Positions 1 through 64,000 of a DNA stretch of 64,000 nt are shown here, piece after piece. The stretch is from Motilimonas eburnea (lineage in GTDB: Bacteria; Pseudomonadota; Gammaproteobacteria; Enterobacterales; CBDFNC01), in the NCBI RefSeq assembly GCF_021295345.1, contig NZ_JAIMJB010000012.1:62001-126000 (forward strand). Direction: 5' to 3'. Under the pieces are notes generated by a model. It did not search any database. It was not told where the DNA came from and saw only the letters and a program-made list of their open reading frames with translations. Each line of letters starts with the position of its first letter. Position 1 is the stretch's first letter. Made by a program: the position numbers and the translations under genes.

Positions 1-114
1 GATATGCCCCGCCTTAAAAGACTCAGGATCGCGAATATCCGCTATCACCACCTTGCCTTGTTTAATTTTTTCTGCCGTTTCCGGTACCGAAATATGACCA
101 AACTGATCCATCAT
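1..114 (-). CDS. glpE: GlpE-type thiosulfate sulfurtransferase (rhodanese), N-terminal 38 residues only
   Basis: Partial gene running off the left edge of the window. The visible residues start MMDQFGHISV and continue through a VIADIRDPESF segment, matching the start of the single-domain rhodanese GlpE, which transfers sulfur from thiosulfate to cyanide or thiol acceptors in the cytoplasm. The catalytic-cysteine loop lies outside the window. Two adjacent ATG codons (114 and 111) are possible starts; a GGGAG ribosome site at 124-128 sits 9 nt before the first. Identification rests on similarity to E. coli GlpE recalled from memory. Confidence 0.75.
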   Translation of the reverse strand, partial: MMDQFGHISVPETAEKIKQGKVVIADIRDPESFKAGHI

Positions 115-236
115 GATTGATTGCTCCCACTTTTTTGCCATCAGTTTAACATGGCATGGAAAAAGCCCAACCCTGAAGATAATGGGGATATCACAAAGAA
201 ATGAGGGTTAGCTAATAGAAATTTTCACTATTAGTA

Positions 237-2207
237 TCACTGCGCTCCGCAATTTTTATACTTGGAAAGTACACAACGCTCAGCCATGCTTTCAGCTATA
301 ACTATTTCTTGCTGACTTAACCCCAAAAAAGCAGATTGAACAATAGGATAATCAAACACACCAGAGTTTACACCGCTTTTCTGTAATACTAACAACCACA
401 TATATAATAATTTCGCGTCTGGTTTCAGTAGAAAACTCTTGGAAAATATGGTGTTTATCATGAATTGAGCTTGTGGGGTCCCTTGAGCTGCAGCCAATCT
501 AAACCATTTCTTCGCTTTAGTGTAGCTTTGAGGAACGCCTAAACCTTTATAATGCATAAACCCAAGATTGTATTGTGACTCAGCACTTCCTTTATCGGCA
601 GCAAGATTAAACCACTTAAAAGCCTCTGACTCGCTTTTTTTGATGCCTTTACCTGTAAAATATAGTGTTCCAACAGCATGCATAGCGTGTTCATCCCCTT
701 GCTCAGCAGCTAGTAAAAACCATTGAAATGCTTTTTGAAAGTTTTGTGGCAATCCAACACCATCATAATACCTATTTCCAAGGTAATACTGTGCAGTCGG
801 ATCCCCATTTTTCGCAGCAAGTTGATACCACTTCAAAGCCTCTTCAGGATCTTTAGCTCCCCCTTTTCCAACTGACAACATCCACCCAAGGAGAGCCTGC
901 GCTTGAACGTAGTCCTGCTCAGCTGCAAGCCGACACCATTTCAAAGCAGTATCATACTCTTGAGGTACTCCCGTACCTTTAAGATACCTGCGAGCAAGCG
1001 CGTATTGTGCATTAGCCACACCTTGATCAGCTGCAAGACGATACCATTTCAGTGCTTCTTCGTGATTTTGTGCCTCTCCTTTTCCTTCAGCAAGCATCCA
1101 TCCTAGATTTGTTTGAGCTTGGGCTAAACCTTGGTTAGCCGATAACCGATACCATTTAATAGCCTCTTCATCGCTTTGGGGGACTCCTTCACCCTTTGCA
1201 AACATCAACCCTAAATTGAACTGTGAATCAACCCAGCCCTTCACCGCAGCAGAATGAAACCAATTAGCAGCATGACTTAGGTCTTTGTCTACACCTTGCC
1301 CCTCTCTATATATAACACCAAGATTATGCATAGCTGGCACATGCCCTTCCTTAGCAGCTCGTAAATACCACTTCAATGCCTGCTCATAACTTTGAACTAG
1401 CCCAAAGCCATTGTAATACCTGTTTCCAATTAAAAACTGTGCATTCGTTATGCCTTGCTCAGCTGCAAGCAGGTACCACTTCGAAGATTCTTGGAGATTT
1501 TTTGGCTCTCCTTTCCCCTTAGCTAACATCCAGCCCAAATTTGCCTGAGCCAGGGCGTACCCTTGATTAGCTGAAAGCCTATACCATTTGATAGCCTCTT
1601 TATAATCCCGAGGGGTCCCTAAGCCATTAGCATAGGTTATCCCCAAATTGTATTGTGATTTGGCAAACCCTTTTTCTGCCGCAGAGCGAAACCATGCTAT
1701 TGCGTCAGGATAACTTACTTTTACCCCCATACCTTCGGTATACATTCTCCCGAGATTATGCATGGCTTTAACATTACCTTGTTTAGCGGCCAAACTAGAC
1801 CATTTTAAGGCATTTTTGAAATCAGGAGGAACTCCATCGCCGTACAAATAGATCCATCCCAGTTGACCTTGAGCTAAGCTGTTACCTTGTAAGGCAGCAA
1901 GTCGATACCACTTAATAGACTCATCAATATTTTTAAATACTCCAATGCCATTCCAATACATATAACCCAATTTAAGTTGAGCCTCAGCCAGTCCCTGATT
2001 TGCAGCTGAAAGGAACCATTTAGCTGCCTGCTCATCACTCTGCGGAACCCCATTACCTTCATGATAGTCCTGACCGATTTGAAGCTGGACAATAGCATCA
2101 CTTTGTTCAGCCAATAAATGGCGATTTGAATTAACTACCGACTTAGAAGATTGAACATTTCCTAGTCCGAGAAAGTAAATAAATATAAACAGTAAAATTC
2201 GTTTCAT
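237..2207 (-). CDS. Exported Sel1-repeat (SLR) protein
   Basis: A 656-residue protein. The reading frame extends 22 codons further upstream, but the ATG at 2207 gives a typical signal peptide (MKRILLFIFIYFLGLG), so it is preferred. After the signal there are about 15 clear 36-residue Sel1-like repeats (pattern AQxxLGxxYxxGxGVxxxxxxAxKWxxxAAxQG) and a sixteenth degenerate one, forming an alpha-solenoid. Such proteins usually act as protein-interaction scaffolds in the envelope; no partner is evident here. The repeats have a higher order: types reading LGWML, GNRYY, AMHNLG and SQYNLG recur in the same sequence, which suggests duplication in blocks of four. It stands alone, with no operon partner. 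Confidence 0.85.
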   Translation of the reverse strand: MKRILLFIFIYFLGLGNVQSSKSVVNSNRHLLAEQSDAIVQLQIGQDYHEGNGVPQSDEQAAKWFLSAANQGLAEAQLKLGYMYWNGIGVFKNIDESIKWYRLAALQGNSLAQGQLGWIYLYGDGVPPDFKNALKWSSLAAKQGNVKAMHNLGRMYTEGMGVKVSYPDAIAWFRSAAEKGFAKSQYNLGITYANGLGTPRDYKEAIKWYRLSANQGYALAQANLGWMLAKGKGEPKNLQESSKWYLLAAEQGITNAQFLIGNRYYNGFGLVQSYEQALKWYLRAAKEGHVPAMHNLGVIYREGQGVDKDLSHAANWFHSAAVKGWVDSQFNLGLMFAKGEGVPQSDEEAIKWYRLSANQGLAQAQTNLGWMLAEGKGEAQNHEEALKWYRLAADQGVANAQYALARRYLKGTGVPQEYDTALKWCRLAAEQDYVQAQALLGWMLSVGKGGAKDPEEALKWYQLAAKNGDPTAQYYLGNRYYDGVGLPQNFQKAFQWFLLAAEQGDEHAMHAVGTLYFTGKGIKKSESEAFKWFNLAADKGSAESQYNLGFMHYKGLGVPQSYTKAKKWFRLAAAQGTPQAQFMINTIFSKSFLLKPDAKLLYMWLLVLQKSGVNSGVFDYPIVQSAFLGLSQQEIVIAESMAERCVLSKYKNCGAQ

Positions 2208-2398
2208 TGGGTCAGGCCTTGAGGTATATCGGGAAGGGTTGTGGGTAGAAATTGCTAAGAATGAGTTGCACAATTCAATTTAACCAATAGGGAATAATCA
2301 GTTTGAGGTAATGTAACGAGACAAAAAACCAGTCTAGCCTCGTTACACATATTTGTCGCCTCACCCGCTACTCAGAATAATAGAAGTAAAGCAAAAAC

Positions 2399-3259
2399 TT
2401 AGAACAACCAATTCGCACTATCTTCGTTAAAATTATTAGTTTCGCCACGGTGATCTATTAAACCATCATTATCGACATCAAGATCTAACACTACGTCAGA
2501 ATAATAACTATCATACGCTCGTGTTACGGTTAGCTTGCTGTTATCACCGGTAAAAGTTACGCCTTCGGTATCGGCATCATAGCCTAACTCTACTGATCCA
2601 TATTTAGTGCTCACTAGCTTACCCGAAGCCGCCACGGGCACCACATTACTCTGGCTCGAATTAAAGGTCAGATGCACATTTTCTAAAGCGACCGTTTCGT
2701 TCAGAATATTATTAATTACTTGAGTATTAGCACGCTCTTGATAAAGATTGGCCGATTGACGAGTGAAAACTAAGGACCCCATATTTGTAAAGTCAATACC
2801 ATAAGATGTATCTTCGGTGCTAATACGGTAATCAAGATAGCTAGCAGACGCATAGTCAATAACACTATCTGAGTTTTTATCTTCAGCAACTATCTTAATT
2901 GCCCCCGACGTAACAACTACAGGGTTGCCTTCCCTACAGTCAATAAATTGCATGTTCACAGTAGCCTTAGTTTCACTGCCTTCAAGATCCGTTACAATCT
3001 CACCACCTTGGGTACAAGGGTAGATTGAACTATTACGCGGGAACTGGCTCATATTAAAAAGCTCACGAACCTGCTCTCGCAAGTCACTTTCATACAAAGC
3101 CGCCTCAGCAAATAAATACGATGCTTCTTGATCTAACTTCGCTGCTTTAGCCTCAACCGGTGGAAGTACAATCTCGGCATCCTTACTGCCAGATCCACCC
3201 GAACCACCACACGCAACCAAAGCCGACGAAAGCGCAACAACTAAAACAGCCTTATTCAT
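2399..3259 (-). CDS. Predicted lipoprotein, paralogue of the lipoprotein at 40581-41447
   Basis: A 286-residue protein with a lipoprotein signal peptide ending in a lipobox (LVAC, Cys17) followed by a Gly/Ser-rich tether. No family was recognised. The last 75 residues align by eye with the C-terminus of the lipoprotein at 40581-41447: both have a YGSV segment, then a TGxxSxLxV strand, then DxDNDG, and end in a short TNxNxxxxxW tail. The DVDNDGLIDHRG stretch resembles an acidic calcium-binding loop. Likely anchored in an outer or inner membrane leaflet, with unknown function. It is transcribed away from the hydrolase at 3558. Confidence 0.75.
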   Translation of the reverse strand: MNKAVLVVALSSALVACGGSGGSGSKDAEIVLPPVEAKAAKLDQEASYLFAEAALYESDLREQVRELFNMSQFPRNSSIYPCTQGGEIVTDLEGSETKATVNMQFIDCREGNPVVVTSGAIKIVAEDKNSDSVIDYASASYLDYRISTEDTSYGIDFTNMGSLVFTRQSANLYQERANTQVINNILNETVALENVHLTFNSSQSNVVPVAASGKLVSTKYGSVELGYDADTEGVTFTGDNSKLTVTRAYDSYYSDVVLDLDVDNDGLIDHRGETNNFNEDSANWLF

Positions 3260-3557
3260 AAATCCCTCAAAAAATAGTCAAACAACTTCGCCGCGCAGTC
3301 TAGCAGACTTGAAATACAAAAACTTGATAAAAAATAAAAAACGATGAGCTGAAAGGTAACCCAATCGGATGCCAGTGAAGATTAATTAACAAACAAAATA
3401 AACCTGTTTTGGCATATGTGATCCAACATATAGAACAGCCCCCTTTTATGACATAATATGTCAAGGTGTTAGCACTGAAGCACAATGCCGCTGATTATGA
3501 TTTAAGCCCTAAATAGAAAGATTGGAACCGCCCCATAACACAACCAAAGGCCATACC

Positions 3558-4490
3558 ATGAAAATACTACTATTTTTCTTCGTCTACTTTGTTTCTTGTT
3601 ATGCTCACGCTGCATTCAAAGAACAAACCGTCCACTTAGATACGGAAACAGGCCACCTTGTCGGCAGCTTGCTTTATGACCAAGCAGCAACCAACGCCCC
3701 CCTTGCCTTGCTGATTGCGGGCTCTGGTCCAACGGATCGCAACGGCAATAACCCGAGTATGCACAACAACTCACTGAAAATGTTGGCTCAAGCCCTAGCG
3801 CAAGCCGGTATTGCCTCACTACGCTACGACAAACGAGGCGTGGCAGAAAGTAAAGAGGCAGGGCTAGCAGAAACGGATTTGCGCTTTAATCAGTACGTTA
3901 ACGATGCCGCCGCTTGGTTGAATCTTGCTCGACAAGAATATGGCTTTAAACATCTGGTAGTGATAGGCCACAGCGAGGGCTCGTTGATCGGCATGCTGGT
4001 CTCACAACAAGCAGAAGTCAGTCAATTTATATCCATTGCCGGAGCTGGACAGCGCATCGACAAGATCCTACTTCGCCAGTTAGCGACTCAGCCCGCTGTT
4101 GTGGTAAAGCAAACTTCGACTATCCTAGAGCAGCTATTAAAAGGAGCAAGCGTGGCCGATGTACCGCCCTATCTCAATGCTCTATTTCGTCCTAGTGTTC
4201 AGCCTTATATGATCTCATGGCTAAAATACGATCCACAGCTGGAGATCGCCAAGCTCAAGCAACCGGTATTAATTATACAAGGTACAACCGACTTACAAGT
4301 GACTGTGGAAGATGCCGAACTGCTTGCCCAAGCAAATCCCAAAGCAATAAAGCAAATCATTCCAGAGATGAACCATGTGCTAAAAACCACTCCTCTTGAG
4401 GGTGAGCAAAATATCCAAAGCTACAATCAACCGGATCTACCGATCAATAGTGAGTTGGTGCAAGCCATTACGACCTTTATTAAACAATAA
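3558..4490 (+). CDS. Exported alpha/beta hydrolase
   Basis: A 310-residue protein. The start at ATG 3558 is chosen because AAAGG lies 7 nt upstream and the N-terminus becomes a clean signal peptide (MKILLFFFVYFVSCYAHA). The alpha/beta-hydrolase core shows the oxyanion segment GSGPTDRNGN, the nucleophile elbow GHSEGS, a likely acid in GTTDLQV and the histidine in MNHVLK. The GSGPTDRxGN signature belongs to a family of periplasmic or secreted hydrolases related to prolyl oligopeptidases and dienelactone hydrolases. The natural substrate cannot be told from sequence. It is a single gene, followed by REP-like sequence. Confidence 0.85.
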   Translation: MKILLFFFVYFVSCYAHAAFKEQTVHLDTETGHLVGSLLYDQAATNAPLALLIAGSGPTDRNGNNPSMHNNSLKMLAQALAQAGIASLRYDKRGVAESKEAGLAETDLRFNQYVNDAAAWLNLARQEYGFKHLVVIGHSEGSLIGMLVSQQAEVSQFISIAGAGQRIDKILLRQLATQPAVVVKQTSTILEQLLKGASVADVPPYLNALFRPSVQPYMISWLKYDPQLEIAKLKQPVLIIQGTTDLQVTVEDAELLAQANPKAIKQIIPEMNHVLKTTPLEGEQNIQSYNQPDLPINSELVQAITTFIKQ

Positions 4491-4530
4491 GGTATATTAA
4501 TCATGTCATTAGAGGCACCCGTTCGGGGAA

Positions 4531-4613
4531 GCGCGCGTTGTTTTTCGCCGAGCAAGCTCGCCTCCCACGGGGTTCAGGTGGTGATAAATGTAGGAGGCCC
4601 TGTCATGGGCCGA
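4531..4613. repeat. REP-like intergenic palindromes
   Basis: Two small palindromic modules lie between the hydrolase and the RCC1-like lipoprotein. The first is GCCGAGCAAGCTCGCCTCCCAC, the second GGAGGCCCTGTCATGGGCC. A second block with similar modules (a hairpin followed by CTCCCAC, and GGGAGGCCTGACTATGGGC) lies at 8058-8153. This looks like dispersed REP-type sequence; no coding potential. Confidence 0.5.
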
Positions 4614-4650
4614 TAAATGACTTAAAAGTAATCTAAGTAGGTAGCGTATC

Positions 4651-4683
4651 ACTGCCATTATCCCTCAAGGTGATAATGGCAGT
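4651..4683. repeat. Perfect 12-bp inverted repeat, possible bidirectional transcript end
   Basis: ACTGCCATTATC (4651-4662) and its exact complement (4672-4683) are separated by 9 nt between two convergent genes. There is no run of T after the stem on either strand, so it is not a standard intrinsic terminator, but its position suggests a transcript-end or RNA-stabilising hairpin. Confidence 0.5.
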
Positions 4684-4719
4684 GTCAATGATGAGCCCAT
4701 AGCCAATCAAGCACTAGGC

Positions 4720-7593
4720 TTATGGGTTAATTAACCAATGATCTGGGTAACCATCCATATTTTTGTCGCTGTTTTGCTCACCTTGACTGGCTGATAATGG
4801 ATTAAGAGAATTGTCCCTTTCAAACTTATCATTGATACCATCACCATCCGTATCCCAACGGCCTGCACTGTAACATGCCTGCTCACCTAGATTATTATAA
4901 GGGGTTGAACAACTTGCCCATTCGGTCACATTCGTGATGCCATCTCGGTCACTATCTAAGCTTGCATTTTGGGTTAGGCTAACATTGGTTATTTGAGCAG
5001 CAACCGCACTCGTGTCACCGCCATTACCGCTATCGCCCCAAGTAATAACCGAACCATCTTTGCGCAGCGCAGCCATAACATAGTCACCGGCGAAGAGAGC
5101 CACCACAGCGACATCACCATTGAGTTCGGTCGCCACACTTGAGCTATCTCCTGCATAGTCAGGATCACCCCAAGTGATCACCGAGCCATCTTTACGCAGT
5201 GCCGCAAAGGCTTCACTAGCAGCGACCACATTAACGACATCGAGATCATCATTGCTGCCATCAAGTTGCGCCGCTACGGCACTACTGTCACCACCAGAGC
5301 TGCTCCCGCCCCAAGTGATTAACGAGCCGTCGGCGCGTAATGCAGCGAAGGCATAATATTTACCGTACACCTTAATCACATCTTGCGCATCGTTTGAGCC
5401 ATCTAATGCGCCAGCCACACTGCTACTGTCTCCACCCCAGTTGGCTCGGCCCCAAGTGACTAACGAGCCGTCGGCGCGTAATGCAGCGAAGGCATTATTA
5501 TGAGAATAGAGCTGAGTCACATCTTGGCTATCATTGGTGCCATTAATCTCGAGAGCCACCGAGCTGCTGTCACCGCCATAATTAGATTGCCCCCAAGATA
5601 TGACCGAGCCATCGGCGCGCAGCGCAGCAAAAGCAGAAGAAGTGCCGGCCACTTGCACCACATCCTTAGCATCTGTACTGCCGTCAATTTCACTGGCGAC
5701 CCCTGTACTATCCCCCCCGTTACTTGCATTACCCCAAGTAACCAATGAGCCATCTTGGCGCAAGGCAGCAAAAGCCGATGAAGTGCTAAAGACATTCACC
5801 ACATCTTGCGCATCATTACTGCCATCAAGGGCCGCAACCGCTGTGTTATCACCGCCAAAGGCATTATCGCCCCACACAATCACAGATCCGTCTTTGCGCA
5901 CAGCAGCAAAAGCTCCTTCTGTGGCATAAATCTGCACGACATCTTTAGCGTCGTTACTGCCATCTAGCTCCGCGGTTACGCCTGTGGTATCACCGCCGCT
6001 TAAGGCGTTACCCCATGCCACCACTGAACCATCCTTGCGCAAAGCGGCAAACGCACTATCATTACTGTAGATCGCAACAACATCTTTAGTATCATTGGCG
6101 CCGTCAAGCTCAGCGGCAACAGCACTTAAGTCTCCACCAACACTGGCACTTCCCCAAGCGACCACCGAGCCATCGGCTCGTAATGCAGCATAAGCATTAT
6201 CGGTTGATTTAACTGAAATCACATCCTGCGCATCATTGCTGCCATCAATTTGCGCCGCAACCGCGCTGCTATCTCCCCCTTTGGCTGCAAAGCCCCAAGT
6301 GATCACCGCACCGTCTTCTGCTTGAGCGGCAATCGCCCCAGTATTGAAGATAACATTGGTCATGGCCGCATGAGTGACATTAAGCTGATAGCTGGCTTGC
6401 AGTGCAGGAAAACCACTATTAGCCCCTTGCTCGGCCGTAATGGTTGTAGCGCCTACTTTGAGCAGGCTGACTAAGCCATTTTGATCAACAGTGGCAACCG
6501 TCTTATCACTGGAATCGTAACTGATTGCGCCACCTTGACCGCCACTGGCAACGCGTGTAAATGAAGTATCACTTAAAGCAACCTGAGTATCAGCCCCTAA
6601 GCTTAAAGCGGGTGCAACCGTCAGTTCATAGCTGTCGCTTTGTGCTTGGTAATTATCGGTTTCAGCTTCTGTTACGGTAATGGTTGCACTACCCGCTGCG
6701 ACCACAGTCACTAAACCCGCTGCGTCGACCGTGGCAACACTGCTATTACTAGAAGCGTAGCTCACTACACCGCCATTACCGCCACTGACAACCTGGCTAA
6801 AAGCAGTATCACCCAGCACCTTTTTCACGTCAGCGCCAGCATTTATCGCGCTGCCATTAAGGCCTGCCGCTTTAGCTACCACTAGGGTATAACTGTCACT
6901 TTGCGCGGAATAATCAGTGGTGGCTGCCTCTGTGGCCGTGATTTCGGTTGTTCCTGCACCCACTATGGTAACTACACCTGCATCATTAACCGTTGCAACG
7001 TCAGTATCACTAGAAAGATAACTCACATCACCACCATTGCCCCCCGTCGCAGTGCGTGTAAATGAGGCATCACCGAACACTTTATTGATGCTTGCCCCCA
7101 TATCCAAAGCAACCGAAGGCGCAGGCGTTGGCTCAGAAGTTGGTGTGGGCGTGGGGGCAACTGTCGGCTCAGGAGAAGGCGTTGGCGCGACTGTTGGCTC
7201 TGGTGTAGGAGTTGGCGTCGCCGTTGGTGTTACTGTTGGTGTTACTGTTGGCGCTATTGTCGGCGCTATCGTCGGAGTCATGGTTGGCGCAACAGTTGGC
7301 GCTAGCGTGGCTGTTGGTTCAACCGTCGGCTCAGGTGATGGTAGAGAAGTGGGAACGATAATAGGTCCAGATGTGGGGACAATCGTCGGGACAATCGTTG
7401 GTTCAGTCGTCGGTTCAACTGGTGGCAAACTCACTTCAACAGTCGGTGCTAAAGTGGGCGCTAAGGTAGGCGCAACCACCGAAGGGGTTTCTGTATCAGC
7501 TGGAGCATTTGAGTGACTGTCATTGTTACAGCCACTCACTAACAGCACAGCTCCACCAATTAATAAGGATTTAGTTGTAATTGCTATCGACAT
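4720..7593 (-). CDS. Large lipoprotein with Thr/Pro linker, Ig-like (Big_2) repeats and ten RCC1-like repeats
   Basis: A 957-residue protein. Residues 1-22 form a lipoprotein signal with lipobox VSGC. Residues about 35-165 are a Pro/Thr/Glu linker of APT- and TPT-type repeats. Three bacterial Ig-like domains follow (each with FTRTATGGNGG-like and VATVxxxGxVTIV-like strands). Then come ten copies of a 44-47-residue repeat (ALRxDGSxxxWG...GGDSSxVAAxLDGSNDAQDV), resembling RCC1-type beta-propeller blades. The C-terminus carries DSDRDGITN, DTDGDGIND and DKNMDGYPD, which are thrombospondin type-3 or dockerin-like calcium loops. Cell-surface anchoring and a binding role are inferred. No catalytic motif seen. 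Confidence 0.8.
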   Translation of the reverse strand: MSIAITTKSLLIGGAVLLVSGCNNDSHSNAPADTETPSVVAPTLAPTLAPTVEVSLPPVEPTTEPTIVPTIVPTSGPIIVPTSLPSPEPTVEPTATLAPTVAPTMTPTIAPTIAPTVTPTVTPTATPTPTPEPTVAPTPSPEPTVAPTPTPTSEPTPAPSVALDMGASINKVFGDASFTRTATGGNGGDVSYLSSDTDVATVNDAGVVTIVGAGTTEITATEAATTDYSAQSDSYTLVVAKAAGLNGSAINAGADVKKVLGDTAFSQVVSGGNGGVVSYASSNSSVATVDAAGLVTVVAAGSATITVTEAETDNYQAQSDSYELTVAPALSLGADTQVALSDTSFTRVASGGQGGAISYDSSDKTVATVDQNGLVSLLKVGATTITAEQGANSGFPALQASYQLNVTHAAMTNVIFNTGAIAAQAEDGAVITWGFAAKGGDSSAVAAQIDGSNDAQDVISVKSTDNAYAALRADGSVVAWGSASVGGDLSAVAAELDGANDTKDVVAIYSNDSAFAALRKDGSVVAWGNALSGGDTTGVTAELDGSNDAKDVVQIYATEGAFAAVRKDGSVIVWGDNAFGGDNTAVAALDGSNDAQDVVNVFSTSSAFAALRQDGSLVTWGNASNGGDSTGVASEIDGSTDAKDVVQVAGTSSAFAALRADGSVISWGQSNYGGDSSSVALEINGTNDSQDVTQLYSHNNAFAALRADGSLVTWGRANWGGDSSSVAGALDGSNDAQDVIKVYGKYYAFAALRADGSLITWGGSSSGGDSSAVAAQLDGSNDDLDVVNVVAASEAFAALRKDGSVITWGDPDYAGDSSSVATELNGDVAVVALFAGDYVMAALRKDGSVITWGDSGNGGDTSAVAAQITNVSLTQNASLDSDRDGITNVTEWASCSTPYNNLGEQACYSAGRWDTDGDGINDKFERDNSLNPLSASQGEQNSDKNMDGYPDHWLINP

Positions 7594-7790
7594 AGGGGGT
7601 GTTTATTTCTTTATTATCACTCAGAGGAGTGGGTATTATTATGTTAAATAAAACCGGATGCAAATTTTTGCCTAAAGTTTGAACAGTTCGCTGTCGCAGA
7701 TTGAGTGGCACTTCCCCATTACAGACCAACACAGTTCATGATTTATCAACAGCATTAGTTGTTTATTACCAAATGACCATGGTGGTTAGC

Positions 7791-8009
7791 TTAAAACTGA
7801 TCGTCAAAGCGATTACCTTCTATTGGACGCCCCCCATAATTACCACCGCCCAACACCACACAGCTAACAACAAAAAGAAACAGTGAGATGATGGCAAGTA
7901 GTGGCAACCAGCCATTGTAAAGAGGGAGCTCAGAGCGGACATCCGTATAAATACAAGCGACCGCAAAACTGACCAAACTGATCACTAACAACCCAATCCA
8001 ATATTTCAT
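7791..8009 (-). CDS. Small two-helix membrane protein, unknown function
   Basis: A 72-residue protein with two hydrophobic segments (about residues 3-20 and 36-53) and a polar tail with GGGNYGGRP and ending DDQF. A GAGG site 8 nt before the ATG supports translation. No family recognised. It lies between the RCC1-like lipoprotein and ilvA with no clear operon partner. Confidence 0.5.
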   Translation of the reverse strand: MKYWIGLLVISLVSFAVACIYTDVRSELPLYNGWLPLLAIISLFLFVVSCVVLGGGNYGGRPIEGNRFDDQF

Positions 8010-8057
8010 CTTTGCCTCACAAAAGTAAAAATAAAATCAATATAGCAAGTTTTAGCG

Positions 8058-8153
8058 TGTGACGGGAGGCCTGACTATGGGCTTACTAAACTTGGTAACT
8101 TTAGCGAAACATAGCGGAATTAATTGCAGCATGACTGCTGCTCCCACAAGGAC
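8058..8153. repeat. REP-like intergenic palindromes, second block
   Basis: Contains GGGAGGCCTGACTATGGGC and the near-palindrome GCAGCATGACTGCTGC followed by TCCCAC. Both modules resemble those at 4531-4613, but in the other order. It lies between ilvA and the small membrane protein gene. Confidence 0.45.
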
Positions 8154-8185
8154 CTTGAAGCCCCTGTGGTTGCATTAAGCTCACC

Positions 8186-9718
8186 TTAATGGGACAAAAA
8201 TAGTTTATACGCGGGGTTTTGGGTTTCTTCTTTCACTTCATAGCCCAGTTTGTCTAGGTGGCCATTAAATTCGTCATTGTCCTGTGCTGGCAAACTAAAG
8301 CCCGCTAGTACACGGCCGTATGCGGCGCCGTGGTTACGGTAGTGAAATAAGGTGATGTTCCAGCGAGTGCCTAAGGTTTGCAAAAACTTCATTAACGCGC
8401 CCGGCTGCTCGGGAAATTCAAAGCTAAACAAGCGCTCTTCGATGGCGCTGTTAGGTCGCCCGCCCACCATGTAGCGCACGTGCAACTTGGCCATTTCATC
8501 GTTGGATAAATCCACCACGGGGTAGCCCGCTTGCACTAGATTGTCGGACAGTTGATGCAGCTCGTCAAAACCGCCCGGGATGCGCACGCCAACAAACACA
8601 TTGGCTTGTTTATCGCTGGCATAGCGGTAGTTAAATTCGGTGATGGCGCGGCCACCTAACATATTGATAAATTCCAGAAACGCACCGGTGCGCTCAGGAA
8701 TCGTCACCGCCAGCACGCCTTCTTTTTGCTCACCGAGCTCACAGCGCTCCGAAACATAACGTAGGCTATGAAAGTTCATATTGGCGCCGCTTAGGATGGC
8801 TGCCATGCGCTGATCCGCTAGCTGATGCAGTTGAGCATAGCGCTTTAAGCCAGCGAGAGACAGTGCGCCTGAAGGCTCAGAGATGGCGCGCGTATCTTCA
8901 AATACATCCTTCACCGCGGCGCAGATTTCATCTGTGCTGACGGTGATCACTTCATCTAGGTATTGCTGACACAAACGAAAGGTTTCGGTGCCGATGGTTT
9001 TTACCGCCACGCCATCGGCGAATAGGCCGACTTTTTCGAGCTCGGTCGGCTGGCCCGTTTCTAACGCGACTTTTAAACAAGCCGAATCTTGAGATTCAAC
9101 ACCGATCACCTTGACCTGTGGCATCAGCTGCTTCACAAATACCGCCACTCCAGCGGCTAAACCACCGCCGCCAACAGGCACAAAAATATGGGTTAAATGG
9201 GTATCTTGCTGCAGCAACTCCTTGCCAACCGTGCCTTGGCCGGCAATCACTTCGGCGTCATCAAACGGTGGGATCAAGGTATAGCCTTGATTGGCAGCCA
9301 GTTGCTTAGCGTGCTGACTGGCTTCATCAAAACTGTTGCCCACCAGCTCTACTTGTGCGCCCAGTTCGCGCACCGACGACACCTTAATATCTGGGGTGGT
9401 TTGCGGCATCACGATAATGGCTTTAATGCCCATTTTCGCTGCCGACATGGCGACGCCTTGGGCGTGATTACCTGCCGATGCGGCCACCACACCTTGGCTT
9501 TTTTGCCCATCGGATAGCGAAGCCAGCTTGTTATAAGCTCCGCGCAATTTAAACGAATGCACCGGCTGCTGGTCTTCACGCTTTAGCAACACTTGGTTAT
9601 TAATGCGCTGGCTGAGCTTTTTTAACGGCTGCAGTGGGGTCTCAACCGCGGCTTCATAAACCGGCGCCAAGAGTATTTTCTTTAAGTATTCTGCTGCACT
9701 ATGCATTTGCTCTGCCAT
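8186..9718 (-). CDS. ilvA: Threonine ammonia-lyase, biosynthetic (threonine deaminase)
   Basis: Converts L-threonine to 2-oxobutanoate, the committed step of isoleucine synthesis, using pyridoxal phosphate. With the ATG at 9718 the protein is 510 residues, close to the E. coli enzyme; a GAGG site precedes this ATG, while the longer frame would need a GTG with no ribosome site. The catalytic domain shows the PLP-lysine segment SFKLRGAY and the glycine-rich phosphate loop VGGGGLAAG. Two C-terminal ACT-like domains (VTIPERTGAFLEF and FEFPEQPGALMKF) are the allosteric isoleucine/valine sensors. It is the last gene of the ilv operon, separated from ilvD by a hairpin with a T-run. Confidence 0.95.
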   Translation of the reverse strand: MAEQMHSAAEYLKKILLAPVYEAAVETPLQPLKKLSQRINNQVLLKREDQQPVHSFKLRGAYNKLASLSDGQKSQGVVAASAGNHAQGVAMSAAKMGIKAIIVMPQTTPDIKVSSVRELGAQVELVGNSFDEASQHAKQLAANQGYTLIPPFDDAEVIAGQGTVGKELLQQDTHLTHIFVPVGGGGLAAGVAVFVKQLMPQVKVIGVESQDSACLKVALETGQPTELEKVGLFADGVAVKTIGTETFRLCQQYLDEVITVSTDEICAAVKDVFEDTRAISEPSGALSLAGLKRYAQLHQLADQRMAAILSGANMNFHSLRYVSERCELGEQKEGVLAVTIPERTGAFLEFINMLGGRAITEFNYRYASDKQANVFVGVRIPGGFDELHQLSDNLVQAGYPVVDLSNDEMAKLHVRYMVGGRPNSAIEERLFSFEFPEQPGALMKFLQTLGTRWNITLFHYRNHGAAYGRVLAGFSLPAQDNDEFNGHLDKLGYEVKEETQNPAYKLFLSH

Positions 9719-9782
9719 CTTAACCTCGTTAGCTGTCACTCATTTGCTGCGATTTACTTCCATATGGACAATCAACGCAGAC

Positions 9783-9805
9783 AAAAAAGGGCCGTTACAG
9801 GCCCT
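9783..9805 (-). terminator. Intrinsic terminator between ilvD and ilvA
   Basis: On the minus strand AGGGCC and GGCCCT pair around a 6-nt loop (9788-9805) and are followed by six T residues. It would end or reduce transcription after ilvD, so ilvA may be expressed less than the genes ahead of it or from another promoter. Confidence 0.65.
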
Positions 9806-9883
9806 CTATTATTGCTTTCTAAGCATCTTATTTCAGGCCATGACTAATGAAAAGCGCTTTCCATCATCACAGCCGCCATAAGA

Positions 9884-11731
9884 TTATTCGTATTTCGACT
9901 TATCTCGTACTGCACCTTTGTCTGCTGAAAGCGCATTAGATGCGTAAATTTTCAGAGATAGCGGCACGTTACGATCGCGGCTTTCAGGCTTCCAAGCTTG
10001 CTTGCCCTTGGCTTCCATTGCCACGCGACGCGCAGCGAGCTCGCCCGCAGGCACATCTAGCTTAATTGAACGGGTTGGAATATCGATGTCGATGATATCA
10101 CCGTCTTGCACCAAGCCAATTTCACCGCCCGATGCCGCTTCGGGTGACACGTGACCGATAGATAAGCCCGACGTACCACCCGAGAAACGACCGTCAGTGA
10201 TCAATGCACATTTAGCGCCTAAGCCCATGGATTTTAGGTAAGTGGTTGGATAAAGCATTTCTTGCATACCCGGGCCCCCTTTTGGCCCTTCGTAGCGGAT
10301 CACGACCACTTCACCCGCCACCACTTCACCGCCTAAGATGCCTTTTACAGCCGTATCTTGGCTTTCAAATACCTTAGCTGGGCCACGGAAGGTAAAGTTA
10401 TCATCGGTCACACCTGCGGTTTTCACCACACAGCCGTCAACCGCTAGGTTACCCGTGAGTACCGCTAAACCGCCTTCTAGACTAAAGGCGTTTTCAATAG
10501 AGCGAATACAACCACCCGCGCGATCGTCATCTAAGGTATCCCAACGACAATCTTGGCTAAAGGCCTTAGTGGTACGAATGCCCGCAGGACCTGCGCGGTA
10601 GAATTTCTTCACGTCTTCGTCTTGGGTCACCATGATGTCGTACTTAGCTAATTGCTCGGCTAACGTCATACCCAAAACAGTGTGAACTTGGGTGTTAAGC
10701 AAACCAGCGCGATCTAGCTCGGCAAGAATAGCCATTACGCCACCAGCGCGGTGTACGTCTTCCATATGGTAAAGCGCGGTCGATGGCGCTACTTTACAAA
10801 GCTGAGGAATACGGCGTGACATTTCGTCCATGTCGGCCATATCAAAATCGATGCCGCCTTCTTGTACCGCCGCTAATAGATGTAAAATGGTATTGGTCGA
10901 GCCGCCCATGGCGATATCTAGGGCCATGGCATTTTCAAATGATTCACGACACGCAATATTGCGTGGCAATACCGACTCATCATCTTGCTCGTAGTAACGC
11001 TTGGTTAGCTCAACAATGCGCTTACCTGCGTTAATAAATAAGGCTTCGCGATCGGCGTGAGTGGCTAGCATAGAGCCGTTACCCGGTTGAGCTAAGCCTA
11101 ATGCTTCGGTTAAACAGTTCATGGAGTTAGCGGTAAACATACCTGAACATGAACCACAAGTTGGACACGCGCTGCGCTCCACTTGTTCACTTTCCGCATC
11201 AGACACGGTAGGATCGGCGCCCTTGATCATGGCATCAACCAAGTCTAGCTTGATGATTTGGTCAGAAAGCTTGGTTTTACCCGCTTCCATTGGACCACCA
11301 GAAACAAAGATTACCGGAATGTTGAGGCGCATCGACGCCATTAGCATCCCCGGAGTGATCTTGTCACAGTTAGAGATACACACGATAGCATCGGCGCAGT
11401 GCGCGTTAACCATGTACTCAACCGAGTCGGCGATCAGCTCACGTGAAGGTAGGCTGTAAAGCATGCCGTCGTGACCCATTGCAATACCGTCGTCTACCGC
11501 TATGGTGTTAAATTCTTTGGCAATACCGCCGGCTTCTTCCACCGCGCGCGCCACCAATTGGCCCATGTCTTTTAAGTGCACGTGGCCCGGTACAAATTGC
11601 GTGAAAGAGTTAGCTATGGCAATAATCGGCTTACCGAAATCATCATCTTTAACACCGGTGGCGCGCCACAAGGCTCTGGCGCCGGCCATATTACGTCCAT
11701 GAGTTGACGTTGCACTACGATACTTAGGCAT
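9884..11731 (-). CDS. ilvD: Dihydroxy-acid dehydratase
   Basis: Dehydrates 2,3-dihydroxy-isovalerate and -methylvalerate to the 2-oxo acids that precede valine and isoleucine. The 615-residue length matches E. coli IlvD, and the N-terminus ([18 protein letters not shown]) is almost identical. Iron-sulfur ligands are visible in SNCDK and CPTCGSCSG, and the conserved [10 protein letters not shown] loop is present near residue 490. It sits between ilvM and ilvA in the same orientation; the E. coli operon has ilvE between ilvM and ilvD, but here there is only a 150-bp gap with two inverted repeats. Confidence 0.97.
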
Positions 11732-11764
11732 AACAATACTCTCTCACATTCATATTAAATTCGT

Positions 11765-11816
11765 TTATTCAGCCCTTCGTGGCTGAATAAGAGGCCCTAA
11801 CATAATCGAATAGGGC
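11765..11816. repeat. Two adjacent inverted repeats in the ilvM-ilvD gap
   Basis: TTATTCAGCC / GGCTGAATAA (11765-11774, 11781-11790; loop CTTCGT) is followed by GCCCTA / TAGGGC (11794-11799, 11811-11816). Neither has a T-run on the coding strand. They may stabilise or separate the ilvGM and ilvD parts of the transcript, at the place where ilvE is found in enteric bacteria. Confidence 0.5.
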
Positions 11817-11883
11817 GTGGTTGTCTTGTTTTTCTCCACCGCTTTTTGGTTACCACGTTACGTGGCAGCAGTGGCGATAATCT

Positions 11884-12147
11884 TTATTTAACGGCGACCA
11901 ACTTGGCTGCGCTGGCTTGCTCTAGTACTTGCACCGAAGTCACGCCAATTAGTTTAGCTAATTGGTTGGTTAATAGCTCAATGGCACGCTCGCTGGCCAG
12001 TGCCACTTGCAGTTCCACTTGGCGGTTTTCGGTGACTAAGTTCATTTGCATGTTTTGAACATGAAAACCACGATGGCGCATTACGCGTAATACGCGCTCT
12101 AACAATTCTGGGCTGTGCTCAGCCGATACACTTAGATGATGTAACAT
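11884..12147 (-). CDS. ilvM: Acetolactate synthase II small (regulatory) subunit
   Basis: An 87-residue ACT-domain protein starting [22 protein letters not shown], the IlvM type of acetohydroxy-acid synthase regulatory subunit. It partners the catalytic subunit IlvG made from the preceding gene. The ilvG stop TAA and the ilvM ATG overlap by one base (TAATG at 12147), typical of translational coupling for a complex made in fixed ratio. Confidence 0.92.
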   Translation of the reverse strand: MLHHLSVSAEHSPELLERVLRVMRHRGFHVQNMQMNLVTENRQVELQVALASERAIELLTNQLAKLIGVTSVQVLEQASAAKLVAVK

Positions 12148-13793
12148 TATTCACACTCCTCCATCATTTTGTCGTTAGCAGCACCCGGTGGAACAAGGGG
12201 CCAAACGTTTTCTTCTTCACTGATAGCAACGTGTAAAATGTACGCGCCTTCACTGTTTAACATGCGCTCAAGGGCTCCTTGCACCTGCTCTTTAACCACG
12301 ATGGTTTCGCCCGGAATATCAAACGCCGCCGCCAATGCCACAAAGTCTGGGTTGTCGGTTAAAATGGTTTCGCTATAACGACCTTCAAAGAACAGCTTTT
12401 GCCATTGACGCACCATGCCCAAACGCTGGTTGTCGATCAGTAAGATCTTCACCGGCAATTTACGCCGCTTAATAGTGCCCAGCTCTTGCACATTCATCAT
12501 AAACGAGCCGTCACCCGACACCGCAATCACGGTATCTTGCGGACGCGCCACTTGGGCCCCTACCGCAGCGGGCACACCAAAGCCCATGGTGCCTAGACCC
12601 GAACTAGAAAGGTGATCGCGTGGGCTATCAAATTCGATGTGCTGCGCCACCCACATTTGGTGCTGGCCAACATCACAGGCGACAACCGTATTTTTCGGTG
12701 CCATATCAGATAACTGCTTTAACAGCAGCGGCGCATAAATGGCTTCACCGGGATGGTCATAGCGCCATTGGTATTCTTGCTTCATGGCCAGTACATGCTG
12801 CTGCCATGGGGCAATATCCAACGGCATGGCCAATTGCGGTAATACTTGCTTTAAATCCGCCGCAATAGCGACATCGGCTTGACGTAATTTACCCAGTTCA
12901 GCGGCATCAATATCAAGATGAATGACTTTGGCGTTAACGGCAAATTCATCTAACTTACCGGTCACGCGATCGTCAAAACGCGCACCTGCCACCACTAATA
13001 AATCCGCTTCTTGCACCGCATAGTTGGCGGCCTTAGTACCGTGCATGCCGACCATGCCTAAAAACGCATATTGGTCCGGCGCTATGGTGCCTATGCCTTT
13101 TAGCGTGGTCATACTTGGCATCTTAGTTTTGGCTAAAAAGTCGCGTAACTCAGCTTCGGCATGGGCCAGGGTTACCCCGCCGCCCACATAAAGTAGCGGC
13201 TTTTTAGCTTGGCTGATTAAGGTGCGAGCCGCATCGATATCGGCTTGCACCGGCGCATCTGGCTCGGTCACTTCATGAGTAATACAGGCGTGCTCGATGG
13301 CTGCTAATTGAATATCTTTTGGAATGTCGACCAATACTGGGCCGGGGCGGCCCGAGCGAGCCACTTCAAAAGCTTGTGCGATGACCGAGCCTAAATCTTC
13401 AGCTCTTTGCACCATAAAGCTGTGCTTAGTACAAGACAATGACATGCCCAGCACATCCACTTCTTGAAACGCATCCGTGCCAATTAATGGCGAGGCCACT
13501 TGGCCGGTAATGGCAACAATCGGCACCGAATCAAGTAAGGCATCGGCTAAACCTGTGATCAGGTTTGTCGCACCTGGGCCTGAGGTGGCAATACACACAC
13601 CCACACCGCCGGTAGAGCGCGCATAACCTATGGCAGCCATGGCCGCGCCTTGTTCATGACGACATAACAAGTGGTCTACACCACAATCATACAATGCATC
13701 ATACACCGGCATGATGGCACCACCTGGGTAGCCAAATACTTGTTTCACGCCTTGTTGTTGTAATGCCTTAACCACAAAATGGGCACCATTCAT
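12147..13793 (-). CDS. ilvG: Acetolactate synthase II large (catalytic) subunit
   Basis: Thiamine-diphosphate enzyme that condenses pyruvate with pyruvate or 2-oxobutanoate, the first common step of valine/leucine and isoleucine synthesis. The start at ATG 13793 gives [15 protein letters not shown], matching E. coli IlvG (548 residues); AGGA lies 9 nt upstream, whereas the longer frame would use a GTG. The catalytic glutamate lies in CRHEQGAAM, and the ThDP-binding [12 protein letters not shown] motif is in the C-terminal third. The frame is intact, unlike the frameshifted ilvG of E. coli K-12. First structural gene after the ilvL leader and attenuator. Confidence 0.96.
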
Positions 13794-13810
13794 AACCACA
13801 CATCCTAAGT

Positions 13811-13845
13811 CAAAAAAAAACCCCCGAGCCTTTTCAGGTCGGGGG
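13811..13845 (-). terminator. ilv attenuator terminator hairpin
   Basis: On the minus strand CCCCCGA and TCGGGGG, with an inner CCT/AGG pairing, form a strong stem followed by nine T residues, directly upstream of ilvG. The 3' arm GCTCGGGGG (13829-13821) is repeated exactly inside the leader peptide gene (13895-13887). The shared partner (around 13837-13845) can therefore pair with either copy, giving alternative antiterminator and terminator forms as in enteric ilv attenuation. Confidence 0.85.
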
Positions 13846-13864
13846 TTTAAAATGTTTGTCTGAG

Positions 13865-13951
13865 TTATTTTATCTTAGCCAACATTCCCCCGAGCGATGG
13901 TTGAATGACCACCACTAGGACTAGAATAATTAGGCTAATTTTTTTAAACAT
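13865..13951 (-). CDS. ilvL: ilvGMDA operon leader peptide
   Basis: A 28-residue ORF ([18 protein letters not shown] then [10 protein letters not shown]) beginning at ATG 13951. Twelve of the first 16 residues are Ile, Leu or Val, the three amino acids made by the operon. Ribosome stalling on this run when charged tRNAs are scarce would favour the antiterminator over the hairpin at 13821-13845. It resembles E. coli IlvL in length, composition and position, but not in detailed sequence. The ribosome site is weak, as is usual for leaders. Confidence 0.85.
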
Positions 13952-14277
13952 TGAGTACTCAGTCACGAAATTGTTTAGAAACTGACTACATAACTATCAT
14001 AAATGCCCATTTGCATCAACACAGGCAAGCAGCAGAAAAACCCTAGTTTTATCAAGTTTACCCGGCTTAGGTAGATATAAAATAAAGCCAAAAACCGGAT
14101 TAGAGGTATATTCATCTAACTTATCGATAATACACAAAAGATAGGGGAGGCATTTTGCCGATTAGCCCGATCCATTTCTTCGACAAAAATTGACAAAAAA
14201 ATCCGTATTAATTTTGCTCAGATCAATATCTGACCAATACTGAACTTACGCGAGTTTATCCAGCCACGGAGCCAAAC
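13952..14277. other. Divergent regulatory region between the ilv operon and comM
   Basis: A 326-bp AT-rich gap between divergent genes that must hold both promoters. A TTGACA hexamer occurs on the plus strand at 14190-14195, but no convincing -10 box lies at the right spacing. No gene or repeat seen. Confidence 0.5.
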
Positions 14278-15783
14278 ATGTCACTTGCAATTGTAAATTG
14301 CCGCAGTCTATTGGGAATAGCAGCCCCTGAAGTGACCGTAGAGGTGCATCTAGGGCGCGGATTACCCGCCTTTAATCTTGTTGGTTTGCCAGAAGCGAGC
14401 GTAAAAGAAGCCAAAGAGCGCGTGCGCAGCGCCATCCAAAACAGTCAATTTGAATTTCCCAGTTCACGCTTAACCGTGAACTTGGCGCCCGCTGATTTAC
14501 CCAAGCACGGGGGCCAATTCGACTTAGCCATCGCGTTGGGTATTTTAGCGGCTTCCGGCCAAATACCTGCCACTCACTTTGAGCAATATGAGTTTTATGG
14601 CGAATTAGCCCTTTCCGGCGACTTACGTGCTTGCAAGGGCATGATACCTGTCGCAATGGCGGCACGCGCGGCGAGGCGCACCTTGGTGCTGCCCGAGGCC
14701 AATGCCGAACAGGTCAGTTGTGTTGAAGGTGAACATAAAGTGGCAGCCAATTTACTGCAAGTGTGCCGCTTTATTTGTGGTCAAGGTGAACTAGCCAACG
14801 CCCCAGAACATCAAGCGCCCTGCTTTGCCAACGACCATGGCGATGTGACCGACATCATCGGCCAATATCAAGGTAAACGGGCGCTAGAAATCGCCGCCAG
14901 TGCCGGCCATCATTTACTGCTAGTGGGCGCTCCCGGCACCGGAAAAACCATGTTGGCCAGCCGTATTCTAAGTATTATGCCCAGTTTAACCGAGGCCGAA
15001 GCGCTAGAAACAGCCGCGATTTATTCCATCAGTGATGTGCCTTCGTTAGCCTGGCAAGCCCGGCCTTTTCGCCAGCCTCATCACAGTTCATCGGCTGCGG
15101 CCTTAGTCGGTGGAGGGGGTAAGCCTAAGCCGGGTGAAATCAGCCTAAGCCACAATGGCATTTTATTTTTGGATGAATTGCCGGAGTTTTCTCGCGCCAT
15201 TTTAGATAACTTGCGCGAGCCGATGGAAAGCCAGCAAATTACGATTTCAAGGGCAACGGCAAGGCTTAACTTTCCCGCCAAATTTCAGCTCGTTGCAGCC
15301 ATGAACCCTAGCCCCTGCGGTTATCATCAAGGCGAACTATGTCGCAGTACGCCCGATCAAATTCAGCGCTATTTACAGCGTTTATCAGGGCCGTTACTCG
15401 ATCGTTTTGATCTGTCGGTAATGATCCCCATCTTACCTAAAGGCAGCCTAAGCCAAACCAACCAAGAAGGTGAATCCAGCGCCACCATCAAGGCGCGCGT
15501 TGAAGCCAGCCGCACCATTCAATTACAGCGCCAAGACAAGCTAAATGCCCATTTAACCGCGGCGGAAATCAAACAGTTTTGCCCATTGCAGCAAGCCGAC
15601 GCCGAGTTTTTAGAAAGCGCCATCGAAAAGCTCGGCCTATCTGTGCGCACTTGGCACAGCTTAATCAAGGTGGCCCGCAGCATCGCCGATCTGGCGCAGG
15701 TTGAGTATATCAATCGTCAACACTTGGCCGAAGCACTGAACTATCGCGCCATGGAGCGATTGCTAGCCAGTTTGCAGCGTTAA
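14278..15783 (+). CDS. comM: ComM/YifB-family AAA+ ATPase (Mg-chelatase-like)
   Basis: A 501-residue protein of the YifB/ComM family. ComM is a hexameric helicase that promotes branch migration during integration of DNA taken up by natural transformation. Domain order: an N-terminal Lon-type fold (NLVGLPEASVKEAKERVRSA), a Walker A motif GAPGTGKT near residue 220, Walker B ILFLDELPEF near 300, and a C-terminal Mg-chelatase-related domain. Length matches E. coli YifB. It is transcribed divergently from ilvL, the same neighbour arrangement as yifB/ilv in enteric bacteria. Confidence 0.92.
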   Translation: MSLAIVNCRSLLGIAAPEVTVEVHLGRGLPAFNLVGLPEASVKEAKERVRSAIQNSQFEFPSSRLTVNLAPADLPKHGGQFDLAIALGILAASGQIPATHFEQYEFYGELALSGDLRACKGMIPVAMAARAARRTLVLPEANAEQVSCVEGEHKVAANLLQVCRFICGQGELANAPEHQAPCFANDHGDVTDIIGQYQGKRALEIAASAGHHLLLVGAPGTGKTMLASRILSIMPSLTEAEALETAAIYSISDVPSLAWQARPFRQPHHSSSAAALVGGGGKPKPGEISLSHNGILFLDELPEFSRAILDNLREPMESQQITISRATARLNFPAKFQLVAAMNPSPCGYHQGELCRSTPDQIQRYLQRLSGPLLDRFDLSVMIPILPKGSLSQTNQEGESSATIKARVEASRTIQLQRQDKLNAHLTAAEIKQFCPLQQADAEFLESAIEKLGLSVRTWHSLIKVARSIADLAQVEYINRQHLAEALNYRAMERLLASLQR

Positions 15784-15798
15784 AGTGATTGGCAGTCA

Positions 15799-16725
15799 TT
15801 AGTTCGCCATTAACGCTCTTATTTCTTGAAATGAAATCAGCTGAATACCCTGTTGCTGGATATAGCTTTTGAGCTCTGGGCTAAGCATGGCCTGATAATC
15901 TGCGACCCTAATTTGCCAATCGGCACCGGGACAAATGGCGCGCAGCTCGGGGGTATCCAATGAAGGGTGCAACATGAAAAAAGTCACACCGGCAGGCAGC
16001 TCGGCCAAAACGTGTTTGATTTGACCAAGGCGATCACCGGCATCGTTGTAGGGTAAGCCACACCAATGATCAAACAGCTTAAAACCTTGCTGCTGCATTT
16101 GTGCCGCAGTGGTTGTCACCTCTGGCCACGTCGGCACTAAAGGAGTGTTGGTACGCTGCATTTGGGTATGTTTGATAAACTGAGGGGTGCGTTTGAAATA
16201 ATCCAAGTGCATGGCCATGACAGGCAAATAATAACGCTGCGCAATGCGCTGAAATATAGGTAAGGTTTTTGCCGAAAGCATGGCGAACATATGGGAATCT
16301 AGGTGACTGATTGGCATCCCCACCTGCAATGCCGCTTCGATTTGAGCTATCACCTCTTGCTCTACGGCTTCAGGTTTAGCATTAAGCCAACAATCATATT
16401 CGCTGCGATGTAAAAAACCGTCTTGATCAACCAGCCCAGAATCTGCGCCTTGATTAGAAATAGGCCGCCAGCGATATTCTTGCCACTCCGAGGTCAGCAT
16501 CAAGTGCACACCTAAATCCGCATCTGAGTTGGCTTTGGCCAAATTAGCCGCCGATAAAAACCAAGGGCAATTCACCATCACCGAACCAGAGCGCGCTAAG
16601 CCAAATTCTTTGAGCTCTTGATAAGCCTGAATACTGCCATGATTCATACCGATATCGTCACAATGAAACAGCACCACTTTGTCGGTTGAGGCAAAGCCCA
16701 GTTCGGTGAGTAACGTGTTGTTCAT
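15799..16725 (-). CDS. ChbG/HpnK (YdjC) family carbohydrate deacetylase
   Basis: A 308-residue protein of the YdjC family. Members remove N-acetyl groups from chitooligosaccharides or related sugars with a divalent metal. The metal-binding acids are in VLFHCDDIGMNHG and the histidines in SHLDSHM; a further His lies in FMLHPS. The start at ATG 16725 is preferred over the upstream ATG at 16746 because GGA lies about 9 nt ahead of it and the upstream ATG has no site. Given the chitinase island 4 kb away, deacetylation of chitin-derived oligosaccharides is a reasonable guess. It lies tail-to-tail with comM. Confidence 0.75.
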   Translation of the reverse strand: MNNTLLTELGFASTDKVVLFHCDDIGMNHGSIQAYQELKEFGLARSGSVMVNCPWFLSAANLAKANSDADLGVHLMLTSEWQEYRWRPISNQGADSGLVDQDGFLHRSEYDCWLNAKPEAVEQEVIAQIEAALQVGMPISHLDSHMFAMLSAKTLPIFQRIAQRYYLPVMAMHLDYFKRTPQFIKHTQMQRTNTPLVPTWPEVTTTAAQMQQQGFKLFDHWCGLPYNDAGDRLGQIKHVLAELPAGVTFFMLHPSLDTPELRAICPGADWQIRVADYQAMLSPELKSYIQQQGIQLISFQEIRALMAN

Positions 16726-16833
16726 TCGGTTTAGTCCATTTACCATTATTTATCAGCATATAATGAATAATAGCTTGTATTGGTGAAATGTTTATATAAT
16801 CAAAACAGCTTAATCTCATTTACCTGATTCGGA

Positions 16834-17901
16834 CTAAAACTTAAGCTTTTGTTGCAACCAAGGTAAAACACTTTGCTTGAACTGGGCTTGCCAGATTGCT
16901 TCTGGACTGCCGCTATACGTAATGTATTGGTGATCTAAATAAGCCTGATTAAACATCTGGTGCAACGCTTCACAGCCTTCTTTAAACCCCGGCGAGCTAC
17001 CACTACCACAGCCTAATAAGATATCACTCTCGGGGTATTCTCGAAAAAATAATGCCATTTTTTGTTCCCAGTTTGCCATGCCCGCATACCAAGCCTGCTG
17101 AATATCCAAATCGGCTTGTGAATCATTAAATTGCGGCAACACACCATAAGTTTCTCCCGCTACCGGGGTCACGACGGCAGAGTAGGCATGTAAAATGGGC
17201 CTTGGGATCAAGGGTAAGAACTGCTTCATCAGTTGGGTTTGCATCAGCATCGGGCTAAGCGCAGCCACACGACTGGCTTGACTTGGATATTGCAAACCAA
17301 GATTCATCGCTGCAAGTCCGCCCATACCAAACCCCACCCAAGCCACTCCAGAGGGATCGTTGCGAACAGCAAGTTGCTGAGCAACCTGTGATGGCACATC
17401 CCACAGCAAATAATCTTGCCAGTCACCTGTTAGGCTCGAATTCAAGTAGAAGCTACCGCCAAACTGGTTGGTGCCGGTCACAGCAACCAACACAAATGCT
17501 TGATGGCTTGGTTTTGCAAACCACAAATCAAGCTGCTGCTTCAAGGATTTGATGGCATAGATGCCTTGGTTAAAATCAAGCAGCCAATACACCACAGGAT
17601 AGGGCTTGCTGGGTTGTTTTTGATAGCCAGGGGGCAGATAAACCATTAATTGTTGTTTCGCATCGGTTGCCACACCATTGCCCACCAAGGCGGTGGCAGA
17701 GATGGTTAACATATCAAGTTTGCCACTCGCAGGCGCCAAGCTGTCCGCCTTACAGTGCAGAGCACCAAAGCAGAGAACAAATACGAGCAGCCATTTGTGT
17801 CGTAATTTGCACAGCAAGGTGCCAAGGTGCGTGGCGGTCACGAAATACGGTGCGCGGGTATGGTCGAAACAACATCTGATTTGATTGGCTTGCTTAGTCA
17901 T
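16834..17901 (-). CDS. Esterase-D-fold protein with the nucleophile Ser replaced by Gly
   Basis: A 355-residue alpha/beta protein related to the esterase D/Fes family (PF00756-like). The ATG at 17901 is preceded by a strong AGGGGGTG site, so the longer TTG-started frame is rejected. The N-terminus has about 30 basic, polar residues and then a hydrophobic segment (KWLLVFVLCFGALHC), a late signal or anchor. The core shows VYLPPGYQ and a nucleophile elbow reading WVGFGMGGLAAMN, where family members have GxSMGG. The Ser codon position is GGT (one base from AGT), so the protein is probably not a classical serine esterase. Confidence 0.7.
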   Translation of the reverse strand: MTKQANQIRCCFDHTRAPYFVTATHLGTLLCKLRHKWLLVFVLCFGALHCKADSLAPASGKLDMLTISATALVGNGVATDAKQQLMVYLPPGYQKQPSKPYPVVYWLLDFNQGIYAIKSLKQQLDLWFAKPSHQAFVLVAVTGTNQFGGSFYLNSSLTGDWQDYLLWDVPSQVAQQLAVRNDPSGVAWVGFGMGGLAAMNLGLQYPSQASRVAALSPMLMQTQLMKQFLPLIPRPILHAYSAVVTPVAGETYGVLPQFNDSQADLDIQQAWYAGMANWEQKMALFFREYPESDILLGCGSGSSPGFKEGCEALHQMFNQAYLDHQYITYSGSPEAIWQAQFKQSVLPWLQQKLKF

Positions 17902-18238
17902 ATTCACCCCCTTTCTAAACAAGCATTAGCCTAAAAAATGAACGCGACAATAGGCATTAACGGAATTAACACTATCATCAAAACCATCAATATGTGATCA
18001 ACAAAAAAGCAGAAAAAATAACATTTTTAACGTCAATTCGGTTTGATTTGTGATTAGGGCCTGTTTAGTTAAAGTTCAGCTATAATTAACGGAGACAGTT
18101 AATAATTCTTTCTCATCAAGAGGTTAATTGAGCAAGATCACGAATAGTTGAGTTAGAAGTTGTTACTGTATCTACGCGAGTTATTCCATAAATCGTCGTT
18201 AAATAATAAAGCTACTCTGCTAGCCTAAGGGGAATAAG
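17902..18238. other. Intergenic region upstream of the GcvR-like gene
   Basis: A 337-bp gap between divergent genes. A perfect TATAAT lies at 18081-18086 without an obvious -35 partner. ATTAGGGCCTGTT at 18053-18065 is identical to the outer end of the MITE-like element at 61682. No ORF seen. Confidence 0.4.
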
Positions 18239-18748
18239 ATGAACACACAATTTATAGCAACCATTGCCGGCGAGGACCGCCCCGACTTACTCAAACTATT
18301 AGCTGGCAAAACCCATGCGCTAGAAGGACGCTGGCTTGACAGTAAGATCAGCCGCTTAGAAGGTCAAATTGCCGGTATCATCAAAATCGATATTCCCGGT
18401 GAGAACCTCTCAGCGCTGAAAGCAGATTTTAACAGTATTCCTAATTTCCATGTCAGCACCTCTGAAATCAAACTGGTCACGGTGACAGAATGTGAAGAGC
18501 TTGAGTTGAAAATTGAAGCCAACGATCGCCCCGGTATCATCAGCGATATCATGCACTTCTTTGATAGCAAAGGCGTGGCTATTGAACACATGGAAAACCA
18601 TCGCTTTGGCGTTATCGGTATTGGCAGCACCGTCTTCATTGCTGAAATGACCTTGATGGTACCGGTAGACATGGGCAAAGACATGCTGGTTGCAGAGCTC
18701 GAAAAGCTCTCTAATGATTTTAGAATTGAAGTGGCAGAAGTCGCCTAA
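18239..18748 (+). CDS. GcvR-like ACT-domain protein
   Basis: A 169-residue protein with two ACT domains (starting ATIAGEDRPDLLKLL and KIEANDRPGIISDIM). This is the layout of GcvR, the protein that restrains the activator GcvA of the glycine cleavage operon, but also of other ACT-pair regulators, so the exact target is uncertain. Cytoplasmic. AAGGGG lies about 7 nt before the ATG. It is convergent with the acyl-CoA synthetase gene. Confidence 0.75.
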   Translation: MNTQFIATIAGEDRPDLLKLLAGKTHALEGRWLDSKISRLEGQIAGIIKIDIPGENLSALKADFNSIPNFHVSTSEIKLVTVTECEELELKIEANDRPGIISDIMHFFDSKGVAIEHMENHRFGVIGIGSTVFIAEMTLMVPVDMGKDMLVAELEKLSNDFRIEVAEVA

Positions 18749-18762
18749 CCCCCTCTTCATTG

Positions 18763-18807
18763 CATCAAGCCATCGCTTATGGCGATGGCTATGATGATGG
18801 CTTGATG
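18763..18807. repeat. Nested inverted repeats between convergent genes
   Basis: CATCAAGCCATC (18763-18774) is the exact complement of GATGGCTTGATG (18796-18807), and the inner GCCATCGC / GCGATGGC (18769-18776, 18782-18789) overlaps the first arm. Two alternative hairpins are possible. There is no T-run. Likely a two-sided transcript end. Confidence 0.5.
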
Positions 18808-18808
18808 G

Positions 18809-20449
18809 TTAATGCCAGCTAATCTCACTCGCTAAATCAGCAAACAGCGCCTTATATTTAGCTTCAAGTTTGTGACGTCGGATTTTCAACGTCGGCGTTA
18901 ACAAACCGTTTTCAGGTGTCCATGCATCACCCAACACAACAAGATGTGCCAACCGCTCATGGGACTCTAATCGTTCATTAATATGAGTCAATAATTCACT
19001 GAGCTTCACTTCAAGCTGGCCTCGATCCAATGCTTTTGCTGACTCAGATAAAATCACTAAAGCAAGGGGTTGCGCTAATCCATCACCGGCCACACAGACT
19101 TGTTCGATTAAGTAAGAGTCCTCGAATTTGGCTTCAATGGGAACAGGCATCACATACTTGCCTTTGGCCGTTTTAAATATATCTTTGATCCGCCCCGTAA
19201 TACGAACATACCCATCCGCATCAATCTCTGCTTTATCACCGGTATGGATATAACCGTCTTTAGTGAAAAACTGTCGCGTCAACTCGGGCTGTAAAAAATA
19301 CTTGTCCAACAGCGCATCACTTTTAAACAACAGCTCGCCTTGTTCTGAGACCTTGATTTCAGCCCCCGGCCCCACTCGGCCTACGGAGTCAATCTTATCT
19401 TTATTAAAGGGCACATTTAAGGTGCCATATGCCAAGGTTTCTGACATGCCCCAAGCTTGGCAAATATTGATATCTAACTTGGCATACCATCGCAGTAGCT
19501 CAGTCGATACCGCAGCAGAGCCACAACCAAGTAGACGGGCATGTTCTAAACCTAGGGCTTGTTTAATTTTTCGCTTCACTAAGGTATTGATGATGGGTAA
19601 CTTTAGTAGCAGGTTTAATTTTTTCTCCGGTAAGTTTTGCCAAATGCCTTGTTGAAATTTCAACCATAGTCGCGGCACCGAGAGAAACAGCGTGGGTTTA
19701 ATGGCACACAGGTTATCGTTAAAGCGCGCCAAAGATTCAACAAAGGACACGGTGACTAACCCCGAAAACAAGGACGAGCCTTGTACATAAACCCGTTCGG
19801 TAATGTGAGCTAACGGTAAGTAAGAAACCGCTCGCTCTGATGACTGAATTTGTAAGATGTCGATAAGGTGGTAAGCCGCCCTGGTATAGCCCGCAAAGCT
19901 CATGACCACCCCTTTTGGATCCCCTGTGCTACCTGAGGTGTAGATGATGCTCATTTTCCCTTCAGGATCCAACGCAACTGGGTAATCAATCGGGGGATTA
20001 TTTTGCACCAACTTTTGCCAATGTAGTGCGGCAGGCATGGTATCTGCCGTCATGGCAATACGCACCACATCACTTTCTATGCCTTTTTCTTGGTCTGCCC
20101 AATGGTCGAGGGCACCAACAAAAATAGCCCGAACCTCACTGTGCTTAAGGATGTAGTGAATGGTTTCGCTGCTCGCGCTAGGATAAATTGGCACACTCAC
20201 ATAACCTGCCAACATAATAGCTAAATCAGCAATAAACCATTGTGCGCTGTTTTTAGCCAAGATGGCCACTCGTTCGCCAGGATCAAACCCCATCGCCTTA
20301 AGCGCACTCGCAATACACCTCGCCTGATCCGCGACTTGTTGCCAAGTGTATTCTATAAATTCATCACCCTGAGGCTGCCTAAGATAAATTCGCTCTGGTT
20401 CATTTTGTTGCCAATGTTGTAGTGCGGCAATGGGGTGTTCAAATGTCAT
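18809..20449 (-). CDS. AMP-binding long-chain acyl-CoA synthetase
   Basis: A 546-residue member of the adenylate-forming family, activating a fatty acid with ATP and loading it onto coenzyme A. The P-loop-like signature is YTSGSTGDPKGVVMS. The family motif YIHTGDKAEIDADGYVRITGR and the catalytic lysine region (DIFKTAKGKYV, then LTPTLKIRRHKLEAKY) are present. The short length and the second half are like the FadD15/bacterial bubblegum-type group rather than E. coli FadD. Probably membrane-associated. It is a single gene, facing away from the GH18-LytTR regulator. Confidence 0.85.
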   Translation of the reverse strand: MTFEHPIAALQHWQQNEPERIYLRQPQGDEFIEYTWQQVADQARCIASALKAMGFDPGERVAILAKNSAQWFIADLAIMLAGYVSVPIYPSASSETIHYILKHSEVRAIFVGALDHWADQEKGIESDVVRIAMTADTMPAALHWQKLVQNNPPIDYPVALDPEGKMSIIYTSGSTGDPKGVVMSFAGYTRAAYHLIDILQIQSSERAVSYLPLAHITERVYVQGSSLFSGLVTVSFVESLARFNDNLCAIKPTLFLSVPRLWLKFQQGIWQNLPEKKLNLLLKLPIINTLVKRKIKQALGLEHARLLGCGSAAVSTELLRWYAKLDINICQAWGMSETLAYGTLNVPFNKDKIDSVGRVGPGAEIKVSEQGELLFKSDALLDKYFLQPELTRQFFTKDGYIHTGDKAEIDADGYVRITGRIKDIFKTAKGKYVMPVPIEAKFEDSYLIEQVCVAGDGLAQPLALVILSESAKALDRGQLEVKLSELLTHINERLESHERLAHLVVLGDAWTPENGLLTPTLKIRRHKLEAKYKALFADLASEISWH

Positions 20450-20737
20450 AATTATCTCTTAACCTTTATTATCTTGCCGATCTTAGGAGATCCAAGGCAG
20501 AACGCAACTTACAAAAGTGAAGATTAACTTAATTTAAGATTAGAATGGGCATCCCCAAACAAAGCAGAAAGCAATAGAGAAAATAAGAATGAACAATTAA
20601 TGGGCACATTTCGATAGGAAGATCACAGCAGACCGATTCTGTAATTGCTTCTCCCTGCTGGCTAGTTTTTAATGCGCATATAAAAAAAATAAAACTGTTA
20701 TTCTACAAGCTATTAATTAAGGAAGAAGCAATTCATT
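20450..20737. promoter_or_regulatory. Divergent upstream region of the GH18-LytTR regulator and acyl-CoA synthetase
   Basis: A 288-bp AT-rich region that must contain the promoters of both flanking genes. AAGGAAGAA 7-15 nt before the ATG at 20738 is a good ribosome site. No clear LytTR-type direct repeat or sigma70 hexamer pair could be assigned by eye. Confidence 0.4.
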
Positions 20738-23509
20738 ATGCGTTCTTTGTGGATCATGTTAGCCATCTTGTGCAACTTGTTGTGGGTGAACTTAGTTGCT
20801 GCAACTGAAAACACAGCAATTATGGCGTACTACAAGCAATGGGGAATTTACAGTCCTAACTATCACATCAAAGATGTTCCCGGTACCCAAATAACTCACC
20901 TCGTCTACCAAAGTGCCAAATTTGACTCAGAAGGCACCGTCGAGGTTGGCGATGAATATGCCGATCTCAACCTGCAATACCCTGATGCTGATGAAAACTT
21001 ACCTTTCAGTGGCAACTTTGGCCAAATGGTCAGTTTAAAAAAGATCTACCCTCATATTAAAACCATTATTTCCATTGGTGGCTGGGGCCGCTCCGAACAC
21101 TACTCAAATATTGCCGCCGACCCGCAACTGCGTGCTGATTTTGCCAAATCGGCCATTGAATTCATGAAGTATTATCAATTTGATGGCATTGAAATCGACT
21201 GGAACTTTCCCGTTATCACCCAACGAGCGAAACAGCATGGCCTTGAAGCAGATAAACAAAACTTCACCCTGTTATTGGCCGAATTAAATGAACAGCTTTA
21301 CCTCGAAGGACAAAAAGATCGTAAGAAGTACTTATTGATTAGCACCATCCCCGCCGCCGTTGGCTATGAGCATAACTGGCAGGTTAAAGAGGTTAGCCAA
21401 TACCTAGATTTGATTAGCCTATCCACCGCTTACATGCATGGATACTGGGAGGAAATCAAGCTCACGAACCATATCACTCCACTTTACCTCAACTCGGCAA
21501 CCCAACAGCATTTCAAGCAAACCAATACCGAAGCCAACTCCGTTGATATTGCGGTGCGCAATATATTGCAACAAGGTGCGCCAGCAGAGAAAATCGTGAT
21601 CAATATTGCCAGTTTTGCGACCGCATGGGATCAGGTACCGCGCCAAGATAATGGGTTATATCAAGTTGGGACAGACGTCAGTTGGGGCAGCTGGGATACC
21701 ACCAGTTCGGGCAGAACAGGGCTTTATAATCGCGGTCACTTGGTCGGCTTTTTAGACAATCCAGCTTATCAAAAGCATTGGGACAATAGCGCTAAAGCAT
21801 CCTGGTTGTTCAACCCTGACAAAAATGGCGGCCACTTTGTCAGTTATGAAAGTGAAGATTCCCTAAGTGAAAAGGTGTCTTACATGGAGCGGCTTGGTTT
21901 AGCAGGGATCGCCATTCGCCAGGTACATAACGACCTAAAAGGCCAAGACTCATTAATTCGTCAAACCTACGCCGCCATTTATCCTTGGCAAGCGATCTTG
22001 TTTCAAGCCGAGCTGTTCTATACCAATTATAAAACCCGCATTTTACTCACCATAGCCTTTACCTTATTGATGATCTTGCTACTGATACGCGTGAAATATA
22101 TTCAGTACAAAGAAGAGGAAGCCGATGTAAAAGATAGGGATCAATACCTAAAATTAAAGTCTCAATTGCAACAGCTCAATACTCCGCTGCAAGGCATCGC
22201 TGCCTTGTCGCAACGCATTAAGGATCATCAAAACCTACTGGCCGAAGAAAGCCAGATCCGTTTACACCAAATTGGTCAAACCGGCTTAGAAGTCAACCAC
22301 TTGATTCACAGCCTGCTCCATGACACCAACTTGGCTCAAAGTCCGAGAAATGCCGAACTCGGCCCGGTTAATTTTAAAGATATTTTGAATGTCAGTATCA
22401 ACATCTTGTTGCCCTATATCGACAATAAAGGGGTACACATTGACAGCTCAAAACTCGATGACAACACAACCGTCATTGCCGATCCTGTGTATTTGCAAAA
22501 GCTCTTGATAACCCTTATTTCGTGGGCAACAGATAACTGTGATAAAGGTAAACATATTTACTTTAGTGCGAGCCCACAAGCAGGAAGCACCTGTATCAGC
22601 ATGCTAACCGAAGGGGCACCGCCCGTGGTCAGCTTGGCGCAAATGCCGAATATCTCTCTTATCAAACAATGTGTAAGCTCACTTTGTGCCGATATTAAGT
22701 TTGATGCGCAAGCTCATCAACATAGCTGTCATTTACTGTTGCAACAAGCACTGCCTCCTCAATTAGCGGTGCCAAAAGTCAAGGTGTTGCCCGCCGACCC
22801 ACACCAGCAAGCGTCGAAACAAACCCAGCTGGAAACCGCTAATGAGCGCCTACAAAGCTTACAAGCCTTTTCGTCCCACGCTTGCAAGCTCAAAGACATT
22901 AATGAACTGATTAAAGAAGCTTTTGATGTGTTCATTAATGATCCGAGTCAGCCTACAGTGAAGGTGTATCAAGGTGATAACGTGATCCACACCAATGAAG
23001 AGGACAACGACGAACACCAAGACAGTATTACCATCGCGCACCCTGATTTAGGCGAGTTTAGTTTCGAGTTATACAGCAAAGAGCCATTGACCGAGGATGA
23101 TGTCTATTACTTCCACAGTTTGGTGACACAAATCCAAATGGTGCGTCGTCAGTTACACGAGATCACCAAAGAGCCACAACTGTTATCTGAGCTATATGAC
23201 ATTGCCTCACGCAAAGACAAGCTGCTCTATATCAAAGCAGAAAAAGGCTACAGTGGTATCTATTTACCCAATAAATCAGATCCTATTTATCTGACGCTAC
23301 GCCTTAAAACCATTAAGCTTTACTTTGACGATGAAGTCTTATTACAGATTCATCGCTCTTGGCTGATTAATCCGAAAAAGGTAGTTAAGGTACATCAGGT
23401 CACCAAGCTGAAATACGAAGTGGAAATTGACGATAAGCGCCTGCCTATCGCGCGCCCTTATGTCCCTGTGCTCAAGCAACACTTCCCTCATTGGTTTAGC
23501 GCTCGCTAA
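20738..23509 (+). CDS. Transmembrane regulator: dead GH18 chitinase domain outside, LytTR DNA-binding domain inside
   Basis: A 923-residue multidomain protein. Residues 1-22 are a signal peptide or first anchor. Residues about 25-415 form a GH18 chitinase-type barrel with SIGGWG and, at 149-156, DGIEIDWN in place of DGxDxDWE: the catalytic Glu is Asn156 and the second Asp is Glu152. The usual MAYD is TAYM and the terminal-strand SWE is IRQ. A membrane helix spans about 435-453. The cytoplasmic part starts with a HisKA-like helix in which LQQLNTPLQGI has Gln478 at the phosphoacceptor His position. A degenerate ATPase-like region (about 555-680), a coiled coil (about 690-710) and a GAF-like stretch follow. 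The C-terminus (827-923) is a LytTR DNA-binding domain with LLYIKAEKGYSGIYL and LQIHRSWLINP. Two chitinase genes follow on the same strand. A chitin-responsive one-component regulator is inferred. Confidence 0.85.
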   Translation: MRSLWIMLAILCNLLWVNLVAATENTAIMAYYKQWGIYSPNYHIKDVPGTQITHLVYQSAKFDSEGTVEVGDEYADLNLQYPDADENLPFSGNFGQMVSLKKIYPHIKTIISIGGWGRSEHYSNIAADPQLRADFAKSAIEFMKYYQFDGIEIDWNFPVITQRAKQHGLEADKQNFTLLLAELNEQLYLEGQKDRKKYLLISTIPAAVGYEHNWQVKEVSQYLDLISLSTAYMHGYWEEIKLTNHITPLYLNSATQQHFKQTNTEANSVDIAVRNILQQGAPAEKIVINIASFATAWDQVPRQDNGLYQVGTDVSWGSWDTTSSGRTGLYNRGHLVGFLDNPAYQKHWDNSAKASWLFNPDKNGGHFVSYESEDSLSEKVSYMERLGLAGIAIRQVHNDLKGQDSLIRQTYAAIYPWQAILFQAELFYTNYKTRILLTIAFTLLMILLLIRVKYIQYKEEEADVKDRDQYLKLKSQLQQLNTPLQGIAALSQRIKDHQNLLAEESQIRLHQIGQTGLEVNHLIHSLLHDTNLAQSPRNAELGPVNFKDILNVSINILLPYIDNKGVHIDSSKLDDNTTVIADPVYLQKLLITLISWATDNCDKGKHIYFSASPQAGSTCISMLTEGAPPVVSLAQMPNISLIKQCVSSLCADIKFDAQAHQHSCHLLLQQALPPQLAVPKVKVLPADPHQQASKQTQLETANERLQSLQAFSSHACKLKDINELIKEAFDVFINDPSQPTVKVYQGDNVIHTNEEDNDEHQDSITIAHPDLGEFSFELYSKEPLTEDDVYYFHSLVTQIQMVRRQLHEITKEPQLLSELYDIASRKDKLLYIKAEKGYSGIYLPNKSDPIYLTLRLKTIKLYFDDEVLLQIHRSWLINPKKVVKVHQVTKLKYEVEIDDKRLPIARPYVPVLKQHFPHWFSAR

Positions 23510-23516
23510 GCTAAGG

Positions 23517-23556
23517 ATGCAGCTTACACTGTGCTTAGATAGGCTGTAAGCTGCAT
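23517..23556. repeat. 12-bp perfect stem between the regulator and the first chitinase
   Basis: ATGCAGCTTACA (23517-23528) pairs with TGTAAGCTGCAT (23545-23556) around a 16-nt loop, followed by AAAAATT rather than a T-run. It could be a weak terminator, or an operator or RNA processing structure in the 176-bp gap. Confidence 0.5.
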
Positions 23557-23605
23557 AAAAATTCGAACTTACGCACAAATCCTGCCCCTATTTATGACTA
23601 ACTGT

Positions 23606-23618
23606 TCACAATTTCAAC
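23606..23618 (-). promoter_or_regulatory. Possible shared operator motif upstream of chitinase 1
   Basis: On the minus strand this reads GTTGAAATTGTGA. Similar sequences lie upstream of chitinase 2: CTTGAAATTTCAT near 25668-25680 and GTTGAAGTTTCAT near 25883-25895. The shared core [CG]TTGAA[AG]TT is short, so this is only a candidate for a common regulator site. Confidence 0.25.
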
Positions 23619-23685
23619 GCCATCTGTAATCATATTTGTACTTGGCACGGATAGCTAAGTACACAACATAACAAGGAAGGTTATT

Positions 23686-25176
23686 ATGAAATTAAAACAG
23701 TTAGCGCAAGCCATTGCGTTTGCTTCTCTATTGGGTACGTCAGCTCAAGTTGCTGCGAGCGCCGCAGACTTTAAAGTGGTAGGTTACTACCCTTCTTGGC
23801 AGGGCTCTACTGCTGAAGTTCAATACGACAAACTGACCCATATCAACTACTCGTTTTTGCTACCTAATGCCGATGGCTCATTGAAGCCCATCGATGCGCC
23901 GCAAACCTTAATTGACTTAGTCAGCCGCGCCCATGCCGAAAATGTTAAAGTCGGTATCGCCATTGGCGGTTGGAATGGCGGTAATGACTCCGCATTTGAA
24001 ACCTTAGCCGCCAACCCTGCTAGCCGCGCAAACTTCATCAATAATGTGATGGCGTTTGTAGAGCAATACAACCTCGACGGCGTTGACATGGACTGGGAAT
24101 ACCCCGATCCAGGTGCAAGTGCACAGCGCTACACCTTACTGATGGATGAACTAAGTAAAGCACTGAAGCCTAAGGGTAAATTCTTAACCGCTGCCGTTGT
24201 TGCCTATGGCTACACGGGTGCTGGGGTTGAGAGCGCGGTCTTTGATGACATCGATTTCTTAAACTTAATGGCTTACGACGCGAACAACAGTGATCATTCC
24301 ACTTACCAAGTCGCTGTTGAGTCGATTAATTACTGGAGTGGCCGTGGCCTAGCCAAAGAAAAAATTGTCTTAGGTGTGCCTTTCTACGCGCGCCCAACAT
24401 GGCAAAAATACCGTGATATTGTTGCTGCGGACCCAAGCGCTGCATGTCGTGACCAATCCGGTGGTGGCTACTACAATGGTATTCCACTGATCAAAGAAAA
24501 AACCAAACTCGCCTTAGAGCAAGCAGGCGGTATCATGAACTGGGAACTCACCCAAGATGCCCCAAACCAATACTCACTGCTCAATGCGATGCATGAGGTG
24601 ATCCATAACACAGGCACAGGAGAATGTGGCACGGGCGTGATTAAACCGACGCTAGAGCCAACGCTAGAGCCGACCCTTGAGCCAAGCATTACCCCAACCA
24701 GCGAGCCAACACCCGTTCCAACCACTGAGCCAAGTGGCGAATGGAATGCGTCATCGGTTTACCTTTCAGGTGATATCGTGACCTACCAAGGCAAAACCTA
24801 TAAGGCAAAATGGTGGACACAAGGCACTGAACCCGGCAGCACCCAATGGGGGCCATGGGAAGCTTTAGATGGCGTAGTTCCAACAGTTGAGCCATCGGCG
24901 GAGCCAACACCGTTACCGACTGCAGAGCCGACTGCAGAGCCAACGCCGTTACCGACTGCTGAGCCGACCGCAGAGCCAACGCCGTTACCGACTGCAGAAC
25001 CGACCGCAGAGCCAACAATCGAACCGAGTCAAGCGCCTCAAGATGCTTGGTTAGCCACCAGTATTTATTTATCGGGTGATAAAGTAAGCCACAATGGCAA
25101 GCTTTATGAAGCCAAATGGTGGACCCAAGGCGAAGAGCCTGGTGTGGCACAGTGGGGACCTTGGAAACAGCTTTAA
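23686..25176 (+). CDS. Secreted GH18 chitinase with two C-terminal chitin-binding modules (CBM5/12)
   Basis: A 496-residue secreted endo- or exo-chitinase that hydrolyses beta-1,4-linked N-acetylglucosamine polymers. Residues 1-27 are a signal peptide. The GH18 barrel shows IGGWNGG and the intact catalytic motif DGVDMDWEYP with Glu138; LMAYD and the substrate-stacking Trp in MNWELTQ are also present. Residues about 315-350 and 395-450 are TEPT/PLPTAEP linkers built from short DNA repeats. The two binding modules (about 353-393 and 455-496) are near-copies sharing YLSGD and the AKWWTQG...WGPW aromatic strip. AAGGAAGG precedes the ATG. It lies 176 bp downstream of the GH18-LytTR regulator gene. 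Confidence 0.93.
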   Translation: MKLKQLAQAIAFASLLGTSAQVAASAADFKVVGYYPSWQGSTAEVQYDKLTHINYSFLLPNADGSLKPIDAPQTLIDLVSRAHAENVKVGIAIGGWNGGNDSAFETLAANPASRANFINNVMAFVEQYNLDGVDMDWEYPDPGASAQRYTLLMDELSKALKPKGKFLTAAVVAYGYTGAGVESAVFDDIDFLNLMAYDANNSDHSTYQVAVESINYWSGRGLAKEKIVLGVPFYARPTWQKYRDIVAADPSAACRDQSGGGYYNGIPLIKEKTKLALEQAGGIMNWELTQDAPNQYSLLNAMHEVIHNTGTGECGTGVIKPTLEPTLEPTLEPSITPTSEPTPVPTTEPSGEWNASSVYLSGDIVTYQGKTYKAKWWTQGTEPGSTQWGPWEALDGVVPTVEPSAEPTPLPTAEPTAEPTPLPTAEPTAEPTPLPTAEPTAEPTIEPSQAPQDAWLATSIYLSGDKVSHNGKLYEAKWWTQGEEPGVAQWGPWKQL

Positions 25177-25201
25177 GGTAAAAGCCTTAACCTAGAGATA
25201 A

Positions 25202-25229
25202 AACGGAAGCCTTGCTTCCGTTTTTTTGT
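25202..25229 (+). terminator. Intrinsic terminator of chitinase 1
   Basis: AACGGAAGC / GCTTCCGTT with loop CTT, then a run of T, 26 bp after the stop codon. Confidence 0.85.
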
Positions 25230-25317
25230 TTAGTACGTTCGCTCACCCAGAGAGTGTCGTCATCATTAACTTGCCTTATCATCACCTAATAGCAAAACCA
25301 TGTCGCCTTTCTCCAGC

Positions 25318-25380
25318 ACCATTAGCAATGCCAGCACCATTACCAATTGCACCATTACCAATTGCACCATTACCAGTTGC
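25318..25380. repeat. 15-bp tandem repeat (ACCATTACCAATTGC)
   Basis: Three adjacent near-identical copies at 25336-25380 and one diverged copy at 25318-25332, separated by 3 bp. Intergenic, no reading frame that looks genuine. Confidence 0.7.
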
Positions 25381-26009
25381 ATCATGGTTGTTGCTAAGCT
25401 AATTCTATACAGTATCATCACCTCGATACGTTAACCCTAGGTGCAAAATTCAGGCGGACTTAATCGAACCCTAGCGCTCAGAAGGTTGCGGCACCAAAGC
25501 GCGCTAACAGAGAAAAAGACCATTAGTTCCTCATGGAAACTTACATTATTCTCATCATCTTCTCAGTTAAACCGATCGATTCATCGCGCATTTCGTGAAA
25601 TAAAGCGAACAAATAACAACCTAAAACCATACCGTAAAATTATCTAAACCATTGTTTATTATGAACTTGAAATTTCATCCTGTGTTTTTTCATGATCATT
25701 TCGTGAGTCAAACGGGTCTGCGATCAAGATTGTCATAATGCAACAAATTGCATTTCAAAACAGATCGAGTGGCCATCACGTAAAAAAGCAGACCCTGCTC
25801 ACAAAATCCCATAGACGTAGATCCATGCATGATGAAAAACACCCGACAACTAAAGTTAAGGCACTGTTTTTAAATGATATAAGTTGAAGTTTCATGAAAA
25901 GCCATGAACCTCCCCCTATTTTTTACTGGCTAACTCTGACAACATGTTTCTACCACGACAACGGACCACGAGAACCCACTTGGTACTCGGATTAGAAGGG
26001 AAGGGAATA

Positions 26010-27383
26010 ATGAACAAATTTAAACTTTCGTTATTAACCAGCTTACTGGTTGCTGCAACCGCTGCTCCAGCTTTAGCAGAAAGTTCAGAAAACCATCGTT
26101 ATGTACAAGCTCCAAAAGCGAAGCCTTATAAAGTAACGCCGAACACGTCAGGCAAAGTGGTTGCAAGTTATTTCCCCGATTGGCGCCTCCAAGGTGACGT
26201 TTACACCGTTCGCAATATTCCGGTTAAGAATTTAACTCACGTTATCTATGCTTTCCTTTCTATGTGTGCACCTCATAACTATGTCAACGACGGCCTCAAA
26301 AAAATGCTTGAGGAAAACTGTAAAGGTAAAGAACCTTTCACCGCGACCATAGTTGATACCGAAGCTGCACTTGATGTTCGCTTTGATAAGAAACCGGAAA
26401 AACAAGAATACTATGGCCACTTCGGTGAGCTTAAAAAGATCCACCAGCAAAACCCAGATCTCGTCATTTTGCCTTCATTCGGTGGTTGGACCATGTCGGA
26501 GCCTTTCCGCGCCATGGCAAAATCAGAAGAAGGCCGTAAAACCTTTGTTAAGACAGCGGTTGAGCTAATTGCTAAGTACGACTTCTTTGGTGGTATCGAT
26601 ATCGACTGGGAATACCCTGGCGGTGAAGATAACTCACACGTCAGCTGGCGTGGTAATTCTCTGACCGAAGAAGAAAAAGCCCACGAACGTGAAGTATTTA
26701 CCCTGCTCATGAAAGAGCTACGCGCTGAACTGGATAAGTTAAGCGAAAAAACCGGCCGTAAATACGAGCTTTCTGCCGCAGTGAACGGCACCCCAAGTAA
26801 AGTTGCTAACATCGACTTTGCCGAAGCACAAAAATACATGGACCACGTTTACGCCATGACTTATGACTTCTTTGGCGGTTGGGGTCCACAGGTAGGCCAC
26901 TTAACTAACCTACACTCAACGAAAGACACCTTATGGGGAATGGGCGTCGATACCATGCTTAAAACCCTAGAAAATGCGGGCGTTCCTAAGAACAAGCTCG
27001 TCGTAGGTGCAGCCTTCTACGGCCGTGGTTGGGAAGGTGCTAAGTGGGAAGACCAAGCTAAGTTCCCAGAAAGCGGCACAGAGGGTAAAGCGCACGCCAG
27101 TGATACAGGCGAAGCGGGATACTTTTCTTACAAAGAAATCATGAATAAATTTGTTGACCAAAACGGTTACCAATACGGTTATGACGAAGAAGCGGAAGCG
27201 GCTTACGTTTATAACAAGAATACCGGCGCATTTATCAGCTTTGATGACCCTCGTTCAATCGAAGCCAAAGGTAAATTCGTTGTTGACCAAGGCTACGGCG
27301 GCATCTTCTCTTGGGAAATTACGCAAGATGACGGTACCCTCCTACGCGCCATGAACAAAGGCCTTGGCCATAAAACCAAATAG
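26010..27383 (+). CDS. Secreted GH18 chitinase, single catalytic domain
   Basis: A 457-residue chitinase. The start at ATG 26010 is chosen because AGAAGGGAAGGGA lies just upstream and the protein then begins with a signal peptide (MNKFKLSLLTSLLVAATAAPALA). The GH18 domain fills the rest: LPSFGGWTMSEPF, catalytic GGIDIDWEYPGG with Glu201, YAMTYDFFGGWG, and the final GGIFSWEITQDDG with the conserved Trp. No carbohydrate-binding module is present, so it may work on soluble or partly degraded chitin, complementing chitinase 1. The sequence is not close to chitinase 1 outside the motifs, so these are different GH18 subgroups rather than a recent duplication. Confidence 0.93.
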   Translation: MNKFKLSLLTSLLVAATAAPALAESSENHRYVQAPKAKPYKVTPNTSGKVVASYFPDWRLQGDVYTVRNIPVKNLTHVIYAFLSMCAPHNYVNDGLKKMLEENCKGKEPFTATIVDTEAALDVRFDKKPEKQEYYGHFGELKKIHQQNPDLVILPSFGGWTMSEPFRAMAKSEEGRKTFVKTAVELIAKYDFFGGIDIDWEYPGGEDNSHVSWRGNSLTEEEKAHEREVFTLLMKELRAELDKLSEKTGRKYELSAAVNGTPSKVANIDFAEAQKYMDHVYAMTYDFFGGWGPQVGHLTNLHSTKDTLWGMGVDTMLKTLENAGVPKNKLVVGAAFYGRGWEGAKWEDQAKFPESGTEGKAHASDTGEAGYFSYKEIMNKFVDQNGYQYGYDEEAEAAYVYNKNTGAFISFDDPRSIEAKGKFVVDQGYGGIFSWEITQDDGTLLRAMNKGLGHKTK

Positions 27384-27441
27384 CTTTTCGTGAGGCACTA
27401 GCCTCACCGCTATACTTTGCTCCCTTATTGATCCCAGGAGC

Positions 27442-27484
27442 CCTTTTCCGGTGTAGGCCCATTCACCGGAAAAGGATTTTTTTT
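27442..27484 (+). terminator. Strong intrinsic terminator of chitinase 2
   Basis: CCTTTTCCGGTG (27442-27453) pairs perfectly with CACCGGAAAAGG (27464-27475) and is followed by ATTTTTTTT. The remaining 250 bp to the next gene hold no visible feature. Confidence 0.92.
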
Positions 27485-27735
27485 ATCCATCCAAGCATGC
27501 TTATTTTACTCACCCATATCGCAATCTGACTCTTGCGCAGCAAGCTAAGATTAATTTAAACACATGTCTTATACTGCACACAGCAACGACCGTTCCACCG
27601 AAGAAAATCATTCCTGAAATCACAAAACACAATAAATCATCAAGCTTTATGGGGCCCACTCAGCCCAACAGTGGCAAAATAACCCTGTAAAACCCAATGT
27701 ATTTTCAACCAGACCATAGAACAATGGGAGTCCAT

Positions 27736-28149
27736 ATGGGCAGGCTGCTACTTCTCACCTTACTGTTTACCGGCAATGTCTTTGCTGCCAATATCACAGT
27801 CACAATCAATAACATTGCCAATAGCCAAGGAGATATACGACTGGCTCTGTTTGATAAGGGAGAAAAATTCCCCGCTGCGCCGGCGATGCAAAGCCTCATC
27901 GTGACCGAGTTTACCCCACCCAATGCCAGCGCCACCTTCAGCGATATCCCGATGGGCACTTACGCCATCGCCATCATGCACGATCAAGATCAAGACGAAA
28001 AGTTAGGCACTAATTTTCTCGGTATACCCACAGAGGGATACGGGTTCAGCAATGACGCCGAAGCCAACTTTGGTCCGCCGCCTTTTGCAGAAGCCGCGTT
28101 CGAGGTAGATGAGCCAGCATCCCATATCACTATCAACTTAGTTTATTAA
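27736..28149 (+). CDS. DUF2141 family exported protein
   Basis: A 137-residue protein. ATG 27736 has GGGAG five bases upstream and gives a clean signal peptide (MGRLLLLTLLFTGNVFA); the upstream in-frame ATG codons are less suitable. The body shows DUF2141 features: VTINNIANSQGDIRLALFD, GTYAIAIMHDQDQDEKL and EGYGFSNDA. The fold is a small beta-sandwich of unknown function, found in many periplasmic proteins. It converges on dsbA and shares a terminator with it. Confidence 0.8.
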   Translation: MGRLLLLTLLFTGNVFAANITVTINNIANSQGDIRLALFDKGEKFPAAPAMQSLIVTEFTPPNASATFSDIPMGTYAIAIMHDQDQDEKLGTNFLGIPTEGYGFSNDAEANFGPPPFAEAAFEVDEPASHITINLVY

Positions 28150-28175
28150 CGCTTGCTAACAGGAAAAAGAGCGAG

Positions 28176-28214
28176 CAAAAAAAACGCACCGCTGTGGTTC
28201 AACGTGTGCGTTTT
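28176..28214. terminator. Bidirectional terminator between DUF2141 gene and dsbA
   Basis: AAAACGCAC (28181-28189) and GTGCGTTTT (28206-28214) form the stem. The A-run before it gives eight T residues on the minus strand, suiting dsbA; on the plus strand the T-run is short. Confidence 0.75.
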
Positions 28215-28247
28215 AAAACAAGCTTCAAATAGGGTTATCTTAGGTGA

Positions 28248-28859
28248 CTATTTCTCCACTTGGGTAAGTAGGTAGTTTAGCAACGCAGAATATTCGTCAA
28301 TACTGCGTACAGAGCTTGGGTTAATCAGATATTTACCATTAACGACCACAGCCGGTGTACCACGAATTTTGAAGGTTTCGGTGTTACGTTGCATTTGTTT
28401 GAGCATGCCATTAACTGGGAAGCTATTGGCCGCCGAATCAAATTTGGCCTCGTCAACACCAATCTCAGCAAACACCGCCTTAATATCATCACGATTGGTC
28501 ATTGGTTTGCGCTGATCATGGATAGCAGCAAACATGGCGCTCGATAATTCTGGTTCCACTTTTAGCAATTCAGCAACGGCGAAAGCACGCGCCATCTCAG
28601 GGCCCATAGTGTCGCCAAGAAATTCGACGTGGTTTTTCTTAAACTTCACCCCTTCTGGCGCGCGTTTTTTTAACTGCTCCATAAATGGCGAGAACTTGTA
28701 ACAATGGGGGCAAAAATAGGAGAAAAACTCGATGGCCTCTGGTTGTTTGGTGCCTATTTGTTTGACGATTTCGTAATGAGTGCCTTCTTCATATTTAGCG
28801 GCTTGTGCTGCCAAAGGCAGTAACACCATCGCAGCCAACATCAAAAGATATTTTTTCAT
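28248..28859 (-). CDS. dsbA: Periplasmic thiol:disulfide interchange protein DsbA
   Basis: A 203-residue periplasmic oxidant that introduces disulfide bonds into exported proteins and is re-oxidised by DsbB. It has a signal peptide (MKKYLLMLAAMVLLPLAAQA), a thioredoxin fold with active site CPHC in FFSYFCPHCYKF, and the cis-proline segment RGTPAVVVNGKYL. It follows srkA with a 33-bp gap, the same pairing as in E. coli where dsbA is partly transcribed with yihE. Confidence 0.95.
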   Translation of the reverse strand: MKKYLLMLAAMVLLPLAAQAAKYEEGTHYEIVKQIGTKQPEAIEFFSYFCPHCYKFSPFMEQLKKRAPEGVKFKKNHVEFLGDTMGPEMARAFAVAELLKVEPELSSAMFAAIHDQRKPMTNRDDIKAVFAEIGVDEAKFDSAANSFPVNGMLKQMQRNTETFKIRGTPAVVVNGKYLINPSSVRSIDEYSALLNYLLTQVEK

Positions 28860-28892
28860 TGTGCTTCCTTATCAGATCTTCCGTGATAGATT

Positions 28893-29879
28893 TTAGTATT
28901 CAGGCATTAGGCTAAGGGGAGGCTCAGCCAACTGTGCCAATTGTTCTTTCAATGCCAAGACCTGCTCTTCCCAGTAACGCGGCGTATTAAACCAAGGAAA
29001 GTTATGAGGAAAAGCGGGATCTTGCCAGCGTTTGGCTAACCATGCCATATAATGCACCATTCGCATAGCACGCAGCGGCTCTATTAACGATAATTCATCG
29101 TGATTAAAGTCGCAGAACTCGCTGTACCCTTCCAAAATAACATCCAGTTGTAATTGCTGTTCTTGGCGTGAGCCCGACAATAACATCCATAAGTCTTGGA
29201 TCGCAGGCCCCATTCGGCAGTCATCGAGATCGACAAAAATCGGCTCATCACGCCACAAAATATTGCCAGGATGACAATCACCATGTAAACGTAACAACTG
29301 GTTAGGGCGATATTGTGCCTCACAGGCTGCAACCACCTGATCTAACACAGTGAAAAACGCATCTTGAAGATAGTCTGGTATAAAACCCGACTGCTTTAAC
29401 ACCGCCTTAGGCTCATGTAAATAGCTCGCCAGATCGATAGTCGGACGATGTTGAAATGGCTTAGCCTTGGCCAATTGGTGAGCCCGCCCCAAAAAGCGAC
29501 CAACCCATTCCAATTGGTCAAGGTTGTCGACCTCAAACTCACGCCCACCCGCACTCGGAAAAATCGCGTAATAAAAGCCTTGGTAATGGAGTAAGCTCTC
29601 ACCATTAAAACGCATTGGCGCCACCACAGGGATCTCCTGCTCGGCTAATTCAAAGCTAAAATCATGCTCTTCTTGAATTTGCTCGGCCGACCAGCGCTGC
29701 GGACGATAAAACTTAACCACATAGCGGCTGACCCCCTCACCGCGAAACTGATAAACTCGGTTTTCATAGGAATTCAGGGGCAACAGCCCAGATTCAGGAT
29801 AAATGCCCACCGCTTCGATGGCATCTAACACCAAATCAGGCGTCAAATTGGCGTAAGCAAAATCCATATTCGTGGTCAT
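28893..29879 (-). CDS. srkA: Stress response kinase A (YihE family)
   Basis: A 328-residue protein kinase-like enzyme of the aminoglycoside-phosphotransferase fold. E. coli SrkA phosphorylates Ser/Thr and limits cell death under stress. Conserved blocks are VVKFYRPQRWSAEQIQEEH, the catalytic loop LRLHGDCHPGNILWRD and the metal-binding VDLDDCRMGPA. Its ATG overlaps the ccoG stop by one base (TAATG at 29879), so the two genes are translationally coupled; dsbA follows. Confidence 0.93.
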   Translation of the reverse strand: MTTNMDFAYANLTPDLVLDAIEAVGIYPESGLLPLNSYENRVYQFRGEGVSRYVVKFYRPQRWSAEQIQEEHDFSFELAEQEIPVVAPMRFNGESLLHYQGFYYAIFPSAGGREFEVDNLDQLEWVGRFLGRAHQLAKAKPFQHRPTIDLASYLHEPKAVLKQSGFIPDYLQDAFFTVLDQVVAACEAQYRPNQLLRLHGDCHPGNILWRDEPIFVDLDDCRMGPAIQDLWMLLSGSRQEQQLQLDVILEGYSEFCDFNHDELSLIEPLRAMRMVHYMAWLAKRWQDPAFPHNFPWFNTPRYWEEQVLALKEQLAQLAEPPLSLMPEY

Positions 29880-31303
29880 TAACGGCTCTCACTGAAAAAG
29901 CGACTTTCTTGTTCGATGAACTCATCACTGTCGCTATCTTGGACTTTAAATTGGATCACCTGAATCGACTTTTCTAACTCATAAGGGTCCACCGCGATAC
30001 TAATAGGCTGCGTAAACACTTCACCCGGTGCGACCGAGATATCGCTTGGCCCAGACCATACAGGTGCAGGTAAACCAGACACCGACAAACTATATTGCTG
30101 TGGCAGCATGGTTTTGTTGATAATTTTAAAAGTGTAGGCATTTTCCACTAAGCCTTCATCGGTCACCCGATACAAGGCATTACGGTCGCGCAATACTTCA
30201 AAACCAATGGATTTGATGGTCAGCAAATTCCACACAAACAAGCCACACATAATGGCCAGCACCACACCGTAACCGATAATTTTAGGTCTGATGACATCGG
30301 TTTTTTCGCCTTTTAACTTATGCTCCGTGGTATATGAAATCAGGCCTTTGGCATAGCCCATGCGCTCCATGGTTTGATCACAGGCATCAATACAAGCGCC
30401 ACAGTTAATACATTCATACTGCAAACCATCACGAATATCGATGCCAGTTGGGCACACCTGCACACATAAATCACAGTCAATACAGTCGCCTAAACCAAGC
30501 TCTTTCGGGTCGGCTTTGCGTGAACGCGGGCCGCGATTTTCACCACGTTTGGCATCGTAACCAACAATAAAGGTATCTTTATCAAACATCGACGACTGAA
30601 AGCGGGCATAAGGACACATATGCGTACAGACAATGGCGCGCATCCAACCCGCATTAATGTATGTACAAGTGGCAAAAAACAATACCCAGAATGTCAGAGC
30701 AAAACTTGAACTGAAGGTAAAAAAAGAAACATACAGCTCCTTCACCGGTACAAAATAACTGGCAAAGGCGAGCCCAGTTAATAGCGACACCACCCACCAA
30801 CTGGCATGTTTGGCGGTTTTTCGCCATAACTTATTGGCATCCCATGGCGATTCATCCAATCTTTTACGCTTGTTGGCCTTACCTTCAAACAACTCCTCAA
30901 ACCAAATAAAAATAAAGGTCCAAACTGTTTGTGGACAGGTGTAACCACACCAAACACGGCCTAGGTAAGTGGTAAAAAAGAACAAGGCAAAGGCGGCAAT
31001 AATAAAGATCCAAGCCAACAAGGTCAGATCTTGAGGAAAGATGGTCAAGTTAAAGATGTGATAGCGATTATGTTCAATATCCAGCAACACAGCTTGATGG
31101 CCGTTCCACGGGATCAACGGCAACGCAATAAACAATAACAGCAGAAACCAACCCATAAACTTACGCAGTCTCTGATAAACCCCAGTCACACTACGCACAT
31201 AGATGGTACTACTGGGATCAAATCGGTCGACACTGGCCTTACCGGTTTTACGTCCTGCTTTTTTTGTTGCGGTGACGTCTTTTACATCAATCTTTCGATC
31301 CAT
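29879..31303 (-). CDS. ccoG: Cytochrome c oxidase accessory protein CcoG (FixG/RdxA)
   Basis: A 474-residue inner-membrane iron-sulfur protein needed for cbb3 oxidase assembly through copper reduction. The start at ATG 31303 follows GAGGGAAG; the longer frame begins with GTG and no ribosome site. Several membrane helices occupy the N-terminal half, with VWCGYTCPQTVW and CTHMCPYARFQ. The 2[4Fe-4S] ferredoxin segment is CIDCDLCVQVCP and CINCGACIDAC. A C-terminal Ig-like domain lies in the periplasm. The cbb3 operon itself is not in this window; the gene is coupled to srkA. Confidence 0.93.
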   Translation of the reverse strand: MDRKIDVKDVTATKKAGRKTGKASVDRFDPSSTIYVRSVTGVYQRLRKFMGWFLLLLFIALPLIPWNGHQAVLLDIEHNRYHIFNLTIFPQDLTLLAWIFIIAAFALFFFTTYLGRVWCGYTCPQTVWTFIFIWFEELFEGKANKRKRLDESPWDANKLWRKTAKHASWWVVSLLTGLAFASYFVPVKELYVSFFTFSSSFALTFWVLFFATCTYINAGWMRAIVCTHMCPYARFQSSMFDKDTFIVGYDAKRGENRGPRSRKADPKELGLGDCIDCDLCVQVCPTGIDIRDGLQYECINCGACIDACDQTMERMGYAKGLISYTTEHKLKGEKTDVIRPKIIGYGVVLAIMCGLFVWNLLTIKSIGFEVLRDRNALYRVTDEGLVENAYTFKIINKTMLPQQYSLSVSGLPAPVWSGPSDISVAPGEVFTQPISIAVDPYELEKSIQVIQFKVQDSDSDEFIEQESRFFSESR

Positions 31304-31384
31304 CACTCTTCCCTCACTTGCCACACATTTGCTCACCCATAGGGCAGATAATAATTATTTTGGAAGCTGCCCTTCGATTTGTTC

Positions 31385-31651
31385 TTATTTCACTAAACCC
31401 CGTGCTTTTAGCAGCGCAGTTTTAAAGTCATCTTCACAGTCTTTTTTGATGCCTGGGATCATGTCGCCTTCAGGCGTCTCTCGCATTTTTAGATGGTAAA
31501 TAATCAAGTCATCAGGCACCTGACTGAGCTCACCTTCATGGCCCGCTTCTTTGGCAAGCTGAGCCAATACCTCCACTAAGCTTAGTTCGGCATGTTTTAG
31601 CCAGTAGGGCTGTAATAATTCAATGACTTCGTTTACGCGGTGACAATGCAT
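31385..31651 (-). CDS. yihD: YihD family protein (DUF1040)
   Basis: An 88-residue cytoplasmic protein matching E. coli YihD along its length: RVNEVIELLQPYW, then ELxxxPDDLIIYHLKMR and the C-terminal DDFKTALLKARG. Function unknown. The neighbourhood (yihD, srkA, dsbA) is conserved with enteric bacteria, with ccoG inserted. Confidence 0.88.
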   Translation of the reverse strand: MHCHRVNEVIELLQPYWLKHAELSLVEVLAQLAKEAGHEGELSQVPDDLIIYHLKMRETPEGDMIPGIKKDCEDDFKTALLKARGLVK

Positions 31652-31958
31652 TTTGGTATCTCCATCGGCAATAGGTATAAGCCTTAGCTGAGAGCAGAGC
31701 TCAAAGGCTCATTGATGCGGACATTGTATAATTTGCACCAAGTAAGATCTATTTTTAACCGACATATCTGGAGATGTTTGATTTGAGCAAGAATTTATCG
31801 GCGTTTAGGCAAGGCATTGGTTGTCGGCAATGGTTTTTCCCCTATCAAAATCAAGACAGATCAAGCAAATAGATAGCACTAACAGGATGATCACAACCGG
31901 CAAGGGGGCCACCCTCACCGGCGCTCAATTTTCCGTATCCCTCATGGCGAAAAGGTCG
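31652..31958. other. Intergenic region, no feature seen
   Basis: A 307-bp stretch between yihD and the small exported protein. No ORF with a ribosome site, repeat or terminator was found. Confidence 0.4.
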
Positions 31959-32312
31959 CTAGAGGGCTGAATGAGACGGGGGGGCACGGGTCAGGGGTTT
32001 GACAAAATATAATGGGACAGCGAGCGACAACACAGCCAAATGTTGTCGCAACAGGTAAGAAGCAGCCAACCTCTCACCAAAAGTCAATTGGGGTAAATTA
32101 TCAAAGACAAAATTAGCCACCAAACACAGGGCACAATAACGGCTGGTTTGACTTGAGCCATCTTCAGCCAAGCTAATACTGTAGAAGCCGGCCTGAGCAC
32201 ACACTAACACACCCGCCCCACTCCCCGAGGCGGATCCGGAAGCAGCTAAGGTCATCAGTAACATGGTCACCGATAACAGATAAGCCGAGTTTTGCTTCCA
32301 GCGAGCAGTCAT
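31959..32312 (-). CDS. Small hypothetical protein with CxxC, possibly DUF2946-like
   Basis: A 117-residue protein. ATG 32312 is preferred over 32321 because AAGGA lies 8 nt before it. An N-terminal hydrophobic segment (YLLSVTMLLMTLAASGSASG) is followed by VCAQAGFYSISL, then YCALCLVANFV, a second hydrophobic stretch, and a Pro-rich end. The VCxxxG...CxxC layout recalls the DUF2946 group of small exported proteins linked to metal handling; this is a tentative likeness. It is divergent from ddl, with the triplicated ddl leader between them. Confidence 0.5.
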   Translation of the reverse strand: MTARWKQNSAYLLSVTMLLMTLAASGSASGSGAGVLVCAQAGFYSISLAEDGSSQTSRYCALCLVANFVFDNLPQLTFGERLAASYLLRQHLAVLSLAVPLYFVKPLTRAPPSHSAL

Positions 32313-32478
32313 TGCATTCATCCTTGATTAAGGCAATTAAATTTACCGTAAAAAAGCGTTTTCTCCTAACAAACTTACCCAATTGTCTCTCTTGCTGACA
32401 TATCCTTGCTAACCAGCCCGAATAACGACAGGTAGAATCCTGCACCCTATGTTGTGATAGAAGTGATAGAGGACTCCC

Positions 32479-32493
32479 ATGGATATATTCTGA
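32479..32493 (+). CDS. Four-codon ORF (MDIF) in leader copy 1
   Basis: ATG GAT ATA TTC TGA preceded by a GAGG site, a copy of the ddl start. Whether it is translated is unknown; if so it would be an upstream mini-ORF. Confidence 0.3.
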   Translation: MDIF

Positions 32494-32582
32494 CATATCC
32501 TTGCTAGCCAGCGCGCATAACGACAGGTAGAATCCTGCACCCTATGTTGTGATAGAAGTGGTAGAAGTGATAGAGGACTCCC

Positions 32583-32597
32583 ATGGATATATTCTGA
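32583..32597 (+). CDS. Four-codon ORF (MDIF) in leader copy 2
   Basis: Same sequence and ribosome site as the mini-ORF at 32479; the stop is again the TGA that opens the next repeat unit. Confidence 0.3.
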   Translation: MDIF

Positions 32598-32676
32598 CAT
32601 ATCCTTGCTAGCCAGCGCGCATAACGACAGGTAGAATCCTGCACCATATGTTGTGATATAAGTGAAGAGGACCACC

Positions 32677-33687
32677 ATGGATATATTAAACATTCTGCTA
32701 CTTTGTGGCGGCGAAAGTGCTGAGCACGAAGTGTCGTTACGTTCAGCCGATTTTATCGCGCAGCAACTCTCGCAACACGAACATATCCGCCTTCATCGCA
32801 TTACAATAAGCAAAACAGGCCAATGGCTTAATGATCAACAACAGCTTTGCCAGCTAGATATGCAGAAATGCTTAACGGTCAATACTGACGCTGACCCCAT
32901 CCGCCATGTAATGGATTTTGCGATTCCCTGCATTCATGGCTATCCGGGTGAAACGGGCACCATTCAATCCTTTTTTGAAATGATAAAACTGCCCTATATG
33001 GGCTGCGGCCCCGAAGCCAATACCTTATGTTTTAATAAGATCAGCTCAAAAATGTGGTTTGATGCTTTAGGCATCCCCAACACCCCGTCATTATTTATCA
33101 CCGAACTTAATGACGCGACCTTAGCGCAAGTTCAGCAAGCATTCGATAATTGGGGCAGCGTGTTTATCAAGGCGGCATCACAAGGCTCATCGGTGGGCTG
33201 TTATCTGGTACGCGACAGGGCCGACATTGGCGCTAAGCTCACCGACGCCTTTAGCTATTCCGACTATGTCTTAGTTGAAAAAACCGTACAAGCTCGCGAG
33301 CTCGAAATCGCCGCTTACGAGTATCAAGGAGAAGTGATCGCAACCGTCCCTAGCGAGATCATCTGCCCAGACAATACCTTTTATACCTATGAAGAAAAGT
33401 ACGCCGCCGACAGCCATTCGCTAACTCAGGTCGAAGCACAAAATCTCAGCCCGGAGCAAATCGCGCAAATGCAAGCCTACGCCGTCGCAGCGTTTAAAGG
33501 ATTGAAATTACAGCATCTATCACGCATTGATTTTTTCTTAACCGAGCAAGGCGAGATCTTACTCAATGAAATCAATACATTTCCAGGCATGACCAAAACG
33601 TCCATGTTCCCACAAATGCTGGCTAACCATGGCCATCAATTTAGCGACTACCTGAACGATGTGATTGAACGGTCAATATCCTCTTAA
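32677..33687 (+). CDS. ddl: D-alanine--D-alanine ligase
   Basis: A 336-residue ATP-grasp enzyme joining two D-alanines for peptidoglycan precursors. ATG 32677 follows AGAGG at 6 nt; the alternative GTG 15 bases upstream is inside the ribosome site and unlikely. Motifs: LLCGGESAEHEVSLRSA at the N-terminus, VFIKAASQGSSVG in the ATP-grasp loop, LEIAAYEYQGE, and the metal/substrate site EILLNEINTFPGMTKTSMFP. It is not in the dcw cluster, where ddlB normally sits, so it is probably a DdlA-type stand-alone copy. Confidence 0.93.
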   Translation: MDILNILLLCGGESAEHEVSLRSADFIAQQLSQHEHIRLHRITISKTGQWLNDQQQLCQLDMQKCLTVNTDADPIRHVMDFAIPCIHGYPGETGTIQSFFEMIKLPYMGCGPEANTLCFNKISSKMWFDALGIPNTPSLFITELNDATLAQVQQAFDNWGSVFIKAASQGSSVGCYLVRDRADIGAKLTDAFSYSDYVLVEKTVQARELEIAAYEYQGEVIATVPSEIICPDNTFYTYEEKYAADSHSLTQVEAQNLSPEQIAQMQAYAVAAFKGLKLQHLSRIDFFLTEQGEILLNEINTFPGMTKTSMFPQMLANHGHQFSDYLNDVIERSISS

Positions 33688-33697
33688 TATGGACATT

Positions 33698-33724
33698 AAA
33701 AAGGCGCCGATAAAGCGCCTTTTT
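33698..33724. terminator. Bidirectional terminator between ddl and ptrA
   Basis: AAAAAGGCGC / GCGCCTTTTT with a 7-nt loop; A and T tracts on the two sides allow function on both strands. Confidence 0.88.
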
Positions 33725-33744
33725 AGTCTCTCGATTCAATACTT

Positions 33745-36591
33745 CTACTGAGAATGGCGGCTTTGCTGCCACTTATCGAGATCCGTTACCTTAGTTGAGC
33801 CAGTTAACTCAGCCAAAGGTGATTCAACAAATTGACTGCCTCTCACTTGAATTAAGAACTGCTCATTATCTTTACCCAGCACCATACTTTGATACAAGTC
33901 TTGCACTTGTTTCAACGTCGTCTGCTCGATCAAAGCTATACGTTTAGCCTTGGTATTCAAATCGGCCTTTTGGTCATCCCATTGTCCTTGAATATAGCCA
34001 AACTCTTCACCAAGATTACTTGGTTTTTTCTGGTAGTTGGCGATGTGCGCTTGTTTGATTTTGGCAAATTCGCCTTGATCATAGTCAGCCAACTTTTTAG
34101 CAAATTGTTGAATAAAGAAGTCATAACGCTGTTTTAAATGCTTAGGCCCCTGCTCTGGGCTTTGGGTAAACAAACCAAAGGCGGCATAGTCATCCACAGG
34201 GAAGCTCAAGGTAAAAGGGGAATAAGACAATTGATCTTGAGTGCGGATCAAATCATAAAAGTCCGAGTAGGCAATTTTATTGAGTAATTCAGCTTGCACT
34301 TGCCCCGCTTCACCGGCCTTGGTCGAGATAAAAATATATGCCAAAGCAGCATCGCCCATTTCACTGGCCAATGACCAGGCTAAACGCTGGTTTGGCTGCG
34401 GCGTAATGCGTGTCAGCTTATAAAAGTCTGGTTTAGCAATCGGGGCACGTTTAACGACTTGCTGTTGCAAGGCGATAGCTTGCTTACTGGTAAAGTTACC
34501 CGTCACTAGCATACGCAGTGCGCTTTGGCTAAACATGTCATCACGCAATTGGGTTAACTGAGCTAAGCTCACCTTATCTAACTCAGTCAGTAAGGTTTGG
34601 TCTGACCACGAGGGTAAACGCACCAGATTACGAAACTCAGCAAATGCCAGCGACATACTTTGATCTTTCAGCTTGTTTTCGATTAAACGGCGAATTTCTA
34701 CTTTCGCCAAATCTAACGCTTGCTGACTAAATTTCGCCGATTTCACCGTATCAAGCAGAGTCAGCATGAGTTCACTTTGCTTATCGCTAAAGCCCCCCGT
34801 CGTGAATAACAAGCCATTGCTGGTTGTGACCGACAAGGATAAATTCGCCTCACCCGCTTCATAACTTAACCCAACCAGCTGCTTGGCTAGGATCTCATTG
34901 AGCAAGGCCCCTGTAATACGTTGCTGCGCACTGCGATCCAATAAATCATTATTGAGCTCTACGGCAATGCTGCCCTTTGGCTCTTGGAAGAACGCACTTT
35001 GCTTAAACCACAATGACAAACCCGGTTGCTTAACTAATTCTACTGCTTGTTGCTGATGTTCAGGCTTTACGATGGATTTGTCTTCCGGCAACCAGCGGTT
35101 ACCTTCGGGTAAATGCATGGCTTTAGTCAACACAGGTAATTGCTGCTGCCATTGTTTCATTCGGCTTGCGCTAATAGGGGCAACACGATAGCTATCACCA
35201 TAGGAATACAACACCTTGTCACCCACGACTTCAGGGTGAGCCACAAAGAGTCGCACTCGCTCGGGCGTGAGGTAGCTCAATGTTTGCTTGACGAGTTCAG
35301 GATTAAACCCATCAAGGCGAAACGGCGCAGAGATCACTTCTTCAGTGGGCAAACTGAGCATATTGGCCACCAGCACCATGCTGTAACTAAATCCGCCTTT
35401 TTTTGGTAGATACGCAAAACTGTTGGTGAGACTTTGCTCCAAGGCTTGATATTGTGCTTGGGTAACACCGGTTTGCTTGATTAACTCAATGTAGGCAAAC
35501 GTGGCCGCAATGATCTTATCTTGCTGGCGTACCCCAGCATCGGTCAGCTGAAATTGAACCGTCATGCTACTGTCAGTAGGGCTATAACGGGCATCAAAGC
35601 CCGCCATTAACGACTCAATTAAGCCCGCTTGCTGCAGATAATCGGACAAGGTGCCGCTGCGATCTGAGCCTAAAATACGCGAAACAAAAATGCCCGGTTT
35701 GTAGGGGTAAAACTCGGCAAAGCTGGGCATAACAAAGCTCATTTTTAATACCTTGATGTCAGAGCTTGGTTTGAGGCTTGCCTCGATCGCCAGCTCTTTT
35801 TCGGTCACCAAGGGCGCGAGGATCAAAGGCGTTTTCGCATCTCGATTGGGGATCTGAGTTAAATACTGTTTGGCTAACTGCTCTTGAGTGGCTAGATCTC
35901 GCGGCCCATACAGCACCGCCTTCATTAAATTAGCGCTGTAGTAAGCATTAAAAAAGGTCACCAGTTCGTCTTGTAACTTACTGCCGGGCTTATCTTTTAA
36001 GGTTTCCAAATCGCCCGTACTAAAGCGTGACATGGGATGGTCAGGGTTAAGGGTAAATCGCTCAAGGGCGTATAACTTGCGACCATCATGACCTTTATAA
36101 GTCTGCTGCTCAGCATTGACCGTGCTGCGCTCTTTGTCGGCATAGTGCTCATCCAATAGCGGTGCTCGCATGACATCGCCTAAACGATCAAGTGCCTCAC
36201 CATAAACCTTGTCATTCACTTCAAAACCATAGACGGTGCGATCTTGAGCGGTATAGGCGTTGGTATAGCCGCCATTTAACCGCATAAACTTACTGTAATC
36301 ATTAATTTCAGGGTAACGCTCAGAGCCCAAAAACAGCATGTGCTCGAGATAGTGGGCTAAGCCCAGTTGAGTGTCGGGATTATGCATACTACCAACAGGA
36401 ACGGCGATGGTGGCAGCGCTGTTTTTGGCACTCGGGTCAGATACCAACAACACCTCTAATTGGTTATCTAAGGTGATGACCTTATAATCGCGATCATCAT
36501 TGGGGCTGGTAATAATCTGCGCCTGTAATGGCGCAATCAATAAACAGCAACATAACAGCAGAAAACGGCTAGGTGCTAACACGAATCTCAT
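33745..36591 (-). CDS. ptrA: Pitrilysin-family zinc metallopeptidase (M16, protease III-like)
   Basis: A 948-residue periplasmic oligopeptidase. The ATG at 36591 follows GAGG at 8 nt and opens a signal peptide ending APLQA. The inverted zinc motif HxxEH is in HYLEHMLFLGSERYP, with the distal Glu downstream in NAEQQTYKG. Four M16 half-domains follow, the later ones inactive, as in pitrilysin and insulinase. Length fits protease III (about 960). It degrades small peptides in the periplasm. Single gene. Confidence 0.9.
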   Translation of the reverse strand: MRFVLAPSRFLLLCCCLLIAPLQAQIITSPNDDRDYKVITLDNQLEVLLVSDPSAKNSAATIAVPVGSMHNPDTQLGLAHYLEHMLFLGSERYPEINDYSKFMRLNGGYTNAYTAQDRTVYGFEVNDKVYGEALDRLGDVMRAPLLDEHYADKERSTVNAEQQTYKGHDGRKLYALERFTLNPDHPMSRFSTGDLETLKDKPGSKLQDELVTFFNAYYSANLMKAVLYGPRDLATQEQLAKQYLTQIPNRDAKTPLILAPLVTEKELAIEASLKPSSDIKVLKMSFVMPSFAEFYPYKPGIFVSRILGSDRSGTLSDYLQQAGLIESLMAGFDARYSPTDSSMTVQFQLTDAGVRQQDKIIAATFAYIELIKQTGVTQAQYQALEQSLTNSFAYLPKKGGFSYSMVLVANMLSLPTEEVISAPFRLDGFNPELVKQTLSYLTPERVRLFVAHPEVVGDKVLYSYGDSYRVAPISASRMKQWQQQLPVLTKAMHLPEGNRWLPEDKSIVKPEHQQQAVELVKQPGLSLWFKQSAFFQEPKGSIAVELNNDLLDRSAQQRITGALLNEILAKQLVGLSYEAGEANLSLSVTTSNGLLFTTGGFSDKQSELMLTLLDTVKSAKFSQQALDLAKVEIRRLIENKLKDQSMSLAFAEFRNLVRLPSWSDQTLLTELDKVSLAQLTQLRDDMFSQSALRMLVTGNFTSKQAIALQQQVVKRAPIAKPDFYKLTRITPQPNQRLAWSLASEMGDAALAYIFISTKAGEAGQVQAELLNKIAYSDFYDLIRTQDQLSYSPFTLSFPVDDYAAFGLFTQSPEQGPKHLKQRYDFFIQQFAKKLADYDQGEFAKIKQAHIANYQKKPSNLGEEFGYIQGQWDDQKADLNTKAKRIALIEQTTLKQVQDLYQSMVLGKDNEQFLIQVRGSQFVESPLAELTGSTKVTDLDKWQQSRHSQ

Positions 36592-36740
36592 CAAGTAAAC
36601 CTCAAATTAGTGACCAGCCTTCATGTTAACGTAAATCAACCCCAGCTCAAGCGCTGACTGTGCAATTTAACGTAAAGACCTAAGCGAGTTTTTGACGCTT
36701 TGGTTTACAATTAAGTCACCCCTACTGATTGGAGTTAGCC

Positions 36741-37079
36741 ATGGTCGCTATTCACAAATCCTTATTAACCCGTTTAGTCCTCTTCTTTGTTGGCAGTTTG
36801 CTGCTGGCAGGGCAAGTACATGCCAAAAACGACAAGCATGACAAACAGCAAAAGGTCTTGCCCCCAGGCCTTGAGAAAAAAGTAGATAGAGGGGGAGAAC
36901 TACCGCCCGGCTGGAAAAAAAAGCTACGCCGAGGTGATATCCTAGATTGGGATATTTACCGTTTCGGACACAAGCGCCCAGGCAACAAAAATGATAAATA
37001 TGAATGGATCGACATAGACAACGACACCATTAAGGTGATTAAAAATACCCGTGAAATTGTTGATATACTGTCACGCTAA
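36741..37079 (+). CDS. Exported RcnB/CigR-like small protein
   Basis: A 112-residue protein. ATG 36741 follows GGAG at 6 nt; an upstream TTG frame is rejected. A signal peptide (LVLFFVGSLLLAGQVHA) is followed by a Lys-rich stretch with the PPGLEKKVDRGGELPPGWKKKL repeat that marks the RcnB/CigR group of periplasmic proteins. It ends with a short beta region (DTIKVIKNTREIVDIL). Function unknown. The acyltransferase gene begins 21 bp later, so they may be co-transcribed. Confidence 0.7.
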   Translation: MVAIHKSLLTRLVLFFVGSLLLAGQVHAKNDKHDKQQKVLPPGLEKKVDRGGELPPGWKKKLRRGDILDWDIYRFGHKRPGNKNDKYEWIDIDNDTIKVIKNTREIVDILSR

Positions 37080-37100
37080 CGGATTAGCATTGAGTTAACG

Positions 37101-38141
37101 ATGGCGCCATCAAGCAAGTCGAACCTATTTTTTATTGATTTTTTGCGCTGTATTGCCGCCATCGCCGTTGTGGCCATTCATGTGCTCGGGCCTTGGCGTG
37201 AGCAATTTGGCATAGTTGATGAAAACCAATGGCTCGCGGCTGTCAGTTATAACGGCCTGTTACGTTGGGCGGTGCCGGTATTTTTTATGATCAGTGGCGC
37301 CTTGCTTATCACCCATCAGATCACGGCCCAATCACCATTTGATTGCCACCATTACATTAAGCGCCGCGTAGTTAAAGTGCTGTTACCTTTTGTCATATGG
37401 AGCCTGATCTACGCCATGATAGGTGGCATGGATACCACGGGTTGGCACTGGGAGCAAACTCGCACCCTCTTAAGCCAAGCCAACAATCATCCGACTTGGT
37501 ACCACCTTTGGTTCTTTTATTCATTCATCCCAATGTACTTTGTCATTCCCTTGCTGGCCCCTGTGCTCAGGCAAATGGCTGAACAAAGAATTAAATTCTT
37601 ACTGTACGCTTGGTTTGCTCTAACGCTACTCCATTGGCTGGAAGTGGACACTGTGCTGCGCCAACCTTTGCTGCTTTACAGTGGCTATTTAGTGCTGGGC
37701 TGGTATTTAATCAATCGAAATAACCGCGATGACCTGCCCTTATGGTTTTGGGCAGGGGGGGCAATGCTGGTATTTAATCTGGTGGGTACTTGGCAGCTTA
37801 GTCACGAGCACGGTCGATACGCCATCTTCTTTATGGGTTATAAGAGCTTTAATACGGCCATTATTGCCGCAATGGTGTTTGTCTTAGCTCAGGCTTATGC
37901 CGATATGATCGCAGGTAAGTTGAGGCAGGGGATCAGCCTGGTCGCCCGTTATAGCTTCGGCATTTACTTAATTCATCCCCTGTTTTTAATTCCAATACGC
38001 AATATCGAAGCGGGATATTACACCTGGTTTGCGAGTAATTGGCTGGCCATCCCGTTACTGACGCTGATAGTCGTTTTGCTCTCGCTCCTTAGTAGCATGA
38101 TGTTAGCCAAACTGCCCTTGTTACAAAAACTGGTCCCCTGA
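37101..38141 (+). CDS. Acyltransferase 3 family integral membrane protein
   Basis: A 346-residue protein with about ten hydrophobic helices. The N-terminal FFIDFLRCIAAIAVVAIHVLG, with the family histidine, and VPVFFMISGALL identify the acyltransferase-3 (OafA/WecH) family, which moves acyl groups, often acetyl, onto sugars at the cytoplasmic membrane. The acceptor cannot be told; WecH-type acetylation of an envelope polysaccharide is one option. It is convergent with dtd, with only 5 bp between the genes. Confidence 0.85.
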   Translation: MAPSSKSNLFFIDFLRCIAAIAVVAIHVLGPWREQFGIVDENQWLAAVSYNGLLRWAVPVFFMISGALLITHQITAQSPFDCHHYIKRRVVKVLLPFVIWSLIYAMIGGMDTTGWHWEQTRTLLSQANNHPTWYHLWFFYSFIPMYFVIPLLAPVLRQMAEQRIKFLLYAWFALTLLHWLEVDTVLRQPLLLYSGYLVLGWYLINRNNRDDLPLWFWAGGAMLVFNLVGTWQLSHEHGRYAIFFMGYKSFNTAIIAAMVFVLAQAYADMIAGKLRQGISLVARYSFGIYLIHPLFLIPIRNIEAGYYTWFASNWLAIPLLTLIVVLLSLLSSMMLAKLPLLQKLVP

Positions 38142-38146
38142 CAAGC

Positions 38147-38584
38147 TTATACCTGCAGCCAAAAAGTCACCGGGCCATCATTGGTGAGTTGAACTTGCAT
38201 ATCAGCAGCAAACACCCCATTTTGAGTGTTCACTCCCGCGTTTTTGCAACACCTTGTAAAGTAATCATACAATTGCTCAGCCTCTTGCGGATCCGCGCCA
38301 CGAGAAAAGCCCGCACGGGTGCCTTTTTTGGTGTCGGCAGCAAGGGTAAATTGCGATACCACCAGCACACTGCCGCCAACTTGCGCCACGTTTAAATTCA
38401 TCTTACCTTGCTCATCGCTAAACACACGATAGGCCAACACCTTTTCACACAGGCGCTTGGCTTTAGCTTGGTCGTCGCCTTTTTCGACACCAAGTAAGAT
38501 CAGTAAACCTTGGTCAATGGCGCCCGTCACTTGTTGTTCCACTGTGACACTTGCGCTGCTAACCCTTTGAATGAGAGCGATCAT
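38147..38584 (-). CDS. dtd: D-aminoacyl-tRNA deacylase
   Basis: A 145-residue enzyme that hydrolyses D-amino acids (and glycine) mischarged on tRNA. The ATG at 38584 is chosen because [18 protein letters not shown] is the conserved family start; the frame extends 15 codons upstream inside the pip gene. Diagnostic motifs are [16 protein letters not shown] and the C-terminal [11 protein letters not shown]. It overlaps the end of pip by 26 bp. In E. coli dtd follows yihY; here pip lies between them. Confidence 0.95.
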
Positions 38585-39536
38585 AAATAATTTTTGCCAT
38601 GCTAGAAGTTGCTTTACACAGAGCATCAATCATACCTTGCTCCATTGCACTATGACCAGCGTTTGGCACAATTTGCAGCTGAGCCGTAGGCCAATTAGCC
38701 ACAAGGCTAGTGGCGTTTTCAAGCTTACACACCATGTCATAACGACCATGAATTATCATGGCAGGTAAATGCGCTATCTTGGCCATGTTTTGTAAGATGG
38801 GGGTTTCTATAAAGCTTTGATTAACAAAGTAGTGAGCCGAAATACGTGCCATCGATAAGGCTAGGTGAGGCTCGCCATAAGTCTCGGTAACATCTTCTTT
38901 AGCATGTAAAGTACTAATACGCCCTTCCCAGATACACCAAGCCTTAGCTGCCGCCAATCGCTCGAGCTCGTTGTCGGAAGTCAGCAACGCATGGTATTGG
39001 CCTAACCTATCTTGCGCGGCCAATTCGTGGCCAAGGGGAGTGGCAAACTCTTGGTAATAGTCAGGAAATACTTGCGCCGCACCGCCATCACCTTGATATA
39101 ACCAGTCAAAGTCTTGCGGTCTAGATAGAAAAATACCTCGTAAAATCATGCCGGTAACACGCTCAGGATAAGCTTGCGCGTACAATAAGGCTAAAGTACT
39201 GCCCCAAGAGCCGCCAAATAATAACCAAGCGTCGATGCCCAAATAATCGCGAATTTTTTCCATATCGGCGACCAAAGCTTGACTGTTGTTATCGATTAAA
39301 CTGGCATGGGGAGTCGAACGGCCACAACCACGCTGGTCAAATACCACAATGCGATAAATTTCAGGGTCGAAAAAACGGCGACTATCAGCACTGCTGCCCG
39401 AGCCAGGCCCGCCATGAATAAATAACACAGGGATCCCCTGACGATTGCCCGACTCTTCTACATATAAGGTGTGTAAGTCACTGACGGGTAATTGGTGCTC
39501 TGCGTAGGTCACTATGGTTGGATAAAGGGTTTTCAT
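38559..39536 (-). CDS. pip: Proline iminopeptidase
   Basis: A 325-residue alpha/beta hydrolase that releases N-terminal proline from peptides. The family signature is complete: [25 protein letters not shown], nucleophile elbow [11 protein letters not shown], and a catalytic His in NAGHSAME. Its start overlaps the yihY stop by 4 bp (ATGA type), and its end overlaps dtd, so yihY-pip-dtd form a compact operon. Confidence 0.93.
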
Positions 39537-40453
39537 AATTTTTCCTGCGGTTCTGATGGCGAGGTTAAGCCTTGATGTTTGTGATCCAGCTGGGTCAATA
39601 CACTCAGTCCCGGATAATCGCCTAACGCTGCGGTTAGCTCAGCGCCAACTAACACGATAATCCAACTTAAATATACCCAAACAAACAAAATGGGGATGGT
39701 GGCCAGCGCACCATAAATGGCTTGGTAAGAAGGAAACTGAGTAATGTAAAAAGCAAAGCCTTTTTTTGATAACTCAAACAAGATAGCCGCCACCACGGCT
39801 CCCACAATCGCATGGCGGATCTTCACACGCGTGTTGGGTACTAAGGTATACATGCCAAGAAACATTAAGGTAGAAATGGCCAAAGGCAGTAAGGCAAGCA
39901 TCTTTTGACCATGGGTTTTTAAATCAGGGTCAGTGATAAAATTCATCGACACCACATAAGAGCTCATTGCGATACTGGCTCCCGCAATCACGGGGCCTAA
40001 GGTCAACACCATCCAATACATGGCAAAGGCGCTCGCCATGTTACGTTTTTTCTTCACCCGCCAAATGTGGTTTAGATTTTGGTCGATAGCCGAAATCAAC
40101 AGCAAGGCCACAAACATCAGGGCGGTGATCCCCATTGCAGTCATTTTATTGGTGTTAGCAATAAAGCCAGTGAGGTTTTCTCTCACGGCTTCACCGGCGG
40201 CGGGCACAAAATTAGCGTAGACAAAATCCTCAATCAGCACCTGCATCTCTTGAAACACAGGAAATGCCGACATGACGGCAAACACCACAGCAAGCATGGG
40301 CACCAAAGACAATAAAGTGACATAAGCTAGATATCCGGCGGTCACTTTCACCCTGTCTTCACTGGCACGATGATAAACATGAATGGCAAATGCCAAGGCA
40401 TGGCGGCCTAAAGCCATGAATTGCTGTTGGTAATGCAGCTTCCCTGTTGACAT
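39533..40453 (-). CDS. yihY: YihY/BrkB family inner-membrane protein
   Basis: A 306-residue protein with about six transmembrane helices and the YihY family motif VTAGYLAYVTLLSLVPML near residue 35; GAxxxxxxxxxxSWIIVLVGAELTAAL is near the C-terminus. Older annotation as ribonuclease BN is wrong for this family; function is unknown. First gene of the yihY-pip-dtd unit. Confidence 0.9.
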   Translation of the reverse strand: MSTGKLHYQQQFMALGRHALAFAIHVYHRASEDRVKVTAGYLAYVTLLSLVPMLAVVFAVMSAFPVFQEMQVLIEDFVYANFVPAAGEAVRENLTGFIANTNKMTAMGITALMFVALLLISAIDQNLNHIWRVKKKRNMASAFAMYWMVLTLGPVIAGASIAMSSYVVSMNFITDPDLKTHGQKMLALLPLAISTLMFLGMYTLVPNTRVKIRHAIVGAVVAAILFELSKKGFAFYITQFPSYQAIYGALATIPILFVWVYLSWIIVLVGAELTAALGDYPGLSVLTQLDHKHQGLTSPSEPQEKL

Positions 40454-40580
40454 GACCCCACCTTAACCCGATCACAAATACAAAAAACATCAAATAATTA
40501 GCACAAAAACACCGTATTACATCATAGATGGCGTGCTTGGGTTAAGTATAATGGCATTTTCCCAGTAACTTGAGAACATT

Positions 40581-41447
40581 ATGTATTACTTAAAGAAATC
40601 GTTAATTTGTCTAGCGCTTCCTCTCGTAACCTTAACGGCTTGTGGTGGCAGTAGTGGTTCTTCTAGTACCGAGAGCAATGGTGACGTTGCTGAAATCCCA
40701 AGCTCCCAAGCGAATATCACGACCAATAACGCATCAGAATTAACCCAAGCGGTACTGAGCAATAGCAGCATAGGTAATAGTTCATCAAATATGGTCAATC
40801 TTATCTCAGATCAGATTTCACCTCGTGGAGCGGCTAGAGCTAGCCTGCTTTCAGGTAGCGAAGACTGCCCCGGCGGAGGTACTCTTAATTATGATATGGC
40901 CAACGAAACTAGCGGTAAGTTCTCGTTTAGTCACTGTGAATTATCCAGTGAGCTTTCCTTTGATGGTGGATTTAGCGTGAACGGCATCGATATCACTAAG
41001 GGCATGCTCATTAGCTATGATGCCTTTAATATGAAAATGGCGGCCAGTGCACTCAATAATTACCAAGCAATGGATGACACCATTAGTGGCACTATCCGTC
41101 TTAGCTTATTTGGCGATGCTGGTATAACTAGCGTACAAAACTTAGTACGCCAACATAATCCAAGCGGGATTAGCATTAGCTCGAACAATCTGCAAATGAG
41201 CTTTAATGGTAATAGCTTATTGCCAGATCAAGCGAGTGGCACCTTGACCCATAGTGACTATGGTAGCGTTAATCTATCAACATCAGGTGCCAGCCTGTTA
41301 CTCACTGGCGAAGCAAGTACATTAAAGGTTGAGCAACAAGGCGGTAGCTATGTACTGTCTCTTGACGAAGATAACGATGGTAACTTTGAACAAACCACAA
41401 CAACAACCAACCTTAATGCTAACGATCTAGTTTGGGCCGCCATTTAA
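40581..41447 (+). CDS. Predicted lipoprotein, paralogue of the one at 2399-3259
   Basis: A 288-residue protein with lipobox LTAC (Cys21) and a Gly/Ser-rich tether. The C-terminal third (SGTLTHSDYGSV, LLTGEASTLKVEQ, LSLDEDNDGNFEQ) matches the corresponding part of the lipoprotein 38 kb upstream; the middle regions differ. Two cysteines (EDCPGGG and FSHCEL) may form a disulfide, as may CTQGGE and FIDCREG in the paralogue. Function unknown. Its 3' end runs into the first 83-bp repeat. Confidence 0.75.
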   Translation: MYYLKKSLICLALPLVTLTACGGSSGSSSTESNGDVAEIPSSQANITTNNASELTQAVLSNSSIGNSSSNMVNLISDQISPRGAARASLLSGSEDCPGGGTLNYDMANETSGKFSFSHCELSSELSFDGGFSVNGIDITKGMLISYDAFNMKMAASALNNYQAMDDTISGTIRLSLFGDAGITSVQNLVRQHNPSGISISSNNLQMSFNGNSLLPDQASGTLTHSDYGSVNLSTSGASLLLTGEASTLKVEQQGGSYVLSLDEDNDGNFEQTTTTTNLNANDLVWAAI

Positions 41448-41454
41448 AACCACT

Positions 41455-41703
41455 CCATGCGGGCAGTGATACTGCTCGCATTCACTCTTTATCATTATTC
41501 AATCCTAATGCAATTTTAGTAGCCAAATAAAACACCCCCATGCGGGCAGAGATACTGCTCGTATGCATTCGTTCGCCTCATTCAATCCTAATATAATTTT
41601 AGTAGTCAAATAAAACACCCCCATGCGGGCAGAGATAATGCTCGTATGCATTCGTTCGCCTCATTCAATCCTAATGTAATTTTAGTAGCCACATACCTCG
41701 CTC
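41455..41703. repeat. Three 83-bp tandem repeats after the lipoprotein gene
   Basis: CCATGCGGGCAG recurs at 41455, 41538 and 41621, exactly 83 bp apart; units 2 and 3 are nearly identical and unit 1 is more diverged. Each holds TCATTCAATCCTAAT and AATTTTAGTAG. In unit 1 GCGGGCAGT / ACTGCTCGC is a 9-bp hairpin (one G-T pair), probably the transcript end of the lipoprotein gene; the hairpin is weakened in units 2 and 3. Confidence 0.88.
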
Positions 41704-41810
41704 ATCCGTATTTGACGCTTGCTTGCCATAATCTGCCATTTTTGCTCCCCGATATTGCCCACATTATTTGTTTTACTGATCAACATGTTCACTAACCCAG
41801 AGCCAACAAC

Positions 41811-43109
41811 ATGAATGATTATTATCAAGTGTCAGCCCAGCCCCCCTTACAAGGCCAAATCGATATTAGTGGCGCCAAAAATGCGGTATTACCTTTGATG
41901 GCCGCCACTTTGTTATGTAAGGGCAAATCCATCATAAATAATGTGCCACAACTGGATGATGTCGCGACCATGGCGCAGGTAATGCGTTACCTAGGCGCTA
42001 AGGTTGATCACCAAGGATCCCGTTTAACCATCGACACTCAGGCTTGCCATGGCCACCAAGCCCCTTATCATTTAGTGACCAAAATGCGCGCTTCTATTTA
42101 TGTGCTGGGGCCCTTGTTAGCCCGATATGGTCGAGCGAATGTTGCTTTACCGGGCGGCTGCGCATGGGGGCCAAGGCCAGTCGATCTTCACTTAGCAGGC
42201 ATGCAAGCACTGGCTGCTAAGGTTGAGCTAACCCATGGCAATATTCACGCCTACGCAGGGAAATTAAAAGGCGTCGATTTTACTTTTTCCACCTCATCAG
42301 TGGGCGCCACCGTTAATATGCTACTGGCATCGGTATTGGCCGAGGGCACCACACGTTTATTCAATGCGGCTATTGAACCCGAAATTGATAACCTGATTGA
42401 CCAGCTCAATGCCATGGGAGCGAACATTTTTGGCAAAGGTACCACAACCTTATGTATTGCAGGTGTTGATCAACTTGCGCCCACTGAAATCAACGCGATC
42501 CCAGATCGTATCGAGGCTGGCACCTATTTGATCGCCGCCGCCATGACTCGAGGCCGCGTTCGCCTAAACCAGGTTATTCCAGCGCATTTAACCGCATTAC
42601 TCACTAAGCTAAGTGACTGCGGCGCCGATATCCAATATGACCAAGACTCGATAACCCTTGACGCTCAACGCCAAGGGTTGCGACCCATGTCCATTAAAAC
42701 AGGGCCATATCCACAATTTGCAACGGATTTAGCACCGCAGTGGATGGCCTTGTGCGCCAGTTTGCCGGGCATTACTCAGATCACCGACCATATCTACCCC
42801 GATCGCTTTCAACATGTTGATGAGCTTAATCGCCTGGGGGCCAACATCCGGGTCAAAGGTAACAGCGCTTATATTATCGGCAGCACAAGCTTATCTGGCG
42901 CACCGGTCAACGCCTCTGACCTACGCGCAGGCGCTGCTCTCGTATTAGCCGGACTGGTGGCGAATGGCACCACTGAAGTCAGGCAAATCCATCATTTAGA
43001 CCGCGGCTATCACAATCTAGCCAGTAAACTAATGCAGCTGGGGGCCACCATACAAAGAGACGCAGATGATACGAGTGTGAATGTCACCCACCTTTCACTA
43101 TGTGGGTAG
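41811..43109 (+). CDS. murA: UDP-N-acetylglucosamine 1-carboxyvinyltransferase (MurA-type, divergent)
   Basis: A 432-residue EPSP-synthase-fold enzyme that transfers enolpyruvate from PEP to UDP-GlcNAc. Family motifs: LQGQIDISGAKNAVLPLMAA, MRASIYVLGPLLARYG and LPGGCAWGPRPVDLH, which has the catalytic Cys (the fosfomycin target) although the loop differs from the usual GGCxIGxRP. DRIEAGTYLIAAA and PQFATDLAPQ are also present. It is longer than E. coli MurA (419) and is not next to ibaG or the mla genes, where gammaproteobacterial murA usually lies, so it may be a second copy. Confidence 0.85.
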   Translation: MNDYYQVSAQPPLQGQIDISGAKNAVLPLMAATLLCKGKSIINNVPQLDDVATMAQVMRYLGAKVDHQGSRLTIDTQACHGHQAPYHLVTKMRASIYVLGPLLARYGRANVALPGGCAWGPRPVDLHLAGMQALAAKVELTHGNIHAYAGKLKGVDFTFSTSSVGATVNMLLASVLAEGTTRLFNAAIEPEIDNLIDQLNAMGANIFGKGTTTLCIAGVDQLAPTEINAIPDRIEAGTYLIAAAMTRGRVRLNQVIPAHLTALLTKLSDCGADIQYDQDSITLDAQRQGLRPMSIKTGPYPQFATDLAPQWMALCASLPGITQITDHIYPDRFQHVDELNRLGANIRVKGNSAYIIGSTSLSGAPVNASDLRAGAALVLAGLVANGTTEVRQIHHLDRGYHNLASKLMQLGATIQRDADDTSVNVTHLSLCG

Positions 43110-43121
43110 GTGAAGTGAGCC

Positions 43122-43149
43122 ACCCCCCAAGTTGAGGTAGCTTGGGGGT
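43122..43149 (+). repeat. Hairpin after murA
   Basis: ACCCCCCAAG and CTTGGGGGT pair around a 9-nt loop, without a T-run. Possible transcript end of murA. Confidence 0.5.
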
Positions 43150-43215
43150 CACCATGCTTGTCAGCACGCGAGAAGTATGAAAAGCTCTGATTTTTAATTT
43201 CCAGAGGCGCATCCC

Positions 43216-44106
43216 TTGTTTCGCAACCTACTCGCTATCGGCTTTATCATCGTTACTTTATTTGCCACCTATTCTCATGCCGCCCCAAGTCAAAAGCATT
43301 TACAACTCGCATCGGTCAGCGCTTACGTGGCCGATTACAAAACCGGTAAAACCATCGCGGCCAAAAATGCGGATCTGTTGATGCCCATTGCGTCCATTAC
43401 CAAAGTCATGACAGCCATGGTGATTTTGGATTCAGGGCAATCATTAAAAGAAAAAATCACCTTCACCAAAAATCATCGCGCCCTGATTGAATACGGCCAT
43501 TCGAGGATCCGCACTGGCTCACAAATTAGTCGAGGTGAAGCCATACGCTTAGCCTTAATGTCATCGGAAAATTTGGCCGCAGCCGCCCTCGGTGCTACGT
43601 ACCCCGGAGGGTATACCGCGTTTGTAAAAGCCATGAACGCTAAAGCCAAGATGCTGGGCATGGAGCACACTCAATTTGTTGAAGCCACCGGCCTATCACC
43701 CATGAATCGCTCAACCGCGCGAGATTTAAGCCGCCTCGTGGCCGCCGCTTATAATTACCCCTTAATTCGCAAGTACAGCACCACAGCGACGCATACTGCG
43801 AATTTCAGCAAGCCACGCTACGTGTTGGGCTATACCAACACCAACGTATTGGTGAGAGGCGATAAATGGGATGTGAGCCTGAGTAAAACCGGCTTTCTAA
43901 ATGAAGCGGGACGCTGCTTAGTGATGGTGACAAAACTACAAGGTAAGCAAACCATTATGGTCATGCTGGATTCGTACGGTAAGCGCACCCCGGTGGGCGA
44001 TGCTGGACGAATTAAAAAGTGGCTAGAAACAGGCCATAGCGGCAAGATAAGCGACTCAGCCAAACAATACCAAAAGACCAAATTAGCGCAGCGTAAACCC
44101 GCTTAG
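43216..44106 (+). CDS. pbpG: D-alanyl-D-alanine endopeptidase (PBP7 family)
   Basis: A 296-residue periplasmic serine endopeptidase that cleaves D-Ala-DAP cross-links in peptidoglycan. Start is TTG at 43216, with AGAGG 8 nt upstream; the TTG is needed to give the signal peptide (MFRNLLAIGFIIVTLFATYSHA), and the next in-frame ATG is inside the active site. Motifs: SxxK in PIASITKVM, SxN in MSSENLAA, and KTG in LSKTGFLNEAG. The positively charged C-terminus may bind the cell wall. Third peptidoglycan gene in this part of the window, with ddl and murA. Confidence 0.9.
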   Translation: MFRNLLAIGFIIVTLFATYSHAAPSQKHLQLASVSAYVADYKTGKTIAAKNADLLMPIASITKVMTAMVILDSGQSLKEKITFTKNHRALIEYGHSRIRTGSQISRGEAIRLALMSSENLAAAALGATYPGGYTAFVKAMNAKAKMLGMEHTQFVEATGLSPMNRSTARDLSRLVAAAYNYPLIRKYSTTATHTANFSKPRYVLGYTNTNVLVRGDKWDVSLSKTGFLNEAGRCLVMVTKLQGKQTIMVMLDSYGKRTPVGDAGRIKKWLETGHSGKISDSAKQYQKTKLAQRKPA

Positions 44107-44119
44107 CCAAAATCCAATG

Positions 44120-44153
44120 AAAAAAAAGCCAGCTTAATCGCTGGCTTTTTTTT
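44120..44153. terminator. Bidirectional terminator between pbpG and typA
   Basis: AAAAAAAAGCCAGC (44120-44133) and GCTGGCTTTTTTTT (44140-44153) with loop TTAATC between convergent genes. Confidence 0.93.
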
Positions 44154-44171
44154 GCGGCTAAATCAGCTTAA

Positions 44172-45995
44172 TTAAGCATCTTTAGGGGCTCGAGACATAC
44201 GCTTACGCTCATTCTCAGTCAAGTAACGCTTACGAATACGAATCGATTGTGGGGTGACCTCAACCAATTCATCGTTATCGATAAACTCCATCGCTTGCTC
44301 AAGAGTCATCTTGATTGGTGGCGTTAATACTTGCGCTTCATCGGTACCCGATGCACGAACGTTGGTTAGCTGCTTACCTTTAAGAGCGTTTACGGTTAGG
44401 TCGTTGTCACGGCTGTGGATACCGATAACCATGCCTTCGTAAACCTCGGTGCCGTGTTCAACCATCATACGGCCACGCTCTTGTAGGTTAAATAGTGCAT
44501 TGGTGAGGGCTTTACCCGTTGCGTTAGCAATCAATACACCATTCTTACGCTGACCAATCACGCCACCTTTGTGTGGACCGTAGTGAGAGAAGGTGTGGTA
44601 AATCAAACCAGAGCCAGAGGTTAAGGTCATGAATTCAGTTTGGAAACCGATCAAGCCACGGCTTGGGATCATGAAGTCCATACGAATACGACCTTTACCA
44701 TCTGGCGACATATCGGTCATTTCGCCTTTACGTAGGCCAAGCTGCTCCATGATAGAACCTTGGTGCTCTTCTTCTACGTCGATAGTCACGGTTTCGTAAG
44801 GTTCTTCTAACTGACCATCAACCGTGCGAGTAATTACCTCTGGGCGAGAAACCGCAAGCTCGTAGCCCTCACGACGCATGTTTTCGATCAAGATACCTAG
44901 GTGAAGCTCACCACGGCCAGATACGCGGAATTTATCCGGATCATCTGTTTCTTCAACACGTAGGGCTACGTTGTGTACCAATTCTTTTTCTAGGCGCTCT
45001 AGAATGTTACGAGAAGTAACGTATTTACCTTCTTGGCCAGCAAACGGTGAATTGTTTACTTGGAAGGTGACGGTTACCGTTGGCTCATCAACCGAAAGGG
45101 GTGGTAGCGCTTCAACATTATTTTGATCACAGATGGTATCAGAAATTTTTAGCTCACCTAAACCAGACACGGCGATGATGTCGCCCGCCTGCGCTTCTTC
45201 AACATCATGACGCTCTAGACCCAAGTAACCCAATACTTGGCCCACTTTACCGTTGCGCTTCTTACCGTCTGCGCCGATAACCGTGACTTGTTGGTTTACT
45301 TTCACTTTACCGCGAGAAACACGGCCAACACCGATTACACCCACATACGAGTTGTAGTCTAGCTGTGAAATTTGCATTTGGAATGGACCTTCAGGGTCGG
45401 CATCCGGCGCGGCTACGTTATCAACGATAGCTTGGAACAGAGGCTCCATGTTGTCAGACGGGGTGTCCACGTCTAGCGTGGCAAAACCATTCAATGCAGA
45501 AGCGTAAACCACTTGGAAATCCAACTGCTCGTCGGTTGCACCTAGGTTATCAAATAAATCAAATACCTGATCCATCACCCAGTCAGGACGGGCGCTTGGC
45601 TTGTCTACCTTGTTAATAACAACAATCGGCTTTAGGCCTTGAGCAAAGGCTTTTTGGGTTACGAAGCGCGTTTGTGGCATCGGGCCATCGGCTGCGTCAA
45701 CCAATAATAACACCGAGTCAACCATAGACAGAATACGTTCAACCTCACCACCGAAGTCGGCGTGTCCGGGAGTATCTACGATGTTGATGTGGTAATCGTT
45801 CCATTCAATCGCGGTGTTTTTAGCTAGGATGGTAATACCACGCTCTTTTTCAAGATCGTTAGAATCCATAACACGCTCTTCAGCGTCACCACGGCTCACT
45901 AGTGTGCCAGATTGTTGCAGCAGTTTATCAACCAGTGTTGTTTTACCGTGGTCAACGTGCGCAATGATTGCAATATTTCTTAATTTTTCTAACAC
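44172..45995 (-). CDS. typA: Translational GTPase TypA/BipA
   Basis: A 607-residue ribosome-binding GTPase related to EF-G, involved in ribosome assembly at low temperature and under stress. G motifs: [24 protein letters not shown] and NKVDKP. Further blocks are [20 protein letters not shown] and the C-terminal [19 protein letters not shown]. Length equals E. coli BipA (607). It is divergent from glnA, as in enteric bacteria. Codon use is clean and regular, fitting high expression. Confidence 0.97.
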
Positions 45996-46469
45996 AGCTC
46001 AGTGCCTCAAAATTGGTTTGGATAAAAATTCGGCGTTATTGTATAGATCAATTGTCAAATAAAATAGTTTTAATGCGATCACATTTCATCACTTAGTTAA
46101 ATTACCTAACGATCACCCCCGCATTTGCTGGAAATTTCACCATCCCATTACAGGCCCATCAAGTTGAGAAGATAGCCATTAAGCATAAACAAAAAATATA
46201 GCAGCAAGTCACACTATTGAGGTTAAAAATACCCCTTCAACACAAGCTATCATCAGATCGTTACTTTCATAATTTTTAAATAATTTATCGCTACCATAAG
46301 CGGTGAATAATTGCTCACAAGCGCCCCATCTGCTATTAATAACCAGCCTTAACTGATTGTAACGGGATTTGCACCACAAAGATCCATAACTGCACCAAGT
46401 TAGGGCAATCGATAATAAGATTCGGCATCAACATTTGCGTTGAAGCCCTATTTGCAAGGGATGACAAAT
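45996..46469. other. Upstream part of the typA-glnA divergent region
   Basis: About 470 bp of AT-rich sequence carrying the typA promoter and the NtrC-type site at 46391. No gene seen; a short minus-strand ORF at 46336-46542 is not supported. Confidence 0.45.
46391..46407. promoter_or_regulatory. NtrC-binding-site-like sequence upstream of glnA
   Basis: TGCACCAAGTTAGGGCA fits the NtrC pattern TGCACCAxxxTxGTGCA with two mismatches in the right half. It lies 65-80 bp upstream of the sigma54 promoter, a usual position for an enhancer. Confidence 0.55.
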
Positions 46470-46486
46470 TTGGCACGCTTTTAGCA
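46470..46486 (+). promoter_or_regulatory. Sigma54 promoter of glnA
   Basis: TTGGCACGCTTTTAGCA matches the TGGCACG-N4-TTGCA consensus with one mismatch. The GG at 46472-46473 and GC at 46484-46485 have the required 10-bp separation. The transcription start would be near 46497, 60 bp before the ATG. Confidence 0.8.
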
Positions 46487-46557
46487 TTAAGCAAAACCAG
46501 TTTATTTTGTCTATTTACACAAGCCATCAATATTGATGACACCGGAGGTTATAAAGC

Positions 46558-47967
46558 ATGTCCGCACAAAGCGTTTTAGCTCTACTTAAAGAGCATGATG
46601 TTAAATTCGTTGATTTACGTTTCACTGATACTCGTGGTAAAGAGCAACACATCTCTATCCCTGCGCATCAAGTCGACGAAGATTTCTTCTCTGAAGGTAA
46701 AATGTTCGACGGCTCTTCAATCGCAGGCTGGAAAGGCATTGAAAAATCAGACATGGTCATGATGCCAGACGCATCTACTGCTGTTATCGACCCGTTCACT
46801 GACGAAACAACTCTTAACATCCGTTGTGACATCCTAGAGCCAGATACAATGCAAGGTTACGACCGTGACCCACGCTCTATCGCTCGTCGTGCTGAAGACT
46901 TCATGCGTAGCGAAGGCATTGCTGATGACGTATTCATCGGTCCTGAGCCAGAATTCTTCCTATTTGATGACGTACGTTTCGGCAACTCAATGGGCCACGT
47001 ATTCTACCAAGTAGATGACAAAGAGGCAGCTTGGAACACAGGTAAAGAATACGAAGACGGTAACATCGGTCACCGTCCAGGCGTGAAAGGCGGTTACTTC
47101 CCAGTAGCACCTGTTGACTCTTCTCACGACATCCGCTCAGCGATGTGTCTGGTAATGGAAGAGATGGGCCTAGTAGTAGAAGCGCATCACCACGAAGTAG
47201 CAACAGCAGGTCAAAACGAAATTGCTTGTCGTTTTAACACACTTGTGCCAAAAGCGGACGAAATCCAAATCTACAAGTATGTTGTTCACAACGTAGCACA
47301 CGCTTACGGTAAAACAGCGACTTTCATGCCTAAGCCACTTGTTGGTGACAACGGTAGCGGTATGCACGTTCACCAATCTCTACAAAAAGATGGTAAGAAC
47401 TTGTTCTCTGGCGACCTATACGGCGGCCTATCTGAAACGGCTCTTTACTACATCGGCGGTATCATCAAGCACGCTCGTGCAATCAACGCTTTCACTAACG
47501 CATCGACTAACTCGTACAAGCGTTTAGTACCAGGCTTTGAAGCACCTGTAATGCTAGCTTACTCAGCACGTAACCGTAGTGCGTCTATCCGTATCCCAGT
47601 GGTACCTTCACCAAAAGCACGTCGTATCGAAGTTCGCTTCCCTGATCCAACAGCTAACCCATACCTAGCGTTCTCTGCGCTACTAATGGCTGGCCTTGAC
47701 GGTATCAAGAACAAGATCCACCCTGGTGATGCAATGGATAAAGATCTATACGATCTACCAGCTGAAGAAGCAAAAGCAATTCCACAAGTTGCTTACTCAC
47801 TAAAAGAAGCACTAGAAGCGCTAGATGCTGACCGTGAGTTCCTAACTGCTGGCGGCGTATTCTCTGATGACTTCATCGATGCTTACATCGGCCTTAAAGG
47901 TGCAGAGCACGAAGAAATCAACATGGCAGTACACCCACTAGAATACCAAAAATACTACTCAGTATAA
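46558..47967 (+). CDS. glnA: Glutamine synthetase, type I
   Basis: A 469-residue enzyme making glutamine from glutamate, ammonia and ATP; a dodecamer in the cytoplasm. Signatures: [58 protein letters not shown] and [10 protein letters not shown]. The adenylylation tyrosine is in [16 protein letters not shown] lies 11 nt before the ATG. Codon usage is far more biased than in neighbouring genes (for example CGT, GGT and CTA-type choices), as expected for a highly expressed gene. Control by the sigma54 promoter and NtrC site upstream is likely. Confidence 0.98.
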
Positions 47968-48007
47968 TTTCCCGGTATCGATTGGTAACACGCCAATAAT
48001 CCGTAAC

Positions 48008-48034
48008 AAAACCCGCTTTATGCGGGTTTTTTTG
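48008..48034 (+). terminator. Intrinsic terminator of glnA
   Basis: ACCCGC / GCGGGT (48011-48016, 48022-48027) with loop TTTAT, then seven T residues, 40 bp after the glnA stop. Confidence 0.9.
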
Positions 48035-48140
48035 TATTCCCTGCACTATTTTTAAGTATTAGTCACATTTGTATCAACTACCTGCTTGCCATCTTTTTGT
48101 GCATCAGAGAAACTGTGCTTCCATTAGAAGGGATGCATTC

Positions 48141-48671
48141 ATGAAATACTTATTTTTGTTGCTAGGATTTTGCACGCTTAACCTCAGCGCTTCACAAACC
48201 GATACGGTTTATCGCTGGGTTGATAAAAATGGGACGGTCCATTATTCGGACAAAAAAGTCGCAGGCGCAGAGAAAGTCAGTATTCAAGTCTCGCCCAGCC
48301 ACAAGGTGCCAGTGACGCCCGTCACCACAACAGCCAAAAATAAGCCCGCTGGTAAGCCAGTGGCCGAGCAATCGAAAACACAATACCGCACCAGTATTAC
48401 CTCACCCGTTCATGACAGCACCCTGTACGACAACAACGGTAACATTAGCGTGAGTGTTGATGTTAAGCCAGAGTTTGGCGATGGCCAAACCTTACAATTA
48501 TTGATCGACGGCACCCCAGTGGGTGAAAAACATCAAAGTCCCACACTCCTTGTCACCAACATTGATCGTGGTAGCCATAATTTACAGGTTCAACTTATTG
48601 ATAAAAACGGCAAGATAATTGCATCATCAGAAATTATAACCGTACATTTACGCCGCGCATCAGTTAGATAG
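48141..48671 (+). CDS. DUF4124-domain exported protein
   Basis: A 176-residue protein starting at ATG 48141, which follows AGAAGGG at 8 nt; the longer frame has no site. A signal peptide is followed by the DUF4124 motif VYRWVDKNGTVHYSDKK, a variable Lys/Thr/Pro-rich part, and a C-terminal beta-sandwich-like region (ISVSVDVKPEFGDGQTLQLLIDGTPVG). Function unknown; proteins of this type often sit beside glnA or ntrBC in gammaproteobacteria. Confidence 0.85.
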   Translation: MKYLFLLLGFCTLNLSASQTDTVYRWVDKNGTVHYSDKKVAGAEKVSIQVSPSHKVPVTPVTTTAKNKPAGKPVAEQSKTQYRTSITSPVHDSTLYDNNGNISVSVDVKPEFGDGQTLQLLIDGTPVGEKHQSPTLLVTNIDRGSHNLQVQLIDKNGKIIASSEIITVHLRRASVR

Positions 48672-48730
48672 ATCTCGCTCACCTTTTCAGCTTTGTTTTC
48701 TGGTGCTGGGCGCGATTCGTTCTAAGCTAA

Positions 48731-48747
48731 TGCACCAAAATGATGCA
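48731..48747. promoter_or_regulatory. NtrC operator overlapping the glnL start codon
   Basis: TGCACCAAAATGATGCA is a nearly perfect NtrC box (half-sites TGCACCA and TGCATCA). It covers the two adjacent ATG codons of glnL (48740 and 48743). In E. coli an NtrC site near glnL represses the local promoter, so autorepression of glnLG is expected. Confidence 0.75.
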
Positions 48748-49822
48748 AAGAAAAATAGGTGATCCCTTGCAACCATACCCTCATGCCGAGTCTGTTTTAG
48801 AGCATCTCGTTTCTGCTGTTTTTTTGCTCGATGATAGCCTAAAGATTAGCTATGCCAATCCAGCAGCCGAACAGCTATTGGCACAAAGCGTAAAACGACT
48901 AACGGGATTACGCTTCGATCAATTACTCGAGCACACCTCGCTAAACTTTGCCTTAATTCAAAAAACGTTACACTCTGGCCATGGGTTTACCGACAATGAA
49001 GTCACGTTAGTCATTGATGGCCAAGCGGTATTGGTTGAGCTTACCGCCACCCCTTATTTTCAAGCAGGCTTGGGCTATGCCTTGGTGGAAATGCGTCAGA
49101 TTGATCAGCAGAAGAAGATTAGCCAAGAAATCTACCAACACGCTCAGCAACAAGCCGCGAAGGAACTGGTACGCGGCCTTGCTCATGAGATAAAAAACCC
49201 GCTCGGCGGTTTGCGTGGGGCCGCGCAATTGTTAGAAAAACAATTGCCTTCTCCCGAACTGAAAGAGTTCACCGAAATCATCATAGAACAAGCCGATCGT
49301 TTGCGTAACTTGGTTGATCGCCTACTTGGACCACAATGTCCTGGCCAGCAAGAAATTCATAACATTCATAGTGTATTAGAGAAGGTACGAAAGCTGGTTG
49401 AGCTCACGAAGGGCGACAACATTAAGATCAAAGTTGACTATGATCCCAGTATTCCTGACTTTGAAATGCAGCAAGAACAAATGCAGCAGGCCTTTTTGAA
49501 CATTATTCAAAATGCCATTCAAGCGCTGGCTGACACTGAACAGGGTGAAATCAACATTATCACGCGCACTGTGTTTCAAGTCACCATTCATGGTCAGCGA
49601 TTTCGCTTAGCCGCCGAAATTCGCATTGTCGATAACGGACCGGGCATACCGCAAGAGCTAAAAGATACCTTATTTTACCCTATGGTAACGGGACGCGAAG
49701 GAGGCACTGGCTTAGGCTTATCCATCGCACAAAACCTCATTAATCAGCACAAAGGTCGGATAGAGTGTAATAGTTGGCCGACCCACACCGAATTTATTAT
49801 TCAATTACCACTGAGGAAGTAA
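48740..49822 (+). CDS. glnL: Nitrogen regulation sensor kinase NtrB
   Basis: A 360-residue histidine kinase/phosphatase that phosphorylates NtrC under nitrogen limitation, controlled by PII. A PAS domain (VFLLDDSLKISYANPAAEQLL) is followed by the H-box RGLAHEIKNPLGGLRGAAQLLE, the N-box FLNIIQNAIQAL and the ATP loops VDNGPGIP and GREGGTGLGLSIA. No membrane segment. Two adjacent ATG codons are possible starts; the ribosome site is weak. It ends 4 bp before glnG. Confidence 0.96.
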   Translation: MMQRKIGDPLQPYPHAESVLEHLVSAVFLLDDSLKISYANPAAEQLLAQSVKRLTGLRFDQLLEHTSLNFALIQKTLHSGHGFTDNEVTLVIDGQAVLVELTATPYFQAGLGYALVEMRQIDQQKKISQEIYQHAQQQAAKELVRGLAHEIKNPLGGLRGAAQLLEKQLPSPELKEFTEIIIEQADRLRNLVDRLLGPQCPGQQEIHNIHSVLEKVRKLVELTKGDNIKIKVDYDPSIPDFEMQQEQMQQAFLNIIQNAIQALADTEQGEINIITRTVFQVTIHGQRFRLAAEIRIVDNGPGIPQELKDTLFYPMVTGREGGTGLGLSIAQNLINQHKGRIECNSWPTHTEFIIQLPLRK

Positions 49823-49826
49823 CAAT

Positions 49827-51242
49827 ATGGCTAATAAAGTCTGGATCGTCGATGACGATAGCTCTATTCGTTGGGTACTGGAAAAAGCCCTTGCTCCTTC
49901 AGGTATTGCCACACAAAGTTTTGCCGATGGTGAATTGATGTGGCAACAATTAATGGTAGAGCAACCGGATGTCATCATTTCCGATATCCGTATGCCAGGT
50001 ATTGACGGCATCGCTTTATTGCAACAGGTACAACAAGAGTTTCCTGACATTCCTGTTGTGATCATGACCGCCCACTCGGATCTTGATAGCGCGGTCAACG
50101 CCTATCAAGCTGGCGCTTTTGAATACTTACCTAAGCCTTTTGATATCGACGAATCCGTGGCGCTCATTGAGCGTGCTTTGATCCATGCCAAAGAGACCAA
50201 GGCCAGCAAGGAGCCAACGGCTCCCACTTCACCCGCACCTGAAATTATCGGCGAAGCCCCCGCCATGCAAGAGGTGTTTCGCGCCATCGGTCGTTTATCA
50301 CGCTCTAGTATCAGTGTATTGATTAATGGCCAATCAGGTACAGGTAAAGAGTTAGTGGCACACGCGCTGCATAAGCACAGTCCGCGTAAAGATAACGCCT
50401 TTATTGCGTTAAACATGGCCGCTATCCCCAAAGACTTGATCGAATCGGAGTTGTTTGGCCATGAAAAGGGCGCATTTACTGGGGCCAATTCGGTGCGCCA
50501 AGGCCGCTTTGAACAAGCCAATGGCGGTACCTTATTTCTCGATGAAATAGGCGATATGCCCTTGGACATTCAAACTCGCTTGTTACGGGTGCTGGCTGAT
50601 GGTCAGTTCTATCGTGTCGGTGGTCATTCCTCGGTTAAGGTGGACGTGCGCATTATTGCCGCCACTCACCAAAACCTCGAACACAAGGTGGCTGAGGGTG
50701 ATTTTCGTGAGGATTTGTTTCATCGCCTTAATGTGATCCGAATTCACATTCCTTCACTCAATGAACGCCGTGAAGATATCGTCAAACTCGCCAACCACTT
50801 TTTGTTACTGGCAGCAAAAGAACTGTCGGTTGAAGCCAAAACCCTTCACCCTAAAGTGCAAGACTATCTGGCCCAACTGAATTGGCCCGGTAACGTTAGG
50901 CAACTTGAAAACGTCTGTCGTTGGTTAACCGTCATGGCAAGCGGACAAGAGGTGTTACTAAGCGATCTGCCACCGGAGCTATTGCAAGCCCCTAGCAATG
51001 ATGAAGCAACCACGTCGAATCAACAAACGTGGCAACAACAATTACGGCTTTGGACTGAGCAACAATTAATGGCTGGCCAAGTGGATATTTTAGCCAATAC
51101 GGTACCCGAGGTTGAACGTATCATGTTATCTGCCGCCTTGGCCCATACCCATGGCCATAAGCAAGAAGCAGCCCGCTTACTCGGCTGGGGAAGAAACACC
51201 CTAACTCGCAAACTGAAGGAACTAGAGCTTAATATTTCTTAA
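49827..51242 (+). CDS. glnG: Nitrogen regulation response regulator NtrC
   Basis: A 471-residue sigma54-dependent activator. The receiver domain has the phospho-acceptor in VIISDIRMPGIDG and the switch Lys in EYLPKPFD. The AAA+ domain has Walker A NGQSGTGKELVAHALH, the sigma54-contact loop GAFTGA and Walker B GGTLFLDEIGDMP. A Fis-type helix-turn-helix (EAARLLGWGRNTLTRKLKEL) ends the protein. Paired with glnL; the likely target promoter is that of glnA 3.3 kb upstream. Confidence 0.97.
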   Translation: MANKVWIVDDDSSIRWVLEKALAPSGIATQSFADGELMWQQLMVEQPDVIISDIRMPGIDGIALLQQVQQEFPDIPVVIMTAHSDLDSAVNAYQAGAFEYLPKPFDIDESVALIERALIHAKETKASKEPTAPTSPAPEIIGEAPAMQEVFRAIGRLSRSSISVLINGQSGTGKELVAHALHKHSPRKDNAFIALNMAAIPKDLIESELFGHEKGAFTGANSVRQGRFEQANGGTLFLDEIGDMPLDIQTRLLRVLADGQFYRVGGHSSVKVDVRIIAATHQNLEHKVAEGDFREDLFHRLNVIRIHIPSLNERREDIVKLANHFLLLAAKELSVEAKTLHPKVQDYLAQLNWPGNVRQLENVCRWLTVMASGQEVLLSDLPPELLQAPSNDEATTSNQQTWQQQLRLWTEQQLMAGQVDILANTVPEVERIMLSAALAHTHGHKQEAARLLGWGRNTLTRKLKELELNIS

Positions 51243-51256
51243 CTTTTACTCGGTGC

Positions 51257-52306
51257 CTAGGGCTCATTGACTTCAGGGGCCTCGATGACCGCAGGCTCTT
51301 CGATGACCGCAGGCTCTTCGATGACCGCAGGCTCTTCGATGACCGCAGGCTCCGCCATATCGTCGGATACAGGCGCGTTCACCGTGATATTGACAGAGGC
51401 GTCCTCAGGCGTCTCCTCTGGGGCCGCCAAATCGGGTAAGGGTTGTACTATGGGTTGTACTTCAGATTGAGCCTCAATTGAGGGACTGATAGTGGCCTCC
51501 ACAGGCGCTTGGGTAACACGCTGTCCCTCGCTTTCGATATTGTTGTCAGCTTCAATGGGAAGTACTACCGCGGGGGTATCGACCGTCACTTCTAGCTTAG
51601 GAACGGAAGTATTCGCATCTGCTGGGCTAGCGGGGGGATCTAACTCTAAACTAAGGCTGAGCTCATTAATACGGGCATCTGCGCGGGCTATTTGCTGATC
51701 TAACCGTGCAATTTCAGTTTTAGCATCGGCCAGCGCCATCACAAGTTGCGCCTTGTCAGAGGTTTCAGAGTCAACACTGGCTTTAAGTGCTTCATTCTCG
51801 GCCATCAAGGTATCAAACTGCTGCTTTAACACTAACACCTGTTGTTCTGGAACGGCTTTTTCTAATTGCGCATTTGCCGCCGCGAGCTGCTCATTGAGCT
51901 CGACTAACTCGTCATTCATGTTGGTCATTTTGGCTTGCGCTTGTGCCAGCTCATCTTGTTGATGGGTCAGGTTGGCTATTTTTTGTTGCCAAGCCTGTTG
52001 TTTTTGCTGCCATTCATTTTGCTGTTGCTCGGTCTTTTGCTGCAGCTGAGCGAGGGTATCTTTCAATTGAGTAAAGGCTTGCTGGCGCTGCTCGAAATCA
52101 TATATCGCCGTATTGAGCTGCCTTTGTAACTCACTCTGCTTAGTCAAACTGCGTTTTTCTATCTGTTGAGCCGTTTGCGCTCGTTGCACAGCAGATTCAG
52201 CTTGGGTAAGGGCGTCAGAATACAAATAAAACCCAATGGCGGCCAAAATCAAGCTTATCGCGGTCATTGGCCACGCCAATGATGAAAACGCAGAAGGTTG
52301 GCTCAT
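51257..52306 (-). CDS. Membrane-anchored coiled-coil protein with acidic repeat tail
   Basis: A 349-residue protein. One transmembrane helix (residues 13-29) is followed by a long Gln/Ala-rich coiled coil (about 35-215) and a low-complexity acidic tail. The tail holds four copies of AVIEEP, encoded by an 18-bp tandem repeat at about 51280-51355. No family recognised. The layout resembles envelope or division spacer proteins, but no specific role can be assigned. It is convergent with glnG. Confidence 0.7.
   Translation of the reverse strand: MSQPSAFSSLAWPMTAISLILAAIGFYLYSDALTQAESAVQRAQTAQQIEKRSLTKQSELQRQLNTAIYDFEQRQQAFTQLKDTLAQLQQKTEQQQNEWQQKQQAWQQKIANLTHQQDELAQAQAKMTNMNDELVELNEQLAAANAQLEKAVPEQQVLVLKQQFDTLMAENEALKASVDSETSDKAQLVMALADAKTEIARLDQQIARADARINELSLSLELDPPASPADANTSVPKLEVTVDTPAVVLPIEADNNIESEGQRVTQAPVEATISPSIEAQSEVQPIVQPLPDLAAPEETPEDASVNITVNAPVSDDMAEPAVIEEPAVIEEPAVIEEPAVIEAPEVNEP
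51280..51355. repeat. 18-bp tandem repeat inside the coiled-coil gene
   Basis: Four near-exact copies of an 18-bp unit, GATGACCGCAGGCTCTTC on the plus strand, coding AVIEEP on the minus strand. Copy number can change by slippage without breaking the frame. Confidence 0.85.
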
Positions 52307-52616
52307 GTAATCCCCTTTGTCTTGTTATTACTTTTACTAATAGCTTAGCAAGTCCAGCTCAGGCTACAACTTGTTCGAGTCTACACATAAATGACACCAA
52401 GCAATGGGATCTTTGCCAAGAATAATGGCATCGAAATCTGAGCTTAAGGCTAAATAATCCCCATAATAAGCAAAAACGCATACCGCACTATTTAAAATTC
52501 ATATACAAACTGTTGCTTATGATTTATTGATGATATGGTAGTGATGTTTCTATTTATCTTCGCTTTCTTTAGAGAAATCGAACGATAAATTTGTCCAGCA
52601 CATCCCAGTTGGTTAG
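52307..52616 (+). ncRNA. Possible small RNA ending at the orphan terminator
   Basis: A 310-bp AT-rich gap between two minus-strand genes. It ends in a strong plus-strand terminator at 52617 that serves neither neighbour. A transcript starting somewhere in the second half (for example after CTGTTGCTTATGATT near 52508-52522) would be a 90-150 nt RNA. The promoter is not convincing, so this is a candidate only. Confidence 0.3.
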
Positions 52617-52642
52617 GCAGGCTTTTAAGCCTGCTTTTTTTT
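52617..52642 (+). terminator. Orphan plus-strand intrinsic terminator
   Basis: GCAGGCTT / AAGCCTGC with a TT loop, followed by eight T residues on the plus strand. On the minus strand no T-run follows, so it cannot serve the LacI gene that ends here. Confidence 0.85.
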
Positions 52643-53663
52643 AAGTGCTTGCCCTGGTTTTGATTCTAAAGCCAATACTCTTGATCACTGGATTACGCTG
52701 CGAATGATTCAGTGCATCCAACAAGCTTTGCGCGGCCTCTTTGCCTACCTCTGCATAAGGAATATCCACTGTGGTTAAGCTGGGTTGCAAGGTGTTACAC
52801 AGGTTAGGGTCATCAAATGTGGCGACGGCGAGTTGTTCAGGCAGTTTAATCCCACGCTTATTGGCCTCCAAGATTAAACCCGCAGCTAATTCACTGTGGC
52901 TGCAAATCACGGCATCAATATCCGGCCAACGCTCCAGCGTGGAGATCAAACAATCCGCGCCCACCGAAAAGCTAGCTTGAGGTAACCCCAATACCAAGCG
53001 ATGGCTGGCCAAATTATGATCTAGCATGGCTTTTTGCCAGCCAGCCAAACGCATGGCAAAACGACCAAAGTTAGTATATGCACCAATAAAGCCAATTTGG
53101 CGATAACCTTTCATATAGAGAAACTTAGTTAACTGATAGGCAGAGGCATGGTGATCAACGCCAACATTGATGTGGATGGGTTCATAGGTTAACGCTGAAA
53201 TTTCCACCACGGGCAAATTGATATTGGCAATGTACTTAAGGGTCTGTGGTGTGTGTGGCGTACCCGGCAAGATCAAGGCGGCGGGGGAGTGTTGCAATAA
53301 CGCCCTGACCTGTTTTTCTTCCTCCATCGAATCATAATTTGACGCAGTAAAAATCAACTGATATCCCGCAGGCTCAAGTACTGACTTTAGGGCAAGCACC
53401 ATTTCATTGGTTGCAAACTCCGTTAGCGAAGGCAAAATCACCGCGATGGTATCTGAGCTCGATGACGCCAATGCGCCTGCCGCCTTGTTGGGTAGATAAC
53501 CCAATTGAGCCACCGCGGCATCGATGCGCGCACGTAACCCTTCAGAGACCAACTCGGGGGTACGCAGCGCCCGCGATACCGTCATTGAGCCCACACCAGC
53601 TAATTTAGCGACATCAGCGAGCGTCACTCGACCACTGTTCTTTCGTTTCCTGCCTTGGTTCAT
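52641..53663 (-). CDS. LacI/GntR-type sugar-responsive transcription repressor
   Basis: A 340-residue regulator of the LacI family. The helix-turn-helix is VTLADVAKLAGVGSMTVSRALRTPELVSEGLRARI, followed by the hinge GYLPNKAAGALAS and a periplasmic-binding-protein fold with FIGAYTNFGRFAMRLAGW. The sequence is closest in style to GntR-type gluconate repressors. No transport or catabolic gene is adjacent, so its target is unknown. The TGGTACC and GTACCA sequences just upstream of its start (around 53660-53700) could be an autoregulatory site. Confidence 0.88.
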   Translation of the reverse strand: MNQGRKRKNSGRVTLADVAKLAGVGSMTVSRALRTPELVSEGLRARIDAAVAQLGYLPNKAAGALASSSSDTIAVILPSLTEFATNEMVLALKSVLEPAGYQLIFTASNYDSMEEEKQVRALLQHSPAALILPGTPHTPQTLKYIANINLPVVEISALTYEPIHINVGVDHHASAYQLTKFLYMKGYRQIGFIGAYTNFGRFAMRLAGWQKAMLDHNLASHRLVLGLPQASFSVGADCLISTLERWPDIDAVICSHSELAAGLILEANKRGIKLPEQLAVATFDDPNLCNTLQPSLTTVDIPYAEVGKEAAQSLLDALNHSQRNPVIKSIGFRIKTRAST

Positions 53664-53784
53664 GGTACCTCCCTATGCGTTAACCCGATAGTACCATTGA
53701 CCAAGGATAACGTGATAGCGCGATAGGATGGCTTAGTTACCTAAATCCATCAGGCTCAAGCCTGACAGTGCATTCGATCTCAGG

Positions 53785-54987
53785 CTAACTACCAAACTGG
53801 GAGTAATCAATGCGATGCAAGGCTTTGTTGTGCATTTCTTTGAACATCGCTGGCGCGATGCGCGTGTATTCTCGCCAAGGCGTCAGCTCTTCTTGGCTGA
53901 AAGATTTGGCCGCACGTAACTGTTCAAAAATAGAAAAGCGCAACCCAGAAAAAAGCGCCTTGCCTAATGTACTGCGTACGTCGTAACTGAGGTCGTCCAC
54001 TTCTTCTTGTAATGCTGTAATTAGCTGCGGTGCGCCTTCTTGAAAACCTTGTTTAGCAAGCGCTAAACCAATTTCGAGTGCACGCTCTTGTAAAAACTTT
54101 TCTAAAATTCGCGGGTCGGCTTCCACATCAAAGAGTAAATCATGGAATTTTTTGTCACCTTTTTGTCTGGCTTCATTAAGGCAGTCAACCATGGTTTCAT
54201 CGAAAGAACGTAAAAACTGATGCAAACATGCCATGTGGCCCAAAAACAGCAAACCGCCTAACATCATTCCTTCAGCTGGACGCTTGTATCCTTGTTGCTC
54301 AAGTAGATAAGACGTGGCTAAACCTGTGGTCAAAATGTGTCGCCATAACTTCTTGCCAAGGCCCGGGATCACAGCATTGTGCATTTTGATACGATACTTA
54401 AACACCATGGCTGGCACAATTTGTTTAAGGATTTCCACACCCAATAAGCCAACGGCAGCTTGCGCATCTTTAACCGCCCTAGGTTTACGGCCGAGCAACT
54501 CCATAAAGCTATCACTGCCAACAAGATAGAGCAGGCGTCTCTTCACTTCAGGGTTTTGTTCTAACATGGCGCCAATGGCCGATAAGCGTGGAAAGGGCAA
54601 GGTCAAGCTAAGCAACAAATCCGTTGTCGATGACGGCATCCGCAATAAATGCGTCATCACTCTCTCAGGCTCAGACAATTGCCCTAGCATATCGTTTATA
54701 TGGCGCTTGTTAAAATAGCTGGCTGCGACTTGTAGGGCTTTAGCCCGTTGACGCTTGGCAGCTTGTTCTTTTTCGACTCTGGCTTTTTCAACATCCAGCA
54801 GGATCCGCTGACTCCAGCCTGATTCTTTTACTTCCTTATCTTCTTCTTGCTCAAGTAACTCTAGCTCCAAGCCATCATTGAAGTCTTCGTCACCCAAAAC
54901 ATAATTTTTACCCACTAGAAAGTGATCGAACCGGGTATGGATCCGCTGCGCTAATGTTAAGTTGTTAGATTTTTGAACAGCACTCAT
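53785..54987 (-). CDS. HDOD-domain protein
   Basis: A 400-residue protein. The N-terminal 110 residues are charged and probably helical (KARVEKEQAAKRQRAKALQ). The rest is an HDOD domain: MPSSTTDLLLSLTLPFPRLSAIGAMLEQNPEVKRRLLYL, then AVGLLGVEILKQIVP and HILTTGLATSYLLEQQG, an HD-related fold lacking full catalytic residues. Such proteins are signalling adaptors, often in regulatory networks with c-di-GMP or motility; no partner is adjacent. Cytoplasmic. Confidence 0.82.
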   Translation of the reverse strand: MSAVQKSNNLTLAQRIHTRFDHFLVGKNYVLGDEDFNDGLELELLEQEEDKEVKESGWSQRILLDVEKARVEKEQAAKRQRAKALQVAASYFNKRHINDMLGQLSEPERVMTHLLRMPSSTTDLLLSLTLPFPRLSAIGAMLEQNPEVKRRLLYLVGSDSFMELLGRKPRAVKDAQAAVGLLGVEILKQIVPAMVFKYRIKMHNAVIPGLGKKLWRHILTTGLATSYLLEQQGYKRPAEGMMLGGLLFLGHMACLHQFLRSFDETMVDCLNEARQKGDKKFHDLLFDVEADPRILEKFLQERALEIGLALAKQGFQEGAPQLITALQEEVDDLSYDVRSTLGKALFSGLRFSIFEQLRAAKSFSQEELTPWREYTRIAPAMFKEMHNKALHRIDYSQFGS

Positions 54988-55340
54988 AAAGGGAGATTAA
55001 ACCTCAAGCAAATGTAGGTTAAGGATAGGCCATATCACTCAGTGAGCTCAAGAAGCATGATTCTTTGCCCTCCACTATTTTTCACTTAAGGTGAGCTGAC
55101 TGGATAGGATTCACTCATTGGGTTGCCATATATCCCCCCTCCACCAAATAAGTTACTTTTATAATCCCTTGCCAATATTGGAAAAAAATGGGCAAAGATC
55201 ACACACTACGTACAATATATAGACAGATATTGCGATTAATATCACCAATTAGGTATATTAATTTGCGTTAGCGGCACAGAGCGTGCCGGTAACAAGGTTT
55301 ATGATCAGATTCATACCCCTCTTCTTTCAGGATTTATGCC
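54988..55340. other. Intergenic region, no feature seen
   Basis: A 353-bp AT-rich gap upstream of the small gene at 55341. Apart from GGCAC/GTGCC near 55275 no structure or ORF stands out. Confidence 0.4.
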
Positions 55341-55691
55341 ATGGCTATTTTTCTATATGAAGTGGACGCCTTACTTTCGCAAAAGGAATTGCAAAACATC
55401 AATGCGGCTTTAGCCTTCAACAGCGTAGATCAACTTACGCTAGCTCATTTTTCTCACCTGCAACACAGGTTTGATTTTCTTGAGACAGAAGAATACCGAT
55501 CTTGGTTACGCTATGAAGGTGCCGATTACCTTCATAATCCTCGATTATTAATCAACGCCCCGCTTTCAGCATTATGTGGATTAATTGCTTACATCATTAA
55601 TCACACCAACAAAAGTACCGATTCAATTCGGTGCCACCCTGATTTTGCTGAATTATTATCCAACCGGTTAAAGGCATTTATTTGCCACTAA
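55341..55691 (+). CDS. Small hypothetical protein
   Basis: A 116-residue protein starting MAIFLYEVDALLSQKELQNINAA. It is mostly helical, with a hydrophobic stretch LSALCGLIAYIINHT, and ends ICH. No family recognised. The only support for a real gene is the ORF, a weak ribosome site and a terminator (AAAAGCACA / TGTGCTTTTTTT) directly after it. Confidence 0.55.
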   Translation: MAIFLYEVDALLSQKELQNINAALAFNSVDQLTLAHFSHLQHRFDFLETEEYRSWLRYEGADYLHNPRLLINAPLSALCGLIAYIINHTNKSTDSIRCHPDFAELLSNRLKAFICH

Positions 55692-55704
55692 ACTGACCCA
55701 CGAA

Positions 55705-55743
55705 TAAAAGCACATTTTTCACACAATAATTGTGCTTTTTTTC
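55705..55743 (+). terminator. Intrinsic terminator
   Basis: AAAAGCACA pairs with TGTGCTTTT, with a long loop and a T-run, just after the small gene and before the tRNA cluster. Confidence 0.75.
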
Positions 55744-55839
55744 ATCGAACAGACATAAAAAATTAAAAAAGTTAGTATATTTTTCAACCAATTAGGCTAA
55801 CACCATGTTTTTAAAGGTTAATTTATTTTTTGCAGGGTG

Positions 55840-55868
55840 TTGACAAAGACAGGCGAAATCCTAATAAT
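55840..55868 (+). promoter_or_regulatory. Promoter of the tRNA cluster
   Basis: TTGACA (55840-55845) and TAATAAT (55862-55868) with a 16-17 bp spacer, followed by a GC-rich discriminator GCGCC, typical of stringently controlled stable RNA promoters. The first tRNA begins about 100 nt downstream. Confidence 0.8.
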
Positions 55869-55976
55869 GTGCGCCATCGGAGACACGGCGACGCTTACAA
55901 CGCCTTCTAGTTAAAGCCTAAGGCATTAACTTTCGAACAGAGAAATCTGAAACAGATAAAACCAAGTAAGCACAGT

Positions 55977-56053
<77 letters not shown>

Positions 56054-56057
56054 CTAT

Positions 56058-56133
56058 TCCTCCTTAGCTCAGCTGGTAGAGCGACGGACTGTTAATCCGC
56101 AGGTCGCTGGTTCAATCCCAGCAGGAGGAGCCA
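56058..56133 (+). tRNA. tRNA-Asn (GTT)
   Basis: A 76-nt cloverleaf with acceptor TCCTCCT/AGGAGGA and encoded CCA. The anticodon loop CTGTTAA gives GTT. Confidence 0.96.
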
Positions 56134-56176
56134 AATTCGGAACGCTTGATATATAGATCAAGGTTCAGATTGTAAT

Positions 56177-56261
56177 GCGGAAGTGGTGAAATTGGTAGAC
56201 ACGCTAGATTTAGGTTCTAGTGCCGCAAGGTGTGAGAGTTCAAGTCTCTCCTTCCGCACCA
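56177..56261 (+). tRNA. tRNA-Leu (TAG)
   Basis: An 85-nt tRNA with a long variable arm and acceptor GCGGAAG/CTTCCGC. The anticodon loop TTTAGGT gives TAG; CCA is encoded. Confidence 0.95.
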
Positions 56262-56278
56262 TTACAATTAGAGTTTCC

Positions 56279-56369
56279 GGAGGGGTGGCAGAGTGGCCGA
56301 ATGCACCGGTCTTGAAAACCGGCGAGGGTTAATAGCTCTCCGAGAGTTCAAATCTCTCCTCCTCCGCCA
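56279..56369 (+). tRNA. tRNA-Ser (TGA)
   Basis: A 91-nt tRNA with a long variable arm and acceptor GGAGGGG/CTCCTCC. The anticodon loop CTTGAAA gives TGA; CCA is encoded. Confidence 0.94.
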
Positions 56370-56478
56370 TATTCAGAGTTAGCACTCTATAAATAGCTAG
56401 GTAACAGAATGAGTTTCGGGTTCGGCTCCGATACAAGTTCGAATTACCGAGAGAGAAAACTCTTAAAAACGTGACAAC

Positions 56479-56553
56479 AGGGATATCGCCAAGCGGTAAG
56501 GCACCGGGTTTTGATCTCGGCATTCTGAGGTTCAAATCCTCATATCCCTGCCA
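56479..56553 (+). tRNA. tRNA-Gln (TTG)
   Basis: A 75-nt tRNA with acceptor AGGGATA/TATCCCT. The anticodon loop TTTTGAT gives TTG; CCA is encoded. The gap before it (56370-56478) has no further tRNA. Confidence 0.95.
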
Positions 56554-56592
56554 CATTCCACTAACAAGATAATCTTGTTGGTAACAAATCTT

Positions 56593-56676
56593 GGGGGGGT
56601 TCCCGAGTGGCCAAAGGGAGCAGATTGTAAATCTGCCGCGAAAGCTTCGATGGTTCGAATCCGTCCCCCCCCACCA
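56593..56676 (+). tRNA. tRNA-Tyr (GTA)
   Basis: An 84-nt tRNA with a long variable arm and acceptor of seven G against seven C. The anticodon loop TTGTAAA gives GTA; CCA is encoded. Confidence 0.94.
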
Positions 56677-56692
56677 TATTTCCCGAATACCG

Positions 56693-56784
56693 GTGAGGTG
56701 GCCGAGTGGCCGAAGGCGCTCCCCTGCTAAGGGAGTATGGGGTTTGTAGCCCCATCGAGGGTTCAAATCCCTCCTTCACCGCCA
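56693..56784 (+). tRNA. tRNA-Ser (GCT)
   Basis: A 92-nt tRNA with a long variable arm and acceptor GGTGAGG/CTTCACC. The anticodon loop CTGCTAA gives GCT; CCA is encoded. Last tRNA of the cluster. Confidence 0.95.
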
Positions 56785-56985
56785 TATTCCTTTCTCCTAT
56801 ATATCTTGTTTCAAATCATCTCTCGCTTATTTATTCCTTTTTCATCCTGTTGCAACCATAAATAGTTCTAGCCTTACAGACGTCTAAAATGATAGATTTA
56901 GTGCTTATCTATTCATAACTCCTGCATAGGGTTCCTTGTAGGGGTTATCAGTCTCGTTTCGATAATGTAAGGAAGTAGAAACGCC

Positions 56986-58098
56986 ATGAAAAAAGTAGGT
57001 CTAGTTGGTTGGCGCGGTATGGTGGGCTCAGTCCTCATGCAACGTATGTCTGAAGAGAAAGATTTTGATTTAATTGAATCGACTTTCTTCACCACCTCAC
57101 AGGTTGGTTTACCTTCTCCAGATATTGGCAAGACCAGCACCACTCTGCAAGATGCTTTTTCTATTGAAGCACTAGCAGAAATGGATGTGATCTTAACTTG
57201 TCAGGGCGGTGACTACACCAAAGAGGTTTACCCTAAACTTCGTGAAAGCGGTTGGGATGGCTACTGGATTGATGCCGCTTCTGCACTGCGCATGGCTGAT
57301 GACAGCATCATTGTTCTTGACCCGGTTAACAGCGACGTGATCCAGCAAGGCATCAAAGATGGCGTTAAAACTTACGTCGGTGGTAACTGTACCGTATCGC
57401 TGATGTTAATGGCATTAGGCGGTTTATTTGAAAAAGGCCTAGTTGAGTGGGCAACGCCTCATACATACCAAGCCGCTTCTGGTGCGGGTGCGCGCAATAT
57501 GCGTGAACTGATTAGCCAAATGGGTGTGATTGAAGACAGCGTTGCGGCTGAGCTTGCTGATCCGGCATCTGCTATTTTAGACATTGACCGAAAAGTGGCT
57601 GAGACCATCCGCAGTGATGAATTCCCTACCGAACAATTTGGTGCGCCCTTAGCGGGCAGCTTGATCCCATGGATCGATGTACCACTGCCGTCAGGTCAAA
57701 GCAAAGAAGAGTGGAAAGCACAAGTTGAAGCGAACAAGATCCTTGGCCGTAGCGACAACCAAATCCCAGTAGATGGTATTTGTGTGCGTATCGGTGCAAT
57801 GCGCTGTCACTCTCAAGCCATTACATTAAAACTAACCAAAGACATTCCGGTTGCTGAAATTGAAGAAATTTTAGCTAGCCACAATGATTGGGTAAAAGTG
57901 ATTCCTAACGATCGCGAGATCACGGCACAGGAACTCACCCCAGCTAAGGTGACAGGCACCTTGAGCGTCCCTGTCGGTCGTATTCGTAAACTGACCATGG
58001 GCCCTGAATACATCAGCGCATTTACAGTAGGTGACCAACTACTTTGGGGGGCTGCAGAGCCACTTCGTCGTATGCTACGCATTCTACTTGCGGCTTAA
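56986..58098 (+). CDS. asd: Aspartate-semialdehyde dehydrogenase
   Basis: A 370-residue NADP enzyme that converts aspartyl phosphate to aspartate semialdehyde, feeding lysine, threonine, methionine and diaminopimelate synthesis. N-terminal nucleotide loop [18 protein letters not shown]; catalytic cysteine in [11 protein letters not shown]; conserved [13 protein letters not shown] (substrate-binding Arg and catalytic His). Length fits the gammaproteobacterial type (367 in E. coli). AAGGAAG lies 12 nt before the ATG. The 200-bp upstream region shows no lysine-riboswitch core. Downstream terminator at 58111. Confidence 0.96.
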
Positions 58099-58110
58099 TG
58101 CAGACAAACG

Positions 58111-58140
58111 AATAAAGGGCTTTAATAGCCCTTTATTTTT
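58111..58140 (+). terminator. Intrinsic terminator of asd
   Basis: AATAAAGGGCT (58111-58121) and AGCCCTTTATT (58127-58137) form a perfect 11-bp stem with a T-rich tail. Confidence 0.88.
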
Positions 58141-58148
58141 GTTTAGCT

Positions 58149-58334
58149 TTAATGGGTCGGACAATGGCTTTCCAAATGCCTATGTGCGTCCGACATATCT
58201 ACGCTAAAGCGCCGGTCTAGTTGTCGTCTTGTTTCACCGGAAGGATCAGAGGCAATAATATGTAACATAATTTCCGTCGCTTTTTGCAAATTGCCACCTT
58301 GAATTTCGCGAACATAATCATCAACCAACTTCAT
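58149..58334 (-). CDS. Small hypothetical protein (61 residues)
   Basis: With ATG 58334 (GGGAG at 7 nt; an upstream ATG at 58355 lacks a site) the product is MKLVDDYVREIQGGNLQKA onward, ending ESHCPTH. It is helical and charged; no family recognised. Convergent with asd. Confidence 0.5.
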   Translation of the reverse strand: MKLVDDYVREIQGGNLQKATEIMLHIIASDPSGETRRQLDRRFSVDMSDAHRHLESHCPTH

Positions 58335-58734
58335 AATAAGCTCCCGCTTTGCCATGCCCTAAACTGCCCATACCGGCACACAGCATCACTCAGTCAAACC
58401 AACAAATTAGTATTTCTCTCTCGAACATTTATCGCTTGCTTGTTATTCGTCATCGGCTGACTCAACCTAAGTGTCCCATCAGGTATTGCCCGCCTGACCA
58501 TGTTGATATATTTACAACCAACATCACAAAAAATAGCTTACTTTGATACTTATTTGTTAATTCGAGGCGTGAATTATTAATCAGTCACGAGCAGATATAG
58601 CCAACTCGCTGTTTAAGTTATTATTTGCCAGATATAAGTGTTTTCTTTTGTTTAGATGAAATATTTATATAAGTGGAGACTTAAGGACGACCTGCAGCCA
58701 AGAAGGTGTCAATAGCCCTTTCTCTGGCAGGCTG
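58335..58734. other. Intergenic region, no feature seen
   Basis: 400 bp, AT-rich, between minus-strand genes. A short plus-strand ORF (58349-58546) has no ribosome site. No repeat or clear promoter. Confidence 0.45.
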
Positions 58735-59364
58735 TTACACAAAGAAGCGACGTTTAATGAAGACGATGACAGACAACACCAATAGAATAATAACCAGGTG
58801 GGCAGGATCCACTAAGTATTGATAAAGTCGTTGCAGCCAATGTATTGGCCAACTTAATTCCCCCTCGCTCGATGAGTGCACCCTAGCCCTATCCCAACGA
58901 AAATCATCTTTAGGTTTAGAAACTAACACAGGGTCAAAAACCAAAGCTTGGTTGAGGCCTTGTTGGCCAGATAATCCCATCAATGCGGTAAAGTTGTTCT
59001 TGAAATCTAACCATTCTGACTTCACCAAGGGGGCACTGGCGCCTAGCATTTGCTGGATAAGGGTCAGCTCTTGATGCGAGCTACTCGACAAGGGGTGTCG
59101 TGGGCTCACTACCGCAGGCTCATTCGACGCCATTAAGTGTGTGTCTATACCTATATGATGGGTAGCTGCAAGGGCATCTTTCGCCTCTGCAACCAAAGGT
59201 GGCAGCAAGGGCTGTTCCCCATAGGCAGAGGCTAAAGTGGCAATATCTAGGTGAGTATAAGACGCAAACAACCTTGATTCCATCGTGTAATCATTCACTA
59301 TCAAGCCTGCATTGCCGCCCCAGCTAGTGAGGCTTATTAACAACCCAAGAATCGCTTTTTTCAC
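58735..59364 (-). CDS. Exported protein with C-terminal membrane anchor, unknown function
   Basis: A 209-residue protein with a signal peptide (MKKAILGLLISLTSWGGNAG), a polar middle of about 160 residues without cysteines or known motifs, and a C-terminal hydrophobic helix (HLVIILLVLSVIVFI) followed by KRRFFV. The signal–domain–helix–basic-tail layout resembles exported proteins processed by a sorting protease, but no PEP or Gly-Gly motif precedes the helix, so a plain C-terminal anchor is more likely. Confidence 0.6.
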   Translation of the reverse strand: MKKAILGLLISLTSWGGNAGLIVNDYTMESRLFASYTHLDIATLASAYGEQPLLPPLVAEAKDALAATHHIGIDTHLMASNEPAVVSPRHPLSSSSHQELTLIQQMLGASAPLVKSEWLDFKNNFTALMGLSGQQGLNQALVFDPVLVSKPKDDFRWDRARVHSSSEGELSWPIHWLQRLYQYLVDPAHLVIILLVLSVIVFIKRRFFV

Positions 59365-59542
59365 CTGAACCTCGTTATCCTAGTGCTACTTTTATTCTAG
59401 TTGCTAGATGGCAGAGGTGCTACTGAATCACCCAGACATAGCCGCGTGCGGGCAAAGGGTCAGTCGATTTTTGCTAATCAACGGGGATGGCCCGTGCATC
59501 TTAAGGGGGCTTGGGGTTATACTGGCGAACAAAGGAGGCAAG

Positions 59543-60046
59543 ATGATTATCTTTAAGTGCCACGGCCCTGCCAATGAGTTTGCACAAATCCAGATCCAGG
59601 CACTCCATGCCACTCAGGTTGGCGCGGTGAGCTTTAACGCCAATGATGACCAATTTGCGGTGAGCCTACTCAGCCATTGCCGCAGTGATTCAGGCGGCCA
59701 CTTTAATATGCTGGCTGGCACCAAACCCTTGTATGTAGAACAATGGCTGGATTACTTGCAAGAGCAAGGGGTGATTCATCATTATCAACAGCAAACGATA
59801 CCTTTTGAGCCTACGACCTATGCCGAGCAACTTAAGCTCGATGATGAACAAGCCGAGCATTTACTCAACCTCGTTTATGCCGTTGGCGGCTTTAATAAAC
59901 TTCAAGTGTCACGCTTTTTGAAGCAACGCCGCAACCTTTCATCCATGTCAACCCGTTATTCCAAAGAAGACTTGGCACGATATTTAAAGCTAGGAGAAAC
60001 CATTAATTTTATCCTCCAGCTAAAAAAAGCAACATCATCGGACTAA
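59543..60046 (+). CDS. Hypothetical protein (167 residues)
   Basis: The frame is open from 59408, but ATG 59543 has an ideal ribosome site (AAAGGAGG, 5 nt) and is chosen. The product begins MIIFKCHGPANEFAQIQIQ. It has an alpha/beta N-terminal part and a helical C-terminus rich in Lys/Arg (FLKQRRNLSSMSTRYSKEDLARYLK). No family recognised. It overlaps the HIT gene by 4 bp tail to tail. Confidence 0.65.
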   Translation: MIIFKCHGPANEFAQIQIQALHATQVGAVSFNANDDQFAVSLLSHCRSDSGGHFNMLAGTKPLYVEQWLDYLQEQGVIHHYQQQTIPFEPTTYAEQLKLDDEQAEHLLNLVYAVGGFNKLQVSRFLKQRRNLSSMSTRYSKEDLARYLKLGETINFILQLKKATSSD

Positions 60047-60468
60047 GCCAAGCGGAATGTTTCGGCCAGAGCGTTTTGTACTTGCTGTTTGATCTGAGTC
60101 ACCTCAGCTGAGCTATAAGATGATTGAGCAGGCGCTCCCCATACAACCCCAGGCCAAGTCGGATCGTCCTGAAACCGAGCAACGATATGTATGTGCATTT
60201 GTTGCACCACATTGCCGATGGCAGCCACATTGAGCTTAGTTGGCTGGTAGTGGGTATTCACCATTTCACTGATTGTATTGATTTGTGCTAGTAAGCCCAA
60301 CTGTAAGGCATGGCCCAGTAGAAATAGCTCGGTTTGAGCCGTTTTTGGCACCAAAATAAACCAAGGGTAATCGGCATTTTTAGACAGTAATAAGATACTG
60401 ATATCAGACTCGCCGAGCATATGGCAATCTTGGGCAAGTCGTTGATCAAGGGTAAACTCAGGCATCAT
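60043..60468 (-). CDS. HIT-family nucleotide hydrolase/transferase
   Basis: A 141-residue protein. The histidine triad is represented by QMHIHIVARFQDD near residue 90, where the third His of HxHxH is Val-Ala rather than the strict consensus. Preceding strands (SILLLSKNADYPWFILVPK and NVAAIGNVVQQ) fit HIT hydrolases that cleave AMP or other nucleotide adducts. The modified triad is common in this subgroup. Substrate unknown. Confidence 0.8.
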   Translation of the reverse strand: MMPEFTLDQRLAQDCHMLGESDISILLLSKNADYPWFILVPKTAQTELFLLGHALQLGLLAQINTISEMVNTHYQPTKLNVAAIGNVVQQMHIHIVARFQDDPTWPGVVWGAPAQSSYSSAEVTQIKQQVQNALAETFRLA

Positions 60469-60573
60469 TCAATCCCACAATGCAAACAAGATGCTCAGTA
60501 TATACCCAATCAACTTGAAGATGCATGTTTCAAGCATATCTAGGTTGACGGGCATAGGGCACTTTGCAGTCAA

Positions 60574-61206
60574 TTATGCAGCCTGATAACGAATGATTTC
60601 TTGGCTAATTTCTGGATGTTGGTCGCGATGAATTTGAAACAGGTAATCACGCAGCGCGCCTGACTCCATCCCACCTTGTTCGAGTTGATAAGCAACGGTA
60701 TGACTGTCTACAAAGCGACTGATTTTACCTTTAAGAGCTATTTCAGTGCCATCCGGTAACAATAAGCTGTGTTGCTCAAGCTGTAATGGTACATGTTGAT
60801 CCGGCTTGGTGATGCTCAATGATAAGCCTGATACCGATAAATCGATCACCTCAAAAGGCAAGGCTTCCCCTTGAGGGGATAATAAGGTAACGCTTTGTGC
60901 CTCGGCTCGCCAATATCGCAACTGCTGCCCTGCCTCATAGATTTCAGGGGTAGCGAAACGTAAATAGGGTACTCCTAGATCGTTTACGCTAATTTCGAGT
61001 GGAAACACGAAGTGATGGGCGCCAAACCTGGCGACGACTTGTAGTGTATTTGCTGTCCCTAACTGCGTTAAAAAACCACTTTGGTCAGCAACCACCTCAA
61101 AGTCTAGACTCTGGGGAGGGTTACTTGGTGGTTTTTCAGACATTAGCTCCGCAAGAAAATCCATTTCTTCCGGGTTCAGGACAGCGTGAGATTTGTCCTG
61201 TTTCAT
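60574..61206 (-). CDS. PilZ-like protein
   Basis: A 210-residue cytoplasmic protein. The C-terminal half resembles a PilZ domain: FEVIDLSVSGLSLSI carries the DxSxxG motif, and LKGKISRF follows. The N-terminal RxxxR half of the c-di-GMP site is not clear; LRYWRAEA has RxxR. Binding of c-di-GMP is therefore uncertain. The first 120 residues look like a YcgR-type N-terminal domain. Confidence 0.6.
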   Translation of the reverse strand: MKQDKSHAVLNPEEMDFLAELMSEKPPSNPPQSLDFEVVADQSGFLTQLGTANTLQVVARFGAHHFVFPLEISVNDLGVPYLRFATPEIYEAGQQLRYWRAEAQSVTLLSPQGEALPFEVIDLSVSGLSLSITKPDQHVPLQLEQHSLLLPDGTEIALKGKISRFVDSHTVAYQLEQGGMESGALRDYLFQIHRDQHPEISQEIIRYQAA

Positions 61207-61412
61207 TGCTTTGGCCCATTTCTCCCATTCATTGGGAGTTGTTGTTATATTATCGTTGATATTTTAACCAAGCGTAAAAAATGAGCAACTGAGGAAGGAG
61301 GCAGAGGTTGATTATTTATAAAAGTTTGATTGTTTTTTAGACATTTACTGCTAGGAGTGAGGTTCCCATCCACTCGCCTGATTTGGTTAGCCGTAATGAA
61401 ACAAAACTGAAA

Positions 61413-61655
61413 CTAGTAAATATAGCTAGCGGTAGCCACCGCAATGATCGGCAGCAGCACCATCATAACGGCACTCACACTTAGCCAAAAACCTTGCTTA
61501 TTAACTAAACTAACGGCCAATGCCAACACCGCACCGACGACGCTAATGGCCACCGTCACTAGGCTACCCGAGCCATCATCACTGACTTGATAAAAAAACA
61601 AACTGATAATCCAGCCTGCCAATAGCAGGCTGGGAGGAAGGAGGTTTTTAAACAT
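61413..61655 (-). CDS. Small three-helix membrane protein
   Basis: An 80-residue protein with three hydrophobic helices and short loops; AAGG lies 6 nt before the ATG. No family recognised. The MITE-like element begins 28 bp upstream of its start, so its promoter may lie in or beyond that element. Confidence 0.55.
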   Translation of the reverse strand: MFKNLLPPSLLLAGWIISLFFYQVSDDGSGSLVTVAISVVGAVLALAVSLVNKQGFWLSVSAVMMVLLPIIAVATASYIY

Positions 61656-61682
61656 AAAACGCCTTATCGTTATTGTTCGTCA

Positions 61683-61965
61683 TTAGGGCCTGTTGATCTT
61701 TGATGGTTGATTTTTGTTCGAGTGGGAGACACCCTGTCTAAAAGCGTTTTGGGCAAGGCGAGCAGTATGTAGCTTAGCAATCTAAGTAAATACTGCTCAA
61801 CGACGAACAAAACGCTTTTAGCCGAATCCGTAGGACAGCGTTTGTTGGTCATTTCTACTGCATTAGCGCCTTTTCGCGTAGGTAACTATGCCACAAAGTC
61901 GCTGCCTGGTATAAATACCCAACAAATCGCTGCAAAAACCAGCACGAAAGATCAACAGGCCCTAA
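61683..61965. mobile_element. MITE-like element with 19-bp perfect terminal inverted repeats
   Basis: TTAGGGCCTGTTGATCTTT (61683-61701) is the exact complement of 61947-61965. A TA lies at each outer edge (TA-GGGCC...GGCCC-TA), as expected for IS630/mariner-type target duplications. Inside is a nested palindrome (AAAAGCGTTTTG...CAAAACGCTTTT and GAGCAGTAT...ATACTGCTC, about 61738-61820). No transposase is encoded, so it would be non-autonomous. It ends 15 bp from the stop codon of the next gene. Confidence 0.82.
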
Positions 61966-61979
61966 GCAAAATGGGGGAA

Positions 61980-62465
61980 TTACTCTTCTGGATCCATTTC
62001 CACATCAACCACATAATCACCTTCGAGCCAATTACGGCCAATCAGCAGCTTATATGACATCTTTTTACGGTCACTGAGGTTCACCAGTACCTTTTTCGTC
62101 TCACCTCGCCAGCCAAGACCAAGCTCCACCTGATATCGTCGTTCTTTGGCGATAGCGTTTCGGATAGTCACCACATCAACAATCTTAGCCTGAAGGGTAC
62201 GAAACTCTTCCTTTTCATTCATGGTCGTAAAGGTAATGGTTTTACCAATATTGTCTTTCATTTCACCCGCATCATCATCCACTTTAATATCAAAGGCATG
62301 AATTGAGGTGGTATGCGCACCTGTATCGATACGCGTTAGATACTTGAGGTTATCTAACTCGGCGACTTTGATGTATTCAACAGGCCCAACAGAACGCTTC
62401 TCCGCTGCACTATAAAAAGTCCAGAAAAGGCTTGATAAACAAAAGAGTAAAACTATTTTCTTCAC
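61980..62465 (-). CDS. Exported retropepsin-like protein (RimK-associated ATP-dependent zinc protease family)
   Basis: A 161-residue protein. The start is taken as GTG 62465, which has AGGAAG at about 5 nt and gives a good signal peptide (MKKIVLLFCLSSLFWTFYSA); an ATG at 62480 overlaps that ribosome site. The body carries the family motif LTRIDTGAHTTSIHA, with the aspartic-protease-like DTG, then KVLVNLSDRKKMSYKLLIGRNWL (PF05618-like). The historical name says zinc protease, but the fold is retropepsin-like. Substrate unknown. Confidence 0.8.
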   Translation of the reverse strand: MKKIVLLFCLSSLFWTFYSAAEKRSVGPVEYIKVAELDNLKYLTRIDTGAHTTSIHAFDIKVDDDAGEMKDNIGKTITFTTMNEKEEFRTLQAKIVDVVTIRNAIAKERRYQVELGLGWRGETKKVLVNLSDRKKMSYKLLIGRNWLEGDYVVDVEMDPEE

Positions 62466-62509
62466 AATACTTCCTATCATTTGATTAAGAAACGAATAAC
62501 CCTCAAAGC

Positions 62510-63247
62510 TTAAGCGCTGGATTTACAAATATCAACGTAAGCTTTAACAGTGCGCTCATACCCTTGGAGCAGCGATTCAACCACCAAGGCGTGGCCAATC
62601 GACACTTCTTTGATATCAGGAATAGTTAAAAATAAATCCAGATTTTCTAGACTCAAATCATGTCCCGCATTCACCTCTAACCCTAAATCTTGCGCAGCTT
62701 TAGCTGCTTCAGCATACTGAGCCAACACGTCATCTTGCTGTTCGGTTGCAAAAGCATGGGCGTAGGCTTCGGTGTAAAGCTCAATACGATCGGCCCCAGT
62801 AGCGTGGGCTAACGCCATGTCTTCAGACACAGGATCCATAAAAATGCTGGTGCGGATGCCAGCCGCTTTTAAGCGTGCCACTACGTCTTTTACCAGCGCA
62901 AAGTCTTGGTGTAAATTCCAGCCATGATCTGAGGTGATTTGATTAGGATCATCGGGAACGAGGGTGCATTGATGAGGCTTAGCATCGAGCACGACGTTTA
63001 AGAATTCTTCACAAGGATAGCCCTCAATATTAAGCTCAGCGCCAGGGTATTGTGCAGCGACTTGTTTTAGCTCATAAACGTCACTGTAGCGTGCGTGACG
63101 CTGGTCAGGCCGAGGATGTAAAGTCAGACCATTTATGCCGAGGGCTAAACCTTGGCGAGCAAATTCAGCTACGCTGGGATAATCTCGTCCACGAGAGTTA
63201 CGAAGAAGGGCGATTTTGTTGAAATTAATACTAAAAAACGTGCTCAT
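62510..63247 (-). CDS. pdxJ: Pyridoxine 5'-phosphate synthase
   Basis: A 245-residue TIM-barrel enzyme joining 1-deoxyxylulose 5-phosphate and 3-amino-2-oxopropyl phosphate to pyridoxine phosphate. Landmarks: INFNKIALLRNSRGRDYPSV at the start, GLTLHPRPDQRHARYSDV, CTLVPDDPNQITSDHGWNL, FMDP, and EVNAGHDLSLENL. Length as in E. coli (243). The usual partner recO upstream is not in the visible part; the next gene upstream is pykF. Confidence 0.96.
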   Translation of the reverse strand: MSTFFSINFNKIALLRNSRGRDYPSVAEFARQGLALGINGLTLHPRPDQRHARYSDVYELKQVAAQYPGAELNIEGYPCEEFLNVVLDAKPHQCTLVPDDPNQITSDHGWNLHQDFALVKDVVARLKAAGIRTSIFMDPVSEDMALAHATGADRIELYTEAYAHAFATEQQDDVLAQYAEAAKAAQDLGLEVNAGHDLSLENLDLFLTIPDIKEVSIGHALVVESLLQGYERTVKAYVDICKSSA

Positions 63248-63327
63248 GTAATTCGTCTAACCAAGCCATTAAAATAAGCCTAAACCATAGCATAGCTGGT
63301 ATCTAAAGGCAGGTATTACAGGCATAA

Positions 63328-63352
63328 AAAAACCCGGCAAGCCGGGTTTTTC
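63328..63352. terminator. Terminator after pykF (bidirectional shape)
   Basis: AAAACCCGGC / GCCGGGTTTT around AA; A and T tracts on both sides. On the minus strand the T-run follows the pykF stop by about 20 bp. Confidence 0.9.
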
Positions 63353-63370
63353 GCTTCTTTTCGACAATGA

Positions 63371-64000
63371 TTATTTAATCACGTGAACCGAAGAAGTGTT
63401 AGTTGTACCCGAATCAACTAGGGCACCAGAAACCATCACTACGTTGTCACCCGCTTTAGCAAGGTCTAGATCTTTAGCAATCTTCATACCTTGGCTGTAG
63501 AAGTCTTCCGTGTTGTCGATTTTCTCAACAACCACTGGCGTCACACCTTTGCTTAGACATAGCTGTTGAGCTGTCTTAGCGTTGGTAGTAATCGCTAGGA
63601 TTGGTGCTTTAGGGAAGAATTTACGTACAGAACGTGCAGACTTTCCGCCTTCAGTCGCAACAATGATTAGACGTGAATCTAATTGCTCAGCTGTCTTAAC
63701 CGCACCACGACAAACCGCTTGAGTGATGCTCTTAGCATCTGTGTCAGCGCTCGTTTCAACACGAGAAGGCATACGCTCATCGGTGCTGTTACAGATAGTC
63801 GCCATGATTTGTACAGATTCAGCTGGGTATTTACCCTTAGCACTTTCACCAGAAAGCATTACTGCATCAGTACCGTCTAAGATAGCGTTTGCTACGTCAC
63901 CCGCTTCTGCGCGTGTTGGACGAGGGTTTTTGATCATAGAGTCAAGCATTTGCGTTGCCGTGATAACTGGCTTACGCGCTGCGTTACATTTCTCGATCAT
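63371..64000 (-). CDS. pykF: Pyruvate kinase I, C-terminal part (gene continues beyond the window)
   Basis: At least 209 residues of the C-terminal part. Matches E. coli Pyk[51 protein letters not shown] is catalytic-domain sequence, and the remainder is the allosteric C-terminal domain ending in [19 protein letters not shown]. The enzyme makes pyruvate and ATP from phosphoenolpyruvate and ADP, and PykF is activated by fructose 1,6-bisphosphate. The leftmost Met is internal; the true start lies outside the window. Codon usage is strongly biased, as in glnA. Confidence 0.96.

Follow-up and report, generated by a model that had tools for sequence, protein, structure and literature searches.

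A degenerate GH18 chitinase domain joined across the membrane to LytTR: a probable one-component regulator of chitin genes in Motilimonas

What does a chitinase-type domain do on the same polypeptide as a DNA-binding domain? This question was raised by one gene in a 64,000-nucleotide stretch of the genome of the marine bacterium Motilimonas eburnea (hereafter the window), whose product the first-pass annotation had tentatively taken for a chitin-responsive one-component regulator. Our comparative genomic analyses supported and strengthened that idea as far as sequences allow, and suggested that the product is probably a transmembrane one-component regulator in which a dead chitinase would serve as sensor and the signal would be relayed, without phosphotransfer, to neighbouring chitin genes.

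The regulator gene (20738..23509, + strand) is one uninterrupted frame in the ORF listing, with an ATG start and 923 residues, and the domain order first read from it was borne out by Pfam, hydropathy and an AlphaFold2 model. A signal peptide (20738..20806, +; residues ~1-23) was indicated by a hydropathy segment at residues 2-24 and a model helix at 2-20, the GH18 domain (20819..21934, +; residues 28-399) by Pfam Glyco_hydro_18 (E 3.7e-66), Foldseek and residue checks, and the single transmembrane helix (22034..22096, +; residues ~433-453) by the only other hydropathy segment, residues 431-457, and a long model helix at 432-495. These are followed by a pseudo-histidine-kinase core (22100..22747, +; residues 455-670) with two-helix DHp-like and ATPase-like parts, a small alpha/beta segment (22898..23170, +; residues 721-811) that matched no assigned family and looked GAF-like by eye in the AlphaFold2 model, and the LytTR DNA-binding domain (23216..23485, +; residues 827-916; Pfam E 4.2e-11). 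Both the Glyco_hydro_18 and the LytTR matches exceed the curated cut-offs (LytTR, 43.4 bits against 22.6). Pfam found LytTR in all 11 members of the A7 group, and the family profile of this part matched 3d6w, named Methyl-accepting/DNA response regulator (E 1.2e-07). In the model (mean pLDDT 78.4, pTM 0.51), a GH18 barrel spans ~27-400 and is followed by the long helix, an alpha/beta stretch and, at 831-904, a fold resembling LytTR, and a transmembrane helix and a DNA-binding domain are thus predicted in one polypeptide.

An assembly join, a frameshift or a pseudogene was rejected on the basis of full-length orthologues in three other Motilimonas assemblies (80, 79 and 56% identity) and of the pN/pS ratios. 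When the window gene was compared with two of these three orthologues, the ratios of all domains lay at 0.10-0.23, with synonymous sites near saturation. By these ratios every domain of the regulator is under purifying selection. In the comparison with one orthologous genome (G001), the two chitinases encoded downstream had pN/pS values of 0.07 and 0.09 and the GH18 domain of the regulator one of 0.13, so that by this measure the regulator is under weaker constraint than the enzymes.

The GH18 domain has the fold of a chitinase (best Foldseek match 1itx, E 1.3e-31), and its catalytic residues are gone. Specifically, the catalytic motif DxxDxDxE reads DGIEIDWN (21182..21205, +), with Asn156 in place of the Glu; the MTYD/N of chitinases reads STAY (21422..21433, +), with Ala231 at the catalytic Tyr position and a Tyr one place on; and the Trp of 'FWEL' is Arg. 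Because of these three changes chitinase activity is very unlikely for this domain, and the earlier label of GH18 chitinase domain holds for sequence and fold and very probably not for activity. The catalytic Glu was missing from all 19 intact GH18-LytTR copies and retained in all 19 LytTR-free GH18 proteins (from 23 fetched loci, orthologues counted apart), while a Tyr stood one place after the catalytic position (ChiB Tyr214) in 6 of the 19 regulators. A membrane-tethered chitinase that carries a DNA-binding domain and uses an alternative catalytic residue would agree with the well-conserved GH18 fold, but it is very improbable given that six different residues occupy the Glu position and that Tyr is found at the catalytic Tyr position in 0/19 copies; an active chitinase was rejected on these residues (Glu 0/19, Tyr 0/19).

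In addition, the -1 subsite is dismantled, its Trp being retained in 4 of the 19 regulators, and the domain may therefore bind sugar poorly or not at all, or may have a protein as its ligand. Trp35 and Tyr38 (20840..20851, +), which in the alignment correspond to the WxxY of 1itx and 6bt9, persisted in 18/19 and 16/19 regulators, respectively, which is consistent with a preserved glycan contact. These residues bear on a further reading, namely that the GH18-derived domain has given up sugar binding and docks another periplasmic protein, be it one that binds chitin, a chitinase or an inhibitor, the output still being control of chitin genes. Such docking would suit the broken -1 subsite of most copies and has a parallel in ChiS of Vibrio, described as taking its signal from the chitin-binding protein CBP (PMC10208484); moreover, a periplasmic-binding-type protein follows the deacetylase gene in one group of paralogues (C10), with Peripla_BP_4 in one locus (L002) and like-sized frames in the other three. 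However, the retention of Trp35 and Tyr38 in nearly all copies is the pattern expected for glycan binding, and no partner gene recurred across groups in the frames listed, which makes docking unlikely.

The cytoplasmic part was modelled with a histidine-kinase fold (mean pLDDT 67.7), DHp and ATPase folds included, for which Foldseek returned HK853 (E 3.7e-09) and the VanS CA domain (TMt 0.86). The HisKA match of the window copy was weak and under the cut-off (E 0.011), HATPase_c matched one of 11 members (E 0.19), and ATP-binding boxes were not recognised by eye. The phospho-His position, located by eye from the TPL of the H-box, is occupied by Gln478, and two copies of a third genus (g12) have a His one place after the corresponding Gln. 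In the model, the kinase-like region and coiled coil of the first-pass annotation form one histidine-kinase fold without its phospho-His, and this core is missing from 8/19 GH18-LytTR copies (no HisKA or HATPase in the four of these eight scanned with Pfam). A hybrid or two-component sensor kinase would account for the modelled fold and for the displaced His of the two g12 copies, yet it is scarcely credible when Gln stands at the phospho-His position in all 11 copies having the core, Pfam detected no receiver domain in the GH18-LytTR proteins scanned, and eight paralogues have no core. A phosphorelay was rejected on Gln478 and these core-less paralogues, and, with the phospho-His gone and the core absent from eight copies, the kinase-like region is not the core of the mechanism.

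The gene is no isolated oddity and belongs to a family of 19 intact copies in three genera: four Motilimonas genomes carry three apiece, five genomes of a second genus (g105) carry a single copy, and intact copies occur in two genomes of g12. The genome of the window carries two further GH18-LytTR genes, which, like Asn156 and Gln478, had gone unseen in the first-pass annotation. The 19 regulators were counted from 21 C-terminal profile matches, two of which were left out, L062, a copy in G236 that runs over two frames, and L065, a piece of LytTR at the edge of a contig of G175. When 17 regulators (of 19) and 11 enzymes (of 19) were placed in a tree, a single branch (support 100/99) set the GH18 domains of the regulators apart.

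The large profile searches scored at most 11 candidates per genome. At E 1e-12, the C-terminal profile was found in a class sample of 369 genomes only in the own genome. A phylum sample of 398 genomes yielded two further matches (2.8e-12 and 4.1e-12); their frames, 273 and 283 aa long, are presumably those of ordinary response regulators. A full-length search of the class sample, with two candidates scored per genome, matched eight genomes, the own one included, and among the nine non-own loci the five frames read all retained the Glu. The LytTR matches listed, which did not include the GH18-LytTR genes of the own genome, comprised at least seven with frames over 500 aa; six were fetched and judged by eye, five being frame overlaps over histidine kinase/response regulator pairs and the sixth a multi-helix LytTR protein. 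Among plasmid records there were 72 matches, none covering over 80% of the query.

The neighbourhood of the genes points to chitin. As had been noted, two active-looking chitinases lie downstream on the same strand: chitinase 1 (23686..25176, +), a GH18 with intact Glu (LDGVDMDWE) and two CBM5/12 stretches, is the probable target, and chitinase 2 (25944..27383, +), a GH18 with intact Glu (FFGGIDIDWE), a possible one, both by Pfam and motif. Across Motilimonas, a chitinase or polysaccharide deacetylase gene stands directly downstream on the same strand of 10/12 copies, and the other two have as neighbour a gene for a secreted protein of no known family. In g105, the regulator is followed in 5/5 genomes by frames for a TonB receptor and a Trp halogenase (Pfam assigned two receptors and one halogenase), and a GH18 gene comes after them in 3/5. 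In g12, no chitin gene was found beside the regulator in the three loci seen. That the regulator controls something other than the adjacent chitin genes, adjacency being a history of duplication beside chitin loci, would accommodate these g12 copies and the lack of a convincing operator at the window locus. Against it, non-orthologous paralogues adjoin a variety of chitin genes (chitinases of more than one type, a deacetylase, the TonB/GH18 locus), on the same strand with the regulator first, and g12 carriers are GH18-rich, so we regard it as quite improbable. The three g12 carriers had 10, 4 and 8 GH18 matches, own copy included, versus 0 or 1 in 18 of 21 non-carriers; two genomes (G196 and G216) had 5 and 7 without the regulator.

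Several noncoding elements accompany the locus. A conserved element, TTTCGATAGGAAGATCACAGC (20609..20629, +), lies upstream of the regulator and, by eye, upstream of its orthologue in 4/4 Motilimonas genomes with one or two changes; it contains a CRP-like half site, TCACA, and is presumably functional. An inverted repeat with 10-base perfect arms (23519..23554, +) stands just 3' of the regulator stop codon and a terminator-like hairpin (25200..25224, +) 3' of chitinase 1; the region held 12 such hairpin matches against 9.1 in shuffles (sd 3.1). In one paralogue group, the regulator-deacetylase gap contained four TTGGTG-like direct repeats with matching spacing in 4/4 genomes, an array picked after looking that fell below 0.05 in one of four sequences when compared with any 6-mer. 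Eleven sites from the C10 (deacetylase) group went into an operator matrix together with the C5 site, which was therefore found partly by construction. Matrix scores were 11.3 to 16.5 at the C10 sites, at most 11.9 in the fifth group, at most 11.6 in g105, and about 6 in G001 and G003. Single-mismatch words were present upstream of 3/10 own-genome chitin genes: three at the C10 deacetylase, one exact word at the C5 chitinase, and one at -353 of chitinase 2 in the window. The window locus yielded no convincing operator: the gap ahead of chitinase 1 gave nothing, and chitinase 2 is preceded by that single word at -353. A common operator for all groups was rejected, as the window gap was empty and total matches were near the shuffled expectation in most sequences.

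Taken as a dead-chitinase regulator, the protein would work as follows. The periplasmic GH18 domain, without its chemistry, would be a receptor for chitin fragments (chito-oligosaccharides); ligand binding would change this domain, and the change would cross the membrane along the single helix to reach a helical relay in dimeric form. This relay would be a histidine-kinase core unable to phosphorylate in the subtype of the window and a different linker in others, and it would alter how paired LytTR domains, held close to the membrane, bind the promoter of the neighbouring chitin genes, presumably for activation rather than repression. A bolder reading, which we hold to be evenly balanced, is that each Motilimonas genome has several such regulators, each with its own chitin-derived ligand and its own chitin gene, driven straight from the membrane. 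The dead kinase core would then be a mechanical relay only, confined to one subtype; a digestive enzyme would have turned into the receptor that switches its own genes, later to be duplicated, with two disabled former enzymes making up one receptor.

If this is true, an enzyme fold has been directly reused as a sensor of its former substrate on one chain with a DNA-binding domain, and such a one-component chitin sensor could be useful as a biosensor part. Paralogues beside different chitin genes would offer a test of how bacteria distinguish forms of chitin. Furthermore, a Motilimonas survey gives 10 to 16 GH18 genes per genome among chitin-degradation genes (PMC13182010); in the own genome 3 of the 14 GH18 frames are regulators, and GH18 gene counts therefore overstate chitinases.

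Parts of this arrangement have been described elsewhere. First, LytTR on a membrane protein recalls the LytTR transmembrane transcription regulators of the one-component type, and LytTR proteins with transmembrane regions are mentioned for Caulobacter (PMC10269533); words starting with glycos- or hydrolase are absent from the main text of that paper, and therefore no such sensor is described there. Second, the GH18-LytTR pairing has been seen before, because a figure legend for Andreprevotia ripae lists LytTR among the domains drawn on chitin-active proteins, and Glu144 is missing in 4/25 of its secreted GH18 proteins (PMC8802321); the accessible portion of that source proposes no function for the GH18-LytTR protein. 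Third, the regulator would resemble ChiS and TfoS of Vibrio cholerae in being membrane-anchored, carrying a DNA-binding domain and apparently serving a chitin programme. ChiS is described as a sensor kinase by descent whose periplasmic domain signals through the membrane to DNA binding (PMC10208484; PMC11856585); CBP represses it in the absence of chitin and, once bound to chitin, activates it (PMC10208484). Unlike these proteins, the regulator has a GH18 periplasmic domain, LytTR and no kinase His; ChiS, for its part, depends on CBP as a separate protein. Finally, an analogy is offered by the anti-sigma factor RsgI6 of Clostridium thermocellum, whose outside GH10 domain is reported to have very low activity, to retain polysaccharide binding and to be a sensing module across the membrane that controls hydrolase genes (PMC4711584). 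RsgI works through a sigma factor and proteolysis (PMC12203970), and its N-terminal anti-sigma domain was absent from the regulator in Pfam searches up to E 1. In both cases a glycoside hydrolase domain would be the transmembrane sensing module of a regulator, whereas in Motilimonas the family is GH18, the cell is Gram-negative, and the sensor is fused to a DNA-binding domain.

The 923-residue frame at 20738-23509 (+) proved to be real and free of interruption by ORF analysis, and the architecture that the first-pass annotation had read from it, with GH18 and LytTR domains at the two ends, was borne out by domain search. By Pfam, residues 28-399 matched Glyco_hydro_18 (E 3.7e-66) and residues 827-916 matched LytTR (E 4.2e-11), each above its curated cut-off, and HisKA matched weakly; hydropathy agreed with the claimed signal peptide and single internal membrane helix. 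The AlphaFold2 model, built from 19 family members, reached a mean pLDDT of 78.4 and a pTM of 0.51, and all of the best 50 of its 1298 Foldseek matches were chitinases or chitinase-like proteins, with 1itx at the top of these 50 (E 1.3e-31). The cytoplasmic part, modelled separately at lower confidence (mean pLDDT 67.7), matched histidine kinase cores, among them HK853 (E 3.7e-09) and VanS, the latter through its CA domain (TM-score 0.86 by target length).

Six LytTR matches were found in the source Motilimonas genome (G000). Three of them lie in frames also holding GH18: the window gene, one gene on contig C5 and one on C10. The same architecture was recovered in three copies from each of four Motilimonas genomes (12 copies in five ortholog groups), and also in two further genera, g12 and g105. 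Carriers in the order sample, searched with the C-terminal profile (A2) at E up to 1e-15, amounted to 8 of 394 genomes (four Motilimonas, three g12, one g105), with 3/24 genomes carrying it within g12 and 5/5 within g105. One of 369 genomes matched in the class sample, G000 itself, and three of 398 in the phylum sample, where a comparable score was seen in G000 only; the best 11 candidates at most were scored per genome in these large-sample searches. Family members scored 2.9e-46 or better and the next matches seen lay at about 3e-12, so the GH18-LytTR subfamily is distinct and, within the genomes sampled, rare. One g12 copy (genome G236) is split into two frames, L062 5432-6670 and 6932-8212, through either a genuine break or a fault in the assembly. 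A protein of an unrelated genome (L075 627-2141) combines, by eye, an outside domain and several helices with a LytTR end, another membrane LytTR design.

Among the 19 copies aligned on the window protein, the position of ChiB Glu144 was occupied by R (7), Q (5), N (3), P (2), I (1) or T (1) and never by E; the catalytic Tyr position held Tyr in 0/19 regulators, with Tyr one place later in six, and the Trp near the barrel end was retained in four (Glu144 and Tyr214 are numbered, and their roles assigned, as in PMC8802321). The GH18 profile, run on 23 fetched loci including G000 chitinase loci distant from any regulator, found Glu retained in 19/19 GH18 proteins without LytTR, orthologues counted apart. 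Judged from these residues, the catalytic chemistry of the regulator GH18 domains appears to be gone. Trp35 (18/19) and Tyr38 (16/19), aligning with the WxxY of 1itx and 6bt9, were largely retained in the regulators. In the enzyme, the Trp and Tyr of this motif help to direct the chitin chain. In a tree of 28 GH18 domains, 17 given from regulators, one branch with support of 100/99 set the regulator domains apart, the tool warning of long branches; the regulators probably share a single origin.

The kinase of the window subtype, which has four members in Motilimonas, two in g12 and five in g105 (11 copies in all), seems to be disabled too. Gln stood at the phospho-His position in all 11 (Gln478 in the window protein), with His one place later in the two g12 copies. 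The segment aligning with the kinase core was absent from the other eight copies, in which roughly 90 to 210 residues separate the membrane helix from LytTR, and Pfam found neither HisKA nor HATPase in the four of these scanned. The substitution and the missing core together make phosphotransfer within the protein unlikely as a shared relay. The initial best guess of a chitin-responsive one-component regulator was supported in outline and sharpened: the protein is in all likelihood a one-component regulator of the transmembrane type that senses through a dead chitinase.

Purifying selection acts on all parts of the regulator. Between the window and G001, another Motilimonas genome, pN/pS came to 0.13 in GH18, 0.22 in the kinase-like part, 0.17 in the segment after it and 0.105 in LytTR; the values of 0.07 (first 295 residues) and 0.09 for the two chitinases (23686-25176 and 25944-27383, both +) were lower, and the regulator is therefore less constrained than they are.

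The suggested link of the architecture to chitin genes held in Motilimonas, where a chitinase or deacetylase lay next to 10 of the 12 copies (frames shorter than 150 aa being passed over in choosing the neighbour), but no chitin gene adjoined the regulator in the g12 loci seen. In the window group a GH18 chitinase came next on the same strand in 4/4 genomes (with CBM5/12 by Pfam on two). In the C10 group the next gene, also in 4/4, encoded a polysaccharide deacetylase that carries a ChitinaseA N-terminal domain, assigned by Pfam on three and by shared start and length on the fourth, its CBM5/12 match being below the cut-off. A chitinase with CBM5/12 came next after the C5 copy and after the third copy of G002; in the two genomes of the fifth group the following gene encodes a secreted protein with no family match. 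The gene after the shortest regulators (L037 4219-5196, L040 7066-8043) encodes a secreted protein of 325 residues that matched no Pfam family and is possibly a new chitin-related protein. Other genes at these loci include a divergent polysaccharide deacetylase gene adjoining the third G002 regulator (L043 9425-10906, Pfam E 7.4e-34), a DUF2141 protein after chitinase 2 on the same strand (27697-28149, Pfam E 2.7e-32) and, after the C10-group deacetylase, a Peripla_BP_4 periplasmic-binding-type protein (L002 636-1748; like-sized frames in the other three genomes), which is a possible partner for the C10 regulator. In g105, a TonB-receptor frame and a tryptophan-halogenase frame followed the regulator on the same strand in 5/5 genomes (Pfam support for both frames in L077 and for the receptor in L079), with a GH18 gene thereafter in 3/5 (L076-L078); in the stretch covering L079 another halogenase-like frame took its place, and that covering L064 stops too soon to show the next gene. 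The g12 carriers had 10, 4 and 8 GH18 matches, own copy included, and the 21 non-carriers one (14 genomes), none (4), or 3, 5 and 7 (G294, G196 and G216), as raw counts uncorrected for relatedness.

Candidate operators were seen between regulator and deacetylase in the C10 group, where four TTGGTG-like direct repeats recurred in 4/4 genomes at steps of 75-77, 93-95 and 75-76 bases, two of the four in G000 departing from the word (TTTGATG, TGTGGTG). TTGGTG exceeded shuffles in the four gaps (p 0.014, <0.0005, <0.0005 and 0.001), but just one of the four fell below 0.05 when tested against any 6-mer. The C5 gap held one TTTGGTGAAA; the gap between the window regulator and chitinase 1 held no word of the repeat type, and a single-mismatch word lay at -353 of window chitinase 2. 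Upstream of the window-type regulator, an element TTTCGATA-GAAGATCACAGC (20609-20629) was conserved by eye in the four Motilimonas genomes and resembles half a CRP site.

Among the matches listed in searches of the openly licensed literature, no description of regulation by a GH18 sensor coupled to LytTR was found. The GH18 and LytTR pairing itself is on record for Andreprevotia ripae, in the legend to a figure of PMC8802321; PMC13182010, as far as accessible, counts Motilimonas GH18 genes without separating GH18-LytTR regulators, and LytTR does not occur in its main text. Going by the accessible parts of the sources, the closest mechanism is that of RsgI6, whose sensor is a nearly inactive GH10 (PMC4711584), and the closest system is ChiS/TfoS (PMC10208484, PMC11856585). 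Compared with known regulators, the difference lies in the sensor and the fusion, the general kind being already known.
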